From contig PWMQ01000045.1 in assembly GCA_003558125.1 (NCBI GenBank), positions 1 through 64,000 of the forward strand: a stretch of 64,000 nucleotides of DNA. Direction: 5' to 3'. Below, piece by piece: positions 1-64,000 of the stretch. The translations under genes and the position numbers were made by a program. The first letter of the stretch is position 1, and the number at the start of each line of letters is the position of its first letter. The notes beneath the pieces were generated by a model. It did not search any database, was not told where the DNA came from, and saw nothing but the letters and a program-made list of their open reading frames with translations. This DNA comes from Natronospira sp. (GTDB lineage Bacteria; Pseudomonadota; Gammaproteobacteria; Natronospirales; Natronospiraceae).

Positions 1-5
1 AAGGG

Positions 6-35
6 GCAAGGACCGGCCGGTAGCCGGTCGCTTGC
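6..35 (-). terminator. Stem-loop downstream of the VTT/oxidoreductase fusion gene
   Basis: Imperfect inverted repeat with arms GCAAG-n-ACCGGC and GCCGGT-n-CTTGC and a five-base loop, about 30 bp past the stop codon of the minus-strand gene. It is placed where an intrinsic terminator would be, but the window ends before a T-run can be judged. Confidence 0.35.
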
Positions 36-65
36 CCACCCGCCTTGCCTCATACCGACCTGGCA

Positions 66-2198
66 TCACCTCTGCCAGGCGAAGAACTTCTCCATCCAGG
101 CCAATACGCCCTGCGGTGCATGGGCCTTCTTCCAATTCCCCGCAGCAAACTTGTTGGCCTCACCCAGGGTGGGATAGGGGTAAATGGTAGATAGCAGCTT
201 GTTCAGGCCGATACCGTTCTTCATGGCAATGGTGAACTGGCTGATCAGCTCCCCGGCCTGGGGCCCCACAATGGTGACACCCAGCACCCGGTCCTTGCCC
301 GGCGGGGTAAGGACCTTGATGAAGCCCTCATTGCTCTCATCCGCCACGGCCCGATCCAGTCCGGAGAAGTCGTAGGTGGTGAGCTCATAATCCACACCCC
401 GGTCCCTGGCATCGCGCTCGTTCAGGCCCAGCCGTGCTACCTGGGGGTCGGTGTAGGTCGCCCAGGGCAGAAAGCGATAATCCACCCGAAAGCGCTTGGC
501 CCAGCCAAACAGGGCATTGACCGTCGCATGCCAGGCCTGGTGGGAGGCGGCATGGGTGAATTGATACGGGCCCACCACATCACCGCAACCGAAGATATTC
601 GGCACCGAAGTGCGCAGATACTCATCGGTTTCCAGACGGCCATCGGGCAGCTTTTTAACGCCCAGCGCATCGAGCCCAAGACGCTCTGTCACCGCACGGC
701 GGCCGACCGCCACCAGCAACTCATCGCCCTCGATGGTGCGGGTCTCGCCGCCAACTTCCACGGTCATGCGAAAACCACCGCCCGGCAGGGGCTCGAAGGA
801 GGTGGCCTTGTGATTCATGAGTACCTCCACACCGTCGCGCTCCAGCACCTCCCGGGTGAAATCGGCCACATCGCGATCTTCCCGGCCCAGCAGCTGGTCG
901 GTCATCTCCACCTGGGTCACCTTCGACCCCAAACGGGCAAAGGATTGGGACAGCTCACAGCCGATCGGGCCGCCCCCCAGCACCACCAGGCGCTCCGGTT
1001 TCTTCTTGAGATTCCAGATCGTGTCGGTGGTCAGATAATCCACCTGGTCGAGACCGGGGATTGGCGGCACCAGCGGGGCCGAACCGGTGCTGATGATGAT
1101 ATTCCTTGTCGTCAGACGACGACCGTTGACCTCCACTTCCCAGGGCGAGATCACCCGGCCTTCACCCTGAATCACATCGACCCCCAGGCTTTCAAAGCGC
1201 TCCGGCGAATCATGGGGCTCGATGGTCTTGATAACCCGCTGGACCCGGGCCATGACATCGTTGAAGTCGAAATCCACACTGGCCTCGCGAAAGCCCAGCT
1301 TGTCGGCCTTGTCCACCTGGGCCTTGAAGGTTGCTGAACGGATCAGTGCCTTCGATGGCACACAGCCGGTATTCAGGCAGTCACCACCCATGCGGTCCCG
1401 CTCGATCAGGCTGACTTTGGACTTGACCGTCGCGGCAATCAATGCGGCCACCAGACCACCGGAGCCGGCACCAATGACCACCAGATTGCGATCGAACTTT
1501 TTGGGCTTTTTCCAGCCCTTGAAAGCCCGGCGGCGCTTGAAGAAGTCCAGCAGCCGCTTGGCGATCAGCGGGAACAGACCCAGCAGGACGAAAGAGCCGA
1601 TCAGGACCGGCGAGAGGATGTCACCCGGGTTCTCGATCCGGGCCAGCTGGGTGCCGGCATTCACGTAGACCAGGGTCCCCGGCAGCATCCCCGCCCAGCT
1701 CACGATCAGGAAGGTCAGGGCCTTGATGGGGGTCAGGGCCATGGCGATATTGATCACGAAGAAGGGGAAGATGGGCACCAGCCGCAGGGCGAAGAGATAG
1801 AAGGCCCCTTCCCGCTCCACGCCCCGGTTCAGGGCCCGGAGCCGGTCCGCATAACGCTGTTGTACCGCGTCCCGGAACAGGAAACGGGCGATCAGGAATG
1901 CAAGCGTGGCGCCCAGGGTGGAGGCCACGGAAACCAGCGCGGTGCCCCACGGCAGGCCGAAGAGAAAGCCGGCCGCCAGGGTCATGACCGCCGCCCCGGG
2001 TATGGACAATGCCACCACTGCCACGTAGAGCAGGAAGAAGCCCGCCATCATCAACAGCGGATTGGCGGTCACCAGGCTTTCCAGCTCGTCCCGGCGGGCC
2101 TGAAGCGTTTCAAAATCCAGGTACTGACCCAGATCCAGGGCGAAGAATGTCAAGAAGGCCGCCACCACGGCTGCCACGACAAGTATGCGTTTATACAT
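66..2198 (-). CDS. VTT-domain membrane protein fused to mercuric-reductase-like FAD disulfide oxidoreductase
   Basis: A 710-residue two-part protein. Residues 1-225 form a hydrophobic TVP38/TMEM64 (VTT, DedA-like) membrane domain. From about residue 235 there is a pyridine-nucleotide disulfide oxidoreductase with an FAD motif (VVIGAGSGG), the redox pair in GGDCLNTGCVPSK (C274, C279), an NAD motif (VVLGGGPIGCE) and a C-terminal dimerisation domain. The reductase half resembles mercuric reductases, but there is no N-terminal HMA domain and no C-terminal vicinal cysteine pair, so mercury reduction is not supported. The ATG at 2198 is chosen because longer frames run into the divergent gene. It lies 131 bp from the divergent arsS-like gene, suggesting a role in metalloid or redox stress. 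The electron acceptor is unknown. Confidence 0.85.
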   Translation of the reverse strand: MYKRILVVAAVVAAFLTFFALDLGQYLDFETLQARRDELESLVTANPLLMMAGFFLLYVAVVALSIPGAAVMTLAAGFLFGLPWGTALVSVASTLGATLAFLIARFLFRDAVQQRYADRLRALNRGVEREGAFYLFALRLVPIFPFFVINIAMALTPIKALTFLIVSWAGMLPGTLVYVNAGTQLARIENPGDILSPVLIGSFVLLGLFPLIAKRLLDFFKRRRAFKGWKKPKKFDRNLVVIGAGSGGLVAALIAATVKSKVSLIERDRMGGDCLNTGCVPSKALIRSATFKAQVDKADKLGFREASVDFDFNDVMARVQRVIKTIEPHDSPERFESLGVDVIQGEGRVISPWEVEVNGRRLTTRNIIISTGSAPLVPPIPGLDQVDYLTTDTIWNLKKKPERLVVLGGGPIGCELSQSFARLGSKVTQVEMTDQLLGREDRDVADFTREVLERDGVEVLMNHKATSFEPLPGGGFRMTVEVGGETRTIEGDELLVAVGRRAVTERLGLDALGVKKLPDGRLETDEYLRTSVPNIFGCGDVVGPYQFTHAASHQAWHATVNALFGWAKRFRVDYRFLPWATYTDPQVARLGLNERDARDRGVDYELTTYDFSGLDRAVADESNEGFIKVLTPPGKDRVLGVTIVGPQAGELISQFTIAMKNGIGLNKLLSTIYPYPTLGEANKFAAGNWKKAHAPQGVLAWMEKFFAWQR

Positions 2199-2329
2199 TT
2201 TGCTGTCCGTTGATCTCGGTTGATCTACCTTGAAATGCTCGCTTCGGTTCAAGGGCTGGCCGTGAGACTGTAACAGGCCCCGGGGTGTTACAGTCCCAAG
2301 AATACATTCACGAAAACACGGAGAGAGCA

Positions 2330-3334
2330 ATGCGTGACACCCTGCCGAGACTGGAAGCCATCGATTTCCCTGCCATCCGGCGGGACCGGTTGACGACCTT
2401 GCAGATGAATCTGGGCTATCTCTGCAATCTCTCCTGCGTTCACTGTCACGTGGCGGCCGGGCCCAACCGCAAGGAACTGATGGACTGGGATACCATGGAA
2501 ACCGCGCTTGCCTTCATGGAGCGGCAGAAGATAGAAACACTGGATGTCACCGGCGGTTCTCCCGAGATGAACCCTCATTTCCGCGAGCTGTTCCGGCACG
2601 CCCATGCCATGGGCGTGCAGCTCATGGACCGTTGCAATCCCACCATCATCGAGGAGCCGGGCTATGACTGGATACCGGGCTTTCTGGCCGAACACCGGGT
2701 TCAGGTAGTGGCCTCCCTGCCCTGCTATCAATCGGACAATGTGGAAAAACAGCGCGGCAAGGGCAGCTTTGATGCCAGCATCGCCGGCCTGCAAAAGCTC
2801 AATGAACAGGGCTATGGCGACCCGGACACGGGCCTGGAACTGGACCTGGTGTACAACCCCGTGGGCGCTCACCTGCCACCGGACCAGACACAACTGGAAG
2901 CGGACTACCGGGAATTTCTGTGGGAACACTTCGGCCTGCGCTTCAACAGTCTCTTTGCCATCGCCAACATGCCCATCAAGCGCTGGGGCAGCCTGCTGCT
3001 TTCCACCAACCAGTTCGATGACTACATGGAAACCCTGCAGACGGCCCATCGCACCGCGAACCTCAAGAACGTGATGTGCCGCAGCCTGATCAGCGTCGAT
3101 TGGCAGGGCTATGTCTACGACTGCGACTTCAACCAGATGCTGGACATGGGCCTGGGGGGCCGGCGCACTCACCTGTCCGAGCTGCTGGATAGGGAGCTGC
3201 AAGGCAATCCCATTCGGGTGGCCGGGCATTGTTATGGCTGTACCGCCGGCCAGGGCTCCAGTTGCGGCGGGGCATTGAGCGAGGCTGAGGGAGAGGCCAC
3301 CGCCGGCGGCTTCAAACTGGCGAAACAGGCCTGA
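2330..3334 (+). CDS. arsS: ArsS-like radical SAM protein
   Basis: A 334-residue radical SAM enzyme. The cluster motif CxxxCxxC is C32, C36 and C39 within YLCNLSCVHCHVAAGPN, a signature of the family annotated as arsenosugar biosynthesis protein ArsS. It has the family's C-terminal extension, with a further cysteine group in CYGCTAGQGSSCGG near residues 300-315. In the proposed pathway ArsS acts on methylated arsenic to build an arsenosugar precursor, but many family members lack a proven substrate. The ATG at 2330 has a GGAGAG ribosome site about 7 bp upstream. No arsM methyltransferase is visible in the window, so the arsenosugar role rests on family and on the arsR-arsJ genes 1 kb downstream. 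Confidence 0.82.
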   Translation: MRDTLPRLEAIDFPAIRRDRLTTLQMNLGYLCNLSCVHCHVAAGPNRKELMDWDTMETALAFMERQKIETLDVTGGSPEMNPHFRELFRHAHAMGVQLMDRCNPTIIEEPGYDWIPGFLAEHRVQVVASLPCYQSDNVEKQRGKGSFDASIAGLQKLNEQGYGDPDTGLELDLVYNPVGAHLPPDQTQLEADYREFLWEHFGLRFNSLFAIANMPIKRWGSLLLSTNQFDDYMETLQTAHRTANLKNVMCRSLISVDWQGYVYDCDFNQMLDMGLGGRRTHLSELLDRELQGNPIRVAGHCYGCTAGQGSSCGGALSEAEGEATAGGFKLAKQA

Positions 3335-3342
3335 TCACGCTT

Positions 3343-3379
3343 AACATGGTGGCTTCCAAACCGGAGGAGCCACCATGTT
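3343..3379 (+). promoter_or_regulatory. Hairpin enclosing the ribosome site and start codon of the DUF1499 gene
   Basis: Perfect 12-bp inverted repeat, AACATGGTGGCT (3343-3354) and AGCCACCATGTT (3368-3379), with a 13-nt loop. The ribosome-binding sequence GGAGG (3363-3367) lies in the loop and the ATG (3375) is paired in the right arm. In mRNA this would hide the start codon, so it looks like a translational control element. It begins 8 bp after the arsS stop. Confidence 0.6.
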
Positions 3380-4151
3380 CAAGGCATCACCCGATAGCAT
3401 TCGCCGCTGGCTGCCGCGTGCGGGCTGGCTGTTGCTGGGGTTGGGGCTGCTGGCACTGCTTCTGCTGGCCGTGGCGGGCCCTGCCTACCGCCTGGAGTTG
3501 CTGGAGCTGGGCGAGGCCTTCGGCCTGTTCCGCTATGCCGCCTATATCGGCATCTTCACGGCGCTCATGGCCCTGGCGCCGCTGGGCCTGGCCCTGTATC
3601 TGGGTGGTGCCCGTCGCGCGGTGGTGCTGAGCCTGGTGGCCCTGCTGGCGGGCGCGCTCAGTGTGGCCATCCCCTACGGCTGGCGCGCCCAGGCCCAGTC
3701 CGTGCCCCCCATTCACGACATCACGACCGACACCGACGACCCGCCGGCCTTCCGCGCGATCGCGCCCCTGCGCGAGGATGCGCCCAATCCGGTGGCATAT
3801 CCGGGCGAGGAGACCGCCGAACAGCAGCGGCAGGCCTATCCCGATCTGGAAACCCTGATGCTGGCGGTGGACCCGGAGACGGCCATGGACGCCTCGGTTA
3901 CCGTGGCCCATGCCATGGGCTGGGAGCTGGTGGCCGTGGATGCCGCGGAAGGCCGCCTGGAAGGCACCGCCACCACGCGCTGGTTCGGCTTCGAGGACGA
4001 TGTGGTCATACGTATCCAGGCCACTGGCGAGGGCAGTGCACTGGATATCCGCTCCAAGTCCCGGGTTGGCCGCTCGGATGTGGGCACCAACGCTGCCCGC
4101 ATCCGCGAGTTCCGGGAGCGGCTACTGGATCTGCTCGGCGAGAACGGCTGA
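3375..4151 (+). CDS. DUF1499 membrane protein
   Basis: A 258-residue protein. Residues 1-105 hold three hydrophobic segments (about 16-36, 50-75 and 80-100). Residues 120-255 are a DUF1499 domain, recognisable from NPVAYPGEE, the stretch around GWELVAVDAAEGRLEGTATT, the WFGFEDDVVIRI strand and the ending RSDVGTNAARIREFRERL. The function of DUF1499 is not established. The start at 3375 has GGAGG 8 bp upstream but is folded into a 12-bp hairpin. It lies between arsS and arsR on the same strand, 40 bp after arsS, so it may be co-transcribed with arsS. A role in arsenic handling is only contextual. Confidence 0.8.
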   Translation: MFKASPDSIRRWLPRAGWLLLGLGLLALLLLAVAGPAYRLELLELGEAFGLFRYAAYIGIFTALMALAPLGLALYLGGARRAVVLSLVALLAGALSVAIPYGWRAQAQSVPPIHDITTDTDDPPAFRAIAPLREDAPNPVAYPGEETAEQQRQAYPDLETLMLAVDPETAMDASVTVAHAMGWELVAVDAAEGRLEGTATTRWFGFEDDVVIRIQATGEGSALDIRSKSRVGRSDVGTNAARIREFRERLLDLLGENG

Positions 4152-4181
4152 CACGAAACCACCACCTGCGTTGAGGGGGAA

Positions 4182-4206
4182 TGCGCGGATGGATCCGCGC
4201 CTGCAG
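4182..4206 (+). repeat. Degenerate single REP unit
   Basis: GCGCGGATGGATCCGCGC followed by CTGCAGCG resembles one arm of the REP doublets at 8553, 10011 and 15718 (TCGCGGATAAATCCGC then TCCTACGG). It is a single, diverged copy between the DUF1499 gene and arsR. Confidence 0.45.
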
Positions 4207-4250
4207 CGGGGCATTGGAAAGGCCGGGACGCACCCGCCTGCCCCCGCAGC

Positions 4251-4287
4251 TTGCCCTCCATCAATTCATTTCGATATTATTGGAAAT
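4251..4287 (+). promoter_or_regulatory. arsR promoter with overlapping dyad operator
   Basis: A sigma-70-like pair TTGCCC (4251-4256) and TATTAT (4275-4280), spaced 18 bp, would start transcription at or next to the arsR ATG (4288). The dyad ATTTC-N10-GAAAT (4268-4287) covers the -10 box, as expected for an ArsR/SmtB repressor operator. No ribosome site precedes the ATG, so the arsR message may be leaderless. Confidence 0.5.
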
Positions 4288-4656
4288 ATGAAAATAACAG
4301 ACGCCACCGAAGCCCTGTCCGCCCTGGCCCAACCCAGCCGCCTGAGCGTTTTCCGCTGGCTGGTACGCCAATACCCGGCCCGGGTGGCGGCCGGTGAGAT
4401 CGGGCAGGCACTGGACATCGCCCCGGCCACCCTCTCCTTTCACCTGGCCACCCTGGAACGAGCTGGCCTCCTCCAGCACCAGCGCGAGGGTCGCAGCCGT
4501 CTGTACCTGGCCCGGCTGGAGACCATGAACGCCCTCATGGCCTATCTCTTCGAAGACTGCTGCAATGGCAATCCGGCCGCCTGCCCGGATAGCCTGCTGG
4601 GGGGCTTGCGGGGTGAGTGCGGACCGGGAAATCACGAAAAAGAGAAGGCAGAATGA
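4288..4656 (+). CDS. arsR: ArsR-family arsenic-responsive repressor
   Basis: A 122-residue winged-helix protein. Residues 5-75 match the ArsR core (ALAQPSRLSVFRWLV, then the recognition helix region APATLSFHLATLERAGLL). The N-terminal metalloid cysteines of E. coli ArsR (CVC in helix 3) are absent. Instead there is a C-terminal vicinal pair C91-C92 with C99 (DCCNGNPAAC), similar to ArsR proteins that bind As(III) near the C-terminus. It should repress this operon and release on As(III). Its stop overlaps the next start (ATGA at 4653-4656), showing tight coupling to the dehydrogenase and arsJ. A dyad overlaps its probable promoter. Confidence 0.88.
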   Translation: MKITDATEALSALAQPSRLSVFRWLVRQYPARVAAGEIGQALDIAPATLSFHLATLERAGLLQHQREGRSRLYLARLETMNALMAYLFEDCCNGNPAACPDSLLGGLRGECGPGNHEKEKAE

Positions 4657-5651
4657 GCTCAGTCATCATCAACGGCTTCGGCCGCATGGGTCGCCTGTGC
4701 CTGCGGCACGGATTCGACGACCCGGACCTGGACTTTGCCGCCATCAATGACCCGGCGATGGATGCCCCCATGGCCGCCCATCTGCTGGCCTTCGACTCCA
4801 TCCACGGCCGCTGGGACCGGGATGTCGAAGTCGATGGAGACGAACTGATCATTGACCGGCATCGAATCCGCTTCACCGCCGAGACCGACCTGAACAAACT
4901 CACCGCCGGTGCGCAGGCAGACATTGCCCTGGAATGCTCCGGCCAGTACCGGGAACACGATAGCCTCGCCCCCTGGTCGCAAGCGGTGGGCCATGTGGTG
5001 GTCTCCGCGCCGGTCAAGGGCGGCCCACCCAATATCGTGGTGGGCGTTAATGATGGAGACTTCGACCCGGCGCGAGACCCGGTGGTCTCGGCCGCCTCCT
5101 GTACCACCAACTGCCTCGCCCCGGTGGTCAAGGTGGTCCAGGAACAGTTCGGCATCCGCCACGGTGTGATTACCACCATCCACGATGCCACCAATACCCA
5201 GCAGGTGATCGACTCGGCCCACAAGGATTTTCGCCGGGCCCGCGCCACCGGGGAGAACCTGATCCCTACCACCACCGGTTCGGCCAAGGCCATCACCACT
5301 ATCTTCCCGGCATTGGAAGGCCGACTCAACGGCATGGCTGTACGGGTACCGATTCTCAACAGTTCTCTGACCGATGCGGTCTTCGAACTGGAAAGCCCGG
5401 TGGATGAAAACCGGGTCAATGAGGCCTTTCGGGCCGCCGCCCAAGGGCCCCTGAACGGGATTCTCGGCTACGAGGAACGCCCGCTGGTCTCCAGTGATTA
5501 CCGCGGCGACCGCCGGTCGACCATTGTCGACGCGGCTTCCACCATGGTGGTGGATGACACCCAATTGAAGGTGGTGGCCTGGTACGACAATGAAACCGGC
5601 TATGTCTGCCGCATGCTCGATCTGGCCCGGCGAATCGCCCACGCCCGATGA
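4653..5651 (+). CDS. ArsJ-associated glyceraldehyde-3-phosphate dehydrogenase
   Basis: A 332-residue GAPDH. It has an N-terminal NAD-binding motif (INGFGRMGRL), the catalytic cysteine C150 in SAASCTTNCLAP, and the general base H177 in TTIHDATNTQ. The C-terminal NAD contact WYDNETGY is intact. In the arsR-gapdh-arsJ arrangement such enzymes use arsenate in place of phosphate to make 1-arseno-3-phosphoglycerate, which ArsJ exports. It overlaps arsR upstream and arsJ downstream by 4 bp each (ATGA). AGAGAAGG lies just upstream of the ATG. The operon position, rather than sequence alone, argues for the arsenic-specific role over central glycolysis. Confidence 0.9.
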   Translation: MSSVIINGFGRMGRLCLRHGFDDPDLDFAAINDPAMDAPMAAHLLAFDSIHGRWDRDVEVDGDELIIDRHRIRFTAETDLNKLTAGAQADIALECSGQYREHDSLAPWSQAVGHVVVSAPVKGGPPNIVVGVNDGDFDPARDPVVSAASCTTNCLAPVVKVVQEQFGIRHGVITTIHDATNTQQVIDSAHKDFRRARATGENLIPTTTGSAKAITTIFPALEGRLNGMAVRVPILNSSLTDAVFELESPVDENRVNEAFRAAAQGPLNGILGYEERPLVSSDYRGDRRSTIVDAASTMVVDDTQLKVVAWYDNETGYVCRMLDLARRIAHAR

Positions 5652-6913
5652 TGGATCAACTCAAACAGCTCCCGGAAGGCGTTCGCCAGTACATGGTGGT
5701 GACCATGGCCTATTGGTCATTCACCCTTACCGACGGCGCCCTGCGCATGATGGTGCTGCTGTACTTTTATCAGCTTGGCTTCTCCGCCTTCGAAGTGGCC
5801 ATGCTGTTCGTGCTATACGAACTGTTCGGGGTCATCACCAACCTGCTGGGGGGCTGGATCGGTGCCCGCTTCGGTCTGCATCGCACCCTGTTCGCCGGCA
5901 TGCTCCTGCAGATCGTCGCCCTGCTGATGCTCACCGTGCCCGAGGCCTGGCTGGGTGTGGTTTACGTGATGCTGGCCCAGGCCCTGTCGGGCATTGCCAA
6001 GGACCTCAACAAGATGAGCGCCAAGAGCAGTGTCAAGCTGCTGGTGCCGGAAGGCCAGAGCGGGCGGCTGTTCAAGTGGGTGGCGGCCCTGACCGGCTCC
6101 AAGAATGCCTTGAAGGGTGTGGGCTTTTTCATCGGCAGCGCCCTGCTGGCCTGGATCGGTTTCCGCGCCGGGATGCTGGCCATGGCGGCCTGGATCGGGA
6201 TCTTCCTGCTGCTCAGCCTGTTGCTCCTGCGCCGCGGCCTGGGCCAGGCGAAAATGGCCACGCCATTCAGCCGCCTGCTGTCCAAGAGCCCGGCGGTGAA
6301 TTTCCTCTCCGCCGCACGCTTTTTCCTCTTCGGCGCCCGTGACATCTGGTTCGTGGTGGCCCTGCCGGTTTTTCTCCACGGCGTGCTGGGCTGGAGCCAT
6401 GTCCAGATCGGCAGTTTCATGGCCCTGTGGGTCATCGGCTACGGCATCGTCCAATCCCTGGCCCCCCGGTTCCTGCGCCTTGCCGGCGACGACAGTGCCA
6501 GGCGGGGCAAGCGGGCGGCGGTGCTATGGGCCATTCTGCTCGCGGCCTCCCCGGCCCTGATCGCCTTGGGCCTCGCCCAGGGGCTGTCCCCCGCCGAGAC
6601 CCTGATCATCGGCCTGGGGATCTTCGGCTTTCTCTTCGCCCTTAACTCCTCGCTTCACTCCTGGCTGATCCTGGAACATGCCCGTGCCGACGGGGTGTCC
6701 CTGGACGTGGGCTTCTATTACATGGCCAACGCCGCCGGCCGCCTGGTGGGCACCGTCCTCTCGGGGCTGGTCTATCAGCAGCAGGGTCTGATCGCCTGCC
6801 TGGTAGCCGCCACCGCCTTCATCCTCCTCTCCGCCCTGCTTGCCATGGCCCTGCCCGGCGGGAACGGCAGCCGCAAGCAGCGGCTTCAATCCGGCAATGC
6901 CACCCAAACCTGA
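5648..6913 (+). CDS. arsJ: ArsJ organoarsenical efflux permease (MFS)
   Basis: A 421-residue major facilitator protein with about 12 hydrophobic segments. The N-terminus (YMVVTMAYWSFTLTDGALRM) and the loop SGIAKDLNKMSAKSSVK are typical of ArsJ. It exports 1-arseno-3-phosphoglycerate made by the partner GAPDH; the product decomposes outside the cell to arsenate, giving arsenate resistance. Its start overlaps the GAPDH stop (ATGA), and a second ATG follows immediately at 5651. No arsC reductase, arsB or acr3 gene is in the window, so resistance here depends on the GAPDH/ArsJ route unless other genes lie elsewhere. Confidence 0.92.
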   Translation: MMDQLKQLPEGVRQYMVVTMAYWSFTLTDGALRMMVLLYFYQLGFSAFEVAMLFVLYELFGVITNLLGGWIGARFGLHRTLFAGMLLQIVALLMLTVPEAWLGVVYVMLAQALSGIAKDLNKMSAKSSVKLLVPEGQSGRLFKWVAALTGSKNALKGVGFFIGSALLAWIGFRAGMLAMAAWIGIFLLLSLLLLRRGLGQAKMATPFSRLLSKSPAVNFLSAARFFLFGARDIWFVVALPVFLHGVLGWSHVQIGSFMALWVIGYGIVQSLAPRFLRLAGDDSARRGKRAAVLWAILLAASPALIALGLAQGLSPAETLIIGLGIFGFLFALNSSLHSWLILEHARADGVSLDVGFYYMANAAGRLVGTVLSGLVYQQQGLIACLVAATAFILLSALLAMALPGGNGSRKQRLQSGNATQT

Positions 6914-6984
6914 CGCCAATCAAGGTAGAATTTTGGGTTTGAATCCATGATGCCCGGCCACAATCAAGAAACCAGGAGCCGTTG

Positions 6985-7596
6985 ATGAGCCAGACCGGAA
7001 TCATTGAATCCAAGCTTCCCGGCGATCCCCTCGAACTCTTTCGCCACTGGTGGGCCGACGCCCAGGACAAGTCCGGCATGCTGGAGCCCACGGGCATGAG
7101 CCTGGCCACGGCCGATGCACAGGGCCGCCCCTCCAGTCGCATCGTGCTGCTCAAGCACTGGGATTCCCGCGGATTCGTGTTTTTCAGCAACTACACCTCG
7201 CGCAAGGGCCGTGATATCCACGACAATCCGCATGTGGCCCTGCTCTTCTGGTGGGACAAGCTGCGGCGCCAGGTACGGGTCGGTGGCAAGGCGCAGAAAC
7301 TTCCCGAGCGGGAGTCGGACGCCTATTTCGCCAACCGCCCGCGGGGCAGCCAGCTGGGCGCCTGGGCCTCCCAGCAGAGCCGCCCCCTGGACAGCCGGGA
7401 AACCCTGCAAAAGCGGGTGGAAGAGCTGGACCGGGAATTCGGTTCCGATCCCATCCCGCGCCCGCCCCACTGGGGCGGCTACCGGGTGGTTCCGGAGGAG
7501 ATCGAGTTCTGGGATGACGGCGAGTTTCGCCTCCATGACCGTATCTGCTACTTCCGGGACGGGGAACAATGGCGCACGGAACGCCTCTATCCCTGA
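6985..7596 (+). CDS. pdxH: Pyridoxamine/pyridoxine 5'-phosphate oxidase
   Basis: A 203-residue FMN enzyme that oxidises pyridoxine or pyridoxamine 5'-phosphate to pyridoxal 5'-phosphate. It shows the conserved blocks MSLATADAQGRPSSRIVLLK, FFSNYTSRKG, RQVRVGGKA, RGSQLGAWASQQS and the ending WRTERLYP, covering the full family length. The ATG at 6985 is preferred over a TTG at 6982 because AGGAG (6974-6978) sits 6 bp upstream. It is 71 bp after arsJ and probably an independent housekeeping gene, read with the hydrolase gene 30 bp downstream. Confidence 0.95.
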   Translation: MSQTGIIESKLPGDPLELFRHWWADAQDKSGMLEPTGMSLATADAQGRPSSRIVLLKHWDSRGFVFFSNYTSRKGRDIHDNPHVALLFWWDKLRRQVRVGGKAQKLPERESDAYFANRPRGSQLGAWASQQSRPLDSRETLQKRVEELDREFGSDPIPRPPHWGGYRVVPEEIEFWDDGEFRLHDRICYFRDGEQWRTERLYP

Positions 7597-7626
7597 GATT
7601 TTCCGGCAACCCGGGGCCCTGTCGCC

Positions 7627-8514
7627 ATGGTCAAACCCGCACGTTGGTACGAGGAAAGCACCGTCTACGAGATCAACGGCCACCGGATTCATGTTCATGA
7701 ATCGGGTCAGGGCCCCGTGCTGCTCTGCCTGCATGGTGTCGCCGGCGCTTCCTGGAGCTGGCACAAACTGGCGCCGGACCTGGCGCGAGGCTTTCGCGTG
7801 GTCATCCCGGACCTGCTGGGCCACGGTTATTCGGACAAGCCGAGCGACGAACGCTACTCGGTGGTGGCCCATACCGACCGCATCGAATCCCTCATGGCGG
7901 CGATGGACGCCCCCCGCTTCCACCTGCTCGGACAGGGCATGGGCGCGAGCATCGCCCTGGAGTTGATGGCCCGGGCGGATGGCCGCCTGAGCGAGGGCCG
8001 GGATCCGCGCATTGATCCCGCCAGCCTGTTTCTGCTCAACCCGCCACTCTTCCCTGAACTCGCCCGCCAGCCCCGGCCGGAACGCTGGCTGGCGACGCAG
8101 TTTGGCTATCTCGTGGCGCTGGCCGGCAACCGCAAGCTGTTCTGGGAATATCTCAATCAGCTGTCCGGACCCTATAGCAGGCCCACGCCGAAGGAGGTCT
8201 CCCAGCTCTGGCGCCTCTACAGCCGCGACGGGGGCCGCTGGACCTGGGCCTCCCATGCCCGCTATCTCAAGGAGCTGATGCGCTACGGCAAGCGCTGGAC
8301 CAAGGCCATCCGCGCCACCGAGCGCCCCCTGCAACTGGCCGCCGGCCCGGATGACCCCATCGCCGGCCACCAGCTCGACCCGGCCTTCAAAAGGGCCCTG
8401 CCGGAACACGAACGCATCCGCATCGGCCGTCTGGGCCACGCCCCCCACTTCGAGGCCCCGGACAAGGTCCTGCCGCTGATCGAAAAATTCCACAAGGACA
8501 TTGGCGCGTCTTAA
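7627..8514 (+). CDS. Alpha/beta-hydrolase-fold protein lacking the nucleophile serine
   Basis: A 295-residue alpha/beta hydrolase. The oxyanion region (CLHGVAGASWSWH), the PDLLGHGYSDKP block, a likely acid in GPDDPI and a histidine in LGHAPHFEAPD are present. The nucleophile elbow, usually G-x-S-x-G, reads LGQGMGAS: residues 102-106 are G-Q-G-M-G, so glycine 104 replaces serine. The codon is a clear GGC with no sign of frameshift. The protein is therefore probably not a standard serine hydrolase; it could be a lyase-type, cofactor-free or binding member of the fold. It follows pdxH by 30 bp and has no strong ribosome site. Confidence 0.8.
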   Translation: MVKPARWYEESTVYEINGHRIHVHESGQGPVLLCLHGVAGASWSWHKLAPDLARGFRVVIPDLLGHGYSDKPSDERYSVVAHTDRIESLMAAMDAPRFHLLGQGMGASIALELMARADGRLSEGRDPRIDPASLFLLNPPLFPELARQPRPERWLATQFGYLVALAGNRKLFWEYLNQLSGPYSRPTPKEVSQLWRLYSRDGGRWTWASHARYLKELMRYGKRWTKAIRATERPLQLAAGPDDPIAGHQLDPAFKRALPEHERIRIGRLGHAPHFEAPDKVLPLIEKFHKDIGAS

Positions 8515-8552
8515 GGCGTATATCTTCAAGCCGTGACGCCGTCTTCCGGAGG

Positions 8553-8628
8553 AATCGCGGATGAATCCGCGCCTACGGCGGCTCCGGCATAAGCTATAAG
8601 CTCCGTAGGAGCGAATTCATTCGCGATT
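8553..8628. repeat. REP doublet (REPIN-like), copy 1
   Basis: Two inverted REP units, AATCGCGGATGAATCCGCGC then CTACGG, and CCGTAGGAGCGAATTCATTC then GCGATT, separated by about 25 bp. Together they can fold into one long hairpin. The same unit recurs at 10011-10084 and 15718-15791. It lies between convergent genes and is flanked only by short unstructured sequence. Confidence 0.8.
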
Positions 8629-8678
8629 TCGCCAGCGCGCTCAAAACCAATCGGCGCCAAACCCCAAGGAAGCTCTGA

Positions 8679-9869
8679 TCAATCCCGGCACTCGGTAACC
8701 AATCGAATACGCTGACGTGCAATCATTTCACCACCCGCTTTAACGATTGCGGACCGCCTGGTATAACAGCCTTCACCGCTTCCCTTCTCCTCGCTACCCA
8801 AATACAGATCGGCAGCGTCAATCTTGTCATCACCGACGAACACCTCGTGATTCAGCAACATCCTCGCCACTTGGTAGCGTTCACAGCTACTCATGCGATC
8901 AAAGCCGATACCATCATCATTCAGGTAAGAGTCATAGCCCTGAACTCGACTGAATCGAGGCAGAATTGAGAACTCTACCATTCTCTTGCCATCCTCATCG
9001 GTACTGAGAGCATACTCCACAACCAGTCGATCAGGCCGAGCGGATAACTCCACACCCCCATGACCCTCGACCAAATCGAACTCTACGCTGAGATGTGGCG
9101 CATTCCGAACGCCCGTCAATTCCATCTCATATTCGCCAACCAGCCTGTCCAGGATCACACCAGAACGCCAGCCATGACTCTGAAAACTGACACGCCCCCT
9201 TTCCCCCTGCTCGGCTGATCGATAGGCGTCCAGAAACTGACGGCCCAACTCCTCCCGAAATTGTTGCAGTCGCTCCGGGTCAGCCAGAAAGGCAAGGATC
9301 GTGTCACTGTTTGAGTTACAAGAACTCGGCGTCTCATCGCTTGACCAAGTATCCGATCTAGCGGCCGTGCGGGAGGCACCCAATTGCCCCGTAGCAATGG
9401 ACTCAGAGACGGACTCACCTACCTCCACTAACATATTCCGATGCTGCTCAAGGGCCTCCATATTGTTCTGATGTCTGGCATATTCACTCTCAGGCAGGCT
9501 ACGCGGAATTGCCGTAATCGAATCCATGGAAACCCCGCCCCATTCCACCTCAAAGGCATAAACCTCCCTGGTTTCGGGATTTACATACGTAGCATGTTTA
9601 ACAAGGCTGCGGCATTCGGATAGCAGCGACTCGGGCTTTAACTCGACTTCGCCCTCATCCCCGGCTGGTTCACAATATTCTTCTCGGTGCGCAGTGAGGT
9701 CGCGCTCCATATTGGCAATGGCCAATAACTTGGCCGACGCCTCATCCAGACAGGAAAGACAGAGATAATCCCCCTCGATATCCGCAGCGCTCAATGGCGG
9801 GGTCACCACCAGCAGAAAAAGCGCACCCCAAATCCCTATACCCAAGCGACTTCCAGATCTAGATTCCAT
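8679..9869 (-). CDS. Secreted protein of unknown function
   Basis: A 396-residue protein I do not recognise. An N-terminal signal peptide (about residues 8-29, ending PPLSAADIEG) is followed by a CLSC pair near residues 37-40 and more scattered cysteines (EYCEP, LSECRS, SSCNS, SSCERY, EGCYT, TECRD). This suggests an exported, disulfide-bonded protein. No catalytic motif is visible. The ATG at 9869 is chosen for GGTGGGAG just upstream; 11 extra codons are possible. The coding sequence appears more AT-rich than its neighbours and lies between two REP doublets, so it may be acquired DNA. It has no operon partner. Confidence 0.6.
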   Translation of the reverse strand: MESRSGSRLGIGIWGALFLLVVTPPLSAADIEGDYLCLSCLDEASAKLLAIANMERDLTAHREEYCEPAGDEGEVELKPESLLSECRSLVKHATYVNPETREVYAFEVEWGGVSMDSITAIPRSLPESEYARHQNNMEALEQHRNMLVEVGESVSESIATGQLGASRTAARSDTWSSDETPSSCNSNSDTILAFLADPERLQQFREELGRQFLDAYRSAEQGERGRVSFQSHGWRSGVILDRLVGEYEMELTGVRNAPHLSVEFDLVEGHGGVELSARPDRLVVEYALSTDEDGKRMVEFSILPRFSRVQGYDSYLNDDGIGFDRMSSCERYQVARMLLNHEVFVGDDKIDAADLYLGSEEKGSGEGCYTRRSAIVKAGGEMIARQRIRLVTECRD

Positions 9870-10010
9870 GACTCCCACCCCTTTTTTGGAATTCGATTTC
9901 ACTCAAGCGAAGAATATAGAATGCAGCGGCTCTATCGTCAGCGCAATATGGACCTGGGCTTCGAGTACTGAAGTTCGGTCTTATGTTTTGGTGCCATCCG
10001 GAGGCTTTTG

Positions 10011-10084
10011 ATCGCGAATAAATTCGCTCCTACGGTGCCAATAGCTTACGCCGAAGTCGCCGTAGGAGCGGATTTATCCGCGAT
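10011..10084. repeat. REP doublet (REPIN-like), copy 2
   Basis: Left unit ATCGCGAATAAATTCGCTCC then TACGG; right unit CCGTAGGAGCGGATTTATCC then GCGAT. The two are inverted around a 24-bp spacer (TGCCAATAGCTTACGCCGAAGTCG region). The sequence is nearly identical to copies at 8553 and 15718, and in both others the spacer also carries GCTTACG/GCATACGCTAATGG-type sequence. Confidence 0.82.
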
Positions 10085-10134
10085 TTACCGGGCCGAATCG
10101 AAGGCAATCTGCTCGAATATCAGAATTCGACCTC

Positions 10135-10315
10135 AGCAAGCACAGCCCAGGTGATCCCCACCAAAGGTAGGCCTAGGTGTCGACTGGTCTTTCCAAGACT
10201 GTGTGAGCCAGGATGGCGAACCCAGAGCCCCCAAGGATGGGTCTACGGCGTTCTTGGAAAGGCCTGTCGACACCTAGGCCGGAACGCCACCCGTCACCGA
10301 CATCGAAGGGACCTA
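10135..10315 (+). repeat. Nested palindromic repeat, long copy
   Basis: Outer conserved ends (AGCAAGCACAGCCCAGGTGA and CGTCACCGACATCGAAGG) are shared with copies at 15578-15666 and 15842-16123. Inside are a perfect 15-bp inverted repeat GGCCTAGGTGTCGAC (10170-10184)/GTCGACACCTAGGCC (10266-10280) and a perfect 10-bp one CTTTCCAAGA (10189-10198)/TCTTGGAAAG (10252-10261). The apex holds two small hairpins with GGA in the loop (GCC-AGGAT-GGC at 10207-10217 and a CCAAGGAT loop at 10231-10238) and then ACGGCGTTC. Confidence 0.7.
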
Positions 10316-10379
10316 CCTCTAGCGAAGCCGACAACAATTCGATGTCGAAAAGGAACACGCCAATCGAAGAAGAGAGACG

Positions 10380-10673
10380 CTAGAACTTCTCGCCGCGAAT
10401 GACCTGCACATCCGAGAGATAAAGCACCATGGCAAAATCCTTGAAATAACGCTGGTGCAGAATCTCGGCGATTTGCCAGGCCATGTCTTCCTCGCAGATT
10501 ACTTCCACGCGGATATTGGCGCCCTGCTCAATGCCTGCGGCCCTGGCACCCCGTCGCCCTGAACCCCAGGCCTCGGTAACGGTGTAACCCCGAGCACCGG
10601 CTTCATTGATGATCTTGATCAGGGGGCGCTCCAATGCCTCCTCGGTAATGACCGTCAAAAGCTTGCGGTGCAT
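10380..10673 (-). CDS. sbtB: SbtB-like PII-family regulator of SbtA
   Basis: A 97-residue small ferredoxin-fold protein of the PII/SbtB type (MHRKLLTVITEEALERPLIK, GARGYTVTEAWG, then VEVICEEDMAWQIAEIL). It starts 1 bp after the stop of an SbtA transporter gene, the standard sbtA-sbtB pairing in which SbtB controls bicarbonate uptake. The T-loop segment is Gly/Arg-rich (GSGRRGARAAGIEQGANI). The C-terminal CGPxGC redox loop known from cyanobacterial SbtB is missing; the protein ends VIRGEKF. It is therefore likely to sense nucleotides but not through that disulfide switch. Confidence 0.85.
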   Translation of the reverse strand: MHRKLLTVITEEALERPLIKIINEAGARGYTVTEAWGSGRRGARAAGIEQGANIRVEVICEEDMAWQIAEILHQRYFKDFAMVLYLSDVQVIRGEKF

Positions 10674-10674
10674 A

Positions 10675-11622
10675 TCAACCTCCTGTCACGGGGTAAATGG
10701 CAGCGAGTGTATGGTGATAGAGAGGAACGCCAATCACCACATTGAAAGGGAAAGTCAGCGCCAGAGATGCGGTCAGCGAGAGGCTGGGGTTGGCCTCCGG
10801 GACCGACAGGCGCATGGCCGCCGGGGCCGCGATATAGGAGGCACTGGCACTGAGAGAAACCAGCAGGACCGCCCCGCCCAGACTCAGACCCAGCATCCAG
10901 GCCACAAGACCCCCCACCACCGCCCCGATCAAGGGAAAGGCAATACCGAAAAAGGCAATGAAGAGGCCGTGTTCACGCAGGCCCCCGGCCCGGCTGGCGG
11001 CCACCAGGCCCATCTCCAGCAGGAAGAGCGCCAGCACACCCCGGAAGGCGTCGAAGAATAGGGGCTCAAGTGGCTCCACGGCGACCGGCCCGGCGAGCAG
11101 GCCGATCAGCAAGCCACCCAGCAGCAGGACCACCCCCTTGCCGAGAAAGACCTCCCGGCTCAGACCGGCCCAGCCTATACTGGGACGCAGGCCCCGGACC
11201 AGAAGCACACCCAGAAGAATGGCCGGAATTTCCAATACCACCACCCAGGCGGCGGCATGGCCCTCAAAGGGAATGCCCTGGTGCTCCAGATAGGCCATGG
11301 CCACGGCGAAGGTACCCACACTGACCGAACCGTAATGCGCGGCGATGGAGGCCGCATCGGCACGAGGGAGCTTGCGGGAAAGGCGTAACAGGCCGAAGGC
11401 AATCAGGCCGAGAACGACACCCTTGAGGGCGATCACGCCCAGGCTGGGCAGGATGCGGAGCAGATCACTGTCCGCCAGCTCCACGCCACCCTTGAGGCCA
11501 ATGGACAGCAAGAGCAGAACAGTGAGCAGCTCATAGACGGCTTTGGGAAGATGCAGGTCGGCTTTCACCGCGCCGGCCACGACACCCAGGATAAAGAACA
11601 GGATAACGGGATCGATACCCAC
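10675..11622 (-). CDS. sbtA: SbtA-family sodium-dependent bicarbonate transporter
   Basis: A 315-residue inner-membrane protein with about ten hydrophobic segments in two inverted halves, typical of the SbtA (DUF897) family. Recognisable blocks are LPKAVYELLTVLLLLSIGLK and GLREHGLFIAFFGIAFPL, with SLSASASYIAAPAAMR near the C-terminus. It takes up bicarbonate with sodium. The start is a GTG at 11622 with AGGGGAGT about 8 bp upstream. It is followed after 1 bp by the PII-like regulator gene, forming one operon. In a probably heterotrophic cell it may feed anaplerotic carboxylation in alkaline water. Confidence 0.9.
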   Translation of the reverse strand: MGIDPVILFFILGVVAGAVKADLHLPKAVYELLTVLLLLSIGLKGGVELADSDLLRILPSLGVIALKGVVLGLIAFGLLRLSRKLPRADAASIAAHYGSVSVGTFAVAMAYLEHQGIPFEGHAAAWVVVLEIPAILLGVLLVRGLRPSIGWAGLSREVFLGKGVVLLLGGLLIGLLAGPVAVEPLEPLFFDAFRGVLALFLLEMGLVAASRAGGLREHGLFIAFFGIAFPLIGAVVGGLVAWMLGLSLGGAVLLVSLSASASYIAAPAAMRLSVPEANPSLSLTASLALTFPFNVVIGVPLYHHTLAAIYPVTGG

Positions 11623-11731
11623 GTCAGGACTCCCCTTTGGATCGTGGGGATTCTAGCATGAGCCGGCGGCTTCTTTGGGGCTGGATGGTGGTGGCGCAGC
11701 AGCTCTCTCTGCTACGCCACCAAACGCCACC

Positions 11732-12331
11732 TTAGCTGTCCTGCCCGGTCTGGCGCTCCAGTTCCGTTTCCGCTTCCTGGCGCTCCCGTTCCAGGGCATC
11801 AATCTCGGCCTCAATCTGGCGACGCTCTTCTTCGGGGGCATTGGCTGCCCGCTCCAGCTCCCGCTGACGCACTTCGAGCTCGGATTCCACGGCATCGATG
11901 CGGTCCTGGGGGTGCATCAGGGCCCGCTCGGCCTTGCGCTCGGCAGCAGCCATTTCCCGTTCCGGGGTGCCGACGGCATGGCGGGCATCCCGCTCAATGG
12001 CGGCCAGCTCCCGTTCAGGGGCACGGGCCTGGTATTCGGCGTCATCCAGCTCCTGCCGCGCGGCACGCTCACGGGCATCCAGCTCCCGCTGCGGCGCACC
12101 CGCCTCGTGTTCGGCTTCCGATCGGGCCCGCTCTGCCTCGCGTTCCGGACGCTCCATCGTGTCGCGAACCTCTCGCTCGGCCCGCTCCGCCGCCGCTTGG
12201 CGGCTCTCCTGCCCGGCCCGGTCCACGGCATCATCGCGGGCTTCGTCAAGACGGTCCTCAAGGTGCCCGCAGGCCGACATCAGGCTGATGCCCGCCAGCA
12301 CCAGCATTACTTTCGCAAGCTTCTCAATCAT
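11732..12331 (-). CDS. Charged coiled-coil lipoprotein with 18-residue repeats
   Basis: A 199-residue predicted lipoprotein: signal peptide 1-20 and lipobox M-S-A-C with lipidated C21. The rest is almost wholly Glu/Arg/Ala helix. Between residues 65 and 150 a P-(E/Q)-R-E unit recurs with spacings of 18, 25, 18 and 18 residues (RPERE, APQRE, APERE, TPERE, HPQDR), an 18-residue repeat with one extra heptad. It probably forms an extended periplasmic coiled coil. The ATG at 12331 has GGAGAG upstream. It is separate from dnaE2 (94 bp) and sbtA. Function unknown; mistaken identity as a stalk or tether protein is possible. Confidence 0.75.
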   Translation of the reverse strand: MIEKLAKVMLVLAGISLMSACGHLEDRLDEARDDAVDRAGQESRQAAAERAEREVRDTMERPEREAERARSEAEHEAGAPQRELDARERAARQELDDAEYQARAPERELAAIERDARHAVGTPEREMAAAERKAERALMHPQDRIDAVESELEVRQRELERAANAPEEERRQIEAEIDALERERQEAETELERQTGQDS

Positions 12332-12425
12332 GTGGCTCTCCAGCTTCTGGCGAAATATATCTTGCTTAGGGGAGGGATTGAGCTTCAGGCCTGGCAAGTC
12401 GGCTATCAATCCCTCATTTGGGGGG

Positions 12426-15400
12426 TCAGCGAAAATCCCGGGAACGGGTCACGAGCCGGCCGAGCAAATGGCTCCAGTCTTCCAGGTGATGGGCAATCAC
12501 ATGCTGAACGCCCTCTTCCCGCTGTACCGTGCCCACCACCACCAGCAGGCGGGACTGGAGCACGACCTGGCGATAACGCTCGGCCAGCTTGCGCCAGCAG
12601 ATCAAATTGATCACCCCGGTTTCGTCTTCCAGGGTCATGAAGGTCACGCCCGCCGCACTGCCGGGACGCTGGCGGTTGATGACCAGGCCGGCGGTGACCA
12701 CCGGACTCTCCGGGGCCTGCCGCCACAGGGCCTCGGCAGGCAGGATATCGGCTTTGGCGAGTCGCTCCCGCAACAGGGCCAGGGGATGGCGGCCCAGGCT
12801 CAGGCCCAGGCGGCCGTAATCGGCGGCGATGTCCTCCCCCTCCCGGGGCGGACGCAGCATGGGCTCGGCCTCGGCCATGGCGGCCTCGCCGAACAGGGGC
12901 GTGGGCGCCTCCACCCCCGCCGCCTGCCAGCGGGCGCGGTGACGATGCCCGGCAAGGCTTGCCAGGGCCCCGGCATCGGCCAGGGCATCCACCGCGCGCC
13001 GGTCCAGGCCGGCCCGCTGCAGGAACTGGTCCAGGCGCGAGAGACCGCACCCGCCCTGCTGTACCACGGCCACCACCCGCTCGGCCGCCTCCCGGGCCAG
13101 GCCCTTGACCTGGTTGAAGCCCAGGCGGATGGCTGGCTCGCCTTGGTGGCCGACTTCCAGGGTGCATTCCCACTGGCTATGCAGAATATCCACCGCGCGC
13201 ACCTCCACCCCGTGCTCACGGGCGTCCCGGACCAACTGGGCGGGGGCATAGAAACCCATGGGCTGGCTGTTGAGCAGTGCGGCGGTGAAGGCGGCCGGCT
13301 CATGGCATTTGAGCCAGGCCGAGACATAGACCAGCAAGGCAAAACTGGCGGAGTGGGACTCGGGGAAACCGTACTCACCGAAGCCCTGAATCTGGCGAAA
13401 GACCCGGTGGGCATAGTCTTCGCTGTAACCCCGCTCGCGCATGCCGGCGATCAGACGGTCCTCGAAATGGCCCAGCCCGCCGCGCTTCTTCCAGGCGGCC
13501 ATGGCGCGGCGCAGCTGATCGGCCTCGCCGGGAGTGAAGCCGGCGGCGACAATGGCCAGCTGCATGACCTGCTCCTGGAAGATGGGCACCCCCAGGGTAC
13601 GCTCGAGTACCCCACGCACTTCCTCGCTGGGATAGTCCACCCCCTCCCGCCCGGCCCGACGGGCCAGGTAGGGATGGACCATATCGCCCTGGATGGGACC
13701 GGGGCGGACAATGGCCACCTCGATCACCAGATCATAGAAGGTCCGGGGTCTGAGCCGGGGGAGCATGGCCATCTGGGCGCGGGACTCGATCTGGAACACG
13801 CCCACGGTATCGGCCCGGCAGAGCATATCGTAGACGGCCGGATCCTCGGCGGGGATGCCGGCCAGGCTCCAGCGCTTGCCCCGCCAGTCCGCCACCAGAT
13901 CAAAGCAGCGGCGAATGGCGGTGAGCATGCCCAGGGCGAGGACATCCACCTTGAGCAGGCCGAGGGCCTCCAGGTCGTCCTTGTCCCACTGGATCACGGT
14001 GCGGTCAGCCATGGTGGCATTCTCCACCGGCACCAGTTCATGCAGCGGGCCCTCGGAGATGACAAAGCCGCCCACATGCTGGGACAGGTGGCGGGGAAAA
14101 CCCAGCAGGCTGTTGGCCAACACCATCAGGCGATGAATGACGGGGTTGTCCGGATCCTCACCGGCTTCCAGCAGCCGTGCCCGCTGATCCCGCTGGCCGT
14201 CCCACCACTGGAAGGCACCGGCAAGTCGGTCCAGGCGCGCCGAGTCCAGCCCCAGGGCGCGGCCCGCATCGCGAACGGCCGAGCGGGGCCGATAGCGGAT
14301 CACGGTGGCGGCCAGCGCGGCCCGGGCCCGGCCGTATTTCTGGTAGATATACTGGATCACCTCCTCCCGCCGCTCGTGCTCGAAATCCACATCGATATCC
14401 GGCGGCTCGCCCCGCTCTTTGGAGATGAAACGCTCGAACAACACATTCATGCGGGCGGGATCGACCTCGGTGATGCCAAGACAGAAGCAGACCACGGAAT
14501 TGGCCGCCGAGCCCCGCCCCTGGCAAAGAATGCCGCGACCGCGGGCGAAGGCGACCACATCGTGCACGGTGAGGAAAAAGGGTTCGTAGGCCATTTCCCG
14601 GATCAGGGCCAGTTCGCGGACAATCTGGCGCCGAATGCGAAAAGCCACCCCGTCCGGCCAGCGCCGGCGCATGCCCTCCAGAGTCAGGCGGCGCAGGTGG
14701 CTGATCGGGGTCTCGCCGGGCGGGACCAGCTCAGCCGGATACTCGTAGCGCAGCTCGGCGAGACTGAAAGTACAGCGCCGGGCGATGCGCAGGCTTTCTT
14801 CCCGCAACTGCCGGGGGTAAAGGCTTTCGAGGGCGGCAAGTGGCCGCAGATGACGCTCGCCATTGGGAAACAGGCGCAGGCCGGCCTCGCTCAGGGGCAC
14901 ACGATGGCGCAGGGCGGTCAGGGTATCCTGCAGGGCCCGACGACCCCGCGCATGCATGTGCACGTCACCGGTGGCCACACAGGGAATACCCTGGCGTTCT
15001 CCCAGGGCCATGAGGGCTTCCCGCCGCCGGTCGTCATCGCCCTCGGCCAGCAGTTCCACAGCGATCCAGAGCCGGCCGGCAAAGTGCCCCTGTAGCCACT
15101 GCAGCGCCTGCTCGTCGGCTGTCTTCCCCGGCAGCCAGAGGATGAGACAACCGGCTAGGCCATTGTCGGCCACATCGGCCCGACTCAGCTTGTAGCCGCC
15201 CTTTTCCGCCGCCCGACGACCGGTGGTAATCAGGGCACAAAGCCGGGCCCAGGCGGCCCGATCGCTGACCAGGGCGACGAAGCGCAGGCCGTCCTCGAGC
15301 TTGAATTCGCTGCCATGCACCAGGGGCAGGCCATGGCGGATGGCGGCCAGGTGCGCCTGGACGGCGCCGGCCACCGAGCACTCGTCGGTGATGGCCAGGG

Positions 15401-15503
15401 CGCGATAGCCCAGCCCGGCGGCCCGGGCCACCAGCTCATCGGGATGGGAGGCCCCGCGCAGGAAGCTGAAATTGCTCAGGCAATGGAGTTCGGCGTAGGG
15501 CAT
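12426..15503 (-). CDS. dnaE2: Error-prone DNA polymerase DnaE2 (ImuC)
   Basis: A 1025-residue C-family polymerase, the usual DnaE2 length. An N-terminal PHP domain (YAELHCLSNFSFLRGASHP) is followed by the polymerase core with the catalytic aspartates in PPDIDVDFEHERR and a third in LKVDVLALGML, a helix-hairpin-helix region, and a C-terminal OB fold (AGLVINRQRPGSAAGVTFMTLED). It performs translesion synthesis with ImuA and ImuB under SOS control. A near-perfect LexA box lies 25 bp upstream of the start. Unlike the usual compact cassette it is 1.9 kb away from imuB, separated by repeats, a GIY-YIG gene, fxsA and a cupin gene. Confidence 0.96.
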   Translation of the reverse strand: MPYAELHCLSNFSFLRGASHPDELVARAAGLGYRALAITDECSVAGAVQAHLAAIRHGLPLVHGSEFKLEDGLRFVALVSDRAAWARLCALITTGRRAAEKGGYKLSRADVADNGLAGCLILWLPGKTADEQALQWLQGHFAGRLWIAVELLAEGDDDRRREALMALGERQGIPCVATGDVHMHARGRRALQDTLTALRHRVPLSEAGLRLFPNGERHLRPLAALESLYPRQLREESLRIARRCTFSLAELRYEYPAELVPPGETPISHLRRLTLEGMRRRWPDGVAFRIRRQIVRELALIREMAYEPFFLTVHDVVAFARGRGILCQGRGSAANSVVCFCLGITEVDPARMNVLFERFISKERGEPPDIDVDFEHERREEVIQYIYQKYGRARAALAATVIRYRPRSAVRDAGRALGLDSARLDRLAGAFQWWDGQRDQRARLLEAGEDPDNPVIHRLMVLANSLLGFPRHLSQHVGGFVISEGPLHELVPVENATMADRTVIQWDKDDLEALGLLKVDVLALGMLTAIRRCFDLVADWRGKRWSLAGIPAEDPAVYDMLCRADTVGVFQIESRAQMAMLPRLRPRTFYDLVIEVAIVRPGPIQGDMVHPYLARRAGREGVDYPSEEVRGVLERTLGVPIFQEQVMQLAIVAAGFTPGEADQLRRAMAAWKKRGGLGHFEDRLIAGMRERGYSEDYAHRVFRQIQGFGEYGFPESHSASFALLVYVSAWLKCHEPAAFTAALLNSQPMGFYAPAQLVRDAREHGVEVRAVDILHSQWECTLEVGHQGEPAIRLGFNQVKGLAREAAERVVAVVQQGGCGLSRLDQFLQRAGLDRRAVDALADAGALASLAGHRHRARWQAAGVEAPTPLFGEAAMAEAEPMLRPPREGEDIAADYGRLGLSLGRHPLALLRERLAKADILPAEALWRQAPESPVVTAGLVINRQRPGSAAGVTFMTLEDETGVINLICWRKLAERYRQVVLQSRLLVVVGTVQREEGVQHVIAHHLEDWSHLLGRLVTRSRDFR

Positions 15504-15527
15504 GGGACAGTACCCGGCTTATGAGTA

Positions 15528-15543
15528 CTGCATAAAAACACAG
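15528..15543 (-). promoter_or_regulatory. LexA box of dnaE2
   Basis: Read on the minus strand: CTGTGTTTTTATGCAG, which matches CTGT-N8-ACAG at seven of eight fixed positions. It is centred about 33 bp upstream of the dnaE2 start. A perfect version precedes lexA at 20499. Confidence 0.7.
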
Positions 15544-15577
15544 CGTTTATCCGGACGCAAGTTGGCTTCGGGCTGTT

Positions 15578-15666
15578 TAGGTCCCTTCGATGACGGTGAC
15601 GAGGGGCGTTCAGGCCTAGGTGGCGACAGGCCTACCTTGGGTGGGGGTCACCTGGGCCGTGCTTGC
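15578..15666 (-). repeat. Nested palindromic repeat, short copy without apex
   Basis: Read on the minus strand it matches the ends of the repeat at 10135: AGCAAGCACGGCCCAGGTGA, then CCACCCAAGGTAGGCCTGTC, then CACCTAGGCC, ending GTCATCGAAGGGACCTA. The internal hairpin arm and GGA-loop apex are absent, so it looks like a solo or deleted form in the opposite orientation to the other two copies. Confidence 0.7.
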
Positions 15667-15717
15667 TGATGGCGTATTCAATTTGATGGGCCGATTGCCT
15701 TCGGTTTGGCCGGGGAA

Positions 15718-15791
15718 ATCGCGGATAAATCCGCTCCTACGGCGGCTTCGGCATACGCTAATGGCACCGTAGGAGCGAATTTATTCGCGAT
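15718..15791. repeat. REP doublet (REPIN-like), copy 3
   Basis: Left unit ATCGCGGATAAATCCGCTCC then TACGG; right unit CCGTAGGAGCGAATTTATTC then GCGAT, inverted around CGGCTTCGGCATACGCTAATG. It is the third near-identical doublet in 7 kb and lies between two copies of the nested palindromic repeat. Confidence 0.82.
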
Positions 15792-15841
15792 CAAAAGCCT
15801 CCGGCTAGCACCAAGGCATAAGACTGAACCAACCCCTCCAC

Positions 15842-16123
15842 TAGCACGGCCCAGGTGACCGCCACCCAAGGTAGGTTCCTTTCCCGGTGGCCTTGCTCAG
15901 GGCTGTGTGAGGCAGGGTGAGGCAAGACCGATGGTCCAGTGGACCATCGCAGCTTGCCGAACGCCCGCACAGGGATGTGCGGGCTGGACCGGGAGGCGGA
16001 GCAGGATTGCGCAGTCTTCCGGTCGCCCACAAAGCCTACAGGGATGTATTAACGGCGTTCCTGAGCAAGCCCACCAGGACCGAAGCCGGGAAGCCACCCG
16101 TCACCGACGTCGAAGGGTCCTAG
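15842..16123 (+). repeat. Nested palindromic repeat, longest copy with CsrA-like hairpins
   Basis: Same ends as the repeat at 10135 (GCACGGCCCAGGTGACC; CCCGTCACCGACGTCGAAGG). Different stem arms, CTTGCTCAGG and CCTGAGCAAG, enclose an apex with CTGTGTGAGGCAGG and ACGGCGTTC, as in copy 1. Two hairpins have an AGGGAT loop: GCCCGCAC-AGGGAT-GTGCGGGC (15963-15984) and TAC-AGGGAT-GTA (16037-16048). A third is CGATGGTCC-A-GTGGACCATCG-like (about 15929-15949). The dnaE2 to GIY-YIG gap (15504-16180) holds only this, the two other repeats and the LexA box. Confidence 0.7.
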
Positions 16124-16180
16124 ACAGCTCTAAGCCGGTCGAAATACCCCCGCCACCAACAACGCAGAGTCCTGCATAAA

Positions 16181-16474
16181 TCAAACCAAACCAAGCCGAA
16201 CCAACAACTCATCCCGATCCAACCCCGCCGTAATCACCTCAAGCTTTCCCGCCCGCCGCAAACGCCGCAGCCGGGCCTCGGCCTGCTGGGCTTCGCTGCG
16301 GTCCCGGAGGGCGACCTGATAGACGAGCGTGATGTGGCCGGCGCCGCGGGTGAAACGGGCGCCGCGGGAACGGCCCTGGCGGTGCTCTGAAAGCCGTCGC
16401 GCCACATCCGTGGTCACGCCGGTGTAGAAGCGACCATCGCAGTCGAGCACATAAAGCCACCAGGAATCTGCCAT
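16181..16474 (-). CDS. GIY-YIG nuclease-superfamily protein
   Basis: A 97-residue single-domain protein of the UPF0213/YhbQ type. The GIY-YIG core reads WLYVLDCDGRFYTGVTTDVARRLSEH (split W-LYVL and Y-TGVT), followed by the conserved arginine in ARRL and a glutamate in AQQAEARLRRL. E. coli YhbQ has structure-specific nuclease activity, but the cellular role is unsettled. It stands alone, diverging from the fxsA promoter by about 20 bp, and runs towards the repeat cluster upstream of dnaE2. Confidence 0.88.
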   Translation of the reverse strand: MADSWWLYVLDCDGRFYTGVTTDVARRLSEHRQGRSRGARFTRGAGHITLVYQVALRDRSEAQQAEARLRRLRRAGKLEVITAGLDRDELLVRLGLV

Positions 16475-16489
16475 CTATCGGTCCCTGTC

Positions 16490-16519
16490 TTGATTTTCAC
16501 GGGAACATCGCCATATACA
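16490..16519 (+). promoter_or_regulatory. Sigma-70 promoter of fxsA
   Basis: TTGATT (16490-16495) and TATACA (16514-16519) with an 18-bp spacer. A start of transcription near 16526 would exclude the upstream ATG at 16520 and supports the TTG start of fxsA at 16571. Confidence 0.6.
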
Positions 16520-16570
16520 ATGGCACCAAACGTGAGATCACTGAACGACCACTGGCTGCCGAGGTCTGTC

Positions 16571-17008
16571 TTGCCTTTAATTCTGCTGCTGCTTTTTGTC
16601 GGCGTTCCCCTGCTGGAACTTTATCTGCTCATCCAGGTGGGGCAATCCATCGGTGCCCTGTCCACCATCGGTCTTTGCATTCTGACGGCCGTCATTGGCG
16701 CTGCCCTGATCCGTCTGCAGGGGATCCAGACACTGTCCCGTGCGCGGCAGAATCTCAACCGGGGCATGGCCCCGGCCATGGAGATGCTTGAAGGTCTGGC
16801 GCTGATGATGGCTGGGGCCATGTTGCTGACCCCGGGGTTCGCCACCGATGCCCTCGGCTTCATGCTGCTGGTGCCGCCGCTGCGACGGCTTGCCATCCGC
16901 TCGGGCCTGTCCCGCATGCATGTGCAGTATGGCCCGGCCTGGTCCCGGCAGCACACCCCGCAAGACCATCAGCGCACCATTGAAGGGGATTACGAACGCC
17001 GCGACTGA
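16571..17008 (+). CDS. fxsA: FxsA family membrane protein
   Basis: A 145-residue membrane protein. It has two to four hydrophobic segments in residues 1-110, including FVGVPLLELYLLIQVGQSIG and the family block GFATDALGFMLLVPPLRR. E. coli FxsA overproduction relieves phage T7 exclusion by the F factor; its normal role is unknown. I choose a TTG start (16571) with GAGG 6 bp upstream, because the ATG at 16520 precedes the likely transcription start and would add 17 non-family residues. Its end overlaps the end of the convergent cupin gene by 19 bp. Confidence 0.85.
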   Translation: MPLILLLLFVGVPLLELYLLIQVGQSIGALSTIGLCILTAVIGAALIRLQGIQTLSRARQNLNRGMAPAMEMLEGLALMMAGAMLLTPGFATDALGFMLLVPPLRRLAIRSGLSRMHVQYGPAWSRQHTPQDHQRTIEGDYERRD

Positions 17009-17409
17009 TCCTCGCCATCCGGCATGGGATCAGGATCAAGGTCTTCATAAGACTCGGGCCTGAATCGCGGTGTACAGATGGCGAGGAAAACAAGCTCCTC
17101 ACTACCCATGTTGCTGATACGCTGGGCGGTATCGGCAGGTATCACGACGACATCGCCGGGCCCAACCACCTGGCGCTCCAGCCCCGCCACATCCACCTCA
17201 CCTTCGCCGGACAACACGACATAGCGCTCCGCGATTCCCCGCAGTCGATGCCAGCGTGTGGTCACTCCTGCCGCCACCGCCGCGCGGGCAACGGACAAGG
17301 CCGGGTCGGCCTCATTATTGAGCCATTCGCTGATATGGCAGCGCTCCACAAAGTCAAAGGCCTCGGCTTCCGCTGCACGAAAAATCATGGCCTGTTTCGG
17401 GTTATGCAT
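16990..17409 (-). CDS. Cupin-domain protein
   Basis: A 139-residue single-domain cupin. The two cupin motifs are recognisable as VTTRWHRLRGIAERYVVLSGEG (histidine H, Arg and Glu positions partly kept) and GPGDVVVIPADTAQRISN. The first histidine (RWH) is present, but the second HxH position is RLR and the C-terminal metal histidine is QR, so metal binding is doubtful. It lies 20 bp downstream of imuB on the same strand and may be read with it. AAAAAGG precedes the ATG at 17409. The substrate cannot be inferred. Confidence 0.78.
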   Translation of the reverse strand: MHNPKQAMIFRAAEAEAFDFVERCHISEWLNNEADPALSVARAAVAAGVTTRWHRLRGIAERYVVLSGEGEVDVAGLERQVVGPGDVVVIPADTAQRISNMGSEELVFLAICTPRFRPESYEDLDPDPMPDGEDQSRRS

Positions 17410-17429
17410 GATGAAAGCCTTTTTGTTGT

Positions 17430-18953
17430 TCAGCCAAACAGGCCGTGCATGAACCAATGATTGCCGCGTCGGTCATGAAAAATCCATAAGCATCGGCCGT
17501 CTTCGGAAACGACCCGATAGTAGTCACGGGCAATGTCCCGTCCCTGCCACCAGCCGGTCTCTATTCGCTCCGGCCCCGACACCTTCTGAAAACCCGCCGT
17601 GTATTTCAGGGGCTGGGGTTCGGCCAGTAACCACAGGGGACGGTCATCACGTGGATAGGCCTGGCCTCCCCCACCGGGGTCACTCCGGCACCAGCCCTGC
17701 TCAGGATGATGCACGGCTCGACTGGCGAGACTGAATACACGCTTGTCTCCCAGGCGGGCTCGAAGTTGTTCCAGCAAGTCCAGCTTGCGAGCGGAATCCC
17801 CTGCTTCCATGAAGAGGCCGCGACTCACTGCAACAGCCTGGCGTAGCGGCCCGCTTTGCAGACTCAGCTCAATAACCGGCTCCGGCAAACGAAGTGCTTC
17901 CATTCGGATGGCCAACAATCGGCCCAGATGCTTCGGATCACTGCTCCCCCCCAGCAGACGCAAACGTAACCGGCTCGTCTCCCGCCGGTGATGATGACAG
18001 CCCAACTCCAGCCATTCCACCTGGCTGTCATGTCGTCGAAGGAAACGGTGCAGTTTTTCCAGCATGCGCTGGGCAGCCTGCATCAGATGGTCAGCATTCC
18101 GGGTCTCGGCCGGCAGAAGCATATGATCATGAAAACGGAGCTGGCCCCGCCAGCAGATCCGTGGATCGGGGGCCCTGCCCAGTGCCCGGTCCAAACCGTT
18201 CAGGACATCATTGCCCCAGCGCCGGGCAATGCCATCCCTGGGCAGGCGCAGCAGATCCGCCAGACGACGCAGGCCAATGCCGGCCATGCTCCGGCGCGTC
18301 TTGTCATTCAGTCTCAGGGGCGCAAGAGGCAGACGCCCCAGGCGACCGGGCAAGTTAGCCGGATTCGTGACCGGTTTCTCATCGCCCATCCGGGCCAGCC
18401 ATTGGGCCGCCAGCGGTGTGGGGGCAACTGCGGCCATCGCCGTCAGCCCAAGGCCTTCCATGCGCTCAAGCACTTGCGCCTTGAGCACGTCCAATCCGCC
18501 AAACAAACGCAAACTACCACGCACCTCCAGTAGCAAGCCCTCTCCCGGCAACACGCTGACCCGGCCTGTGAAATCCATTCCGGCATCCGCGGCCGCGGCC
18601 AGACAGGCGCGCTCCCTGGCCGAATCGCGGCGACACAGACTGGGGGCTTTCACCAGAGCCAGAGCGGAGGATAGGCGCATGTCCGTTGAAACACCGGCTT
18701 GCCGGGCCCGGGTATTGAGCCCGACGACACGGGCAGCACCGCCTTCACCGGCCACGACCAAACAGGGCCGCTCATCACCGGGGGTCAGCGATTCGATCAC
18801 CAGATCGGGAAAGTACAGGCAAAGCCAGAGAACGGAATACGTTTTTCGCGACGGCAGGGGCCTGACCACCACGGAAGACAGATGGCCATGCCTGGCCTGC
18901 GGTGGCGGCTTCTCCTTAGGCGCTGTGAGCTCGGGGAACAGGGGCAGAGTCAT
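17430..18953 (-). CDS. imuB: ImuB, Y-family polymerase-like mutagenesis protein
   Basis: A 507-residue Y-family polymerase homologue. The body begins WLCLYFPDLVIESL and has the fingers/palm block RVVGLNTRARQAGVSTDM and the thumb HhH region LNDKTRRSMAGIGLRRLADL. Acidic polymerase residues are not conserved, as usual for ImuB, which acts as a hub linking DnaE2, ImuA and the beta clamp. The C-terminus ends WFMHGLFG, the typical ImuB tail. The N-terminus carries about 45 extra residues. A TTG at 18974 that overlaps the imuA stop (TTGA) is an alternative, coupled start. It is part of the lexA-imuA-imuB unit. Confidence 0.93.
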   Translation of the reverse strand: MTLPLFPELTAPKEKPPPQARHGHLSSVVVRPLPSRKTYSVLWLCLYFPDLVIESLTPGDERPCLVVAGEGGAARVVGLNTRARQAGVSTDMRLSSALALVKAPSLCRRDSARERACLAAAADAGMDFTGRVSVLPGEGLLLEVRGSLRLFGGLDVLKAQVLERMEGLGLTAMAAVAPTPLAAQWLARMGDEKPVTNPANLPGRLGRLPLAPLRLNDKTRRSMAGIGLRRLADLLRLPRDGIARRWGNDVLNGLDRALGRAPDPRICWRGQLRFHDHMLLPAETRNADHLMQAAQRMLEKLHRFLRRHDSQVEWLELGCHHHRRETSRLRLRLLGGSSDPKHLGRLLAIRMEALRLPEPVIELSLQSGPLRQAVAVSRGLFMEAGDSARKLDLLEQLRARLGDKRVFSLASRAVHHPEQGWCRSDPGGGGQAYPRDDRPLWLLAEPQPLKYTAGFQKVSGPERIETGWWQGRDIARDYYRVVSEDGRCLWIFHDRRGNHWFMHGLFG

Positions 18954-18970
18954 CGGCAACACCCAGTGAT

Positions 18971-19579
18971 TCAAATATTCAGTTCAAGCCCCCCTGTTTG
19001 CCCACCCCGAGATTTGAGGATGTCGATATGCAGGCCCGTGCCCGAGGCCTGAAGCAGCAATCTCAAGGCTGCCGGTGAACGACTTCCGGCCGAGGACGGC
19101 GGGCGAAAGCGCAGAGCCAGGGCCTGACCGGCCTCGGCGGCCAACTGCAGGCGGCGGGCATGACGGGCCGCGCCTTCACAATGCCAGGCAAGGACGGCGC
19201 CGCAGGCACCGGAGCGAAGGGCTTGCTCCACCGTCCAGATCCTTTCTTCGCGGCTATCGGGACGGGTGACAATGCAGCAACCAGGATCAAGGCCCATGGC
19301 GGCCAGGGCGGGGGCATAAGGCACATGCGGCGATGAGACCCAAAGCACCCAGCGCCCGGCACGGCTCACCGACACCAGAGCCGGCATGATCAAGCGCAGC
19401 TCGCCGACCCCCCAACGCCCGGCCAGCAGCTCGATCAGCACCCCCGTGGGCCAGCCACCACCAGGCAATACCCGATCCAGCGCCTCGAAGCCGGTGGACA
19501 GGCTCGAGGCACCCGAGGCCCCACCCCGCCGCGGCCGAAACACCCGCGGATCCCGCAACAACGCCTCCAGCCCCGACAC
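18971..19579 (-). CDS. imuA: ImuA, RecA-like SOS mutagenesis protein
   Basis: A 202-residue RecA/SulA-like protein of the ImuA family, starting VSGLEALLRDPRVFRPRRG. It contains STGFEALDRVLPGGGWPTGV, LIELLAGRWGVGELRL (a degenerate P-loop region) and a C-terminal RLLLQASGTGLHIDILK. ImuA supports DnaE2 translesion synthesis with ImuB. The start is a GTG at 19579; longer frames run into a hairpin-rich non-coding gap. No LexA box is seen in the 274 bp to lexA, so transcription probably comes from the lexA promoter. Confidence 0.9.
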   Translation of the reverse strand: MSGLEALLRDPRVFRPRRGGASGASSLSTGFEALDRVLPGGGWPTGVLIELLAGRWGVGELRLIMPALVSVSRAGRWVLWVSSPHVPYAPALAAMGLDPGCCIVTRPDSREERIWTVEQALRSGACGAVLAWHCEGAARHARRLQLAAEAGQALALRFRPPSSAGSRSPAALRLLLQASGTGLHIDILKSRGGQTGGLELNI

Positions 19580-19710
19580 GCTACACCACCGAAAGCCTGT
19601 CACCCCCAGGAAGCACGGATGGGTTCCCGGCTGTGCGATTCCGCGTCTGTGGGCTGCTGATCCAAGGCACAGCACGCAGCACAGTAGCAGCGCTACGGGC
19701 AAGTGCTGCA

Positions 19711-19782
19711 CAAATGCGTCTGGAACGCATTTGAACTGCAAGCTCCGCTTGCAGGCCCGAAGGGCGAAGGCCAGGGACGGCC
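19711..19782. other. Cluster of four tight hairpins between lexA and imuA
   Basis: Within 72 bp there are CAAATGCGT-ctgga-ACGCATTTG (19711-19733), CTGCAAG-ctccg-CTTGCAG (19736-19754), GCCC-gaa-GGGC (19755-19765) and GGCC-agggac-GGCC (19769-19782). They lie in a 274-bp untranslated gap inside a likely lexA-imuA transcript. This could be an attenuator, a processing site or a small RNA. Confidence 0.5.
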
Positions 19783-19853
19783 GGAGTAACGCAGGAGCAG
19801 CCGTGCTCAAGCGCGGGAGCGTGCCGACGGGGGGCCATCAGTGGTTCCTCCCC

Positions 19854-20462
19854 CTATTGGATACGGCCGTTGCGGATGACGCCGACCACGACGCCTTCCA
19901 GGACCAGGGTCTGGGTCTCCAGATCCACCTCGATGGGCTCAAAGTCTTCGTTTTCCGGCAGCAGCCAGATCTGCTTACCGCGTTGCTTGAAGCGCTTGAC
20001 GGTGACTTCGTCATCCAGGCGAGCGACCACGATCTGGCCGTTACGCACATCCGTGGCCCGGTGCACGGCAACCAGGTCGCCTTCGAAGATCCCGGCATCC
20101 TTCATGCTCATGCCCTTGACCTGCAAAAGGTAGTGGGCGCGGGGCTGAAAAACCTCGGGGTCCATGCGGTAGCGGGTTTCCACATGCTCCTCGGCCAGGA
20201 TGGGGGTGCCAGCGGCTACCCGCCCCACCACCGGCAGGCCGGGCTCTTCTTCCATCATCAGGCGAATCCCCCGGGAGGAACCGGGGACCAACTCAATGGC
20301 CCCCTTGCGGGCCAGGGCGCGCAGATGGGTCTCGGCGGCATTGGCGGAACTGAAACCCAGATGCTCTGATATCTCGGCCCGGGTGGGGGGACGCCCGGTG
20401 TTTTCGATAACCTGGCGGATCAGATCCAGCACTTCTGCCTGTCTTGCAGTCAACTCGCTCAT
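19854..20462 (-). CDS. lexA: LexA repressor
   Basis: A 202-residue SOS repressor, the same length as E. coli LexA. An N-terminal winged helix ([20 protein letters not shown], then [19 protein letters not shown]) precedes the peptidase domain. Cleavage site A84-G85, nucleophile S119 and general base K156 occupy the same positions as in E. coli. It represses the SOS genes and self-cleaves with RecA. A perfect LexA box overlaps the -10 of its promoter (TTGCCT at 20526-20531 and TATACT at 20504-20509, both on the minus strand), so it is autoregulated. GGAGGTGGG forms the ribosome site. imuA and imuB follow. Confidence 0.97.
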
Positions 20463-20498
20463 TGCCCACCTCCGGATGGGTGTATGGACTGACAGTTA

Positions 20499-20514
20499 CT
20501 GTCAGTATATACAG
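20499..20514 (-). promoter_or_regulatory. LexA box of lexA-imuAB
   Basis: CTGTCAGTATATACAG (plus-strand reading) is a perfect CTGT-N8-ACAG site, 37 bp upstream of the lexA start. It covers the TATACT -10 hexamer. Confidence 0.9.
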
Positions 20515-20529
20515 TATTCCGGATGAGGC

Positions 20530-20557
20530 AAGGGGTAAGGGGTAAGAGGTAAGGGAA
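20530..20557. repeat. Heptamer tandem repeat (AAGGGGT type)
   Basis: Four 7-bp units in a row: AAGGGGT, AAGGGGT, AAGAGGT, AAGGGAA. They lie between lexA and the response regulator gene, next to the lexA -35 box. Confidence 0.75.
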
Positions 20558-20574
20558 CCTTCGTACAGAGGTTT

Positions 20575-21951
20575 CTATAACTTGCGATAGAGGGTCTGGC
20601 GGCTGACACCGAGGATGCCGGCGGCCTGGCGCTTGTTACCGTCCACCTGATCGAGGACATAGCGAATATAGCGGTCCTGGAGCTCTTCCAGGGTGGGCAG
20701 ACTCTGCCCACTGGCCAGGCGATCCATGAGCCCGGCTCGAACCTCGCTGCCGGTGCCGCCGCGGCCATCATCACGGTAGTTGCGGATGCGGGTGGGTAAA
20801 TGCTCGGTCTGTATCTCGCCGTCGTGGCAGAAGGTCACCGCTCGCTCGACCGCATTCTGCAGCTCCCGCACATTGCCCGGGAAGGGATAACGCTTCAGGG
20901 CCTCGACGGCAGCAGGGCAAAAGCCCTGAATATCCCGGCCTTGCTGAAGACTGAAACGCTCCATGAAGCGAACGGCCAGTTGCTCCATATCGTTTTCCCT
21001 TTCCCGCAGTGGCGGAATATGCAGGGCGAAGGTTTCCATGCGATAGAAAAGGTCTTCCCGGAACTCTCCATCCGCAACCAGTTGCTCCATATCCCGGTTG
21101 GTGGCAGCCACGATGCGGACATCCACCTCGACATCGGACTCACCACCAACAGGGCGGATAACGCCTTCCTGCAGAACCCGCAAGAGCTTGGCCTGCAAAT
21201 TCATGGGCATTTCTCCAATCTCGTCCAGTAGCAAGGTGCCACCGTCGGATTGGGCAAAGATCCCCTTGTGTCGCCGGGTGGCGCCCGTAAACGCCCCCGC
21301 AGCGTGTCCGAAGAATTCACTTTCCAGCAGGTCGGCCGGAATACCCGCACAGTTGACGGCCAGAAAGGGCCCCTGACTGCGCTCGCTTTCCTCATGAATG
21401 GCGCGGGCTACCAATTCCTTGCCGGTACCACTCTCTCCGATCACCAGCACTGGTCCACTGGCAACAGCCACACTGCTGATTTCCTTGTAGAGGCGTTGCA
21501 TGGCCTGACTGTCGCCAAGCATGCCGTGAAAATCGTCACCGCTGAACGCCTCCCGGAATCGCTGCACTTCCGAGCGCAGCCGCCGATTCTCCATGACCCG
21601 ACTGACGGTCAGCAACAGGTGATCGATATCAATGGGCTTGGTGAGAAACTCGTCTGCGCCTGCCTTGAGGGCCTCTACTGCCTGCTCGATACTGCCAAAG
21701 GCGGTGAGAATGACGAAGGATGGAGGATGGGGCATGGCCCTGGCTTCCCGCAAGAGACTCATGCCATCGGCACCAGGCAGCCGAAGGTCGCTCAGCACCA
21801 ATTGCGGCTGAAGGCGGGCCAGCAACTCGGCACCCTCCTCGGCCGATTCCGCCACTGCCACCTGCCAACCTTCCTCTTCCAGCTCTTCCCGCATCAGGCG
21901 TGCCAGAGAGGCGTCGTCTTCCACCACCAGAATATGCTCGGCTTTTGTCAT
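20575..21951 (-). CDS. NtrC-family sigma-54 response regulator
   Basis: A 458-residue three-domain regulator. It has an N-terminal receiver with phospho-acceptor D55 (LVLSDLRLPG), a central AAA+ domain with Walker A GESGTGKE, the sigma-54 contact loop GAFTGATR and Walker B LLLDEIGEM, and a C-terminal Fis-type helix-turn-helix (KRQAAGILGVSRQTLYRKL). It should activate sigma-54 promoters after phosphorylation by the kinase encoded 24 bp upstream. The ATG at 21951 has GAGATGG upstream; an ATG at 21963 is also possible. Target genes are not known. A palindrome ahead of the kinase gene may be its binding site. Confidence 0.92.
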   Translation of the reverse strand: MTKAEHILVVEDDASLARLMREELEEEGWQVAVAESAEEGAELLARLQPQLVLSDLRLPGADGMSLLREARAMPHPPSFVILTAFGSIEQAVEALKAGADEFLTKPIDIDHLLLTVSRVMENRRLRSEVQRFREAFSGDDFHGMLGDSQAMQRLYKEISSVAVASGPVLVIGESGTGKELVARAIHEESERSQGPFLAVNCAGIPADLLESEFFGHAAGAFTGATRRHKGIFAQSDGGTLLLDEIGEMPMNLQAKLLRVLQEGVIRPVGGESDVEVDVRIVAATNRDMEQLVADGEFREDLFYRMETFALHIPPLRERENDMEQLAVRFMERFSLQQGRDIQGFCPAAVEALKRYPFPGNVRELQNAVERAVTFCHDGEIQTEHLPTRIRNYRDDGRGGTGSEVRAGLMDRLASGQSLPTLEELQDRYIRYVLDQVDGNKRQAAGILGVSRQTLYRKL

Positions 21952-21975
21952 TATTGCTACCATCTCAATCTCGTG

Positions 21976-23514
21976 TCAGTCCTGGGAAATCCGCTCAGGC
22001 AATCCAGCGCTCAACGCCTCACCCACATCTTCTGCACGTCGACGCTGAAACGGCAGCCAGACCATGAAAGCGGCACCACCCAGACGACTTTCACTGACAT
22101 CGATCCAACCATGATGTTCATTGACGATGCCATGGGCTACCGCCAAACCCAGGCCTGTGCCTTCACCTACTGACTTGGTGGTAAAGAAGGGCTCGAACAA
22201 GCGGGATCGGTTCTCCAGGTCAATCCCCTTGCCGTCATCCTCCACCAGAAAGCGGATCCCTTCATCCTCTTCCCGGCAGGACAACCTGACCTGGCTGACC
22301 GCTTCAGCCTGAACTGCATTGCGGAGCAAGTTCACAAAAACCTGTTCTATCCGAATCCGGTCGACTTCCACCGTCCGGTCCGGAGTGTCCTCAGAGACTT
22401 CAAGGCTGATATCCGAAGCCTCGGCCAATTCACGAACCCGATCCAGACAGCCGCCAAGCAGTTCCCCCGCCGGCACCGGTTTACGCTCCCGGCTGGAGGC
22501 ACGACCGAAATCCAGCAATTGGCGCACGATATGACTCATGCGCTGGACCTCGCTGCGAACATCCTCCAAATTGCCCCGCTGGCGCTGATCCAGCCCCTCA
22601 TCTCGCAGCACCCGCCGGGCGCGACCATCAACGACCGACAGCGGCGCTCCCAGCTCATGGGCAATACCGGCGGCAAGGCGTCCAATGGCGGCGAGTTTCT
22701 CGGAATGCCGGAGGCGCTCTTCCAGCTCCAACTGGGCACTGCGCCGCTGCTGAATCTCCCGCTCCGCTCGCTCCACTGCATCGAGCATGGTATTGAGGGA
22801 ACGGGCCAGCATCGCCAATTCACGGGGCCCGTCCATTTCCGCACGCACTCCGCGTTCCCCGCGCTCCACACGGGCCATGGCAGCAGTGAGCCGTCCCAGA
22901 TGGCGGCCCACCGCGCGGTGATGGCCGAGCATTACCAACAGAAGTACGACGACAGTGCCCGCCAGCAGCCCAGCCAGCATCTGGCGCTGCACCTGGCGCA
23001 TGTGTTCTTCAAAATCACTGGCACGGCGTGTGACCTGAAGCCAGCCAATAATTTGCCCGGTCGCCTCGTCGGCCAGGGCCACATAATGGGAATAGACATC
23101 ACGCCCATCGATTTCTTCGTATTGACCGGCATCCTCATCCGGCGTCACGGTAACATCGTGAACGAAATCCGGCTCCTGACGGGGACGTACGGCACCGACG
23201 GCGGCGATCTGTTCGCCTTCGGCGTCGTAAACGAAAGCACCATAGACCTGGTCCAGTTGAAACACGGACTCCAACGCCTGATGCACTGAACCACGTCGAT
23301 CCCGCTCCATGCTGTAGCTCACAGGCAGCCGAATCGCCTGGGCAATCAGCTCGACATCCTCCTGCATGCGCTGCTCGGCCCGCTGCTCCATGGTGGCCAG
23401 CACCGCCGTCATGGTCAGCAGCACCGCCACCAACAGTGGGACCACGATGCCAAAGACCAGTCGGGCACGCAGACTGAGGCGAAATCCGGCCAATAGCCGG
23501 GACATCCATTGCAT
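21976..23514 (-). CDS. Membrane sensor histidine kinase
   Basis: A 512-residue sensor kinase, partner of the NtrC-type regulator. Transmembrane segment 1 is at residues 18-42, a periplasmic sensing region at 43-178, and transmembrane segment 2 at about 180-200. A HAMP-like linker follows, then HisKA with H286 in GIAHELGAPLSVV and HATPase motifs (NLLRNAVQAE, DDGKGID, FEPFFTTK, GTGLGLAV). The ligand is unknown; the periplasmic part resembles a single-PAS-like or dCache fold but this is not certain. It is the first gene of the two-gene operon, with a short palindrome 23 bp upstream. Confidence 0.92.
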   Translation of the reverse strand: MQWMSRLLAGFRLSLRARLVFGIVVPLLVAVLLTMTAVLATMEQRAEQRMQEDVELIAQAIRLPVSYSMERDRRGSVHQALESVFQLDQVYGAFVYDAEGEQIAAVGAVRPRQEPDFVHDVTVTPDEDAGQYEEIDGRDVYSHYVALADEATGQIIGWLQVTRRASDFEEHMRQVQRQMLAGLLAGTVVVLLLVMLGHHRAVGRHLGRLTAAMARVERGERGVRAEMDGPRELAMLARSLNTMLDAVERAEREIQQRRSAQLELEERLRHSEKLAAIGRLAAGIAHELGAPLSVVDGRARRVLRDEGLDQRQRGNLEDVRSEVQRMSHIVRQLLDFGRASSRERKPVPAGELLGGCLDRVRELAEASDISLEVSEDTPDRTVEVDRIRIEQVFVNLLRNAVQAEAVSQVRLSCREEDEGIRFLVEDDGKGIDLENRSRLFEPFFTTKSVGEGTGLGLAVAHGIVNEHHGWIDVSESRLGGAAFMVWLPFQRRRAEDVGEALSAGLPERISQD

Positions 23515-23536
23515 GGGATCACCGTTTGCTTGAGCA

Positions 23537-23555
23537 ATGTCTCACATTGTGACAT
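23537..23555 (-). promoter_or_regulatory. Palindrome upstream of the two-component operon
   Basis: ATGTCTCACATTGTGACAT: outer arms ATGTC/GACAT and an inner perfect TCACA-T-TGTGA. It is located 23-41 bp before the kinase start, so it may be an autoregulatory site. No clear -24/-12 promoter was identified. Confidence 0.4.
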
Positions 23556-23665
23556 TTTTGGGCCTGCAACTCAGCCCACCGCCCCGTGTGACCTCTTCAG
23601 GCCTTCCCCGTTCAGCAACAGCGATGACTTGATACAATGCCGGACCCGTTTCCGGGAGCCAGGCC

Positions 23666-24322
23666 ATGACACCCGACGAACAAGCGATTATCTATTGCAT
23701 TCAGAACCAGGACAGCAGTGAGCTGGCCAGCTTACTGGCGGCCAACCCGGGCCTGGCCGATACCCGCACGGATGCGGGCGTCAGTGCCCTGATGCTTGCC
23801 CTCTATACCGGCCAACGACACCTGGCCCGCAGTATTGCTGCTCACCGGATGGGGCTGGATATTTTTGAAGCATCCGCCCTGGGTGTCCGAGCAGTCATTG
23901 AGCGCAGTCTGGAAATGGATCCCGATGCGGTGATGCACATCAGCGCCGACGGTATGAGCCCCTTGCATTTCGCCGCCCGTTTCAATCAGCCGGATATCTG
24001 CGGCCTGCTACTTGACCGAGGCGCCAACCCGGACTTTGTGAGTGAAAACCCCCTCGCCTTTACGCCCCTTCACGCGGCCGTGGCAGGGGCCAGCCTGGAG
24101 AGTACGGAACTGATCCTGGATGCCGGCGCCAGCGTGGACCGCCGTCAGGGAGATGGCCTGACAGCATTGATGGCGGCCGCCGGAACCGGGCAAATTGAGA
24201 TGGTTGCCTTGTTGCTTGATCACGGCGCCGATTCCGACGCCAGGAGCGAACAAGGCCTGCGGGCCGCGGAACTTGCCATCGATCAGGGGTTCGACGAAGT
24301 CGCGGACATCCTCGGAGCGTGA
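23666..24322 (+). CDS. Ankyrin-repeat protein
   Basis: A 218-residue protein without signal peptide, built of about five ankyrin repeats. Recognisable units begin DAGVSALMLALYTGQRHLAR, DGMSPLHFAARFNQPDICGL, FTPLHAAVAGASLESTELIL and DGLTALMAAAGTGQIEMVAL. It presumably binds a protein partner in the cytoplasm; no enzymatic domain is attached. It is transcribed divergently from the sensor kinase, with 151 bp between. GGGAGCC forms a ribosome site before the ATG. The partner and role are unknown. Confidence 0.9.
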   Translation: MTPDEQAIIYCIQNQDSSELASLLAANPGLADTRTDAGVSALMLALYTGQRHLARSIAAHRMGLDIFEASALGVRAVIERSLEMDPDAVMHISADGMSPLHFAARFNQPDICGLLLDRGANPDFVSENPLAFTPLHAAVAGASLESTELILDAGASVDRRQGDGLTALMAAAGTGQIEMVALLLDHGADSDARSEQGLRAAELAIDQGFDEVADILGA

Positions 24323-24505
24323 TACAGGTGGACATGTCACAGCGTGCCACACCCTTGAGTGGCCCACAGAGTCCGGCTGCCTGCCGCATGCAAAACACTA
24401 ACCAACTGAATTTCCTGGATTTCCCCCCAAGTCTCGTCTTGCCGGCAATATCTGGCATGGCATCTGCAAAGAAAAAGGCAGATACCAAAGCGACAGGAGG
24501 AAACC

Positions 24506-24937
24506 ATGTCACAACCACGTTATACCCTTCTCGCCACGCTGATCCTTGGTCTGGCAACCAGTCCTTATGCTTTGGCCCAGGATGCGGGGCAAGCCGGACA
24601 ACAGGCACCTGATATCACACCCGAGGAAGAAGGCGCGGGTGATTTGCCGGAAGTGGACATTGATGTGGATGATGGCGAACTGGAGCGCTTTGTCGAAGCC
24701 TATGAAGCCATCGCAGCAATTCGCCGCGACACCGCTGAGCGCGTTCAACAGGCCGACGACAGCGATGAAGCCACGCGCCTCCACAAGGAGGGGCATGACA
24801 AGAAGCTATCTGCCATTGAGGAAGCCGGACTCGTACTGGAAGATTACAATGAAATTCTCGGCGCCAAGCGAGCTGACCCGGAAACCCGGGACCGTTTCAT
24901 GAGCATGCTTGCGGAGTACCGCAGTGATGCCCACTAA
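24506..24937 (+). CDS. Secreted DUF4168 protein
   Basis: A 143-residue exported protein with a signal peptide at residues 1-24 (cleavage after SPYALA). An acidic linker (EEEGAGDLPEVDIDVDDGEL) is followed by the helical DUF4168 domain (LERFVEAYEAIAAIRRDTAE, then AGLVLEDYNEILGAKRADPE). The function of DUF4168 is unknown. AGGAGG precedes the start and a strong intrinsic terminator follows 34 bp after the stop, so it is a single-gene unit, probably well expressed. Confidence 0.85.
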   Translation: MSQPRYTLLATLILGLATSPYALAQDAGQAGQQAPDITPEEEGAGDLPEVDIDVDDGELERFVEAYEAIAAIRRDTAERVQQADDSDEATRLHKEGHDKKLSAIEEAGLVLEDYNEILGAKRADPETRDRFMSMLAEYRSDAH

Positions 24938-24970
24938 CGATTGCTGAAACAGGGTATGGTCCACCCTGAG

Positions 24971-24996
24971 AGGCCCGCTACGGCGGGCCTTTTTTG
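24971..24996 (+). terminator. Intrinsic terminator of the DUF4168 gene
   Basis: AGGCCCGC-TACG-GCGGGCCT followed by a run of six or more T. It also separates this gene from the convergent GGDEF/EAL gene. Confidence 0.92.
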
Positions 24997-24997
24997 A

Positions 24998-27900
24998 TCA
25001 TGAGGCAACGTCCAGACGAGAGCGGTGTTTCAGCATCTCAGCCATCTCATCAGCGGGAACCGGACGACTGAACAGAAATCCCTGCATTTCCTGACATCCT
25101 CTCTGACGCAGGAACTGAAGCTGCTCACGCGTTTCCACACCCTCGGCCACGATCCTTAGATTGAGGTTATGCCCCATGTCAATTACCGCTGCGGTAATCG
25201 CCATGTCATCGGGGTCATCTGGGATATCGGAGACAAAGGATTTGTCGATCTTCAGCTTGTCGATGGGAAAGCGCTTCAGATAACTGAGACTGGAATAACC
25301 GGTTCCGAAATCATCGATACACAACCCGACTCCGAGGCGGCTTAACTGACTCAGCATGCGGACACTTTCTTCCACCTCTTCCATGACAGTACCTTCTGTC
25401 AGCTCCAGCACCAGATACTCCGGCGAGACCCCGGAGCCGGCCAGTGCTTGTTGAATATGATTCCTAATATCCCTCCGGCGAAACTGCATGGGCGAAAGGT
25501 TCACTGAGACCGGAATAAGTGGGAGACCCTCTTCCTGCCACTCCTGGATCTGCTGACAGGCTCTTGTCAAGACCCAGTCGCCGATCTCAATGATCATGCC
25601 AGTCTGCTCGGCAACGGGAATGAACACATTGGGTGAGATCAGCCTACCCTCATGACGCCAGCGCACCAAAGCCTCTACCCCAATGATCTCTCCAGTTTCC
25701 AGACTCAATTGAGGCTGGTAGTAGAGCACGAACTCCTGCCGCTGAATCGCTCGCCGCAGCTGATTCTCCAGAGATAACCTTTCCCAGGCTTGCACGCTAA
25801 GATCATGGGTAAAGAACTGAAAATTGAAACGCCCCCGCTCCTTCGCCTGATACATGGCGGCATCCGCGTTCCGAATCAGCTCGTCAATTTCTTCGGCATC
25901 ATCCGGATAAATACTGATTCCGATACTGGGCGTCACATGCAACTCATGATTCCCAATCCGGTATGGCTCTCCCAGAGCGGAAAGCAGCTTGGTGGCAACC
26001 TGTGCTGCCTCATTGGCTTCTCCGATCTCTGGCAAGAGAACGATAAACTCGTCCCCTCCCTGCCGACTGACGGTATCTTCGGCGCGTGTTTCAGACTGGA
26101 GCCGTCTTGAAACCTCGGAAAGCAAACGGTCACCCACTGCATGCCCAAGTGAGTCATTTACATTCTTAAAGCGGTCCAAATCAATAAACAGAATACCAGC
26201 CAGGTAGCCATGACGTTTTGCCTTGGCCAGCGCCTGATGCATGCGATCGCGCAACATGGTCCGATTGGGCAAACCGGTCAGCGTATCGTAATGGGCAAGA
26301 TAATTGATCTTCCGTTCTGCTTCCTTTCTTTCGGTGATATCAGAAATCACACCATCGAGATAAATGATCCGTCCGGAATCACCTTTAAGGGCAACCGCAT
26401 TGTTCAACGCCACGAAGCGAGAACCATCGCGACGCATGAAATCAACTTCCTCGTCCCTGTAATGCCCATATTCCTTGAGATGCTCTTGCAGCTCTTCCCG
26501 CCTTTCCCTGGAGCAATAATGGATAGGTGCCGGGACCTGCATCATTTCCTCAGGCGAATCGTAACCAAACATTTCCGCCAAGGCGCTATTGACGTATTCC
26601 AACTCGCCTTCCGGTGTACTTCTATATATTCCCTCTGAAATATTGTCGGTTATGGAAACAAGGAGCCGGCGGTTATGGTCAAGCGCTTCCTCTGTCTCCT
26701 GTCGCTCAAAGGCATTGCCAAGACTGGCCGCGGCAGCCATAAGCGCTGACACCTGGCTCTCCGGCCAACTTCGCTCTTGATGACAGTCATCGAAGCCAAT
26801 ATGCCCCATGAAACCATCCCGAAGCATAATGGGCACCAGCAATAACGATTTGATATCCTGAGACTCTAGAATCTCCCTGGCAGACTCTCCAAGATTCCGA
26901 GGCATTGCACGGACCGGACGTCCCTGATTCAGACTGTCATACCACTCCTCGGGCAACAGGGAATAAAGGAGGTTTTGCATATCCGGATTGTCAATCTCCG
27001 GCGTGACCCCTCCTGCAACCCACTCATATCGCATGGAGTGCGCGGGCAGCCCCGTTTGCGGATGCGGATGATTGACGAATATATATGCCCGATCGACGCC
27101 AGCAGCCCGTCCCAGCAGTGATAACATCTCCTCCACGGCCGCATCGAACTGGCGCGGCGCAATCAAATGGGACAGGCTCTCCGCAATGGCTCCCAACAGG
27201 CGATCCCGCTGACCCAGCTCAACCTCCCAAGCCTTGCGGTCACTGACATCCTGAATAAACGCCAGGAAATACTGCGGCTCCCCCTCGTCGTTTCTTACCA
27301 GAGAAACATTGAATTCGGACCAAATGGTCTCCCCAGTCCTGCTCTGCAGCCGAGCCTCCAGCCACGCAGACTGCACCGTCCCGGCGATCAGAGACTGCAA
27401 TTCATTTTCCAGGTTCCACTGATCATCAGGGTGAACAAACTCCAATACCGGCCGTCCGACCATTTCCTTTTCATCCACCCCCAACAGACTTCCCAGTCTG
27501 GGCGTAGCGCGAGACCAGCGTCCATCTATATCCACATGGGTAACCATGATCAGGGAAAGCTCTTCGGTTCGCTTGCGCTGCGCCTCACTCTCTCCCCAGG
27601 CCCGAGTCATCTGTTCGGCCAGTTCCTCGGCCCTGTAGCGGGTCTGATAACCATTGCGAACCAGGAAAACGAGCAAAACACTGACCAGCCAGCTGGCGAC
27701 CAGTACGGCATAGGGGAAAGGTCCTGGGTGAAACGACCGGCTGAGCTGCAACTCCCATTGCCGATTTCCAGCCTCCAGGGTACCAATGACGCTCACCCCT
27801 CCTTCCAAGTTCTGATCGGCCCGGTTATCGAAAATGGGTGTTGGTCCGTCATCTACACCACGATCGTTTACCGTCAAATGGTAGGAGTCCAGCCTCTCTT

Positions 27901-28642
27901 CGAGACCGGCGAAAAGGCTCTCAGTGCTTAGCGTTATCGCAAGCCATCCAAACAGGGCCTGATCAGGCCCCCGGCCTTCCATGAATAAAGGGGAAACGAA
28001 TATCATACCCGGAATAAGACGCTCTTCAGGAAATTCCGTTTCGTTGCCGGCCGGAGAAAACTGCAGGGGCGCGGATAGCACGGGTTCTTCAAGGCTTGCC
28101 GCCTGGAGTAGAGCATCCCGGGGCGTACCCGCCTGGCATGCATCGTAGCCTGGCTGCCCGCCGCCTGGTGCCGACGAATAGGTGATCACACAGAGGAAAT
28201 CTCTCCCTGAATCACTGATCACAGCGAAATCAGAGTCCAGCTGCGCTTGAATTTCAGTTTCGAAATCATGAACCTCATCTGGCGACAGATGTCGCAGGAG
28301 GTTGAGGCTATCGACCTGGGGATAGTTGAATTCAAGATTGAGACGCCTAACAAACTGCTCCCAGGCGTTGGCATCAGGTGGGCCAATATACTCAAGGGAT
28401 GCAGACGACGCCCTCAGAAGGGAGAGATAACGTCCGGTGCGGGCTTCCAGCTCTCGCTGCACAACACCGAGGCGGGTATGCAGCTCACTGGTCTGCTCCA
28501 CTCGCTCGGCCTCAAGGGCGAGACGCCAGGCACCAAAGCCCAGAGCCAATAAAACAAGCAACAAGGTCAACAACAAGGCAGTCTGCACGGGTCTTTCGCC
28601 CATGCCTGATGACCGGCTTCCGCTGTTTTCGACTGGCCGCAT
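24998..28642 (-). CDS. CHASE-PAS-GAF-PAS-GGDEF-EAL cyclic-di-GMP signalling protein
   Basis: A 1214-residue membrane receptor. Order: transmembrane segment (about 20-40); a periplasmic CHASE-like domain (40-300) with QVDSLNLLRHLSPDEVHDFE; transmembrane segment (about 310-330); PAS (about 375-475); GAF (about 490-670); PAS (about 675-790); GGDEF (about 790-950) with an intact GGDEF active site; and EAL (about 960-1200) with EALVRW and DDFGTGYSS. Both cyclase and phosphodiesterase motifs are conserved, so the net activity cannot be stated. The ATG at 28642 is preferred to a GTG at 28699. It is a single gene facing a terminator. Confidence 0.92.
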   Translation of the reverse strand: MRPVENSGSRSSGMGERPVQTALLLTLLLVLLALGFGAWRLALEAERVEQTSELHTRLGVVQRELEARTGRYLSLLRASSASLEYIGPPDANAWEQFVRRLNLEFNYPQVDSLNLLRHLSPDEVHDFETEIQAQLDSDFAVISDSGRDFLCVITYSSAPGGGQPGYDACQAGTPRDALLQAASLEEPVLSAPLQFSPAGNETEFPEERLIPGMIFVSPLFMEGRGPDQALFGWLAITLSTESLFAGLEERLDSYHLTVNDRGVDDGPTPIFDNRADQNLEGGVSVIGTLEAGNRQWELQLSRSFHPGPFPYAVLVASWLVSVLLVFLVRNGYQTRYRAEELAEQMTRAWGESEAQRKRTEELSLIMVTHVDIDGRWSRATPRLGSLLGVDEKEMVGRPVLEFVHPDDQWNLENELQSLIAGTVQSAWLEARLQSRTGETIWSEFNVSLVRNDEGEPQYFLAFIQDVSDRKAWEVELGQRDRLLGAIAESLSHLIAPRQFDAAVEEMLSLLGRAAGVDRAYIFVNHPHPQTGLPAHSMRYEWVAGGVTPEIDNPDMQNLLYSLLPEEWYDSLNQGRPVRAMPRNLGESAREILESQDIKSLLLVPIMLRDGFMGHIGFDDCHQERSWPESQVSALMAAAASLGNAFERQETEEALDHNRRLLVSITDNISEGIYRSTPEGELEYVNSALAEMFGYDSPEEMMQVPAPIHYCSRERREELQEHLKEYGHYRDEEVDFMRRDGSRFVALNNAVALKGDSGRIIYLDGVISDITERKEAERKINYLAHYDTLTGLPNRTMLRDRMHQALAKAKRHGYLAGILFIDLDRFKNVNDSLGHAVGDRLLSEVSRRLQSETRAEDTVSRQGGDEFIVLLPEIGEANEAAQVATKLLSALGEPYRIGNHELHVTPSIGISIYPDDAEEIDELIRNADAAMYQAKERGRFNFQFFTHDLSVQAWERLSLENQLRRAIQRQEFVLYYQPQLSLETGEIIGVEALVRWRHEGRLISPNVFIPVAEQTGMIIEIGDWVLTRACQQIQEWQEEGLPLIPVSVNLSPMQFRRRDIRNHIQQALAGSGVSPEYLVLELTEGTVMEEVEESVRMLSQLSRLGVGLCIDDFGTGYSSLSYLKRFPIDKLKIDKSFVSDIPDDPDDMAITAAVIDMGHNLNLRIVAEGVETREQLQFLRQRGCQEMQGFLFSRPVPADEMAEMLKHRSRLDVAS

Positions 28643-28800
28643 CTGGATGCCCCTGGTGAGTTGGCGCCCTCCTGGCCGTAAGACCTCACCGCATGACACT
28701 CACTCCGGGCTTCCCAGCCTCGGCCCCTTTTTCCCCAAGTCTAATCCATTCTCCTCTTCCTGCACCAATCCATCCCCCAATCTCGGCTTCCCCAGTAATT

Positions 28801-30012
28801 TCAAGGCCTCGGAAGCCGCCCGCCACCGCAGTCTTCACCTTCAAGGAAAGCCAACACCGCTTCGGTCATGGCCAGAGTCCGGGTGCCAATATCCACTGTG
28901 AGGAAATAATGGTCAGCACCACTCTCTACCAGACTAATCTGCCCCGCAACCTTGGTGTACATCAGTGGCGCCAAGCCGTCATTGGGTCCGTACCGAGCAA
29001 GAAAACGGTGACGTCCCCTGGCACCTTCGCTGACCTGCGTAGTCATGGGTACGGCCACATAATTGATCACAGGGAGGTTTTCTGGGAGTCGAGCCTTTTC
29101 CAGACGCTCTCTACTTCGGTCAGTTCGCAGGGAATGGAGGCTATTCCAGTTCCAACCATAGCGAAGAAAGACGAGACGAGCCATCAGGTTCCTGGGAAAT
29201 CGGGTCCATTGATCCGCCAGTGGCGTCCCGCCCAGGACCCCGCCGGCATTGACCCAGGCGACTACCGCTTCGCCCTCTTCCGGCGTCAATAATGTCCCCA
29301 GGGCCCAGTGGACCTCCGCAGCCGATTTACTGGCGCTCACAACGATCAGGTTCAAATCCGTGCCCTGATAGTCGCGTATGGCATCGGCCAGCATCTCCGC
29401 ATTGGATTCCACGCTGCCATCCTGCGGCGTGGGCACGAAATGGTACTCCAGGGGTGTGTGATCCAGGCTGGCACGGGTACGGGCGAAATCCGCTTCGGTC
29501 TGGGCATTATCCTCATACAGCCAGCCAGGGGCGAACAGGATCTTGTAGTTATCGGCGGCGTTGAATATCAGCAGATCCCGCAAGTCATCGGCGGAACGTA
29601 AACCCTGGCTGGCTTCAGTAACACAGGCCTGCCAGTGGCGATTACCTTCACCAGCGCGTATGTGGCGGGCAAACATCAGGGCTGCCAGATCGACAGAGTC
29701 CGTTGCCCGGGTCACCTCGCCAAGGAGCGCCTGGGACAAGCCCTCATCGGACAGTCGAGACTCAAACTCTGCGATTTTTTCGTACCAGCCGTCGGGGTGT
29801 ACATCCGGATAATCTTCCAGATAATAGCGGGCAATGGGTGAATCCAGTTTCGCAGTGAAGGTCTCCTCGGCCAGTAATCCACTGGCCGGATAAGCTTGAT
29901 CCAGCCGGCCCTGGCTGCAAGCAGCCAGGGCAAACAGGCATGGAAAGAGGAGAAAGGAGTTGCGTACAGCTATAAGAAAATCAGCATTCCGGGACGTTGA
30001 CGGCCAGACCAC
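28801..30012 (-). CDS. Predicted lipoprotein, alpha/beta-hydrolase-like
   Basis: A 403-residue protein with an N-terminal signal peptide and lipobox LAAC (C32). The segment [14 protein letters not shown], the strand [20 protein letters not shown] (S228 at a nucleophile-elbow position, but S-x-S-x-S rather than G-x-S-x-G), D345 in GPNDGLAPL and H368 in SGADHYF together suggest a serine-hydrolase fold. Cys130 and a C-terminal cysteine may pair. The only in-frame start with a ribosome site (AGGAG) is a GTG at 30012, inside the 3' end of the serine deaminase gene, giving a 32-bp overlap and coupling. Substrate unknown; possibly an outer-membrane esterase. Confidence 0.65.
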
Positions 30013-31351
30013 CCTGGGAAGTCTCCTTGTAAATGCTCTTCATGTCGTTGCCCGTCTGGCGCATGGTCCGAATGACCTGATCCAGGGACACTTTGTGCTG
30101 ACCATCCCCGCGCATGGCCATGCGTGAGGCGTTGATGGCCTTGAGCGATCCCATGGCATTGCGTTCAATACAGGGGATCTGCACCAGGCCACCCACTGGA
30201 TCACAGGTAAGACCCAGATTGTGTTCCATGCCAATTTCAGCGGCATTTTCCACTTGCGACAGGCTGCCACCAATTGCCTCCGTGAGCCCGGCCGCAGCCA
30301 TGGAGCATGCCACCCCGACCTCACCCTGACAGCCCATCTCGGCACCGGAGATACCGGCATTTTTCTTATACAGAATCCCAATCGCCCCGGCAGTAAGCAG
30401 GAAGCGGATAACCCCTTCATCCGAGGCGTCGTCTACAAATCGATTGTAGTAGTGCAGTACCGCCGGAATGATTCCCGCCGCACCATTGGTAGGAGCGGTT
30501 ACCACTTGACCACCAGCGGCATTTTCCTCATTCACTGCCAGGGCAAAGACATTGACCCAGTCCAGCAGGTCCAGATGTTCGTCGGCATTCTGTTCCTGTA
30601 GCTCTCGATACAAACGAGGCGCCCGCCGTCGAACTTCCAATCCGCCCGGCAGATTCCCCTCGACGCGGAACCCCCGTTGAGTACACTCTTGCATGACCTG
30701 CCAGATCGCCAGCAACTCTTGGCGAACCGTGTCTTCATCCCGCCAGATCTTCTCGTTCTCCAGCATCAGGGCCCAGATGGACATATTGTTGTCACGGCAT
30801 TGGGCAAGCAGTTCTTCAGCCGTGTTGAAGGGATGGGGAATCGGTGCTTGATCGTCACTGGCTCCATCGCCCTCTTCTTCGTGTTCACGGACAACAAAGC
30901 CACCACCAATGGAATAGAAGATCTCCTCGTGAACGACGCCTCCATCGGCATCAAACGCCACCAGCCCCATCCCATTGGAATGCCGGGGCAGACGTTCGCC
31001 CTTGTGAAACTCAATCTTCTCCGCTGGATCGAAAGCGATCTCATGCTGTCCCAATAGTTTGATACGTTTGGCCTGCCGAACCGCTGCCAACATGTCATCG
31101 ATGGCGTCGGGATTGACATCCCGGGGCGTCTCGCCAAGCAGCCCCAGAATCACGGCCTTGTCCGTGCCGTGCCCCACACCGGTCAGCGCCAGTGAACCAT
31201 AGAGCTTGACGACCACCTGGGCGGTACGTTCCAGCCCGCCCTTCTCCACCAGGTCTTCACAGAAGGCCAACGCCGCCCGCATGGGCCCCACGGTATGGGA
31301 ACTGGACGGCCCGATGCCAATCTTGAACATGTCGAATACGCTGACTGCCAC
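29981..31351 (-). CDS. sdaA: L-serine ammonia-lyase, iron-sulfur type, single chain
   Basis: A 456-residue enzyme that deaminates L-serine to pyruvate and ammonia. The N-terminal domain starts [20 protein letters not shown], the regulatory/substrate loop shared by SdaA/SdaB. The catalytic domain contains [17 protein letters not shown] and the cysteines [18 protein letters not shown] and IPCIERN expected to hold the [4Fe-4S] cluster. The start is a GTG at 31351 (GGAG upstream). The lipoprotein hydrolase gene overlaps its end. It sits upstream of putA's position in the same direction, separated by an inverted-repeat element. Confidence 0.95.
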
Positions 31352-31373
31352 AATAAGAACTCCGTTCTTTTGG

Positions 31374-31551
31374 AGATGAAAGTGAACAGTTCCCAGTGAA
31401 CAGCGGGCCGTACCTACTCAACCGCTGTCCATTTCCTGAAAGGCCATTGCCGACTGGAGCCTTGAGTGCACTGGTATCTTGCCAAAGCGGCACTCTATCT
31501 CCGAGGGCACGGCCCACTGTTCACTTTCATCTGTTCACTGTTCACTTTATC
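31374..31551. repeat. Inverted-repeat element with GTTCACT heptamers between putA and sdaA
   Basis: Imperfect inverted ends of about 19 bp: the complement of 31394-31412 reads GTACGGCCCGCTGTTCACT-like, matching GCACGGCCCACTGTTCACT at 31507-31525. Each end carries 7-bp steps: AGATGAA, AGTGAAC, AGTTCCC, AGTGAAC on the left, and GCCCACT, GTTCACT, TTCATCT, GTTCACT, GTTCACT on the right. It fills the whole 200-bp gap. Confidence 0.65.
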
Positions 31552-34500
31552 TTAATCATCCGACAACGCCAGCAGGCTGGCATTACCACCGACGGCGGCG
31601 GTGTTGACTGTCAGAGTACGCTCGTTGGCAAAACGTAGCATGTAGTGGGGGCCGCCGGCCTTGGGGCCAGTGCCGGAAAGGCCCTGCCCGCCGAAGGGTT
31701 GCACGCCCACCACTGCGCCCACCATATTGCGATTCACATAGGCATTACCTACCTTGATGCGACGCTGGATGTAATCCGCCTCGCTGTCAATCCGGGTGTG
31801 GATGCCCAGGGTAAGCCCGTAGCCGGTCTTGTTGACCGCGTCGATGACCCGATCCAGATCCTTGGCCTTGTAACGCACCACATGCAGGACCGGGCCAAAT
31901 TGCTCTCGCTCCAGCATGGCAATGTCGTCAATCTCCACCGCCACAGGTGCCAGGAAGGTGCCATTGGCGCAGTTCGGGCCCAGAGGCGCTTCCTTGATCA
32001 ACTTGCCCTTGCCCTTGATCCACTCCACGTGCTCACTCAGCCCCTTGTAGGCCTTCTCGTCGATGACCGGACCAATATCGGTGCTCAGCAGACCAGGATC
32101 ACCCACCGTCAAGGTGTCCATGTAGCCGCTGAGGATTTCCAGCACGCGGGGGGCAATCTCCTCCTGGAGACAGAGAATACGCAGCGCGGAACAACGCTGG
32201 CCGGCACTGTGAAAGGCAGACTGTACGACGTCGTCGGCCACCTGTTCCGGCAGCGCCGAACTGTCAACAATCATGGCGTTCTGGCCGCCCGTTTCCGCAA
32301 TCAAGGTGGGAATGATGCCTTCCCGCTCGGCCAGCGTGCGATTGACCAGCTTGGCGGTCTCGGTGGAGCCGGTAAAGGCCACACCGGCGATACGCTCATC
32401 CGGGGTGACAATCTTGCCGATCGTGCTGCCACGACAGGGCAGGAAATGCAGCACATCGCCGGGCACGCCGGCCTTGTGCAGCAGTTTGACCGCCAGGGAG
32501 CCAATCAGGGAAGTCTGTTCGGCCGGCTTGGCCAACACGGCATTGCCGGCGGCCAGGGCGGCGGTGACCTGACCGGTAAAGATCGCCAGAGGGAAATTCC
32601 AGGGGCTGATGCAGACAAACACACCCTTGCCGGTCAATCGCAGGGTATTCTTTTCGCCCGTGGGCCCCGGCAGCGGTATTTCCGCGCCAAACTTTTCTTC
32701 ACACTGGTTGGCGTAGTAGCGCAGGAAGTCCACCGCCTCGCGAACCTCGGCAACGCCGTCAGGAATGGTTTTGCCGGCTTCGCGAGTACACAGGGCCATG
32801 AGTTCCCCCATGTGCGCCTCGTAGAGATCCGCCGCCTTGCGCAGAATGGCTGCCCGCTCGGCGGCCGGAGTGGCATCCCAGCTCGGCTGAGACTTGTGGG
32901 CAATGTCGATGGCTTCACGAACCGCCGACTCCTCCGGCTCGTAATAGACACCCAGGGAACGGCGGTTATCGCTTGGGTCCACCGCCCGCACTTCCTTGCC
33001 ACCACCGTGGATCTTGCCACCAATAATCGTCCTGGCCTCCCATTGCTGCTGCATGGCCTTTTCCATGGCTTCAGCCAGCGGCGCCAACTCGTCCGGATCC
33101 GTGAGGTTCACGCCAAGGGAATTCTCCCGCTCCTGGCCGAAGCTGCGGTACAAGTCCTTGGGCAGGGGAATTTTCGGATGGGGAATCTGCTTAAGTTTTT
33201 CCACTTCGGCCACCGGGTCCCTGGTGATCTGACTCACCGGCACCTTGGGATCCATGATGTGGTTCACAAAGGAGGTATTGGCGCCATTCTCCAGCAGACG
33301 ACGGACCAGATAAGGCAGCAGCTCCTTGTGCCGACCCACGGGGGCATAAACCCGGCAGGAGATTTCCGGCCTCTCCCGCATCACTTCGCCATAGAGTTCC
33401 TCCCCCATACCATGCAGGCGCTGGAACTCGTAATCGCTGCGACCACCGGCCATCTCCAGAATGCTGGCCAGGGTATGGGCATTGTGGGTCGCGAACTGGG
33501 AATAGATCTGGTCGCACTCTTCCAGCAACTTGCGAGCGCAGGCAAGATAGGAAACGTCGGTATTCACCTTGCGGGTGAAAACCGGATAGGCGTGTTCGCC
33601 TTCCACCTGAGCCCACTTGATCTCATTATCCCAGTAGGCCCCCTTGACCAGCCGCACCGGCATCTTGCGACCGACATCGCTGGTGAGCGCATTCAGCCAG
33701 TCAATCAGCCGGATGCAGCGCTTCTGATAGGCCTGGATGGCCAGCCCGAAGCCTTCCCAGCCTTCCAGGGAGGGGGAGCGATAGACCGCTTCGATCACTT
33801 CCAGTGAGATATCCAGGCGATCGGCCTCCTCGGCATCCACTGTCAGCTGTATACCAGCGTCCCGGGCGCGCTCGGCCAGGCGCAGCAGCCGCGGCACCAG
33901 TTCATCCAGCACGGCTTCACGGTTGGCGTATTCATAGCGGGGATGCAGGGCAGACAGCTTCACCGAGATACTGTGGGCCTGCCAGATGGACTCATCCTTG
34001 CCCACGGCCTCGCCGGTCTTGTCGATCGCCTCGGCATAGGCCTCGAAATAGCGATCCGCATCGGTCCAGGTCAAGGCCGCTTCGCCCAGCATGTCAAAGC
34101 TATGGCGATAATACCGGTGCTCCTTGCTGCGCGCGCGCTTGAGGGCCTCTTCAATAGTCCGCCCCATGACGAACTCGAAGCCCAGAATACGCATGGCCTG
34201 GCGCATGGCGCCCCGTATCATGGGCTCACCCAGGCGCGCCGTCAGCCGACTCATGAAACCGGAGACATCCTTGCGCGTGCGCTTGTCGACCTTGACGACC
34301 CCGCCGGTCAGCATCAGGCCCCAGGTGGACGCGTTGACAAACAGGGAGTCGCTCTCACCCATATGAGAGCGCCAATCACCGGAGGCGATCTTGTCCTGAA
34401 TGAGCTTGTCGGCGGTAATGGCGTCGGGCACCCGAATCAGGGCCTCGCACAGGCACATCAACACCACACCTTCCTGGGAAGACAGGTCATACTGCTGCAT

Positions 34501-34749
34501 GAAGGCGGAAATACCTGTCTTTTTCACGCCCTTCTTGCGAACCAGTTCCACGAGGGACTCGGCCTTGGCCACGATCCGACGCCGGGTGGCGTCATCCAGA
34601 CGCGCCGCGGGCAGCAGGCGTTCCATGCATTCCGCCTCGTCGGCCAGGTAGAGCTTGTTCATTTCAGCCCGCCGTTCGTCCATGGCGGGGCGGCCATTCT
34701 CGAAAATGAAAGGGGTGGTTGCCGGCTGGCTGCGTTCGGGTAGTGCCAC
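31552..34749 (-). CDS. putA: Bifunctional proline dehydrogenase / P5C dehydrogenase PutA
   Basis: A 1065-residue enzyme oxidising proline to glutamate. The N-terminal half is the FAD proline dehydrogenase barrel (SISVKLSALHPRYEYANRE; PVRLVKGAYWDNEIKWAQ; RHKELLPYLVRRLLENGANT). The C-terminal half is an aldehyde dehydrogenase (SPWNFPLAIFTGQVTAALAAG; catalytic cysteine in SAGQRCSALR; ETGGQNAMIVD). The ribbon-helix-helix DNA-binding domain of E. coli PutA is absent, so this form should not repress its own gene. The start is a GTG at 34749 with GGGAG 9 bp upstream. It is the most upstream gene before sdaA. Confidence 0.95.
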   Translation of the reverse strand: MALPERSQPATTPFIFENGRPAMDERRAEMNKLYLADEAECMERLLPAARLDDATRRRIVAKAESLVELVRKKGVKKTGISAFMQQYDLSSQEGVVLMCLCEALIRVPDAITADKLIQDKIASGDWRSHMGESDSLFVNASTWGLMLTGGVVKVDKRTRKDVSGFMSRLTARLGEPMIRGAMRQAMRILGFEFVMGRTIEEALKRARSKEHRYYRHSFDMLGEAALTWTDADRYFEAYAEAIDKTGEAVGKDESIWQAHSISVKLSALHPRYEYANREAVLDELVPRLLRLAERARDAGIQLTVDAEEADRLDISLEVIEAVYRSPSLEGWEGFGLAIQAYQKRCIRLIDWLNALTSDVGRKMPVRLVKGAYWDNEIKWAQVEGEHAYPVFTRKVNTDVSYLACARKLLEECDQIYSQFATHNAHTLASILEMAGGRSDYEFQRLHGMGEELYGEVMRERPEISCRVYAPVGRHKELLPYLVRRLLENGANTSFVNHIMDPKVPVSQITRDPVAEVEKLKQIPHPKIPLPKDLYRSFGQERENSLGVNLTDPDELAPLAEAMEKAMQQQWEARTIIGGKIHGGGKEVRAVDPSDNRRSLGVYYEPEESAVREAIDIAHKSQPSWDATPAAERAAILRKAADLYEAHMGELMALCTREAGKTIPDGVAEVREAVDFLRYYANQCEEKFGAEIPLPGPTGEKNTLRLTGKGVFVCISPWNFPLAIFTGQVTAALAAGNAVLAKPAEQTSLIGSLAVKLLHKAGVPGDVLHFLPCRGSTIGKIVTPDERIAGVAFTGSTETAKLVNRTLAEREGIIPTLIAETGGQNAMIVDSSALPEQVADDVVQSAFHSAGQRCSALRILCLQEEIAPRVLEILSGYMDTLTVGDPGLLSTDIGPVIDEKAYKGLSEHVEWIKGKGKLIKEAPLGPNCANGTFLAPVAVEIDDIAMLEREQFGPVLHVVRYKAKDLDRVIDAVNKTGYGLTLGIHTRIDSEADYIQRRIKVGNAYVNRNMVGAVVGVQPFGGQGLSGTGPKAGGPHYMLRFANERTLTVNTAAVGGNASLLALSDD

Positions 34750-34987
34750 GATAAGACTCCCGCTGATATCCGGAAATAAGGACCACCGCCCCATAGGGGC
34801 GGCATGAATGCGATTGACGACTCTCCCGGCGACTCCCAGCAAAAGTGGCCGGGGCAGCCGTCAAGGCGACTATTCTAGCTCAAACGCCCGTCCGTGACAG
34901 CCCGTCGGGGCTGTCCATCTTGTTGGAAAAAATACGACAGGGGTTTGTTCCAAAAGGTTTTTTTCCAAACAGGGTCGTTTGGAAGGC

Positions 34988-35012
34988 GGTGCCGGCCACC
35001 TGGGCCGGCACC
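34988..35012 (-). terminator. Strong stem-loop after the S51 lipoprotein gene
   Basis: GGTGCCGGCC-acctg-GGCCGGCACC, a perfect 10-bp stem 17 bp past the stop codon of the minus-strand gene. There is no T-run on the minus side, so it may be a factor-assisted terminator or an mRNA-stabilising end. A second dyad, CCAAAC/GTTTGG, lies at 34966-34983. Confidence 0.45.
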
Positions 35013-35028
35013 GGGCCCGGGGACAAGG

Positions 35029-36867
35029 TCAGAATTCGGCGGTCACGCTGTCAGAACAGCGCGCGCCCTCGGCATCGCATAGCTGATACACATAACTACC
35101 GCCACCCTGGCCGCCCGGGACATCCGTGTAGCTGTCGGAATCATCCACCACGACCACCTCTTCGCCATCCCGGAAGACCACCGCAGTCTCGTCCTCCAGG
35201 CCAGTCCAGGACAAATCCACATGATGGCGGCCACGTACCCTGTAGGGGTCAAGCTCTAGCTCCACCGAGTCTGTATCGCCGTCGTCGCCCCCGTTACCAT
35301 CATCATCACCGTTGCCATTATCATCCCCGTTCCCGGGCTCCCCGCCGGAAGCAATGGTCTCCACCTGCCCGGTTCGGGAATTCAGGGCCATGTCGCGGTT
35401 GTCTGAATCCGCCAGGACATGAACCCGCAACCCACTCATGCCCAGGGTGGCATCCACGCCATTCTTGGAATCAAAGTTGGCTGCCTCTGCCTGGAACTCC
35501 GCCGAGCGGGCATTGATGAAGATGCTCGCCAGATCGGGCCCAGCCAGCAATTGATCCGGCACCTCGGCAGATCGCTCAACGGCACCGCTGACGCCATTGT
35601 AGTCATCATGAAAGAGCAACAAGCCCAGCTGGACCCGCCCATCCCCCAATGCGGAGAAAACCGTTTCCTGGCGATACCCCCGCTCCCCATCTTCCAGAGC
35701 ATGGGTGTGGCCGGCCGCTTCCAGAATCACGGTGCCCCGGGTGCTTTCCTCAAGCTCAAAGGGGCTGTCGAAAATGAGCCATTGGAAATAGTCGGCATCG
35801 TTCACAACGGCGCCATCCACAAAAAGGGCACCATCATTGGCAGGACCCTCGCCAACCGTATCCACGGACTCGGCATCAATCGGCGGGATGGCCTCGGCTT
35901 CATCAAAGCTCCATCGCCAGCCATCTGACAGCCGGTCCAGACGCACATCGGTATAGATCAATGGGCGACCGGGCTCCCGGACCATCTCGGTCTCCTGCAG
36001 GCTGGTAAAGAAGCTCACCCCACCGTGACCGATGACTTCCGCTTCACCCTCCTGAACCACAATGCCACTGTATTCCTCGATGCCAATACCCACCAGGCTG
36101 TCCGAGGCGCCATCGTCAATCGCCTTGGCATGAATACCCAGAAGACGACCCATTCGTCCCCGCCAGGTGTAATGCGTATCGACCACGGCATTGTCGAGGA
36201 AGGCCAGGAAATCTTCGTGGATGCCGCTGCCACCGTCCCGGTCATCCAGGTAGCTACTGTGGCTGTCGTATAGAACATCCGTGCTGATCATGTCCTGCCC
36301 CGAGGCATAGCTCAGTGAGGACAGACTCATGGCCCCGGCGCTGGTACCACCGATTGCACCGCCGGCGGCATGCACATCCCGAATATGGGACTCCAACAGC
36401 GTGCCTTTCCACCAGGTCACATACTCCCACTGGTCACCACCGCGAATAAAGATCACATCGGCATCGGCTACACCATCAACCACAGCGGGATCATCAGCCC
36501 GGTTGCGACTGTCAACTTCCACATTCTCGAAACTCACTTCTTTCCCGAGGGTGTCGCCAATCCAGACAAAGTATTCACCCAGCCAGTCCCTATCACTGGG
36601 GTTACTGGGGAAACTGGTCGCAAGGATGGCTACACGAACCACCCCGTCGCCGTGAATATCGCCGTTATCAAGCAACCGGGAATACAGCCCGTATGACCAG
36701 CTACTGGTATCTCCTACATCACCTTCAGCGCCACCGCCGGCAAGGACCAGAAGTGCTTCCCCGCCATTACTCGTCTCGCCATTGCCCGATGAGGCATCGC
36801 TTTCGGAAAAGCAGGCGGCAGAAAGCGCGAAAAATAGCGATAGGACAGCAAACTTAAGATAAGGCAT
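35029..36867 (-). CDS. Cyanophycinase-like (peptidase S51) lipoprotein with C-terminal beta domain
   Basis: A 612-residue predicted outer-membrane lipoprotein (lipobox SAAC, C19). Residues 35-290 match cyanophycinase: nucleophile S176 in GGTSAGAMS, H232 in DTHYTWRGRMGRL (CphB has DQHFSQRGRLGRL) and the glutamate E265 in GIGIEEYSG. A beta-rich region follows to about residue 500, then an Asp/Gly/Asn linker (about 510-530, GDDNGNGDDDGNGGDDGD) and a terminal 85-residue fibronectin-type-III-like domain with one cysteine pair. Cyanobacterial CphB is about 270 residues, so this is a much enlarged form. AGGAGGT precedes the ATG at 36867. It is the third gene after a TonB receptor and a permease. It probably cleaves cyanophycin or a related isoaspartyl polymer at the cell surface. 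Confidence 0.85.
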   Translation of the reverse strand: MPYLKFAVLSLFFALSAACFSESDASSGNGETSNGGEALLVLAGGGAEGDVGDTSSWSYGLYSRLLDNGDIHGDGVVRVAILATSFPSNPSDRDWLGEYFVWIGDTLGKEVSFENVEVDSRNRADDPAVVDGVADADVIFIRGGDQWEYVTWWKGTLLESHIRDVHAAGGAIGGTSAGAMSLSSLSYASGQDMISTDVLYDSHSSYLDDRDGGSGIHEDFLAFLDNAVVDTHYTWRGRMGRLLGIHAKAIDDGASDSLVGIGIEEYSGIVVQEGEAEVIGHGGVSFFTSLQETEMVREPGRPLIYTDVRLDRLSDGWRWSFDEAEAIPPIDAESVDTVGEGPANDGALFVDGAVVNDADYFQWLIFDSPFELEESTRGTVILEAAGHTHALEDGERGYRQETVFSALGDGRVQLGLLLFHDDYNGVSGAVERSAEVPDQLLAGPDLASIFINARSAEFQAEAANFDSKNGVDATLGMSGLRVHVLADSDNRDMALNSRTGQVETIASGGEPGNGDDNGNGDDDGNGGDDGDTDSVELELDPYRVRGRHHVDLSWTGLEDETAVVFRDGEEVVVVDDSDSYTDVPGGQGGGSYVYQLCDAEGARCSDSVTAEF

Positions 36868-36900
36868 AAGACCTCCTCGGCTCAGCCAAGGCTGTAACAC

Positions 36901-38427
36901 CTAGCTGAACCCAATCAAAACGGCTCCCACCATGAAGGCCATGGAAAGCCCCAATAGCAGCAGCACAAAAGGAACGATGAACTTGACCCACGTCCACCAG
37001 GAAACCCGGGCCACACCCAGAACGCCCATGAGCACCGCGGAAGTGGGAATAATCAGGTTGGTCACTCCGTCACCCAGCTGAAAAGCCAGAACCGCCACCT
37101 GACGGCTCACCCCCACCAGGTCTGCCAGTGGCGCCATGATGGGCATGGTCAGCGCAGCCTGTCCCGAGCCTGAAGCCACGAAGAAATTGAAGCCCGCCTG
37201 AAAGCCGAGCATGGACAGGGCCGATGCTATGGGGCCCTGCCCCTCCATGGCCTGGGACATGGCGTGCAGGATGGTGTTGAGGACCGAGGGCGAAGTGGGA
37301 TCATTGCCCCCGAGCACCACCAGGACCCCCTGGGCCATGGCCACAATCAGTGCCGCAGGCAGAAGCGCGGCAGCCCCTTCCTTGAAGGAGACCACTACGG
37401 CATTGGTATCCATACCGTTAAGTCGGGAGACAGTGGCTATCACGCCGGCGGCCAGCCCCATGGTGAAGAACTGGGTAGCAATCTCGGCGATGTAATAGCC
37501 GCGAGCCGTAACGCCCCAGACAATCCAGGCGATCCCCGCCACGAGCACCAGGATCACCAGACCATGGGCCACGGTGAAACGATCCGATACCTGTTCTTCG
37601 AAGCGGTCACGAAACCAGGCATTGGCCTCCGGCACCGGCGATCGCCCTGGATCAGTCTTGACCCGACGGGCATGCCACAGTGCAAAAAGGATCAGGGTAG
37701 CCGTGAACACTGTCCACAGTACGCCCCGGAATCCAGCACCCGATAACACCGGCACCTCGGCGATTCCCTGAGCAACCCCCACGCTAAAGGGGTTCATCCA
37801 GGAACTGCCGAAACCCACCTGGGTCGCCACATAGGTGATCAAAATGGCGGTCAGGACGTCATAGCCCAACACCACGATCAAGGGAATGATGTTCATGGCC
37901 AGGGCAATGGCTTCCGCCCCCATGCCGAAGATGGCACCCCCCAGAGAGAACAGGACCGTAATCAGTGGCAACAGGACCATGTCTCGACCCCGCATGGCCT
38001 TGACCACGCTGATCAGACCAGTCTGTATCGCGCCGGTACGCAGAATGATCCCGAAGGCGCCACCGATCAGGAGGATGAAGGCAATCACTCCCACGGCCGC
38101 GGAGTGTCTGTCACCTGCAACCAGCCCCTCGAAGGCAAAATTCAACAGCCCAGGGCTGCCCTCCTCATCACTGAACAGGCGCACACCGCGCCGGACCGGC
38201 TCGCCTTCCTCATCCTGAAGATATTGAAAGCTGCCGGGCACGACCACTTCCCGAGACCGCTCCACACCCTGCTGCTCATAGCTGACCACCCGGGTTTCCA
38301 AAGCGCCCTGGGGAACCACAAAGCTCAGCATCGCCGCTGCAATGACGATGAAGAACAGGATCACGAAGGTATCGGGAACGCGACTGGCCCCGGCCTGCGG
38401 TGTGACTGATGCGGCTGACTGACTCAT
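36901..38427 (-). CDS. YfcC-family inner-membrane permease
   Basis: A 508-residue membrane protein with about 12 hydrophobic segments, of the YfcC/ArcD-related family. Markers include PDTFVILFFIVIAAAMLSFV and FVVPQGALETR at the N-terminus, GMGAEAIALAMNIIPLIV in the middle and GDGVTNLIIPTSAVLMGVL near the end. Family members are annotated as C4-dicarboxylate, arginine/ornithine or short-peptide carriers; the substrate is not proven. It lies 33 bp upstream of the S51 lipoprotein gene and 54 bp after the TonB receptor gene. Its expected job here is moving released dipeptides or arginine/aspartate across the inner membrane. Confidence 0.85.
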   Translation of the reverse strand: MSQSAASVTPQAGASRVPDTFVILFFIVIAAAMLSFVVPQGALETRVVSYEQQGVERSREVVVPGSFQYLQDEEGEPVRRGVRLFSDEEGSPGLLNFAFEGLVAGDRHSAAVGVIAFILLIGGAFGIILRTGAIQTGLISVVKAMRGRDMVLLPLITVLFSLGGAIFGMGAEAIALAMNIIPLIVVLGYDVLTAILITYVATQVGFGSSWMNPFSVGVAQGIAEVPVLSGAGFRGVLWTVFTATLILFALWHARRVKTDPGRSPVPEANAWFRDRFEEQVSDRFTVAHGLVILVLVAGIAWIVWGVTARGYYIAEIATQFFTMGLAAGVIATVSRLNGMDTNAVVVSFKEGAAALLPAALIVAMAQGVLVVLGGNDPTSPSVLNTILHAMSQAMEGQGPIASALSMLGFQAGFNFFVASGSGQAALTMPIMAPLADLVGVSRQVAVLAFQLGDGVTNLIIPTSAVLMGVLGVARVSWWTWVKFIVPFVLLLLGLSMAFMVGAVLIGFS

Positions 38428-38442
38428 TTCATGGCTCCGGCA

Positions 38443-38469
38443 AACCCCCGACCCCAGGGGCCGGGGGTT
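38443..38469 (-). promoter_or_regulatory. Intercistronic stem-loop between receptor and permease genes
   Basis: AACCCCCG and CGGGGGTT arms with an inner CCCC-a-GGGG, between the TonB receptor stop (38482) and the permease start (38427). No T-run follows, so it is more likely an mRNA processing or stability element that lets the receptor be made in excess. Confidence 0.45.
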
Positions 38470-38481
38470 GCTGCACTCTGA

Positions 38482-41235
38482 TTAACGACCAAAGGGCATG
38501 GTATACCGGAGCCAGTAGAACCGGCCCATGGTGGTGTGATTTACCAGGTCCACGTTAGCCGAGGAACCAAGCACCCTGGGCGGCTCATCATCAAGGATGT
38601 TGTCCACATGTAGCGAGAGCCAGGATTCATTGTCGAAATCAAGGCTCACGCTGCCATCCCAGCGGTTCCAGGAGGAGACACGAGCGAGATCCCCAATATC
38701 CGCCCGTTCGATGTCATCCTCGTAGGAGCCGGTATGGCGCAAAAGCAGGCCAAATTGCCATGGCCCGGTGTTCCATCTCGCCTCGGCATTGACCAGCATT
38801 TCAGGATAACGCCAGGTACCGGCAAGGCTCTCTTCCGGCTCGATGGTGGACAGACGGCGCTTGAAGGAATTGATCCAGGTCGCGTCCAGGAAAAGCCTTA
38901 GATTACCCGCCTGCCCCAGGTCGATTCGCTGCTCAATGGAAAGGTCCACACCATCGGTTTTCTGCTCACCCACATTGATGAGCTGGACAAAAACCTCCCA
39001 CAAGCGGCTTTCCAGATCGCCGCTCATGGTTTCGATACCCACGTTTCCAGGGCCAATCCCACCGGGTTCAGCGATAAGATCCGGATCGTTCAATGCATCA
39101 CGAAACACCACGGCATCGTCGATATCGACCAGATTGGTGTGCTCGAAACGCCAATAATCCAGACTGATGGTCAGATCATCCGTGGGGCTTGTCACGATGC
39201 CGAAGTTCCAGGAATCGGAGTCCTCCGCTTCCAGATCCGGGTTGCCGGTGATCTGGGACAGATAGGAGAGATCGTCGGCCTCGCCCTCACACCAATTGTC
39301 GAAAAACTCCGAATCCTCGGAACAGGGCAACGTCCCTGACGACAGGGTGATACCTGCACCCACCTGGGCCAGGGAGGGTGCCCGGAATGCCTGGGCCCAG
39401 GAGCCCCGCATCAGGAAGCGTTCATGGGGCTGCCAGCGGAAACCCACCTTCGGGCTGAAGGCACCGCTGAAGTCGCTGTAATGGTCGAATCGCCCCGCAA
39501 GCTGCATGTCGAAATTTTCAGCCAGGGGCACGTTGAACTCCGCATAAGCGGCGACCACATTCCTGTCCGCCTCCACATCCGTGGAACCGAATCCAAACAC
39601 GGGCACCTGGAAGTTGTCATCCGGATCGGCCGTTGCCAGAGGCGAAGGATTGTCTTCGGCATATTCATGCCGGAACTCGGCACCGAAGGCCGCCGACAAG
39701 GCGCCATGACGAAGGCTGGCCAGATCACCGGCCAGACTGAAGTCAATGCCGTAAAGGCCGGACTCACCGCGCCGGGGTACACGCTCTCGGACCAGGTCCA
39801 GGACTTCCGGGCTATTGGCATCCTGCCCACCAAAAGGGTTGTACCAAAGACCGTCCGTCTCGGGGTCACAACCCACACTGCCATCCGGGCAAAGTTCACC
39901 AAAGAGGCCGGCGCGGAACTTTTCCCGATTCATGATCCCGCTGATGGCTCGTTGCACGGAACGGTTACGGGCAACGGTCAGGGCGGTATCCCATTCCCAG
40001 TTGCCGTCGGTAATGCCGTCCAAACCGGTGACCAGACGCCAGGTATCGCTTTCCAAATCAATGGCGCGGGCTTCATTGAAACGCCCCCAGCCCTGGAATA
40101 GCGGATCGATACCGAACTGGTCCAGCTCATCGGCTCGCTCATCGATCTCTTCCTGAACGTCGGTGGGGATATCCGGGTGGTCCAGGGAAATGATCTCACC
40201 AGACCAGGGTGCCGGTGCCGAATTCGCTTCACTCCTGTTCTGCTGGTAGATGAAATCGGCATACCAGCGGGTGCGATCAGTGATGTCAAAATGAGCGAAC
40301 ACACCCCCACCAATCCGCTCGGTCGGTGGCACAGTGTCAGTGAAGGCATTGCGGTTGAAGGAGCAGAACTCCCCGAAACGTCCGACGTCCTGAAGCTCAG
40401 GAGGACAGCTTTCCTCAATGAAGTCTTCCTGGATCAAGTCAGGGTCCACATTGAAGCTTGGCCAGCGGCCCTGCTGAGAGGGAAACGGCTCTACCGCCGT
40501 AATGGAACGGTCACGGTCCCGGAGGGCGGAACGGTCATAATAGTCGATGAAGCCTGTCACATTGCCGTTTTCGAAGTTCCGGCCGAATGCCACATTGATA
40601 CTGCTCCGACTGTCATTGCTGCTCGCCGCCGAGTCACCATAGCCGAGCCTTACCTCACCGCCGTCCAGGTCATCGCGGAGAATCACATTGACCACACCGG
40701 CCACGGCATCCGCGCCGTAAATGGCTGAAGCGCCGGTTGCCAATACATCCACCCGGTCCACGGCAGCCATGGGGATGGAGTTGATATCAACAAATGATTC
40801 GCTTTGATTGGCGAAGGAAGCCACTGTCGTACGGCGTCCATTCACCAACACCAAGGTGGATGCGGTACCGAGACTGCGCAGGGAAACACCGGCAGCCCCC
40901 GCAGGACTATCGCCCGTCAATGTACCGCTCTGGGCCGTGGTGAAAGTCCCTTCACCGCCCCCCATCTGAGGTAGCAAACGAAGAAAGTCAATCAGCGAAT
41001 CCTGCCCGGAGGCATCCAGATCTTCGCGGTCAAAGCTGAGGAGAGGCTGCACACCCTCCAGGTCAACACCGCGAATACGGGAACCGGTCACCTGGACCCG
41101 CTCCAGCTCCGCCTGACTTTCATCATCGGTGTCATCTGTCTCTGCAACGGCTAAGCCGTTCGCTGTCGTCATCCAGGCAAGGCTGGCGAACACAGCTACG
41201 GCCAACTTTGTATCAAAAGCGTTTTGATTGCTCAT
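38482..41235 (-). CDS. TonB-dependent outer-membrane receptor
   Basis: A 917-residue receptor with a signal peptide (residues 1-31, ending LAVA). A TonB-box-like ERVQVTGSRIRG follows at about 45, then a plug domain with PAGAAGVSLRSLGTASTLVLVNGRR and GASAIYGADAVAGVVNVILR, and a 22-strand barrel ending TMGRFYWLRYTMPFGR. It belongs to the group with VTGSRI N-termini common in Xanthomonadales- and Alteromonadales-like bacteria, often used for peptides or glycans. AGGGGG precedes the ATG at 41235. It heads the operon receptor-permease-S51 lipoprotein and diverges from a second S51 gene and iadA, so isoaspartyl dipeptides are the likely cargo. Confidence 0.9.
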   Translation of the reverse strand: MSNQNAFDTKLAVAVFASLAWMTTANGLAVAETDDTDDESQAELERVQVTGSRIRGVDLEGVQPLLSFDREDLDASGQDSLIDFLRLLPQMGGGEGTFTTAQSGTLTGDSPAGAAGVSLRSLGTASTLVLVNGRRTTVASFANQSESFVDINSIPMAAVDRVDVLATGASAIYGADAVAGVVNVILRDDLDGGEVRLGYGDSAASSNDSRSSINVAFGRNFENGNVTGFIDYYDRSALRDRDRSITAVEPFPSQQGRWPSFNVDPDLIQEDFIEESCPPELQDVGRFGEFCSFNRNAFTDTVPPTERIGGGVFAHFDITDRTRWYADFIYQQNRSEANSAPAPWSGEIISLDHPDIPTDVQEEIDERADELDQFGIDPLFQGWGRFNEARAIDLESDTWRLVTGLDGITDGNWEWDTALTVARNRSVQRAISGIMNREKFRAGLFGELCPDGSVGCDPETDGLWYNPFGGQDANSPEVLDLVRERVPRRGESGLYGIDFSLAGDLASLRHGALSAAFGAEFRHEYAEDNPSPLATADPDDNFQVPVFGFGSTDVEADRNVVAAYAEFNVPLAENFDMQLAGRFDHYSDFSGAFSPKVGFRWQPHERFLMRGSWAQAFRAPSLAQVGAGITLSSGTLPCSEDSEFFDNWCEGEADDLSYLSQITGNPDLEAEDSDSWNFGIVTSPTDDLTISLDYWRFEHTNLVDIDDAVVFRDALNDPDLIAEPGGIGPGNVGIETMSGDLESRLWEVFVQLINVGEQKTDGVDLSIEQRIDLGQAGNLRLFLDATWINSFKRRLSTIEPEESLAGTWRYPEMLVNAEARWNTGPWQFGLLLRHTGSYEDDIERADIGDLARVSSWNRWDGSVSLDFDNESWLSLHVDNILDDEPPRVLGSSANVDLVNHTTMGRFYWLRYTMPFGR

Positions 41236-41719
41236 AAATCCCCCTGATCTCATCGGGATTCAAGGCCACCATCAGCCAGAGGCAGCTCTCCAGCTGTCAT
41301 CCGAACGCCCACTGCGGACAGAAGACGCAGCAGCATCCTGAGGGATGTAGGCGGTTTAGGGGATGGCGCGGGTCCGACTGGTGCCGAGAGCACCGGGCGG
41401 GAATGCACCATCAGGTCACTGCGTGACCTGACGATCTATTCGTCGAACCACTCGCTGAGATAGTGCGGCTTGTACCGATACGGCGACTTGCAAAAGCGGC
41501 CGTGGAAGGTAGCCAAGCCTGTCAGTGTCTGGATGGCCATTGTTTCAGACCGCTCCCGGGGTCATACTACCCACTTGGTCTTCTCCAAAGAAGGCTGGCC
41601 TTGGATTGGCCTCCCCTGCCAGCCTTCCCCTCAGACTATCCACGACCTTTTGCCAAAGTCAAGTCACTGTGTCGCCCAGGCGACACTGATTCACTGCAAT
41701 TGGACGGATGGGGAAGACC
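41236..41719. promoter_or_regulatory. Divergent control region of the cyanophycinase-like locus
   Basis: A 484-bp gap between the divergent arms of the locus. It holds three clear dyads: TCAGGTCAC-tgc-GTGACCTGA (41411-41431), AAGGCTGGC with GCCAGCCTT (41591-41626), and GTGTCGCC-ca-GGCGACAC (41669-41686), the last 33 bp before the S51 start. No gene is supported here. No regulator gene lies in the locus, so the binding protein must be encoded elsewhere. Confidence 0.55.
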
Positions 41720-43498
41720 ATGAAAACCCGCCAAAGGCTTGCATTCATTGCCTTCGCAGCGCTGTTGCTAACGGCCTGCGGCCCGCAGCCGTTGCAAGAA
41801 AACGACAACCCGAAAAATGACATTCAATGGTCACTGCTGCTTGCCGGCGGCAGCATCAGCCTGTGCTCCAGCCGCTATCGCAGCGCTTGCGACGATGAGC
41901 GCCGCGACGAGGCAGACTGGCCCACCAGTGCGCATACAGCGACGGTTTATCGACTGGACCGCAAGCGCCTGAAGCGGATTCTGGATCCTGCCTATTGGCA
42001 GGAAAAGCGGGAGCCGCAGAGGGCAAAACTGGAACAACGCCTGAAGGCCAGTCTGAAGAGCGGTAGCAGCGATTTTGCTCACAAGGAGCTGAGAGAGCTC
42101 ATTCCGGATGAGCTCAGCCCGCGAGAGCGGGACCGGGTCATCGATTTACTGGAAGCATTCAGCGAAGACCCGGCCCGGGACGGTGAACGCGCCCGGGAAT
42201 GGGTCAGCGCCGCCAACACTCGCGAGCACGAACGGCCTGCCATTTACCAGGAGTTTGTGGAAATGGCATCCGCGGTTTCCGGCAGGGATCAACCCAGGAT
42301 ACTGGTCTTCACTTCAGCCGCCCGAGACCCTCTGTCCGTGGTGGACTATTACCTGGGCGCCTTCGAACAAAGTGGCGCCGAAGCACGCTGGGCACCAACC
42401 GGCCCTGCGGTCCATGCCGCTACACGGGCCGGAGAATGCGACGACCTGGACCAATGGCGTGCCGGAGTCAGCAACGCCTGGAACCGTGCCCACATCTATC
42501 CTGACCTGGCCGCAAAGCAGACAGAGGCCTGCCTGAACCCCGACACTCTGACCTCTCTGATGGATTGGGCCGACGGGGTGTTCTTCAATGGCGGCGACCA
42601 GTCTCGACATCGGGCGACGCTGTTCAAGGATGAGCGCACGGCCGGCGCTGCCCTGACTCGACTTCGTGAGCGATTCCAGGCGGAGGCGTTGGTTGTCGGC
42701 GGGACCAGCGCCGGCACGGCGGTACAAACAGGGCAGGACATGGCCATGATTGCCAGTGGCACTCCGGAGGCCGCATTGCGCGGTAACATGGTGACATCGC
42801 CCCCACCCGCCCCGGATTGCGGCCTTCATGGTGACTGCCCGGAAGGCACTGATCCGGATACGCTGACCTGGCAGCAAGCGGGGGGCCTGGGCCTTTTCTC
42901 CTTCGGATTGCTGGATACCCATTATGGCGAACGGGGCCGTCCAGTCCGCTCCATTGCCCTGGCAGCTGCCACCGGCGCTGACCTGAGCTTTGGAGTCGAT
43001 GAGACCACAGCCCTGCTTGTGGGCCAAAGTCCTGGCGGAGACCGGCATTTTCATGTTCTGGGTGCCGCCGCTGCCATGATCATGGATTTTCGCGAGTCTA
43101 CGCTATCCCTGAACGAATCAGGTCTGGCCGCCCGCAATGTGTTACTCCACCGCCTGACATCGGGCAATGGGATGACAATCGATGCAAAGGGGCGTTTCCA
43201 CATTGCCCCGGAAAGCAGCACAGAACAGGCAAGCTGCGACTCACCATCTGACGCGGATCTGCTGGGCGATCAGGGCGTTGCGAAGATGGCCGGAAAACTC
43301 CGTTGCAGCAAGCAGGCTCGCCTGACGGCAGAGCACCATGCATCACCGCAGCGCTGGCAAATCGAGCTTGAAGAAATAGAGCAGACGCAGTGGTTGAGTG
43401 CGGATCGAAACCAACACGTCGGCTGGTACGGCCTATCCTTGTCCCTTGGCCCTGAATCTGCCGCCGACAGCAAACGTGGAAAGGAGGCCCGGAAATGA
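41720..43498 (+). CDS. Cyanophycinase-like (peptidase S51) lipoprotein with large insertion
   Basis: A 592-residue predicted lipoprotein (lipobox LTAC, C20). The first strand LLLAGGSISLCSS is separated from the second, PRILVFTSAARDP, by about 140 highly charged residues (about 50-190), an insertion not found in CphB. After it come GVFFNGGDQSRH, the nucleophile S330 in VVGGTSAGTAV, H401 in DTHYGERGRP and E428 in FGVDETTALLV, so the catalytic set looks complete. Six or more cysteines suggest periplasmic or surface disulfides. A GGGGAAGA ribosome site supports the ATG at 41720. Its stop overlaps the iadA start (ATGA), a tight functional link. It probably releases isoaspartyl dipeptides. Confidence 0.82.
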   Translation: MKTRQRLAFIAFAALLLTACGPQPLQENDNPKNDIQWSLLLAGGSISLCSSRYRSACDDERRDEADWPTSAHTATVYRLDRKRLKRILDPAYWQEKREPQRAKLEQRLKASLKSGSSDFAHKELRELIPDELSPRERDRVIDLLEAFSEDPARDGERAREWVSAANTREHERPAIYQEFVEMASAVSGRDQPRILVFTSAARDPLSVVDYYLGAFEQSGAEARWAPTGPAVHAATRAGECDDLDQWRAGVSNAWNRAHIYPDLAAKQTEACLNPDTLTSLMDWADGVFFNGGDQSRHRATLFKDERTAGAALTRLRERFQAEALVVGGTSAGTAVQTGQDMAMIASGTPEAALRGNMVTSPPPAPDCGLHGDCPEGTDPDTLTWQQAGGLGLFSFGLLDTHYGERGRPVRSIALAAATGADLSFGVDETTALLVGQSPGGDRHFHVLGAAAAMIMDFRESTLSLNESGLAARNVLLHRLTSGNGMTIDAKGRFHIAPESSTEQASCDSPSDADLLGDQGVAKMAGKLRCSKQARLTAEHHASPQRWQIELEEIEQTQWLSADRNQHVGWYGLSLSLGPESAADSKRGKEARK

Positions 43499-44676
43499 TG
43501 AAACTGCTCAAGAATTGCCGACTGCATTCACCGATGGATGAAGGCATGGATCACCTGCTGGTAGCCGGGGAGGTAATCGTCCTGCGCGGAGAACAGGCCC
43601 TGGCACTGGAGGGCTCTGGCGGTATTGAGAGCGCGGACATGGAGGGTCGCATGGTGATCCCCGGCCTGGTGGACTGCCATGCCCACATCACCGTCGGTGG
43701 TGGCGAGGATGGTCCGGAAAGCCGGGTGCCTTCAGTCGACCTGGGCGCATTCACCGCTGCAGGCGTCACCAGCGTGGTGGGACTGCTTGGTACTGATGAC
43801 CTGGTACGCACCACCGGTGAGTTGGTGGTCCGCGCCCGCGCTCTGATGGCAGAGGGCCTATCTGCCTGGTGCTACACCGGCGGCTATCATGTCCCGCCCG
43901 TGACTCTTACCGGCAGCATCCGCGCCGATATTGTTCATATCGATCGGGTCGTGGGTGTGGGCGAACTCGCCGTCAGTGACCACCGTTCCAGCCATCCCAC
44001 CGATCAGGAACTGATCCGCATCGCCAGCGAAGCTCATGTGGCCGGGCTGATGGCCAACAAGGCCGGAGTCCTGCACCTGCACCTCGGCGACGGCAAACAG
44101 GGCATGGACCCCCTGTTTCGGGTTCTGCGCGATTCGGATATTCCCGCCCGAGTCCTGCAGCCCACCCATATCAATCGCCAGCCTGCCTTGATGGATGAGG
44201 CAATGGAGGCTGCCAGACGAGGCTGTCACGTTGACATCACAGCCTTTCCAGAAGATCCAAGCCATGCTGATGTACCGGCCGCCGAGGCTCTGGCCCGTTA
44301 TCTGGATGACAACGGTCCCAGCGGGCGGATCAGCGTGAGTTCCGACGGCGGCGGCTGCCTGCCTCATTTCGATGACCACGGGCATTTGCACAGCCTGGAT
44401 GTGGGACGACCTGATTCCCTGCTATTAACGCTCCAGAAACTGTTGCGCAGTGGAAGGCCGGCAGAAACCGTACTGCCGGCCTTCACCTGCAATCCCGCCG
44501 AGCTGTTGAAACTGCCTCGCAAGGGGAGACTGGATGTAGGCATGGATGCAGATCTGGTCGTGCTCGAGGAGGACTATGCAGTGAGAGACGTGATGGCCCG
44601 GGGTCAGTGGCATTGGCGAGATGGTCAACAGCGTCTTTTCGGAACGTTTGAAAAACCGGGAAGAAAGACTGACTGA
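43495..44676 (+). CDS. iadA: Isoaspartyl dipeptidase
   Basis: A 393-residue cytoplasmic amidohydrolase that splits beta-aspartyl dipeptides such as beta-Asp-Arg, the product of cyanophycinase. Metal ligands are visible in VDCHAHITVGGG (H62, H64), LHLHLGDGK (about H196), QPTHINR (about H225) and SVSSDGGG (about D284). The bridging residue, a carbamylated lysine in E. coli IadA, aligns with E157 in GVGELAVSDHRSS. No signal peptide. The start overlaps the S51 stop by 4 bp, so the two are translationally coupled. A strong bidirectional terminator follows 11 bp after the stop. Confidence 0.92.
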   Translation: MMKLLKNCRLHSPMDEGMDHLLVAGEVIVLRGEQALALEGSGGIESADMEGRMVIPGLVDCHAHITVGGGEDGPESRVPSVDLGAFTAAGVTSVVGLLGTDDLVRTTGELVVRARALMAEGLSAWCYTGGYHVPPVTLTGSIRADIVHIDRVVGVGELAVSDHRSSHPTDQELIRIASEAHVAGLMANKAGVLHLHLGDGKQGMDPLFRVLRDSDIPARVLQPTHINRQPALMDEAMEAARRGCHVDITAFPEDPSHADVPAAEALARYLDDNGPSGRISVSSDGGGCLPHFDDHGHLHSLDVGRPDSLLLTLQKLLRSGRPAETVLPAFTCNPAELLKLPRKGRLDVGMDADLVVLEEDYAVRDVMARGQWHWRDGQQRLFGTFEKPGRKTD

Positions 44677-44687
44677 TACTCAGAAAG

Positions 44688-44719
44688 AAAAAAGCCGCTC
44701 CCGAGGGAGCGGCTTTTTT
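44688..44719. terminator. Bidirectional terminator between iadA and icd
   Basis: Six A, then GCCGCTCC-CGAG-GGAGCGGC, then six T. It is symmetric, so it can stop both iadA (plus) and icd (minus) transcripts. Confidence 0.93.
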
Positions 44720-44742
44720 CAAACAGCATCAGCGAAAGATGC

Positions 44743-45987
<1,245 letters not shown>

Positions 45988-46020
45988 GGAGTGCTCCTTG
46001 GAGTTTTGACAATACGAGAC

Positions 46021-46042
46021 CGCCCCCGACGCATCGGGGGCG
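46021..46042. other. Stem-loop upstream of icd
   Basis: CGCCCCCGA-cgca-TCGGGGGCG, a 9-bp perfect stem. It is 34 bp before the icd start and 70 bp after the Nudix gene stop. Without a T-run on the minus strand it is at best a weak terminator of the Nudix gene or a leader structure of icd. Confidence 0.4.
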
Positions 46043-46111
46043 AGAAAACGTCAATTATACCGAATCTGGACCATGATTTCCCGGTAACGGAAAATTACTC
46101 TGGTGGCACTT

Positions 46112-46567
46112 TCAGGGCTTCTCCGGCACTGGCAAGGGCCTGACCGGGGCACACTCGCCCTTGTCACGCCAGCGCAGGTAGTCATGCAGGATCAGACCAT
46201 GATCAAAGGCCAGGGGCGGGGGCTTGGCGGGGTCGGCCAGCTTGATGGCGCGGGCGTCGTCTCCGGCACGGGGCGTGCCCACCGCCCGGCCGACATAGAC
46301 GACGCTGACATTGTGGCCGCGCGGGTCGCGGCGGGGATCGGAATACACACCCAGCAAGGTGACCAGACGGACCTCCAGGCCGGTCTCCTCCCAGGCCTCG
46401 CGCATGGCCGCCCGCTCCACGGTCTCGCCGATGTCCACGAAGCCCCCCGGCAAGGCCCAGCCCAAGGGTTCATGATGGCGCTCGATCAGCACGATACTGC
46501 CATCGTTGCGGTCCGGCTTTTCGATCACCACATCGACGGTGAGCAAGGGGGTCTCGGGTCTTGGCAT
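46112..46567 (-). CDS. Nudix hydrolase
   Basis: A 151-residue pyrophosphohydrolase. The Nudix box is complete: GFVDIGETVERAAMREAWEE then TGL, matching G-x5-E-x7-R-E-x2-E-E-x-G. The N-terminal part (TPLLTVDVVIEKPDRNDGSI) and SDPRRDPRGHNVSVVYVG resemble the ADP-ribose pyrophosphatase and dihydroneopterin-type subgroup found next to many housekeeping genes. The exact nucleotide substrate cannot be fixed. It is a stand-alone gene, co-directional with hslR (91 bp upstream) and icd. Confidence 0.92.
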   Translation of the reverse strand: MPRPETPLLTVDVVIEKPDRNDGSIVLIERHHEPLGWALPGGFVDIGETVERAAMREAWEETGLEVRLVTLLGVYSDPRRDPRGHNVSVVYVGRAVGTPRAGDDARAIKLADPAKPPPLAFDHGLILHDYLRWRDKGECAPVRPLPVPEKP

Positions 46568-46658
46568 GGGGACTCCTGTCTGCCTCGCAGGGCAGGATAA
46601 CAGGAATATGGCTCCCGTTGCCTGCGCACGTCGGCGCTACCCTCCTGGCGGGCCGGCG

Positions 46659-47039
46659 CTAGTCCTTGCCGGTCATGCGACGCAGTTGGCGCCGTTGCTT
46701 CTTGTCAGGACGTCTCTCGGGAATGGGCCGTGCCAGGCGCTCCATCTTGCGAATTTCGGCATTCTTGCGCCGCCGTTCCAGGCTTTCCGCAGTCTCTTCA
46801 TACAAGGTCTCGGCCACCTTCGCCGGGCCCCGCTTCTCGGACAGGACCTGAACCCGAACCTCGAACTGCTGCGGCCCCTTGGTGATCCGCACCGCATCTC
46901 CGGGCTTCAAGCCATGGGCCGGCTTCACCCGATGACCATTGACATGCACCTTGCCCCCGGCCACTGCCTGCTGAGCCAGAGAGCGGGTCTTGAAGAACCG
47001 CGCCGCCCACAACCATTTGTCGACTCTGACATCACTCAT
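46659..47039 (-). CDS. hslR: Hsp15-like ribosome-associated heat shock protein
   Basis: A 126-residue S4-domain RNA-binding protein. The S4 motif is residues 5-65 (RVDKWLWAARFFKTRSLAQQ; GKVHVNGHRVKPAHGLKPGD), followed by a Lys/Arg-rich tail (PERRPDKKQRRQLRRMTGKD). E. coli Hsp15 binds free 50S subunits carrying a nascent chain and helps recycle them. Length and tail fit Hsp15 rather than a pseudouridine synthase. It is a single gene here, with a short gap to the next minus-strand unit. Confidence 0.92.
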   Translation of the reverse strand: MSDVRVDKWLWAARFFKTRSLAQQAVAGGKVHVNGHRVKPAHGLKPGDAVRITKGPQQFEVRVQVLSEKRGPAKVAETLYEETAESLERRRKNAEIRKMERLARPIPERRPDKKQRRQLRRMTGKD

Positions 47040-47099
47040 GGGGCCATTCTATCAGGACACAGGGAATGGCCTCGGAGCTCAAGAGCACTACAGACGATC

Positions 47100-47624
47100 C
47101 TACTTCCCCAGCAGGCGGCGGCGGAAGGCGGGAGCAGTGGTATGTTCACTTAACCAGATTTCAAAAAAGGGACGGGCGAAGTCCGGATCGTCCACTTCAT
47201 GACGGAACTCGCCATTGAAATAGAAACGAACGGATTCCCCAGGCCGATACCATCCGGTAATGCGGTCACCGTCGGAGACATCCGGAAAGGCCTGTTTCTG
47301 TTCATCCAGCCAACAATCTTCCAGGAGATCGCAATGACCCAATTCCTTCATTTCCTTTGCCCCTCGTTCGGCGATGTCCTCGCCCTTGAGGTTCCGGGCA
47401 TACTTGAAATCCAGCACGAATGGCTGCTCCCAGCCCCATTCTCCATCCGGCGCCCACAGGGCACCGTCGTAGACATGAAAGAGATAGACCCGCAACCTGG
47501 CACTGCCTTTCAGCTGCCAGTCTCCGGCGTCACGGATTTCGGCGGGCAATTCACCCGTCCCCTCGGCCCTCGCGGTTAGCGGCAGCAGCAGAAACAATAA
47601 TAGCGCCAGCAAGGCTGATCTCAT
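47100..47624 (-). CDS. Secreted chalcone-isomerase-like protein
   Basis: A 174-residue periplasmic protein with a signal peptide ending TARA (residues 1-20) and the bacterial chalcone-isomerase-like fold (GSARLRVYLFHVYDGALWAP; FVLDFKYARNLKGEDIAERG; WYRPGESVRFYFNGE). The bacterial family is thought to bind fatty acids or other lipids rather than chalcone. Its start overlaps the DUF1295 stop (ATGA), making it the third gene of a cfa-like / DUF1295 / chalcone-isomerase-like operon. Confidence 0.88.
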   Translation of the reverse strand: MRSALLALLLFLLLPLTARAEGTGELPAEIRDAGDWQLKGSARLRVYLFHVYDGALWAPDGEWGWEQPFVLDFKYARNLKGEDIAERGAKEMKELGHCDLLEDCWLDEQKQAFPDVSDGDRITGWYRPGESVRFYFNGEFRHEVDDPDFARPFFEIWLSEHTTAPAFRRRLLGK

Positions 47625-48427
47625 GAGTCACCTCCACGGGCCCTTGGCGGACCGGGGATCAAGGCATTGGTGCGGCGGACATAATCGACATATTCCGGCT
47701 TTTTCTCGGCCAGGCTTTTTTCCAGCAAGGTCACGCCGGAAACGCGGGCAATGAAAAAGGTCATCAGAGCCGGCCCGAAAAAGGTCCACCATCCGCCGAC
47801 CGGCACGCTCATCAGCCAATAGGCCCACCAGACGCAGACATCACCGAAATAGTTGGGGTGCCGGGTATAACGCCACAGGCCGCGATCCATGACCCGACCG
47901 CGGTTTGCCGGATCAGCCTTGAAGCGAGCCAGCTGCCAATCACCGACGCTCTCAAAAACAAATCCCACCAGCCATAACAGCCCCCCAATCCCCAGGAGCC
48001 AGACCCAGGGCGTGTCAGGCGGGCTGCCGTGCCCCACCATCAACAGGGGGAAGGCCACCAGCCACATGATCAGGCCTTGCAGAACAAAGACCGTGAACAG
48101 GCTCACCCACCAGAAGCGCGGGCCATGCTTGTCGCGCATCTGTCGATATCGGTAATCCTCGCCGTGATTCCAGTTGCGCCAGCTCAAATACAGGGACAGG
48201 CGCAAGCCCCAGAGGGTGACGAGGACCACGGGAATCAGCATCAGGCTTTCCCGGGGGCCTGTCAGCCACCAGAACCATGCCAGGAGCACAAAACCAAACC
48301 CCCAGCAACGATCCACCAGGCTGGCGTCGCGCAATACCAGACTGGATACCCAGACCACGAACATCAGACCCAGGGCTGGAACCAGGCCCAGCAGGGCCGC
48401 GCTGCCGAGGGATTCAATGCCATTCAT
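47621..48427 (-). CDS. DUF1295 steroid-reductase-like membrane protein
   Basis: A 268-residue protein with about seven transmembrane segments, DUF1295 family (related to 3-oxo-5-alpha-steroid reductases and isoprenylcysteine methyltransferase-like proteins). The C-terminal signature RGLWRYTRHPNYFGDVCVWW and the end SLAEKKPEYVDYVRRTNALI are clear. The ATG at 48427 has GAGGAGGGG upstream and overlaps the stop of the CFA-like gene. It may reduce or otherwise modify an unsaturated lipid made by the upstream methyltransferase. The reaction is unproven. Confidence 0.88.
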   Translation of the reverse strand: MNGIESLGSAALLGLVPALGLMFVVWVSSLVLRDASLVDRCWGFGFVLLAWFWWLTGPRESLMLIPVVLVTLWGLRLSLYLSWRNWNHGEDYRYRQMRDKHGPRFWWVSLFTVFVLQGLIMWLVAFPLLMVGHGSPPDTPWVWLLGIGGLLWLVGFVFESVGDWQLARFKADPANRGRVMDRGLWRYTRHPNYFGDVCVWWAYWLMSVPVGGWWTFFGPALMTFFIARVSGVTLLEKSLAEKKPEYVDYVRRTNALIPGPPRARGGDS

Positions 48428-49473
48428 TTCTGCCCCTCCTCTTCCGGCTTGCGAAAGCGGTAATGGGAAACCCACCATTCCTCTCCACCCCGGAACGCAA
48501 AGAACTCCTCGCAGGCGAGGAAGAACATGCGCCAGCGATTGAACCAGACAGCAGCATCCTCCTGCCCATAGGTGTCAGACATGAGCGGCATGAGTTCGGA
48601 TCGATTCTGATCCAGGTTATCCAACCAGGCACGACAGGTTCGGGCGTAATGCCGGCCATTCCAGCGCCAGTGTTGTTCAAGACGAAGGGCCTGTTGAAAA
48701 CGCCCCGGCAATTCATCCGAGGGCATCAATCCGCCCGTGAAAAAATATCGCGCCATCCAGTTGCCGCTGCCCTCGGTCTCGAAGAAATAGGGATAATCTC
48801 TGTGGCAAAAGATATGAATGAACAAGGCGCCACCGGGCCGAAGCCAGCTATTGACCCGAGCAAGCAACTCGGACCAGTTGCGCATGTGCTCAAACATTTC
48901 CAGAGAAATTACCCGGTCGTAGGACTGGGGCGTCTGGAATTCATTGATGTCGGCGGTAATGACCTGGAGGTTCCCAAGACCCCGCTCCCGGGCCCGGGCC
49001 TCAATGAATGCCTTCTGGCCCGCGGAATTCGAGACTGCGGTAATTCGTGCGGCGGGATAACGCTCGGCCATCCACAGGCTCAAGGCACCCCAGCCGCAGC
49101 CCAGCTCCAGAATGCCCTGCCCGTCAGCCAGTTCCGCCCGCTCACAACTGATTTCCAGTGCCCGATTCTCGGCCTGAGCCAGGTGCCAGGTATCCCCGCC
49201 CCACCAGCAGGCGGAGTACTTCATGTTCGGCCCCAGCACCCCCTCGAAAAAGCGGGTTGGCAACTCGTAATGCTGCTCGTTGGCGGTATCGGTCGCCACC
49301 GCAATCGGGCCCTGGGACATCTGCATCAGCAAATTCTCCACCGAGGCCGCCCGTTCCTCGCAGTCCGCCGGTCGCAGCCGGTCAGCCCGCTGTCGCAGCA
49401 GCTGACGAATACCCAGTCGAGTCAGCATATCGGGGATCCAGCCCTTCTCCACCAAGGCGATGAGACGGTCCAT
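48424..49473 (-). CDS. Cyclopropane-fatty-acid synthase-like SAM methyltransferase
   Basis: A 349-residue class I methyltransferase of the CFA synthase family, slightly shorter than E. coli Cfa (382). Markers are [20 protein letters not shown], the SAM-binding motif [28 protein letters not shown] and [14 protein letters not shown]. It should transfer a methyl group to a double bond of a membrane fatty acid, giving a cyclopropane, a methyl-branched or a furan-precursor product. It leads the operon with DUF1295 and chalcone-isomerase-like genes (ATGA overlaps), a set seen in several gammaproteobacteria. The N-terminal lipid-binding part is short. Confidence 0.9.
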
Positions 49474-49583
49474 TGTGTCTTCTCCAGCCTTATTTGCGAT
49501 ACCCGGACTATACAGGAGTTATACATCTCGATTGCAAATTATTTCAATCGAAGCAGGGCGAGGCCGGCTCGCAGCAGCCGAAC

Positions 49584-49592
49584 TGTTATAAT
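49584..49592 (+). promoter_or_regulatory. Extended -10 promoter of kbl-tdh
   Basis: TGT-TATAAT (49584-49592) is a perfect extended -10 element. No good -35 is seen at the right distance. Transcription would start near 49599, giving a leader of about 27 nt ahead of the GTG start, with GGAGG at 49614-49618. Confidence 0.6.
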
Positions 49593-49625
49593 TTGGCGCT
49601 TTCCCACAATTCTGGAGGCAGCCAC

Positions 49626-50822
49626 GTGAACTCGGACATCCGCGACCATCTCCGCAAGGAACTGGACACCCTCCGCGAGGAAGGCCTCTACAAGGCCGAA
49701 CGGGTGATCACCACCCCCCAGGAGGCCGAGATCGCCCTGGCCGACGGCAAGGAGGTCATCAACCTCTGCGCCAACAACTACCTTGGCCTGTCCAACCACC
49801 CGGAAGTGGTCAAATCGGCCCACCAGGCACTGGACGAGCATGGCTTTGGGATGTCTTCGGTGCGCTTCATCTGCGGCACCCAGGACATCCACAAGGACCT
49901 GGAAGCGAAGATATCCGAATTCCTTGGGCAGGAGGACACCATCCTCTATCCCTCCGCCTTCGACGCCAATGGCGGCCTGTTCGAGACCCTGCTGGGCCCG
50001 GAAGACGCAGTGATCTCCGACGAGCTCAACCATGCTTCCATCATTGACGGTATTCGTCTTTGCAAGGCCAAGCGTTTCCGCTACCGCAACAACGACATGG
50101 CTGACCTGGAGGCCAAGCTCAAGGAGGCCGATGAGCAGGGCGCCCGGTTCAAGCTGATCGCCACTGACGGTGTCTTTTCCATGGACGGCTATATTGCCGA
50201 TCTGAAGGCCATCTGTGATCTGGCGGACAAGTACCAGGCCCTGGTAATGGTGGACGACTGCCACGCCACCGGCTTCCTCGGCAAGGGTGGGCGCGGCACC
50301 CACGAGTACTGCGAGGTGATGGGCAGGGTGGACATCCTCACCGGCACCCTGGGCAAGGCCCTGGGCGGCGCCTCCGGCGGCTACACCTCAGCCAGCAAGG
50401 AAATCGTGGAATGGCTGCGTCAGCGCTCCAGGCCCTATCTCTTCTCCAACACCCTCGCCCCGGTGATCGCCCAGACCTCCATCCGGGTACTGGACATGCT
50501 CTCCGGCGATGACAGCTTCCGCCAGCGGCTTTGGGACAACACCCGCTATTTCCGGCAGGAAATGGAAAAGCTGGGCTTTGAACTGCTGCCGGGCGAGACG
50601 CCCATCATTCCGGTCATGCTGGGCGATGCCAAGCTGGCCAGCGAAATGGCGGACCGCCTGCTGGCCGAAGGTGTCTATGTCATCGGTTTCTCCTTCCCGG
50701 TGGTTCCCCGGGGCAAGGCCCGCATCCGCACCCAGATGTCCGCGGGCCTGGAACGGGAGCACCTGGACCGTGCCATCGCGGCCTTCGCCAAGGTCGGGCA
50801 CGAAATGAACATAATCGATTGA
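49626..50822 (+). CDS. kbl: Glycine C-acetyltransferase (2-amino-3-ketobutyrate CoA ligase)
   Basis: A 398-residue PLP enzyme that cleaves 2-amino-3-oxobutyrate with CoA to glycine and acetyl-CoA. Typical blocks are [49 protein letters not shown] and the PLP lysine in [16 protein letters not shown]. The start is a GTG at 49626 with GGAGG 7 bp upstream. tdh follows after 9 bp, giving the complete threonine-to-glycine pathway. The length equals the E. coli enzyme. Confidence 0.97.
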
Positions 50823-50831
50823 GGAAGGCTT

Positions 50832-51857
50832 ATGCGCGCTCTCGTAAAGCAACATGCTGAAGAAGGGATCTGGATGCAGGACGTGCCCGAGCCGGAGCCG
50901 GGTCCGAATGATCTGCTGATCCAGGTGAAAAAGACCGCTATCTGCGGCACCGACATCCACATTTACAACTGGGATGAATGGGCACAGAAGACCATCCCGG
51001 TGCCCATGACCGTGGGCCATGAATTCTCCGGCGTGGTGGTGGACATGGGCTCGGAAGTGAAAGGCTATGAAAAGGGCCAGCGGGTTTCCGGCGAGGGCCA
51101 CATCACCTGCGGCCATTGCCGCAACTGCCGCGCCGGACGTCGCCACCTCTGCCCCAATACCGTGGGCGTGGGCGTCAATCGCCCTGGCTGTTTCGCCGAG
51201 TATCTGGTGATCCCGGCCGAGAACGCCTACCCCTTGCCGGATTCCCTGCCTGATGAGATCGCCGCCTTTCTCGATCCTTTCGGCAACGCCACCCACACGG
51301 CCCTGTCCTTCGACCTGGTGGGTGAGGATGTCCTGATTACCGGTGCCGGGCCCATCGGCATGATGGCGGCCGGCATTGCAAAACATGCCGGTGCCCGCCA
51401 CGTGGTGGTGACCGACATGAATGACTACCGACTGGACCTCGCCAGGACAATGGGCGCCAGCCGCACGGTCAACGTCAAGAACGAAGACCTAAAACAGGTC
51501 ATGCAGGAGATGGGCATGAAGGAAGGCTTTGACGTGGGCATGGAAATGTCCGGCGCCGGCCCCGCCTTCCGTCAGCTGATTTCCGCCATGACCAATGGCG
51601 GCCGCGTTGCCCTGCTTGGCATACCGCCCTCCGATACCGCCATCGACTGGAACGAGGTGATCTTCAAGGGTCTGTTCCTGAAGGGGGTCTACGGGCGAGA
51701 GATGTTCGAGACCTGGTACAAGATGTTGGCCATGCTGGATTCAGGGCTCGACATATCCCCGGTGCTGACCCACGAACTGGGCGCCGATGAGTACCAGAAG
51801 GGCTTTGACATCATGCGGTCCGGACAATCAGGCAAAGTGGTCCTGGACTGGGGGTGA
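50832..51857 (+). CDS. tdh: L-threonine 3-dehydrogenase
   Basis: A 341-residue zinc-dependent dehydrogenase, the E. coli Tdh length. Catalytic zinc residues begin with C38 in [17 protein letters not shown] and the downstream GHE. The structural zinc loop is [15 protein letters not shown], and the NAD fold has [17 protein letters not shown]. It oxidises threonine to 2-amino-3-oxobutyrate, which Kbl cleaves. It is the second gene of the kbl-tdh operon. A terminator follows about 50 bp downstream. Confidence 0.97.
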
Positions 51858-51858
51858 G

Positions 51859-51874
51859 GAGCTGCGAGCTGCGA
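51859..51874. repeat. Short heptamer repeat (GAGCTGC type)
   Basis: Two GAGCTGC units followed by GA, starting one base after the tdh stop codon. It shares the 7-bp period with the arrays at 20530, 31374 and 63928, and its sequence resembles the GAGCTAC/GAGCAGC array at 63935. Confidence 0.55.
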
Positions 51875-51907
51875 AAAAACGGATATTCCTGGCTAATCGT
51901 CAGTTGC

Positions 51908-51935
51908 AAAAAGCCGGCCTGATGGCCGGCTTTTT
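51908..51935. terminator. Terminator of kbl-tdh
   Basis: Five A, GCCGGCC-tgat-GGCCGGC, five T. It is symmetric in form; the functional direction here is plus, after tdh. Confidence 0.92.
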
Positions 51936-51996
51936 GTTTGTCTATATCGCATTCCTCCAATGCTAGAATCGGATCCATGTTGAGTGGAGGTCGGGC

Positions 51997-53274
51997 ATGC
52001 TTAGATTGCGGATATTCTCTCTGGTGATTATTCCCTTGCTCCTTGCTGCCTGTGCGGTGAACCCGGTCACGGGTGATCGGGAGTTGCGGCTGATTTCCGA
52101 GCGTGAGGAGATCGGCATTGGCGAGGAGCAATACGCGCCACTGCGCCAGATGCAGGGCGGGGACTATCAGGTGGACCCGGGGCTGGTGGACTATGTGAAC
52201 CAGGTGGGTCAGCGGGTTGCGCGTGAGAGTGACCGCCCGGAATTGCCCTATGAATTCACCGTCATCAACAGCAGTGTGCCCAATGCCTGGGCCCTGCCCG
52301 GCGGCAAGATTGCCATCAACCGCGGTCTTCTGACCGAGTTCGAAAGCGAAGCCGAACTGGCCGCCGTGCTGGGCCATGAGATCGTCCATGCCGCGGCCCG
52401 CCACAGTGCCCGTCGCATGGAACGACAGCTGATTCTCCAGGCCGGCGTTCTGGCCGTGGCCGCCGCCAGCAGTGACAGCCGTTATGCCGGCGCCATCGTC
52501 GGCTCGGCTGCCATCGGCGCCGGCCTGATTGGCCAGCGCTTCAGTCGCAGTGATGAGCTGGAAGCCGATGAGTTCGGCACCCTCTACATGCACCGTGCCG
52601 GCTACCACCCCGATGGTGCAGTGGACCTCATGGAACGTTTCCTGCGGCTATCGGAGGATCGGCGCCAGGGCTGGCTTGATGGCCTCTTCGCCAGCCACCC
52701 CCCTTCCCGAGAGCGGGTCCGGGCCAACGAGGCAACCGCCGAGCGTCTGGGCCGCGAGGGCGAATGGGGCCGGGAACGCTTTGAATCGGCCATGGCCCTG
52801 CTGCGCGCCCACCAGCCAAGCTACGACAAGGCGGACACGGCCCGCCGCCATCTAAGCCAGGGTGAGCTGGACCAGGCCCTGCGGCTCGCCAACGAGGCCC
52901 GTGACCAGGTACCGACGGAAGCGCGATTCCACGCCCTGGTAGGTGACATCCATCGCGAGCGGGGGTCTCACCGGGAGGCGCTGCGCCATTACCAGCGTGC
53001 CGTGGAACGAGAGGCCGATTACTTCCAGCACCACCTGATGATTGGCTTGACTGCCGTAGCGCTGGCCGATGATGAGCAAGCCCGCCCCGCCCTGGAACGC
53101 AGCATCGAGTTGTTGCCTACTGCCCCGGCGCATCTGGAGCTGGGCCATATCCATAAACGTGCGGCCGACCGAGATCAGGCCATCCGCCACTACCGCATCG
53201 CCGCCCAGTCCGATTCCGAGTCAGGCCGCCGCGCCCGTGCCGCCCTGGAAGAAATGGGCGTGGATTTCGACTAA
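51997..53274 (+). CDS. BepA-like M48 metalloprotease lipoprotein with TPR repeats
   Basis: A 425-residue lipoprotein (lipobox LAAC, C19). The M48 peptidase domain has the zinc motif HEIVH (H127, E128, H131) and the third ligand E189 in SDELEADEFG. Residues 280-425 are TPR repeats (HALVGDIHRERGSHREALRH; LELGHIHKRAADRDQAIRHY). E. coli BepA has a periplasmic M48-TPR layout and checks LptD and BAM assembly; here a lipid anchor is likely. It probably performs outer-membrane protein quality control. GTGGAGG precedes the start. It is a single-gene unit. Confidence 0.88.
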   Translation: MLRLRIFSLVIIPLLLAACAVNPVTGDRELRLISEREEIGIGEEQYAPLRQMQGGDYQVDPGLVDYVNQVGQRVARESDRPELPYEFTVINSSVPNAWALPGGKIAINRGLLTEFESEAELAAVLGHEIVHAAARHSARRMERQLILQAGVLAVAAASSDSRYAGAIVGSAAIGAGLIGQRFSRSDELEADEFGTLYMHRAGYHPDGAVDLMERFLRLSEDRRQGWLDGLFASHPPSRERVRANEATAERLGREGEWGRERFESAMALLRAHQPSYDKADTARRHLSQGELDQALRLANEARDQVPTEARFHALVGDIHRERGSHREALRHYQRAVEREADYFQHHLMIGLTAVALADDEQARPALERSIELLPTAPAHLELGHIHKRAADRDQAIRHYRIAAQSDSESGRRARAALEEMGVDFD

Positions 53275-53301
53275 GGGCAATTCCCTATATGAGCTCCCAA
53301 G

Positions 53302-53330
53302 AAAAAGGCCCCGGCAGAAACCGGGGCCTT
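53302..53330 (-). terminator. Terminator of sppA (shared with the BepA-like gene)
   Basis: AAGGCCCCGG-cagaaa-CCGGGGCCTT with an A-run on the left, which is a T-run for the minus-strand sppA transcript. The plus side ends TTAAG, so it is weaker in that direction. Confidence 0.85.
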
Positions 53331-53352
53331 AAGCCTTAGCAAGCAACGACCG

Positions 53353-55206
53353 TCACTGGCGTAAATCGCAGGCCGCACAGTAGTAATACAGGTGGTTGGG
53401 ATCATTGAAGCTATCCAGCCGCTCCAGGTCTGCTTTCAGATCTTCCAGCAGAGCACGGTGAGGCGCCTGGCGCAGGCGACTTTCATTCAGGCCAAGCACC
53501 TCAGCGCTGGCGCCACCGAGCAGATCGGCCATGAACTGCTCCCGCCAACTCGGCTCTCGTTCCCAGTAGCGAACCTGCCACTGCTCCAGCTCTGCCAGAC
53601 TGGCCGCGGCATCAATGGCTTCCTCCAGACCGCCAAGCTCATCCACGAGACCGGTCCGGTGGGCATCAATACCACTCCAGACCCGCCCGCGGGCCACCGC
53701 ATCCACTTCAGATACCGACATCTGACGATGCTCGGCGACCCTTTCAATGAATTCACGGTAGCTGTGCTGGATGGATAGCTCGAGAGCATCACGAGCATCG
53801 TCGCTCATGGCCCGGTCAGGACGGAACAACCCCGCCATCTCCGTGGTGCCTACGCCATCGCTGGTAATCCCGATCTTTTTCAGGGTTTCCTCAAAGGTCG
53901 GGAACATGGCGACGACGCCGATGGAACCGGTAATGGTAGTGGGATGGGCCCAAATCTCATCGGCAGCCATGGAAATCCAGTAACCACCAGACGCCGCCAC
54001 GCTACCCATTGAGGCGACCACGACCTTGCCGTCTTCCTGGGCCAGTTCCAGCTGCCTGAGGATGACATCGGAGGCAAAGGCCGAACCACCAGGGCTGTCC
54101 ACATGCAATACAATCGCCTCGACAGAATCGTCGCGCCGGGCATCGCGAATCAGGCGGGCAGTGGAATCACCACCGATGGCACCGGGCGGCTGATTGCCGT
54201 CCATGATTGGACCGACTGCCGGGATCACCGCAATGGTCTTACCGCGTCCCTGCTTCTTGTCATCGCCATGAGCCAGGAGGTAGTTTTCCATATTGATCTG
54301 CCGAAAACTGCCATGCTCATCATCACGGCCGCTAACCTCAATGATGCGATCCCGCATGCCATCCCGAGGCAAGAGCGCGTCCACCAGACCGATCTCCAAT
54401 GCCAGCGTGGCAAAGTCTCCGTCCACTGCTTCAAGATTATCCGGGATACCATCGATAAAGGCCTCGATATCATCCGGGCCCAGCTGGCGGCGCTCTCCAA
54501 CCTGGGCAAGCCAGGCGTCCCACAGGTCATTCATGTAGGCAAGGCGAGCTTCACGGTCCTCGTCGGACATATCCTCACGCATGTAAGGCTCGACAAAGGA
54601 CTTGTACTCACCGACGCGGAATACATTCCACTCCACGTCCAGCATGTCGATGGCCCCCTTGTAGTAATTTAGATAGGAGCCAAAACCGGTCAGCATGACC
54701 TGGCCGCTGGGGTGGATGAAAATCTCGTCGGCGTGGGAAGCCAGAAAATACTGGGACTGGCTATAACGGTCCCCGATGGCATAGACGGGACGATCAGTTT
54801 CCCGGAACCCTTCAATCGCCTCGGCGATGGTCTCGAGCTTGCTCAGACCACCACCCCAGAGCTCATCAAGACTCAGTACCAGTGCGCTGATGCGATCGTC
54901 CTCAGTGGCCAGTTCGATGCTTCGAACCACGTCGCGCACCAGGGTTTCCGGGCGCTCCTGCCCCAGGGCTCGATCGATGGCACGATCCAGTATGGTCCCC
55001 GAACGCTGCTCCACCAGCATGCCGCCTGGATTGACCACCAGCGCCATGCCCCGATCCACCTGGGGTTTGTCGTCGGGAGAGAAAATCAGAAACAATAAAA
55101 GGATCAACACCCCGAAAAACAGCAGGTTTACGATGACGCGACGGGTAGTCGTTAGCGCGCCACCGATCCGGGCCAGCAGCCCCGGATTTTCCCAGTCCTT
55201 ACTCAT
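53353..55206 (-). CDS. sppA: Signal peptide peptidase SppA, 67 kDa type
   Basis: A 617-residue inner-membrane serine protease (E. coli SppA is 618). A single membrane anchor at residues 25-43 precedes two tandem ClpP-like domains. The Ser/Lys dyad is K202 in VGEYKSFVEPYMRE and S402 in ASMGSVAASGGYW, matching K209/S409 of E. coli. It degrades signal peptides after secretion. The ATG at 55206 has GGAGG about 9 bp upstream. The C-terminus carries three cysteines after the usual end (YYYCAACDLRQ), an unusual tail. Confidence 0.95.
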   Translation of the reverse strand: MSKDWENPGLLARIGGALTTTRRVIVNLLFFGVLILLLFLIFSPDDKPQVDRGMALVVNPGGMLVEQRSGTILDRAIDRALGQERPETLVRDVVRSIELATEDDRISALVLSLDELWGGGLSKLETIAEAIEGFRETDRPVYAIGDRYSQSQYFLASHADEIFIHPSGQVMLTGFGSYLNYYKGAIDMLDVEWNVFRVGEYKSFVEPYMREDMSDEDREARLAYMNDLWDAWLAQVGERRQLGPDDIEAFIDGIPDNLEAVDGDFATLALEIGLVDALLPRDGMRDRIIEVSGRDDEHGSFRQINMENYLLAHGDDKKQGRGKTIAVIPAVGPIMDGNQPPGAIGGDSTARLIRDARRDDSVEAIVLHVDSPGGSAFASDVILRQLELAQEDGKVVVASMGSVAASGGYWISMAADEIWAHPTTITGSIGVVAMFPTFEETLKKIGITSDGVGTTEMAGLFRPDRAMSDDARDALELSIQHSYREFIERVAEHRQMSVSEVDAVARGRVWSGIDAHRTGLVDELGGLEEAIDAAASLAELEQWQVRYWEREPSWREQFMADLLGGASAEVLGLNESRLRQAPHRALLEDLKADLERLDSFNDPNHLYYYCAACDLRQ

Positions 55207-55403
55207 GAAAGATTCCTCCGATTGACCCTTGCCGGGCTCGCCTGACTCCGAAGGAGTCACTTGAACGCGCCCTGACAGCTAACATTCCGCCTAGGGAAGC
55301 AAGATAGGGACTATACCGGGGGAAAAGCAGCAGGCAAAGCGGCAGGCTGCCGGCCGGAGCTCTCCGGCCGGCAGCCACCCAATGCGTCTGCTGTCCGAAA
55401 AGG

Positions 55404-56192
55404 TTACTGCTCGAAGGTGAAGACCACCGCCCCGGCTCGACGGGAGCGGCCACTGCTGTCGGACTTTTCACTCGGCAGGCAAGCCGCCAACTTGTCGACA
55501 GCCTGTTTTCCCTCCTCAGCGCCGGCCCTCCGAAATGCTTCCAGGGAAGACTCCGGGACTTCACGTACGCTGATGCCATGGAAGTGCGGTGTCTGACTGT
55601 CCTTCCAATGCCGGTCCACGCTCTCGATCATCGCGGCCGCGGCATCGCCAAGGAACTGCAGCTTGTCGGGGGCGGCATCCGCAGGCGGGGCATAGGTCTT
55701 GGTTCGCAGGGAGAGGTGACCGTCATCGTGTCGCTCCACCGCCCGGACGCGGTCAAGCTCGTCCAGCACGGCCCTGGGCGGCGCATCGCCACTGTAGCGG
55801 CGCACCAGGCTAACGAAATCGATTGCCGCCTGGTCGTCTTCCATCTTCAGGCGCACCGGTTCGCCCTGGCCATAGACAAAATCCGGGTCATTGACCCAGC
55901 CGTAGATGACTCGGGCTGCACGGTTGAACAGTCGCAAGGTTGCTTCACCGTTGTTCTCGGGCACCGACTGGACCCTCTTGACCTCTTTGCGGGATAGCCC
56001 GGTGATCACCGACACCCGAGAATCACTTTGCTTGCGGCCCGGAATACGGAATTCTTCCCGTGCCACCTCCACGAATACCGATTTGGCCAGTTCAGCAAAA
56101 GCCTTGTAACTGACGCCATTGCGCAGCAACAGACGGGCCAGCGGCCTCAACATTGACACCAATGCCTGATTAAGGGGGCTGTTCTCATTCAT
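55404..56192 (-). CDS. DUF6502-family protein
   Basis: A 262-residue soluble protein of a family annotated DUF6502. The N-terminal half reads like a helical DNA-binding or adaptor domain: MLRPLARLLLRNGVSYKAFA, ELAKSVFVEVAREEF, and ITGLSRKEVKRVQ, the last reminiscent of a helix-turn-helix. The C-terminal half is less conserved. Function unknown; a regulator is plausible. The ATG at 56192 is preferred because GAGAG lies upstream, although another ATG is two codons earlier. It is alone between sppA and ahpD, all on the minus strand. Confidence 0.75.
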   Translation of the reverse strand: MNENSPLNQALVSMLRPLARLLLRNGVSYKAFAELAKSVFVEVAREEFRIPGRKQSDSRVSVITGLSRKEVKRVQSVPENNGEATLRLFNRAARVIYGWVNDPDFVYGQGEPVRLKMEDDQAAIDFVSLVRRYSGDAPPRAVLDELDRVRAVERHDDGHLSLRTKTYAPPADAAPDKLQFLGDAAAAMIESVDRHWKDSQTPHFHGISVREVPESSLEAFRRAGAEEGKQAVDKLAACLPSEKSDSSGRSRRAGAVVFTFEQ

Positions 56193-56515
56193 ACGCATCT
56201 CTCTTATGTCAAAAAAACAGGTTGCCAATTCACTCCTGAAAGCAGCCTGCCGGAGCCCCCCCCCGGGCCTCCCCCTGGCCTTACCTCCGACATTGCAGAG
56301 CGTAGCCAGATTATGCAAAATAGATGACCTTGAAAATCTTACGATCTCGAACTGAATTCTAGCCCGCCTGACAGCTCCCGGCAAGCCAAAATTCCTGACC
56401 CGCCCTTACCAGATTACCGGGGAATAAGGCAATCAACCCATAACTCACTGATAAGTAAAGAAAACGCCGCCCCATGGGAACGGCGTTCTGCTGTATCGTT
56501 GCGTCAGAATGTCGC
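56193..56515. other. Gap between DUF6502 gene and ahpD
   Basis: A 323-bp stretch with the ahpD terminator (56456-56487) and presumably the DUF6502 promoter. A C-rich run (56257-56275, CCCCCCCCCGGGCC-like) is present. No gene or RNA is evident. Confidence 0.5.
56456..56487 (-). terminator. Terminator of ahpD
   Basis: On the minus strand: AACGCCG-ttcccatgggg-CGGCGTT followed by TTCTTTACTT. It lies about 30 bp after the ahpD stop. Confidence 0.8.
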
Positions 56516-57046
56516 TTAGGCGGCGAACCTTGTGGTCGTCGCGGCGGCGTTGATGACAGCCGCGATACGGACGGCACTTTGAATGGCCTCTCGGCCGAGG
56601 CCCGCCTGACGCAGAACTTTCTCGTGATTCTGCACACACAGTCCACAGCCGTTGATAGCCGACACGGCCAGGCAATAGAGCTCAAAGTCGGTCTTGTCGA
56701 CACCTGGGCGGCCAATCACGTTCATCCGCAGCTTGGCCGGCATGCGGCCGTATTCCTCGTCCTCCACCAGGTGCAGAAAGCGATAGTAGACGTTGTTCAT
56801 GGCCATGATGGAAGCAGCGGCCTTGGCCGCATTGGTCGTGGCTTCATCGGCCTGTTCGGCGACCAGACTTTCCACCTGACGGGCAAACGCCACATTGTCG
56901 GCGGCATAGGCCGAGGCCAGGGCGGTGCCGTAGATCTGCTCCTGGCTCAGGCCGGGCGCACCTTCGGTCTTGAGTACCGAGCTCAGGTTCAGACGAATGT
57001 CCTTGGCGTGATCAGGCAGTGCCTGCTTGAGTTCCGTGACGCTCAT
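56516..57046 (-). CDS. ahpD: Alkylhydroperoxidase AhpD
   Basis: A 176-residue AhpD (carboxymuconolactone decarboxylase fold). The active site is E122, C134-x-x-C137 and H141 (INGCGLCVQNHEKV), each exactly four positions after the M. tuberculosis AhpD residues E118, C130, C133 and H137. It passes electrons to AhpC for peroxide reduction. It is 77 bp downstream of ahpC but separated by a strong terminator, so it is probably made at a lower level through read-through. Confidence 0.94.
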   Translation of the reverse strand: MSVTELKQALPDHAKDIRLNLSSVLKTEGAPGLSQEQIYGTALASAYAADNVAFARQVESLVAEQADEATTNAAKAAASIMAMNNVYYRFLHLVEDEEYGRMPAKLRMNVIGRPGVDKTDFELYCLAVSAINGCGLCVQNHEKVLRQAGLGREAIQSAVRIAAVINAAATTTRFAA

Positions 57047-57067
57047 GGGTCACCTCCCGTTGTTCCG

Positions 57068-57098
57068 AAAAAAGCGGCCCCCGGATACCGGGGGCCGC
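57068..57098 (-). terminator. Strong terminator between ahpC and ahpD
   Basis: GCGGCCCCCGG-tat-CCGGGGGCCGC (minus strand) followed by six T. It has an 11-bp perfect stem and lies inside an otherwise co-directional gene pair. Confidence 0.9.
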
Positions 57099-57123
57099 TC
57101 GATCTCACTCACCCACCGGATAA

Positions 57124-57663
57124 TCAGGCGGCGTTGAGGGTCTCTTCGCCCTTCTGCCAGTTGCAGGGGCAGAGCTCGTCGGTCTGCAGCGCGTCCAGAA
57201 CCCGCAGGATTTCATTGGGGTTACGGCCCACGCTCATATCGTTGACCGACACGTGACGGATGATGCCGTCCGGATCGACGATGTAAGTCGCCCGCTGAGC
57301 AACGCCCTCTTCCGGATCCTGGATACCGAGCTGGGAGACCAGCTTGCGGTTCAGGTCGGCCAGCATCGGCACGGGCAGATCCTTCAGGCGGTCGTCGTTC
57401 TGGCGCCAGGCCAGGTGCACGAACTCACTGTCAGTGCTGGCGACCATCAGCTGGGCATCACGGTCCTCGAACTCGTCGGCCATATCACCGAAGGACTGGA
57501 TCTCGGTCGGGCAGACGAAGGTGAAGTCCTTCGGGTAGAACATGAAAATGGTCCACTTGCCCGGGAAACTCTTGTTATTGATTTCTTCAAAGGCGTTCTT
57601 TTCATCCGTGGAAACAGTCGCATTCACGGAAAACTCAGGGAACTTCTCACCAATTCCAAGCAT
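57124..57663 (-). CDS. ahpC: Alkyl hydroperoxide reductase AhpC, AhpD-dependent type
   Basis: A 179-residue peroxiredoxin. The peroxidatic cysteine is C51 in KDFTFVCPTEI, and the C-terminus has C165 and C167 (LCPCNW), the pattern of mycobacterial-type AhpC that works with AhpD rather than AhpF. It reduces organic peroxides and peroxynitrite. A very strong ribosome site (GGAGGAGG) precedes the ATG, and the following terminator suggests high expression. The upstream 110 bp contain a 9-13-9 palindrome and OxyR-like tetranucleotides. Confidence 0.96.
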   Translation of the reverse strand: MLGIGEKFPEFSVNATVSTDEKNAFEEINNKSFPGKWTIFMFYPKDFTFVCPTEIQSFGDMADEFEDRDAQLMVASTDSEFVHLAWRQNDDRLKDLPVPMLADLNRKLVSQLGIQDPEEGVAQRATYIVDPDGIIRHVSVNDMSVGRNPNEILRVLDALQTDELCPCNWQKGEETLNAA

Positions 57664-57716
57664 TATTTACCTCCTCCTAGGGTTTTCATTTTTGCTATCG
57701 AAATAGCCACTTTTAT

Positions 57717-57747
57717 TTTCGGGTGCTATTAAAACGCACACCCGAAA
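57717..57747 (-). promoter_or_regulatory. Perfect 9-bp inverted repeat upstream of ahpC
   Basis: TTTCGGGTG-N13-CACCCGAAA, 54 bp before the ahpC start. It is well placed for a promoter operator. A second small dyad, GCTAT-cgaa-ATAGC, lies at 57694-57707. Confidence 0.5.
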
Positions 57748-57778
57748 CTCGCTCAAGCAAATCGTTTCAATAGGTTGG

Positions 57779-57793
57779 ATAGGCAGCACCTAT
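57779..57793 (-). promoter_or_regulatory. Possible OxyR half-site upstream of ahpC
   Basis: ATAG-N7-CTAT fits one pair of the OxyR tetranucleotide consensus. Another ATAG lies 5 bp further left instead of the expected 7, and the rest of the tetrad is missing. It is 116 bp from the ahpC start. Confidence 0.3.
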
Positions 57794-57881
57794 CTGGTGA
57801 CAACACAGGCCGCAGTCGCCGACCACCACGCGGCGAACGCCCAGGCGGCGGCGACAGGGCCATGTGGTTCCACTCAGGGAC

Positions 57882-59747
57882 TCATGCGTTGGCTTCGCGT
57901 ACCAGCATGGTGTTGAGGCGGCGAACGAAGCCCGCCGGATCGTCGAGCTGCCCCCCTTCCGCGAGGACAGCCTGGTCAAACAGCACCCGCGCCCAGTCGG
58001 CAAAGGTCTCCCCCTCGTCCATGGAAGACAGGCGGGTCAGCAGGGGATGATCCGGATTGACTTCCAGGATGGGACGCAACTCGGGCACCGACTGACCGGC
58101 TTCCTTCAGCAGGCGCTGCAGGTTCAGGCTGATGCCGTCCTGCTCCGCGACCAGACAGGCCGGAGAATCCACCAGGCGGCGGGAGACGCGCACTTCCTTG
58201 ACCTGCTCGTCGAGTGCCTTATTGAGACGCTCGAGCAGGTCCTTGTGGGCCTCGGCCTGCTGCTCGGCGTCCTTGTCGTCGTCCACTTCGTCGGCGTCCA
58301 GATCGCCCTGGGCCACCGATTTCAGCGTCTTGCCCTCGAACTCGGGCAAATGCGCCACCAGCCATTCGTCCACCCGATCGGACAACAGCAGCACCTCGAT
58401 GTCCTTCTTGCGGAACGCCTCCAGATGCGGGCTGTTGAGCGCCGTGGCGTGGCTGTCGGCGGTGACGTAGTAAATGGCCTTTTGGTCCGGCTGCATCCGG
58501 TCCACATAGTCCTTGAGCGAGACGGTCTGGCCGTCGGGATGCCGGGTGCTGGCAAAACGCAGCAGCCCGGCAATGCGTTCGGCGTTCTCCGGATCTTCCG
58601 CCGGGCCTTCCTTGATCACCTGGCCAAATTCATCCCAGAAGCGGGCGTAATCCTCCGGCCGATTGCGGGCCATGTCTTCCAGCAGGCCCAGGACCTTTTT
58701 CACTGCACCGGCGCGGATACTGCGGACCAGGCGGTTGTCCTGGAGAATCTCCCGCGAGACATTGAGGGGCAGATCATCGGAGTCCACCACCCCACGCACG
58801 AAGCGCAGCCAGGCCGGCATCAGCTGCTCGGCCTCGTCCATGATGAACACCCGGCGCACGTACAGGCGCACGCCCCGGCGACGCTCCCGATCCCAGAGAT
58901 CGAAGGGGGCCCGGGAAGGGATGTAGAGCAGCAAGCTGTAGCTTTGCCGACCTTCCACGTGATTGTGGGTCCAGGCCAGCGGCGCTTCCGGGTCATGGCT
59001 CAGGTGCTGGTAAAAGCCCTGGTAATCCTCGTCCTTGAGTGACTCCTTCGGCCGGGTCCACAGGGCCGCAGCCTCATTGACCTTCTCCCAGGCCTCACTG
59101 CCCTCTTTCTCGGATGGCATCAGGATGGGCAGACCGATGTGGTCGGAATAGCGACGGATGATGTGGCGCAGACGGGCCGGCTCCAGGAACTCCACGGCGT
59201 CATCCCGCAGTTGCAGCGTCACCGTAGTGCCGCGGGACTCGCGCTCGATCTCCTCCAGGGTATAGCTGCCGGTGCCGTCAGAAGACCAGCGCACGCCGGC
59301 TTTTTCGTCGGCCCGGCGGGTCTCCACCGAGACCTGGTCGGCAACGATGAAACTGGAGTAAAAGCCGACGCCGAACTGGCCAATCAGCTGGGCGTCCTTT
59401 TTCTGATCGCCGGAAAGGGAATCGAGGAAGCGGCGCGTGCCGGAACGGGCAATGGTGCCCAGATTGTCGATCACTTCCTGGCGGCTCATGCCGATACCGT
59501 TGTCACTCACGGTAACAGTACCGGCATCCTTGTCCGCCTCGACGCGGATTTCCAGTTCACCGTCCCCCTCCAGTAGCGTGTCATCCTTTAGAGCGGCGAA
59601 TCGCAGACGATCACAGGCATCAGAGGCATTGGATACGAGTTCGCGCAGAAAAATTTCCCGGTTGGAATACAGGGAGTGGATCATCAGCTTGAGCAGCTGC
59701 TGAACCTCCGCCTCAAAATGCCGGGTTTCGACGTTCGCCTTGGCCAT
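57882..59747 (-). CDS. htpG: Molecular chaperone HtpG (Hsp90)
   Basis: A 621-residue Hsp90. The GHKL ATPase domain has [25 protein letters not shown] and [11 protein letters not shown]. The middle domain contains the catalytic arginine region in [16 protein letters not shown], and the C-terminal domain is the usual length. It assists folding of a subset of cytosolic proteins and works with DnaK. The ATG at 59747 gives the family N-terminus ([18 protein letters not shown]). AGGAGG lies about 13 bp upstream, a slightly long spacing. Confidence 0.97.
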
Positions 59748-59925
59748 GACGCTGTACAACCTCCTGGAATCGAACGGTAAAAGCACTCCACTCCCGTGAG
59801 GGAGCGGGGGATGAACGGAGAAAAAGGTGGGGGCAGCAGAGGCCATTTCAAGGGGCCGCGACTGCCATTGCATACCTTGCCGCGTGTTGCCCCTGCCTCA
59901 GCCTTGGAGCACCACCCACGGTCAG

Positions 59926-61698
59926 CTAGGGATCGATCTCCGGCCCTGGTGGACTGGCGGGCTGCAAGCGCAGTCGCTGAATCCGGTTACGCAAGACCGA
60001 ACGACGCGCCTCATCCTCGGTTGCATTCAACAAGGACTGGTAGAGCCTGCGCGCGTCCTCGGTGAGCCCGGCATCGGCGAGCGCATCTGCAGCCCGGTAC
60101 CGGGCCGTCTGCGCCCACTGATCCATGGAAAAGGGGTCATGAAAGCCGGCCGAGCGAAGATAGAGACGGGCGGCCTCCAGACGGTCACCCATCCCCTCGG
60201 CGGATTCTGCCATCCAGAACAGGATTTCCCGATGCTGCCGGTCTTCCAGATCCTTTTCCAGGAGGCGCTTCAAGTACGCCAAGGCTGGCTCGTGATCTCC
60301 CATGTTCTGCAAATCGAACAGGACTTGCAGCACACGCTCCACCGGAAAATCCTCAACGTCCTTATCGAAAAGGGCATCCAGTGCAGACAGCCCTTCTTCC
60401 CTGGCCCCGCCCAGCAACAGCACCCTTGCGCGGCGTAAGCCCCAATCCAGCTCCTCTACCCCGTCCGGGGCCTTGTCCAGACCTCTCATGAGACGGGAGG
60501 CCAATGGAATATCGGCCTCTTCCATAACCAGGTCTGCAAGCAGGTAGCGCACCGTTTGCGGAATCGAATCAAGTGCCTGGAAATGGCCACTCTCCAGGTA
60601 GAGCTGACGAATGATGGCGGGGCCTTCCCGACGGTTGACCAGGGTGGCGGCCAGTTCGCCGTGGGCACGCTCTCGTTGCTTGGTTTCAAAACTGTTGAAG
60701 GCGATGACACTCAAGAGCGCGCGCGTTTTGACCGGCTCGGAGTCGGCGTAGGATTCGGCCAGCTCGAACCACATGGGGTCATCCCCCACCAGTATCTGGG
60801 CCTCATTCCCCAGGCGTTCACCGAAATCCTGATAGGCCGCCCACAGTTGCTCCGGCGCCAGGCTGAATACAGGGTCAACCCGGCCACCCTCATCGTAAAG
60901 CCCCAGACCCCGCTCCAGGGCCCCGATTCGGGCGGATCGATTGCCCGTCTTCTCCGCCGCCTGAGCGGCCACGGACCAGGTCAATCGGCGATCAAGTGCC
61001 GGGGTCTGATCGTCAAAGCCGAAACGAATGGCATCACTGAGCACGTCCCCGGCCTGAGCGGAGTCCGCCGCCAGTCTGGCAGCGAGTCGTAGCGGTCGAT
61101 GCTCGTCTTCGGGCAAGGCCTCCAGAACGGCCAGAGCCTCCCGGCCCTGCCCCTGCTGCAAATACAGGCGGGCCTCCATCACCCGGGTCTCACCGTCATC
61201 ATCGCCATGGTCCTGACGCAATCGCCTCAGGGCACTGCGAGCCGCTTCTGAATCCCCTCCCTCAAGGTGGGACTCGACGATCATCTGGCGCCATCGCGGC
61301 AAGCGTTCACCGGGATCGCTGAACCAGATCTGCTCACGCAGGACGGTGCGGGCCTCTTCGTCACGACCAAGAGCCAGCAGCGCACGGGCCCTCTCTCCCT
61401 GGGCCCAACGCATGAATTCCGGGTGCAAGCCCCGCGGATGCTCGGCCGCACGATCCGCCAGGGCCTGCCACTGGGCGCGGCTACGATACAGAAACAGCCG
61501 TTCACGCTCCCACTGCATCCAGGCAACCGGGTCTTCTTGCAGCGCCGGCTGATGTCGATCCATCAGTCCCAGCGCCAACTCCGTAGCACCGGACCGGGCC
61601 AGGGTAGAAACCTCCGACAGCGCGGAAACCTCGGCCACGCTCAGAGCCGGGGAAATCATTAGCAACAGACTGGCAATCAGGCGACGCAATGGCTTCAT
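59926..61698 (-). CDS. Periplasmic TPR-repeat protein
   Basis: A 590-residue exported protein with a signal peptide at residues 1-22 (ending LSVAE), followed by about 12 degenerate TPR-like helical repeats, e.g. ERARALLALGRDEEARTVLR, EARLYLQQGQGREALAVLEA, and YRAADALADAGLTEDARRLY. It resembles the outer-membrane-associated TPR proteins of the PgaA/BcsC or Wzy-linked kind but has no beta barrel. No partner genes are adjacent (htpG and rplS flank it), so its role is unknown. Confidence 0.8.
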   Translation of the reverse strand: MKPLRRLIASLLLMISPALSVAEVSALSEVSTLARSGATELALGLMDRHQPALQEDPVAWMQWERERLFLYRSRAQWQALADRAAEHPRGLHPEFMRWAQGERARALLALGRDEEARTVLREQIWFSDPGERLPRWRQMIVESHLEGGDSEAARSALRRLRQDHGDDDGETRVMEARLYLQQGQGREALAVLEALPEDEHRPLRLAARLAADSAQAGDVLSDAIRFGFDDQTPALDRRLTWSVAAQAAEKTGNRSARIGALERGLGLYDEGGRVDPVFSLAPEQLWAAYQDFGERLGNEAQILVGDDPMWFELAESYADSEPVKTRALLSVIAFNSFETKQRERAHGELAATLVNRREGPAIIRQLYLESGHFQALDSIPQTVRYLLADLVMEEADIPLASRLMRGLDKAPDGVEELDWGLRRARVLLLGGAREEGLSALDALFDKDVEDFPVERVLQVLFDLQNMGDHEPALAYLKRLLEKDLEDRQHREILFWMAESAEGMGDRLEAARLYLRSAGFHDPFSMDQWAQTARYRAADALADAGLTEDARRLYQSLLNATEDEARRSVLRNRIQRLRLQPASPPGPEIDP

Positions 61699-61768
61699 CC
61701 TTGGGCAGTCGAGGGCAAAAGCACAGTATCCCGAATTACGACGACGAAGGAAAATTCCGGTCGCCCAG

Positions 61769-61803
61769 AAAAAAGGGCGGCTTCCATGGGAAGCCGCCCT
61801 TTC
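61769..61803 (-). terminator. Terminator of the rpsP-rimM-trmD-rplS operon
   Basis: On the minus strand: AGGGCGGCTTCC-cat-GGAAGCCGCCCT followed by TTTTTC. It lies 24 bp after the rplS stop. Confidence 0.92.
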
Positions 61804-61823
61804 TATCAGACAAGCAATCGGTC

Positions 61824-62171
61824 TTAATTGACCTTTTCCTTGATTCGGGCGGACTTGCCCTGGCGCTCACGCAGATAATAGAGCTTGGAGCGACGCACAT
61901 CACCCCGACGCTTGACCTTGATCTCGGCCACATTGGGGCTGTGGGTCTGGAACACCCGCTCAACGCCTTCACCGTGAGTGGTCTTGCGAACCGTGAAGGC
62001 CGAATTCAGGCCCCGGTTGCGCTTGGCAATCACCACGCCCTCAAAGGGCTGCAGGCGCTCGCGGTCGCCTTCCACCACACGCACTTGAACCAGCACCGTG
62101 TCCCCGGGACCAAACTCGGGCACATCGGTCTTCATCTGCTCTTTCTCGATTTCCTTGATGATGTCGCTCAT
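61824..62171 (-). CDS. rplS: 50S ribosomal protein L19
   Basis: A 115-residue ribosomal protein, the E. coli length. It is recognised from [60 protein letters not shown] and the C-terminal [20 protein letters not shown]. It sits at the interface of the two ribosomal subunits. It is the last gene of the four-gene operon, 54 bp after trmD, and is followed by a clear intrinsic terminator. Confidence 0.98.
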
Positions 62172-62225
62172 GACTTCACCCTGCTCGCTTCATTTTCAGA
62201 ATTACCGGAGCCCGCAGCCGTCCTG

Positions 62226-62987
62226 CTAACTCGCCCCTTGATCTCCGTGCTGCTCGGCGATGAACTCGTCCAGCAGACGGCGCTCCTCTTCATTCAGCTC
62301 ACGCCGCGCCAGCAAATCCGGCCGACGTTGCCATGTCCTTCCCAACGCCTGTTTCAGGCGCCACTGCCGAATGGCCTCGTGATCACCACCCAACAGCACC
62401 GGCGGAACCGGCTTCCCGACCACCGTCTCCGGCCGGGTGTAATGGGGATGATCCAGCAGACCATCCGCCGAAAAAGAATCCTGACTGGCGGATTCAGCGT
62501 GCCCCAGGGCACCTGGCTGCAATCGGGCCAGGGCATCGATCAACACCATGGCCGGCAGCTCGCCACCGGAGAGAACGTAATCGCCGATGGAGACTTCCAT
62601 ATCGACTTCGTTCTCCAGCAGACGCTCATCAACGCCCTCGTAGCGCCCGGCCACCAGCAGCATTCCCGGCGCCTGCGCCAGCTCTTCCACCAGGGCCTGA
62701 TCCAGCACTCGCCCCTGAGGACTCAGATAGATCGTCCTTGTGCCTGACGGCAAACTGGCACGGGCGCTGCGAATGGTCTCGCCAAGGGGCTCGACCCGCA
62801 TCACCATGCCAGGTCCGCCGCCATAGGCGCGATCATCCACCGTCCGGTGCCTGTCCTGGGCGAACTCCCGTGGATTCCAGGTTTCCACCGACAGCAGAGA
62901 CCGTTCCACGGCGCGCCCGGTGACACCCACCCGGGTAACGGCTTCCACCAACTCCGGGAACAGCGAGATAACAGCTACCCGGAACAT
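62226..62987 (-). CDS. trmD: tRNA (guanine-37-N1)-methyltransferase
   Basis: A 253-residue SPOUT methyltransferase that makes m1G37 in tRNAs for Leu, Pro and Arg and so prevents frameshifting. It has the trefoil-knot SAM motifs ([40 protein letters not shown]) and the conserved [20 protein letters not shown]. The ATG at 62987 follows the rimM stop by 1 bp. The order rpsP-rimM-trmD-rplS is the standard gammaproteobacterial operon. Confidence 0.98.
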
Positions 62988-62988
62988 C

Positions 62989-63546
62989 TCAGAAGTCCGG
63001 ATCCCAGTCGACGACCATCCTCTTTGCCGACAAGTCCACCGTCTTGATGAACTGCCCCTGAACAAAGGGCAACAGACGCTCCCGATCACCCTTGACCACA
63101 AGGACGTCATTGGCGCCTGTCTCGAGCAGGCCAGTCACCCGTCCCAGCTCGACGCCCTCAAGGGTTTCAACCTGAAGACCGATGAGATCCAGCCAGTAGT
63201 ATTCACCTTCCTCGGCCGGCGGCAACTGTTCCCGCCGCACCGCCACATCCCGCTTCAGCAGCTCGGCGGCCTGGTCCCGGTCCTCAATACCTTCGAGGCG
63301 GGCCACCACACCATTGCCGTGTCGGCGCCCGTCCAGGACAGTGATGGCTTCCCATCCGCCCCGTCCTTTGAGATACCAGGTACCGAAGTCGACAATGGAT
63401 TCCCGCGGTCGGGTGTGGGAAAAGATCTTTACCCATCCGCGAACGCCAAAAAGGCCGGAAATCCGGCCCAGAGTGACCATGTCACTGTCACTGACGTGTC
63501 CGCTGTCACCCACCGCTACAGTCCGGCCTTCGGCCTGGTCCGCCAT
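62989..63546 (-). CDS. rimM: 16S rRNA processing protein RimM
   Basis: A 185-residue ribosome maturation factor that binds S19 and helps 30S head assembly. The N-terminal RimM barrel ([20 protein letters not shown]) is followed by a PRC-barrel ([39 protein letters not shown]). The N-terminus carries about 20 acidic residues before VTLGRI, possibly with a later start (an internal ATG is at codon 23). It is 11 bp after rpsP and 1 bp before trmD. Confidence 0.96.
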
Positions 63547-63557
63547 GGCTGGCGATA

Positions 63558-63824
63558 TCAGGCCTCGGCCTGGCTTTCAGCCTGCTTGCGGCCCTGCTTG
63601 AGCAGCGCTGCGGCACGCTCGGAGGGCTGGGCCCCCTGAGACAGCCAATAGTCAGCCCGCTCCAGGTCGACCCGCAGGCGCTCTTCATCGCCACGGGCAA
63701 CCGGGTTGAAAAAGCCCAGACGCTCAACGAAGCGACCGTCACGGGACTTGCGGCTGTCCGCGACAACCAGGTGATAGAAGGGGCGCTTTTTCATGCCACC
63801 CCGGGCAAGACGAATCGTTACCAT
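63558..63824 (-). CDS. rpsP: 30S ribosomal protein S16
   Basis: An 88-residue ribosomal protein: [40 protein letters not shown], then [20 protein letters not shown]. The typical length supports the ATG at 63824 rather than an upstream in-frame ATG at 63860. It is the first gene of the operon. A GAAAAGAG sequence is the only candidate ribosome site. Confidence 0.97.
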
Positions 63825-63927
63825 GCCGTTACTCTTTTCCGTTTCGCAAAAATTGGGCACTGGCGGCCGCTACCGGCCGATCTGGCGGTAAACGGCGCAT
63901 TCTACGCGAAGCACATAAAAGCTACAA

Positions 63928-63966
63928 GAGAAATGAGCTACGAGCAGCGAGCTACGAGCGGCGAGC
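63928..63966. repeat. Heptamer tandem repeat (GAGCTAC/GAGCAGC type)
   Basis: 7-bp steps GAGAAAT, GAGCTAC, GAGCAGC, GAGCTAC, GAGCGGC, GAGC. It lies 104 bp upstream of rpsP and is followed by a 7-bp stem-loop CGGCCGT-N9-ACGGCCG (63967-63989). The rest of the 176 bp to the window edge shows nothing else. Confidence 0.7.
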
Positions 63967-64000
63967 CGGCCGTGCCAGGGGTACGGCCGTGCTGATATCT

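Follow-up and report, generated by a model that had tools for sequence, protein, structure and literature searches.

The window analysed here is a 64,000-nucleotide stretch of DNA from Natronospira sp. (GenBank assembly GCA_003558125.1, contig PWMQ01000045.1, positions 1 to 64,000 of the forward strand). From left to right, it holds a second S51 protein gene, a transporter gene and a receptor gene on the minus strand, followed on the plus strand by the S51 gene that is the subject of this study and by iadA:

35029–36900, minus strand, second S51 protein, insertion-free, with its own GGTSAG and DTH motifs
36901–38427, minus strand, YfcC-type transporter (NF008611 above cut-off)
38482–41253, minus strand, TonB-dependent receptor (Pfam PF00593 and PF07715), with an orthologue adjacent in most relatives
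41720–43498, plus strand, insert-bearing S51 gene (CphE-like cyanophycinase), 592 aa, with a TIGR02069 match and a Foldseek match to CphB
43495–44676, plus strand, iadA, isoaspartyl dipeptidase (TIGR01975 above cut-off, E 3.5e-112)

The iadA gene is the sole copy above cut-off in the assembly. For cphA1 no match over cut-off was found in the assembly, an absence that is not final because the assembly is 90.7% complete, and Rfam has no RNA element in the locus. The second S51 protein carries an acidic GDDGNG-rich linker followed by an Fn3-like C-terminal region, and sits on a long branch of the tree.

The insert-bearing gene runs from an ATG at 41720 to a stop codon ending at 43498; an in-frame ATG upstream, at 41708, would give 596 residues. 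Its features, numbered from Met1 at 41720, are as follows:

41720–41779, plus strand, lipoprotein signal peptide with lipobox LTA↓C20 and Gly at +2, read by eye and by pattern
41834–41854, plus strand, first core strand LLLAGGS, residues 39–45, a strand in the model
41855–42229, plus strand, insertion domain, about residues 46–170, four main helices, charge-rich here, model pLDDT mostly 94–98
41864–41890, plus strand, C49-S-S-x5-C57, opening the insertion; no complete relative lacks either Cys
42197–42199, plus strand, Glu160, invariant in the insertion
42392–42562, plus strand, second, smaller core enlargement, about residues 225–281, with invariant C240 and C271
42707–42709, plus strand, Ser330, nucleophile of GGTSAG
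42914–42949, plus strand, D399-T-H401...R405-x-R407-x2-R410, catalytic His and substrate-pocket Asp/Arg, by correspondence to CphEal (PMC3235067)
43001–43003, plus strand, Glu428, third catalytic residue (GVDET)

Is this protein a cyanophycinase-like enzyme at all, as the first-pass annotation had proposed? The S51 core fold is clearly present. An AlphaFold2 model of the full protein (pLDDT 92.1, pTM 0.92), computed from an alignment of 64 sequences that left out rows from plasmid records, was matched by Foldseek to CphB (7uqv, 7uqw and 3en0) with a probability of 1.00 and TMt values of 0.75–0.79, and below E 0.001 it retrieved cyanophycinases and PepE-type dipeptidases and nothing else. When the PDB was searched by sequence with the window protein, cyanophycinases ranked first, and the family profile found 3en0 at 5.5e-24. 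Curated family models were less generous. TIGR02069, the NCBIfam model for cyanophycinase, scored 99 bits (E 2.9e-28) against a cut-off of 126.6, so that we call the protein CphE-like and not a TIGR02069 member. The Pfam S51 model (PF03575) reached 15.3 bits (E 0.017) against a gathering score of 23.9; its match is fragmentary because the model presumes an uninterrupted domain. Across the family, PF03575 was found at E ≤ 0.1 in 54 of 64 members, with a best value of 1.7e-9.

The catalytic machinery is complete. Ser330 in its GxSxG nucleophile elbow (GGTSAG), His401 (LDTH) and Glu428 (GVDET) form the Ser–His–Glu triad of S51 peptidases at exactly the positions originally assigned to them. The pocket points to the exported enzymes of the CphE type. 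According to PMC3235067, from which the pocket residues of both CphB and CphEal are taken, CphEal has a Thr where CphB has Gln173, and the residues listed there for CphEal correspond to Q294, S330, D399, T400, H401, R405, R407, R410 and E428 of the window protein. Thus the Gln, the Asp and the three Arg of the pocket (Q294, D399, R405, R407 and R410) are all in place, and T400, directly before the catalytic His, occupies the Gln173 position as in CphEal. Like the CphE enzymes of Pseudomonas anguilliseptica BI and P. alcaligenes DIP1 (CphEal), which are exported and use the same triad (PMC3235067), the window protein carries an export signal, here with the lipobox sequence LLLTA↓C20; by the +2 rule, it is probably an outer-membrane lipoprotein. 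The gene encodes an exported S51 serine peptidase, which we predict to digest cyanophycin.

What sets this enzyme apart is an insertion between the first and the second strand of the core. The strands themselves, LLLAGGS at residues 39–45 and ILVFTSAARD at 194–203 (with ILVFTS at 194–199), lie essentially where the first-pass annotation had placed them. The segment between them is indeed inserted, yet at about 125 residues (approximately 46–170) it is shorter than the 140 first proposed, since the normal alpha-1 helix (171–187 in the model) has to be subtracted. From GG44 to T198 there are 153 residues, as compared with about 31 in L086, a relative without the interruption, and the distance from the GG to the nucleophile amounts to 286 residues versus 107–137 in the S51 proteins used for comparison. 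The second enlargement follows strand 2 and precedes the nucleophile.

Structure prediction, which had been suggested as a check, gives the insertion as a folded unit, i.e. a confidently modelled helical domain. Its blocks have pLDDT values mostly of 94–98 in the full model, and modelled alone it still reaches a pLDDT of 91.5 and a pTM of 0.74. The main helices span approximately residues 81–87, 95–113, 121–127 and 134–144 (model positions are mature numbering plus 19). At its start, the C49–C57 pair probably forms a disulfide. A floppy charged tether is ruled out by these pLDDT values. A misreading of the normal S51 core is likewise ruled out, as alignment recovers the core strands and alpha-1 on both sides of the insertion, and it is further countered by an insertion-free sister in the tree, from Kitasatospora. 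Residues 46–170 are thus neither part of the core nor absent from relatives.

Neither CphB nor CphE has these approximately 125 residues between strands 1 and 2, in agreement with the original claim for CphB. CphB of Synechocystis PCC6803 (3en0/7uqw, with TMt values of 0.75–0.78) shares the core fold, the triad and the pocket, but it is intracellular, has DQH where the window protein has DTH, and lacks the insertion after strand 1, the enlargement before the nucleophile and the C-terminal extension. CphEal differs in having its nucleophile at Ser171 behind a 24-residue signal peptide, which leaves no room for a 125-residue insertion, and in not being a lipoprotein. Solved cyanophycinase structures in the PDB copy searched were insertion-free only. 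For the insertion itself, Pfam gave no family common to the members, and the PDB gave no match better than E 0.23 by sequence or E 3.4 by fold; viral relatives were found neither in phage records nor, by fold, in BFVD. No prior mention of the domain was found in the literature searched. The domain is real, conserved and previously unremarked in that literature, whereas the enzyme family and the type of locus were already known. The beta-rich extension beyond the CphB core (residues 460–592, positions 43097–43495) shows the lowest conservation within the protein, with 13% identity to relatives.

Relatives were collected by scanning genome contigs with two patterns taken from the core and none from the insertion, which yielded at least 79 loci. 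Every complete relative recovered has the insertion (about 77 gammaproteobacterial loci among the matches listed, plus Pseudoalteromonas plasmids). Among the matches listed, the complete gammaproteobacterial relatives share L-x-G-G-x(4)-C-[STAG]-[SN]-x5-C with its invariant C-x7-C pair, and C49, C57, E160, C240 and C271 are present in 80 of the 80 rows counted. Two Holophagaceae proteins matching at about 1e-7 only are without the insertion, and the insert-bearing gene was not found in the two congeneric genomes searched. When the tree was computed from sequences stripped of the insertion, a branch with support 77/69 set the 22 insert-bearing rows apart from the others, next to the insertion-free Kitasatospora cyanophycinase; the tree thus favours a single gain, with moderate support. 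The insertion evolves fast, its identity to relatives being about 23% as compared with 41% for the core.

In most of the relatives among the matches listed, the gap from the GG to strand 2 is 146–173 residues, but it grows to 248–374 in Vibrio, Photobacterium, Saccharospirillum, Natronospirillum and Reinekea. Ten loci (L056, L059, L064, L066, L068, L069 and L072–L075) have acidic insertions of about 244–370 residues. Parts of these long forms align with each other across relatives (L068 35–137 with L072 230–333, E 3.5e-5; L064 13–118 with L075 217–313, E 3.1e-4), and the short-form profile matches several successive stretches within them, although most single matches are weak. Together, these alignments suggest that the long insertions arose by tandem duplication of the helical module.

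An important question is what the insertion does. The first-pass annotation had stressed its richness in Arg and Glu, which is true of the window protein (15% R and 11% E) but not of the family (6% each on average). Charged residues make up 42% of the insertion here versus 26% in the average member, and this high charge is shared with Idiomarina but does not characterize the family; with family means of 13% K/R and 13% D/E, the window protein is the most charged of all. Since this richness is largely specific to one protein, the family is unlikely to share a binding surface built on charge, and given also the ordered nature of the domain, the proposal that the segment binds the arginine side chains of the polymer is not supported. 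A broader version, in which the insertion serves as a built-in cyanophycin-binding module that holds the insoluble polymer by pairing of its charged surface with Arg and Asp side chains, can draw on the high charge of the window protein, the invariant Glu160 along with the common Arg157 and Glu145, the very acidic duplicated insertions of Saccharospirillum and Vibrio, and relatives that keep the insertion without the nucleophile. We nevertheless consider it unlikely, as the charge of the insertion is not conserved and its sequence is much less so than that of the core. In an extended form, the insertion would be a new module with which secreted cyanophycinases handle the polymer; tandem duplication would have enlarged it in Saccharospirillaceae and Vibrionaceae, and it would have been kept in relatives without the catalytic Ser that act as cyanophycin-binding proteins, an idea that we regard as rather speculative.

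The relatives in question are insert-bearing proteins from Pseudoalteromonas donghaensis and P. lipolytica (L006/L081), with S330 replaced by G, from Idiomarina rhizosphaerae (L010), with S330 replaced by G and the catalytic His by E, and from Rheinheimera sp. D18 (L041), with S330 replaced by N and the catalytic His by Q. All of them keep both the arginine pocket and the insertion, and judged by these replacements they are likely pseudoenzymes or binding proteins. Since the domain persists where Ser330 and, in two cases, His401 are lost, it is not retained for catalysis only. This would also suit an element of dimerisation or stability that does not itself engage the substrate, as would an ordered, fast-evolving and disulfide-bonded domain, but the invariant Glu160 suggests something more specific, and we think this improbable. 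The insertion might also dock the enzyme onto the TonB receptor encoded next door, in a SusCD-like surface complex, a partner already proposed in the first-pass annotation. The lipoprotein signal and the divergent receptor gene that adjoins in most relatives speak for such docking. On the other hand, 20 of the 77 listed loci have no receptor, YfcC or IadA match within the flanking stretch (some stretches being short), six more, i.e. five from Vibrio/Photobacterium and one other, have an iadA/yfcC match but no receptor match in the flank, and many insert-bearing relatives lack a lipobox and look like substrates of signal peptidase I. A receptor may nevertheless be encoded elsewhere in those genomes. 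Docking is possible but not favoured, and we rate it as quite improbable.

Rather, we lean, with somewhat better than even confidence, towards a CphE-like cyanophycinase within a scavenging locus whose helical insertion was acquired once and probably caps or walls off the active-site cleft. Judged by fold topology, strand 1 leads into a loop on that face of the parallel sheet, its C-terminal edge, where the nucleophile elbow is also found; for an insertion at this point, a cap or wall is in our opinion the most likely role. The exported enzyme, probably an outer-membrane lipoprotein, would cut cyanophycin outside the cell or at its surface into beta-Asp-Arg dipeptides, which could enter via the TonB receptor and YfcC and be split by IadA into Asp and Arg. 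The domain of approximately 125 residues, disulfide-bonded at its start, would have been gained after strand 1 in the ancestor of the gammaproteobacterial subfamily and, positioned next to the cleft as its cap or wall, would shape access of the polymer and stabilize the enzyme outside of the cell.

Cyanophycin serves cyanobacteria as a major nitrogen store. A secreted insert-bearing subfamily that is widespread in marine Alteromonadales and their relatives would add a distinct type of enzyme for the environmental recycling of this polymer. Surveys that rely on the cut-offs of curated family models may miss it, as these models score the subfamily below cut-off.

With its cyanophycinase, isoaspartyl dipeptidase and transporter genes clustered and cphA1 without a match over cut-off in the 90.7% complete assembly, the locus matches the cyanophycin-scavenging clusters of the literature (PMC10206079, PMC3400609). 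According to PMC10206079, which relays Ben Hania et al., a cyanophycin utilization locus combines a cyanophycinase gene with iadA and a transporter in genomes without cphA1; compared with the locus outlined there, the present one includes a TonB receptor as well as YfcC, and it has a pair of S51 proteins of which one bears the insertion. In Citromicrobium, a TonB receptor beside a cyanophycinase gene was predicted to serve cyanophycin uptake (PMC3400609); this is an alphaproteobacterium, and the insertion is not reported there. Conservation in orthologues beside iadA, another suggested check, was borne out, with iadA, yfcC and the TonB receptor gene in the flank of 43 of the 77 listed loci. 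In Pseudoalteromonas, the iadA–yfcC–receptor set is divergent from the cyanophycinase gene. In Pseudoalteromonas xiamenensis (L005, 9970–11343), an insertion-free S51 gene directly follows the insert-bearing one, so that pairing of both S51 types occurs elsewhere.
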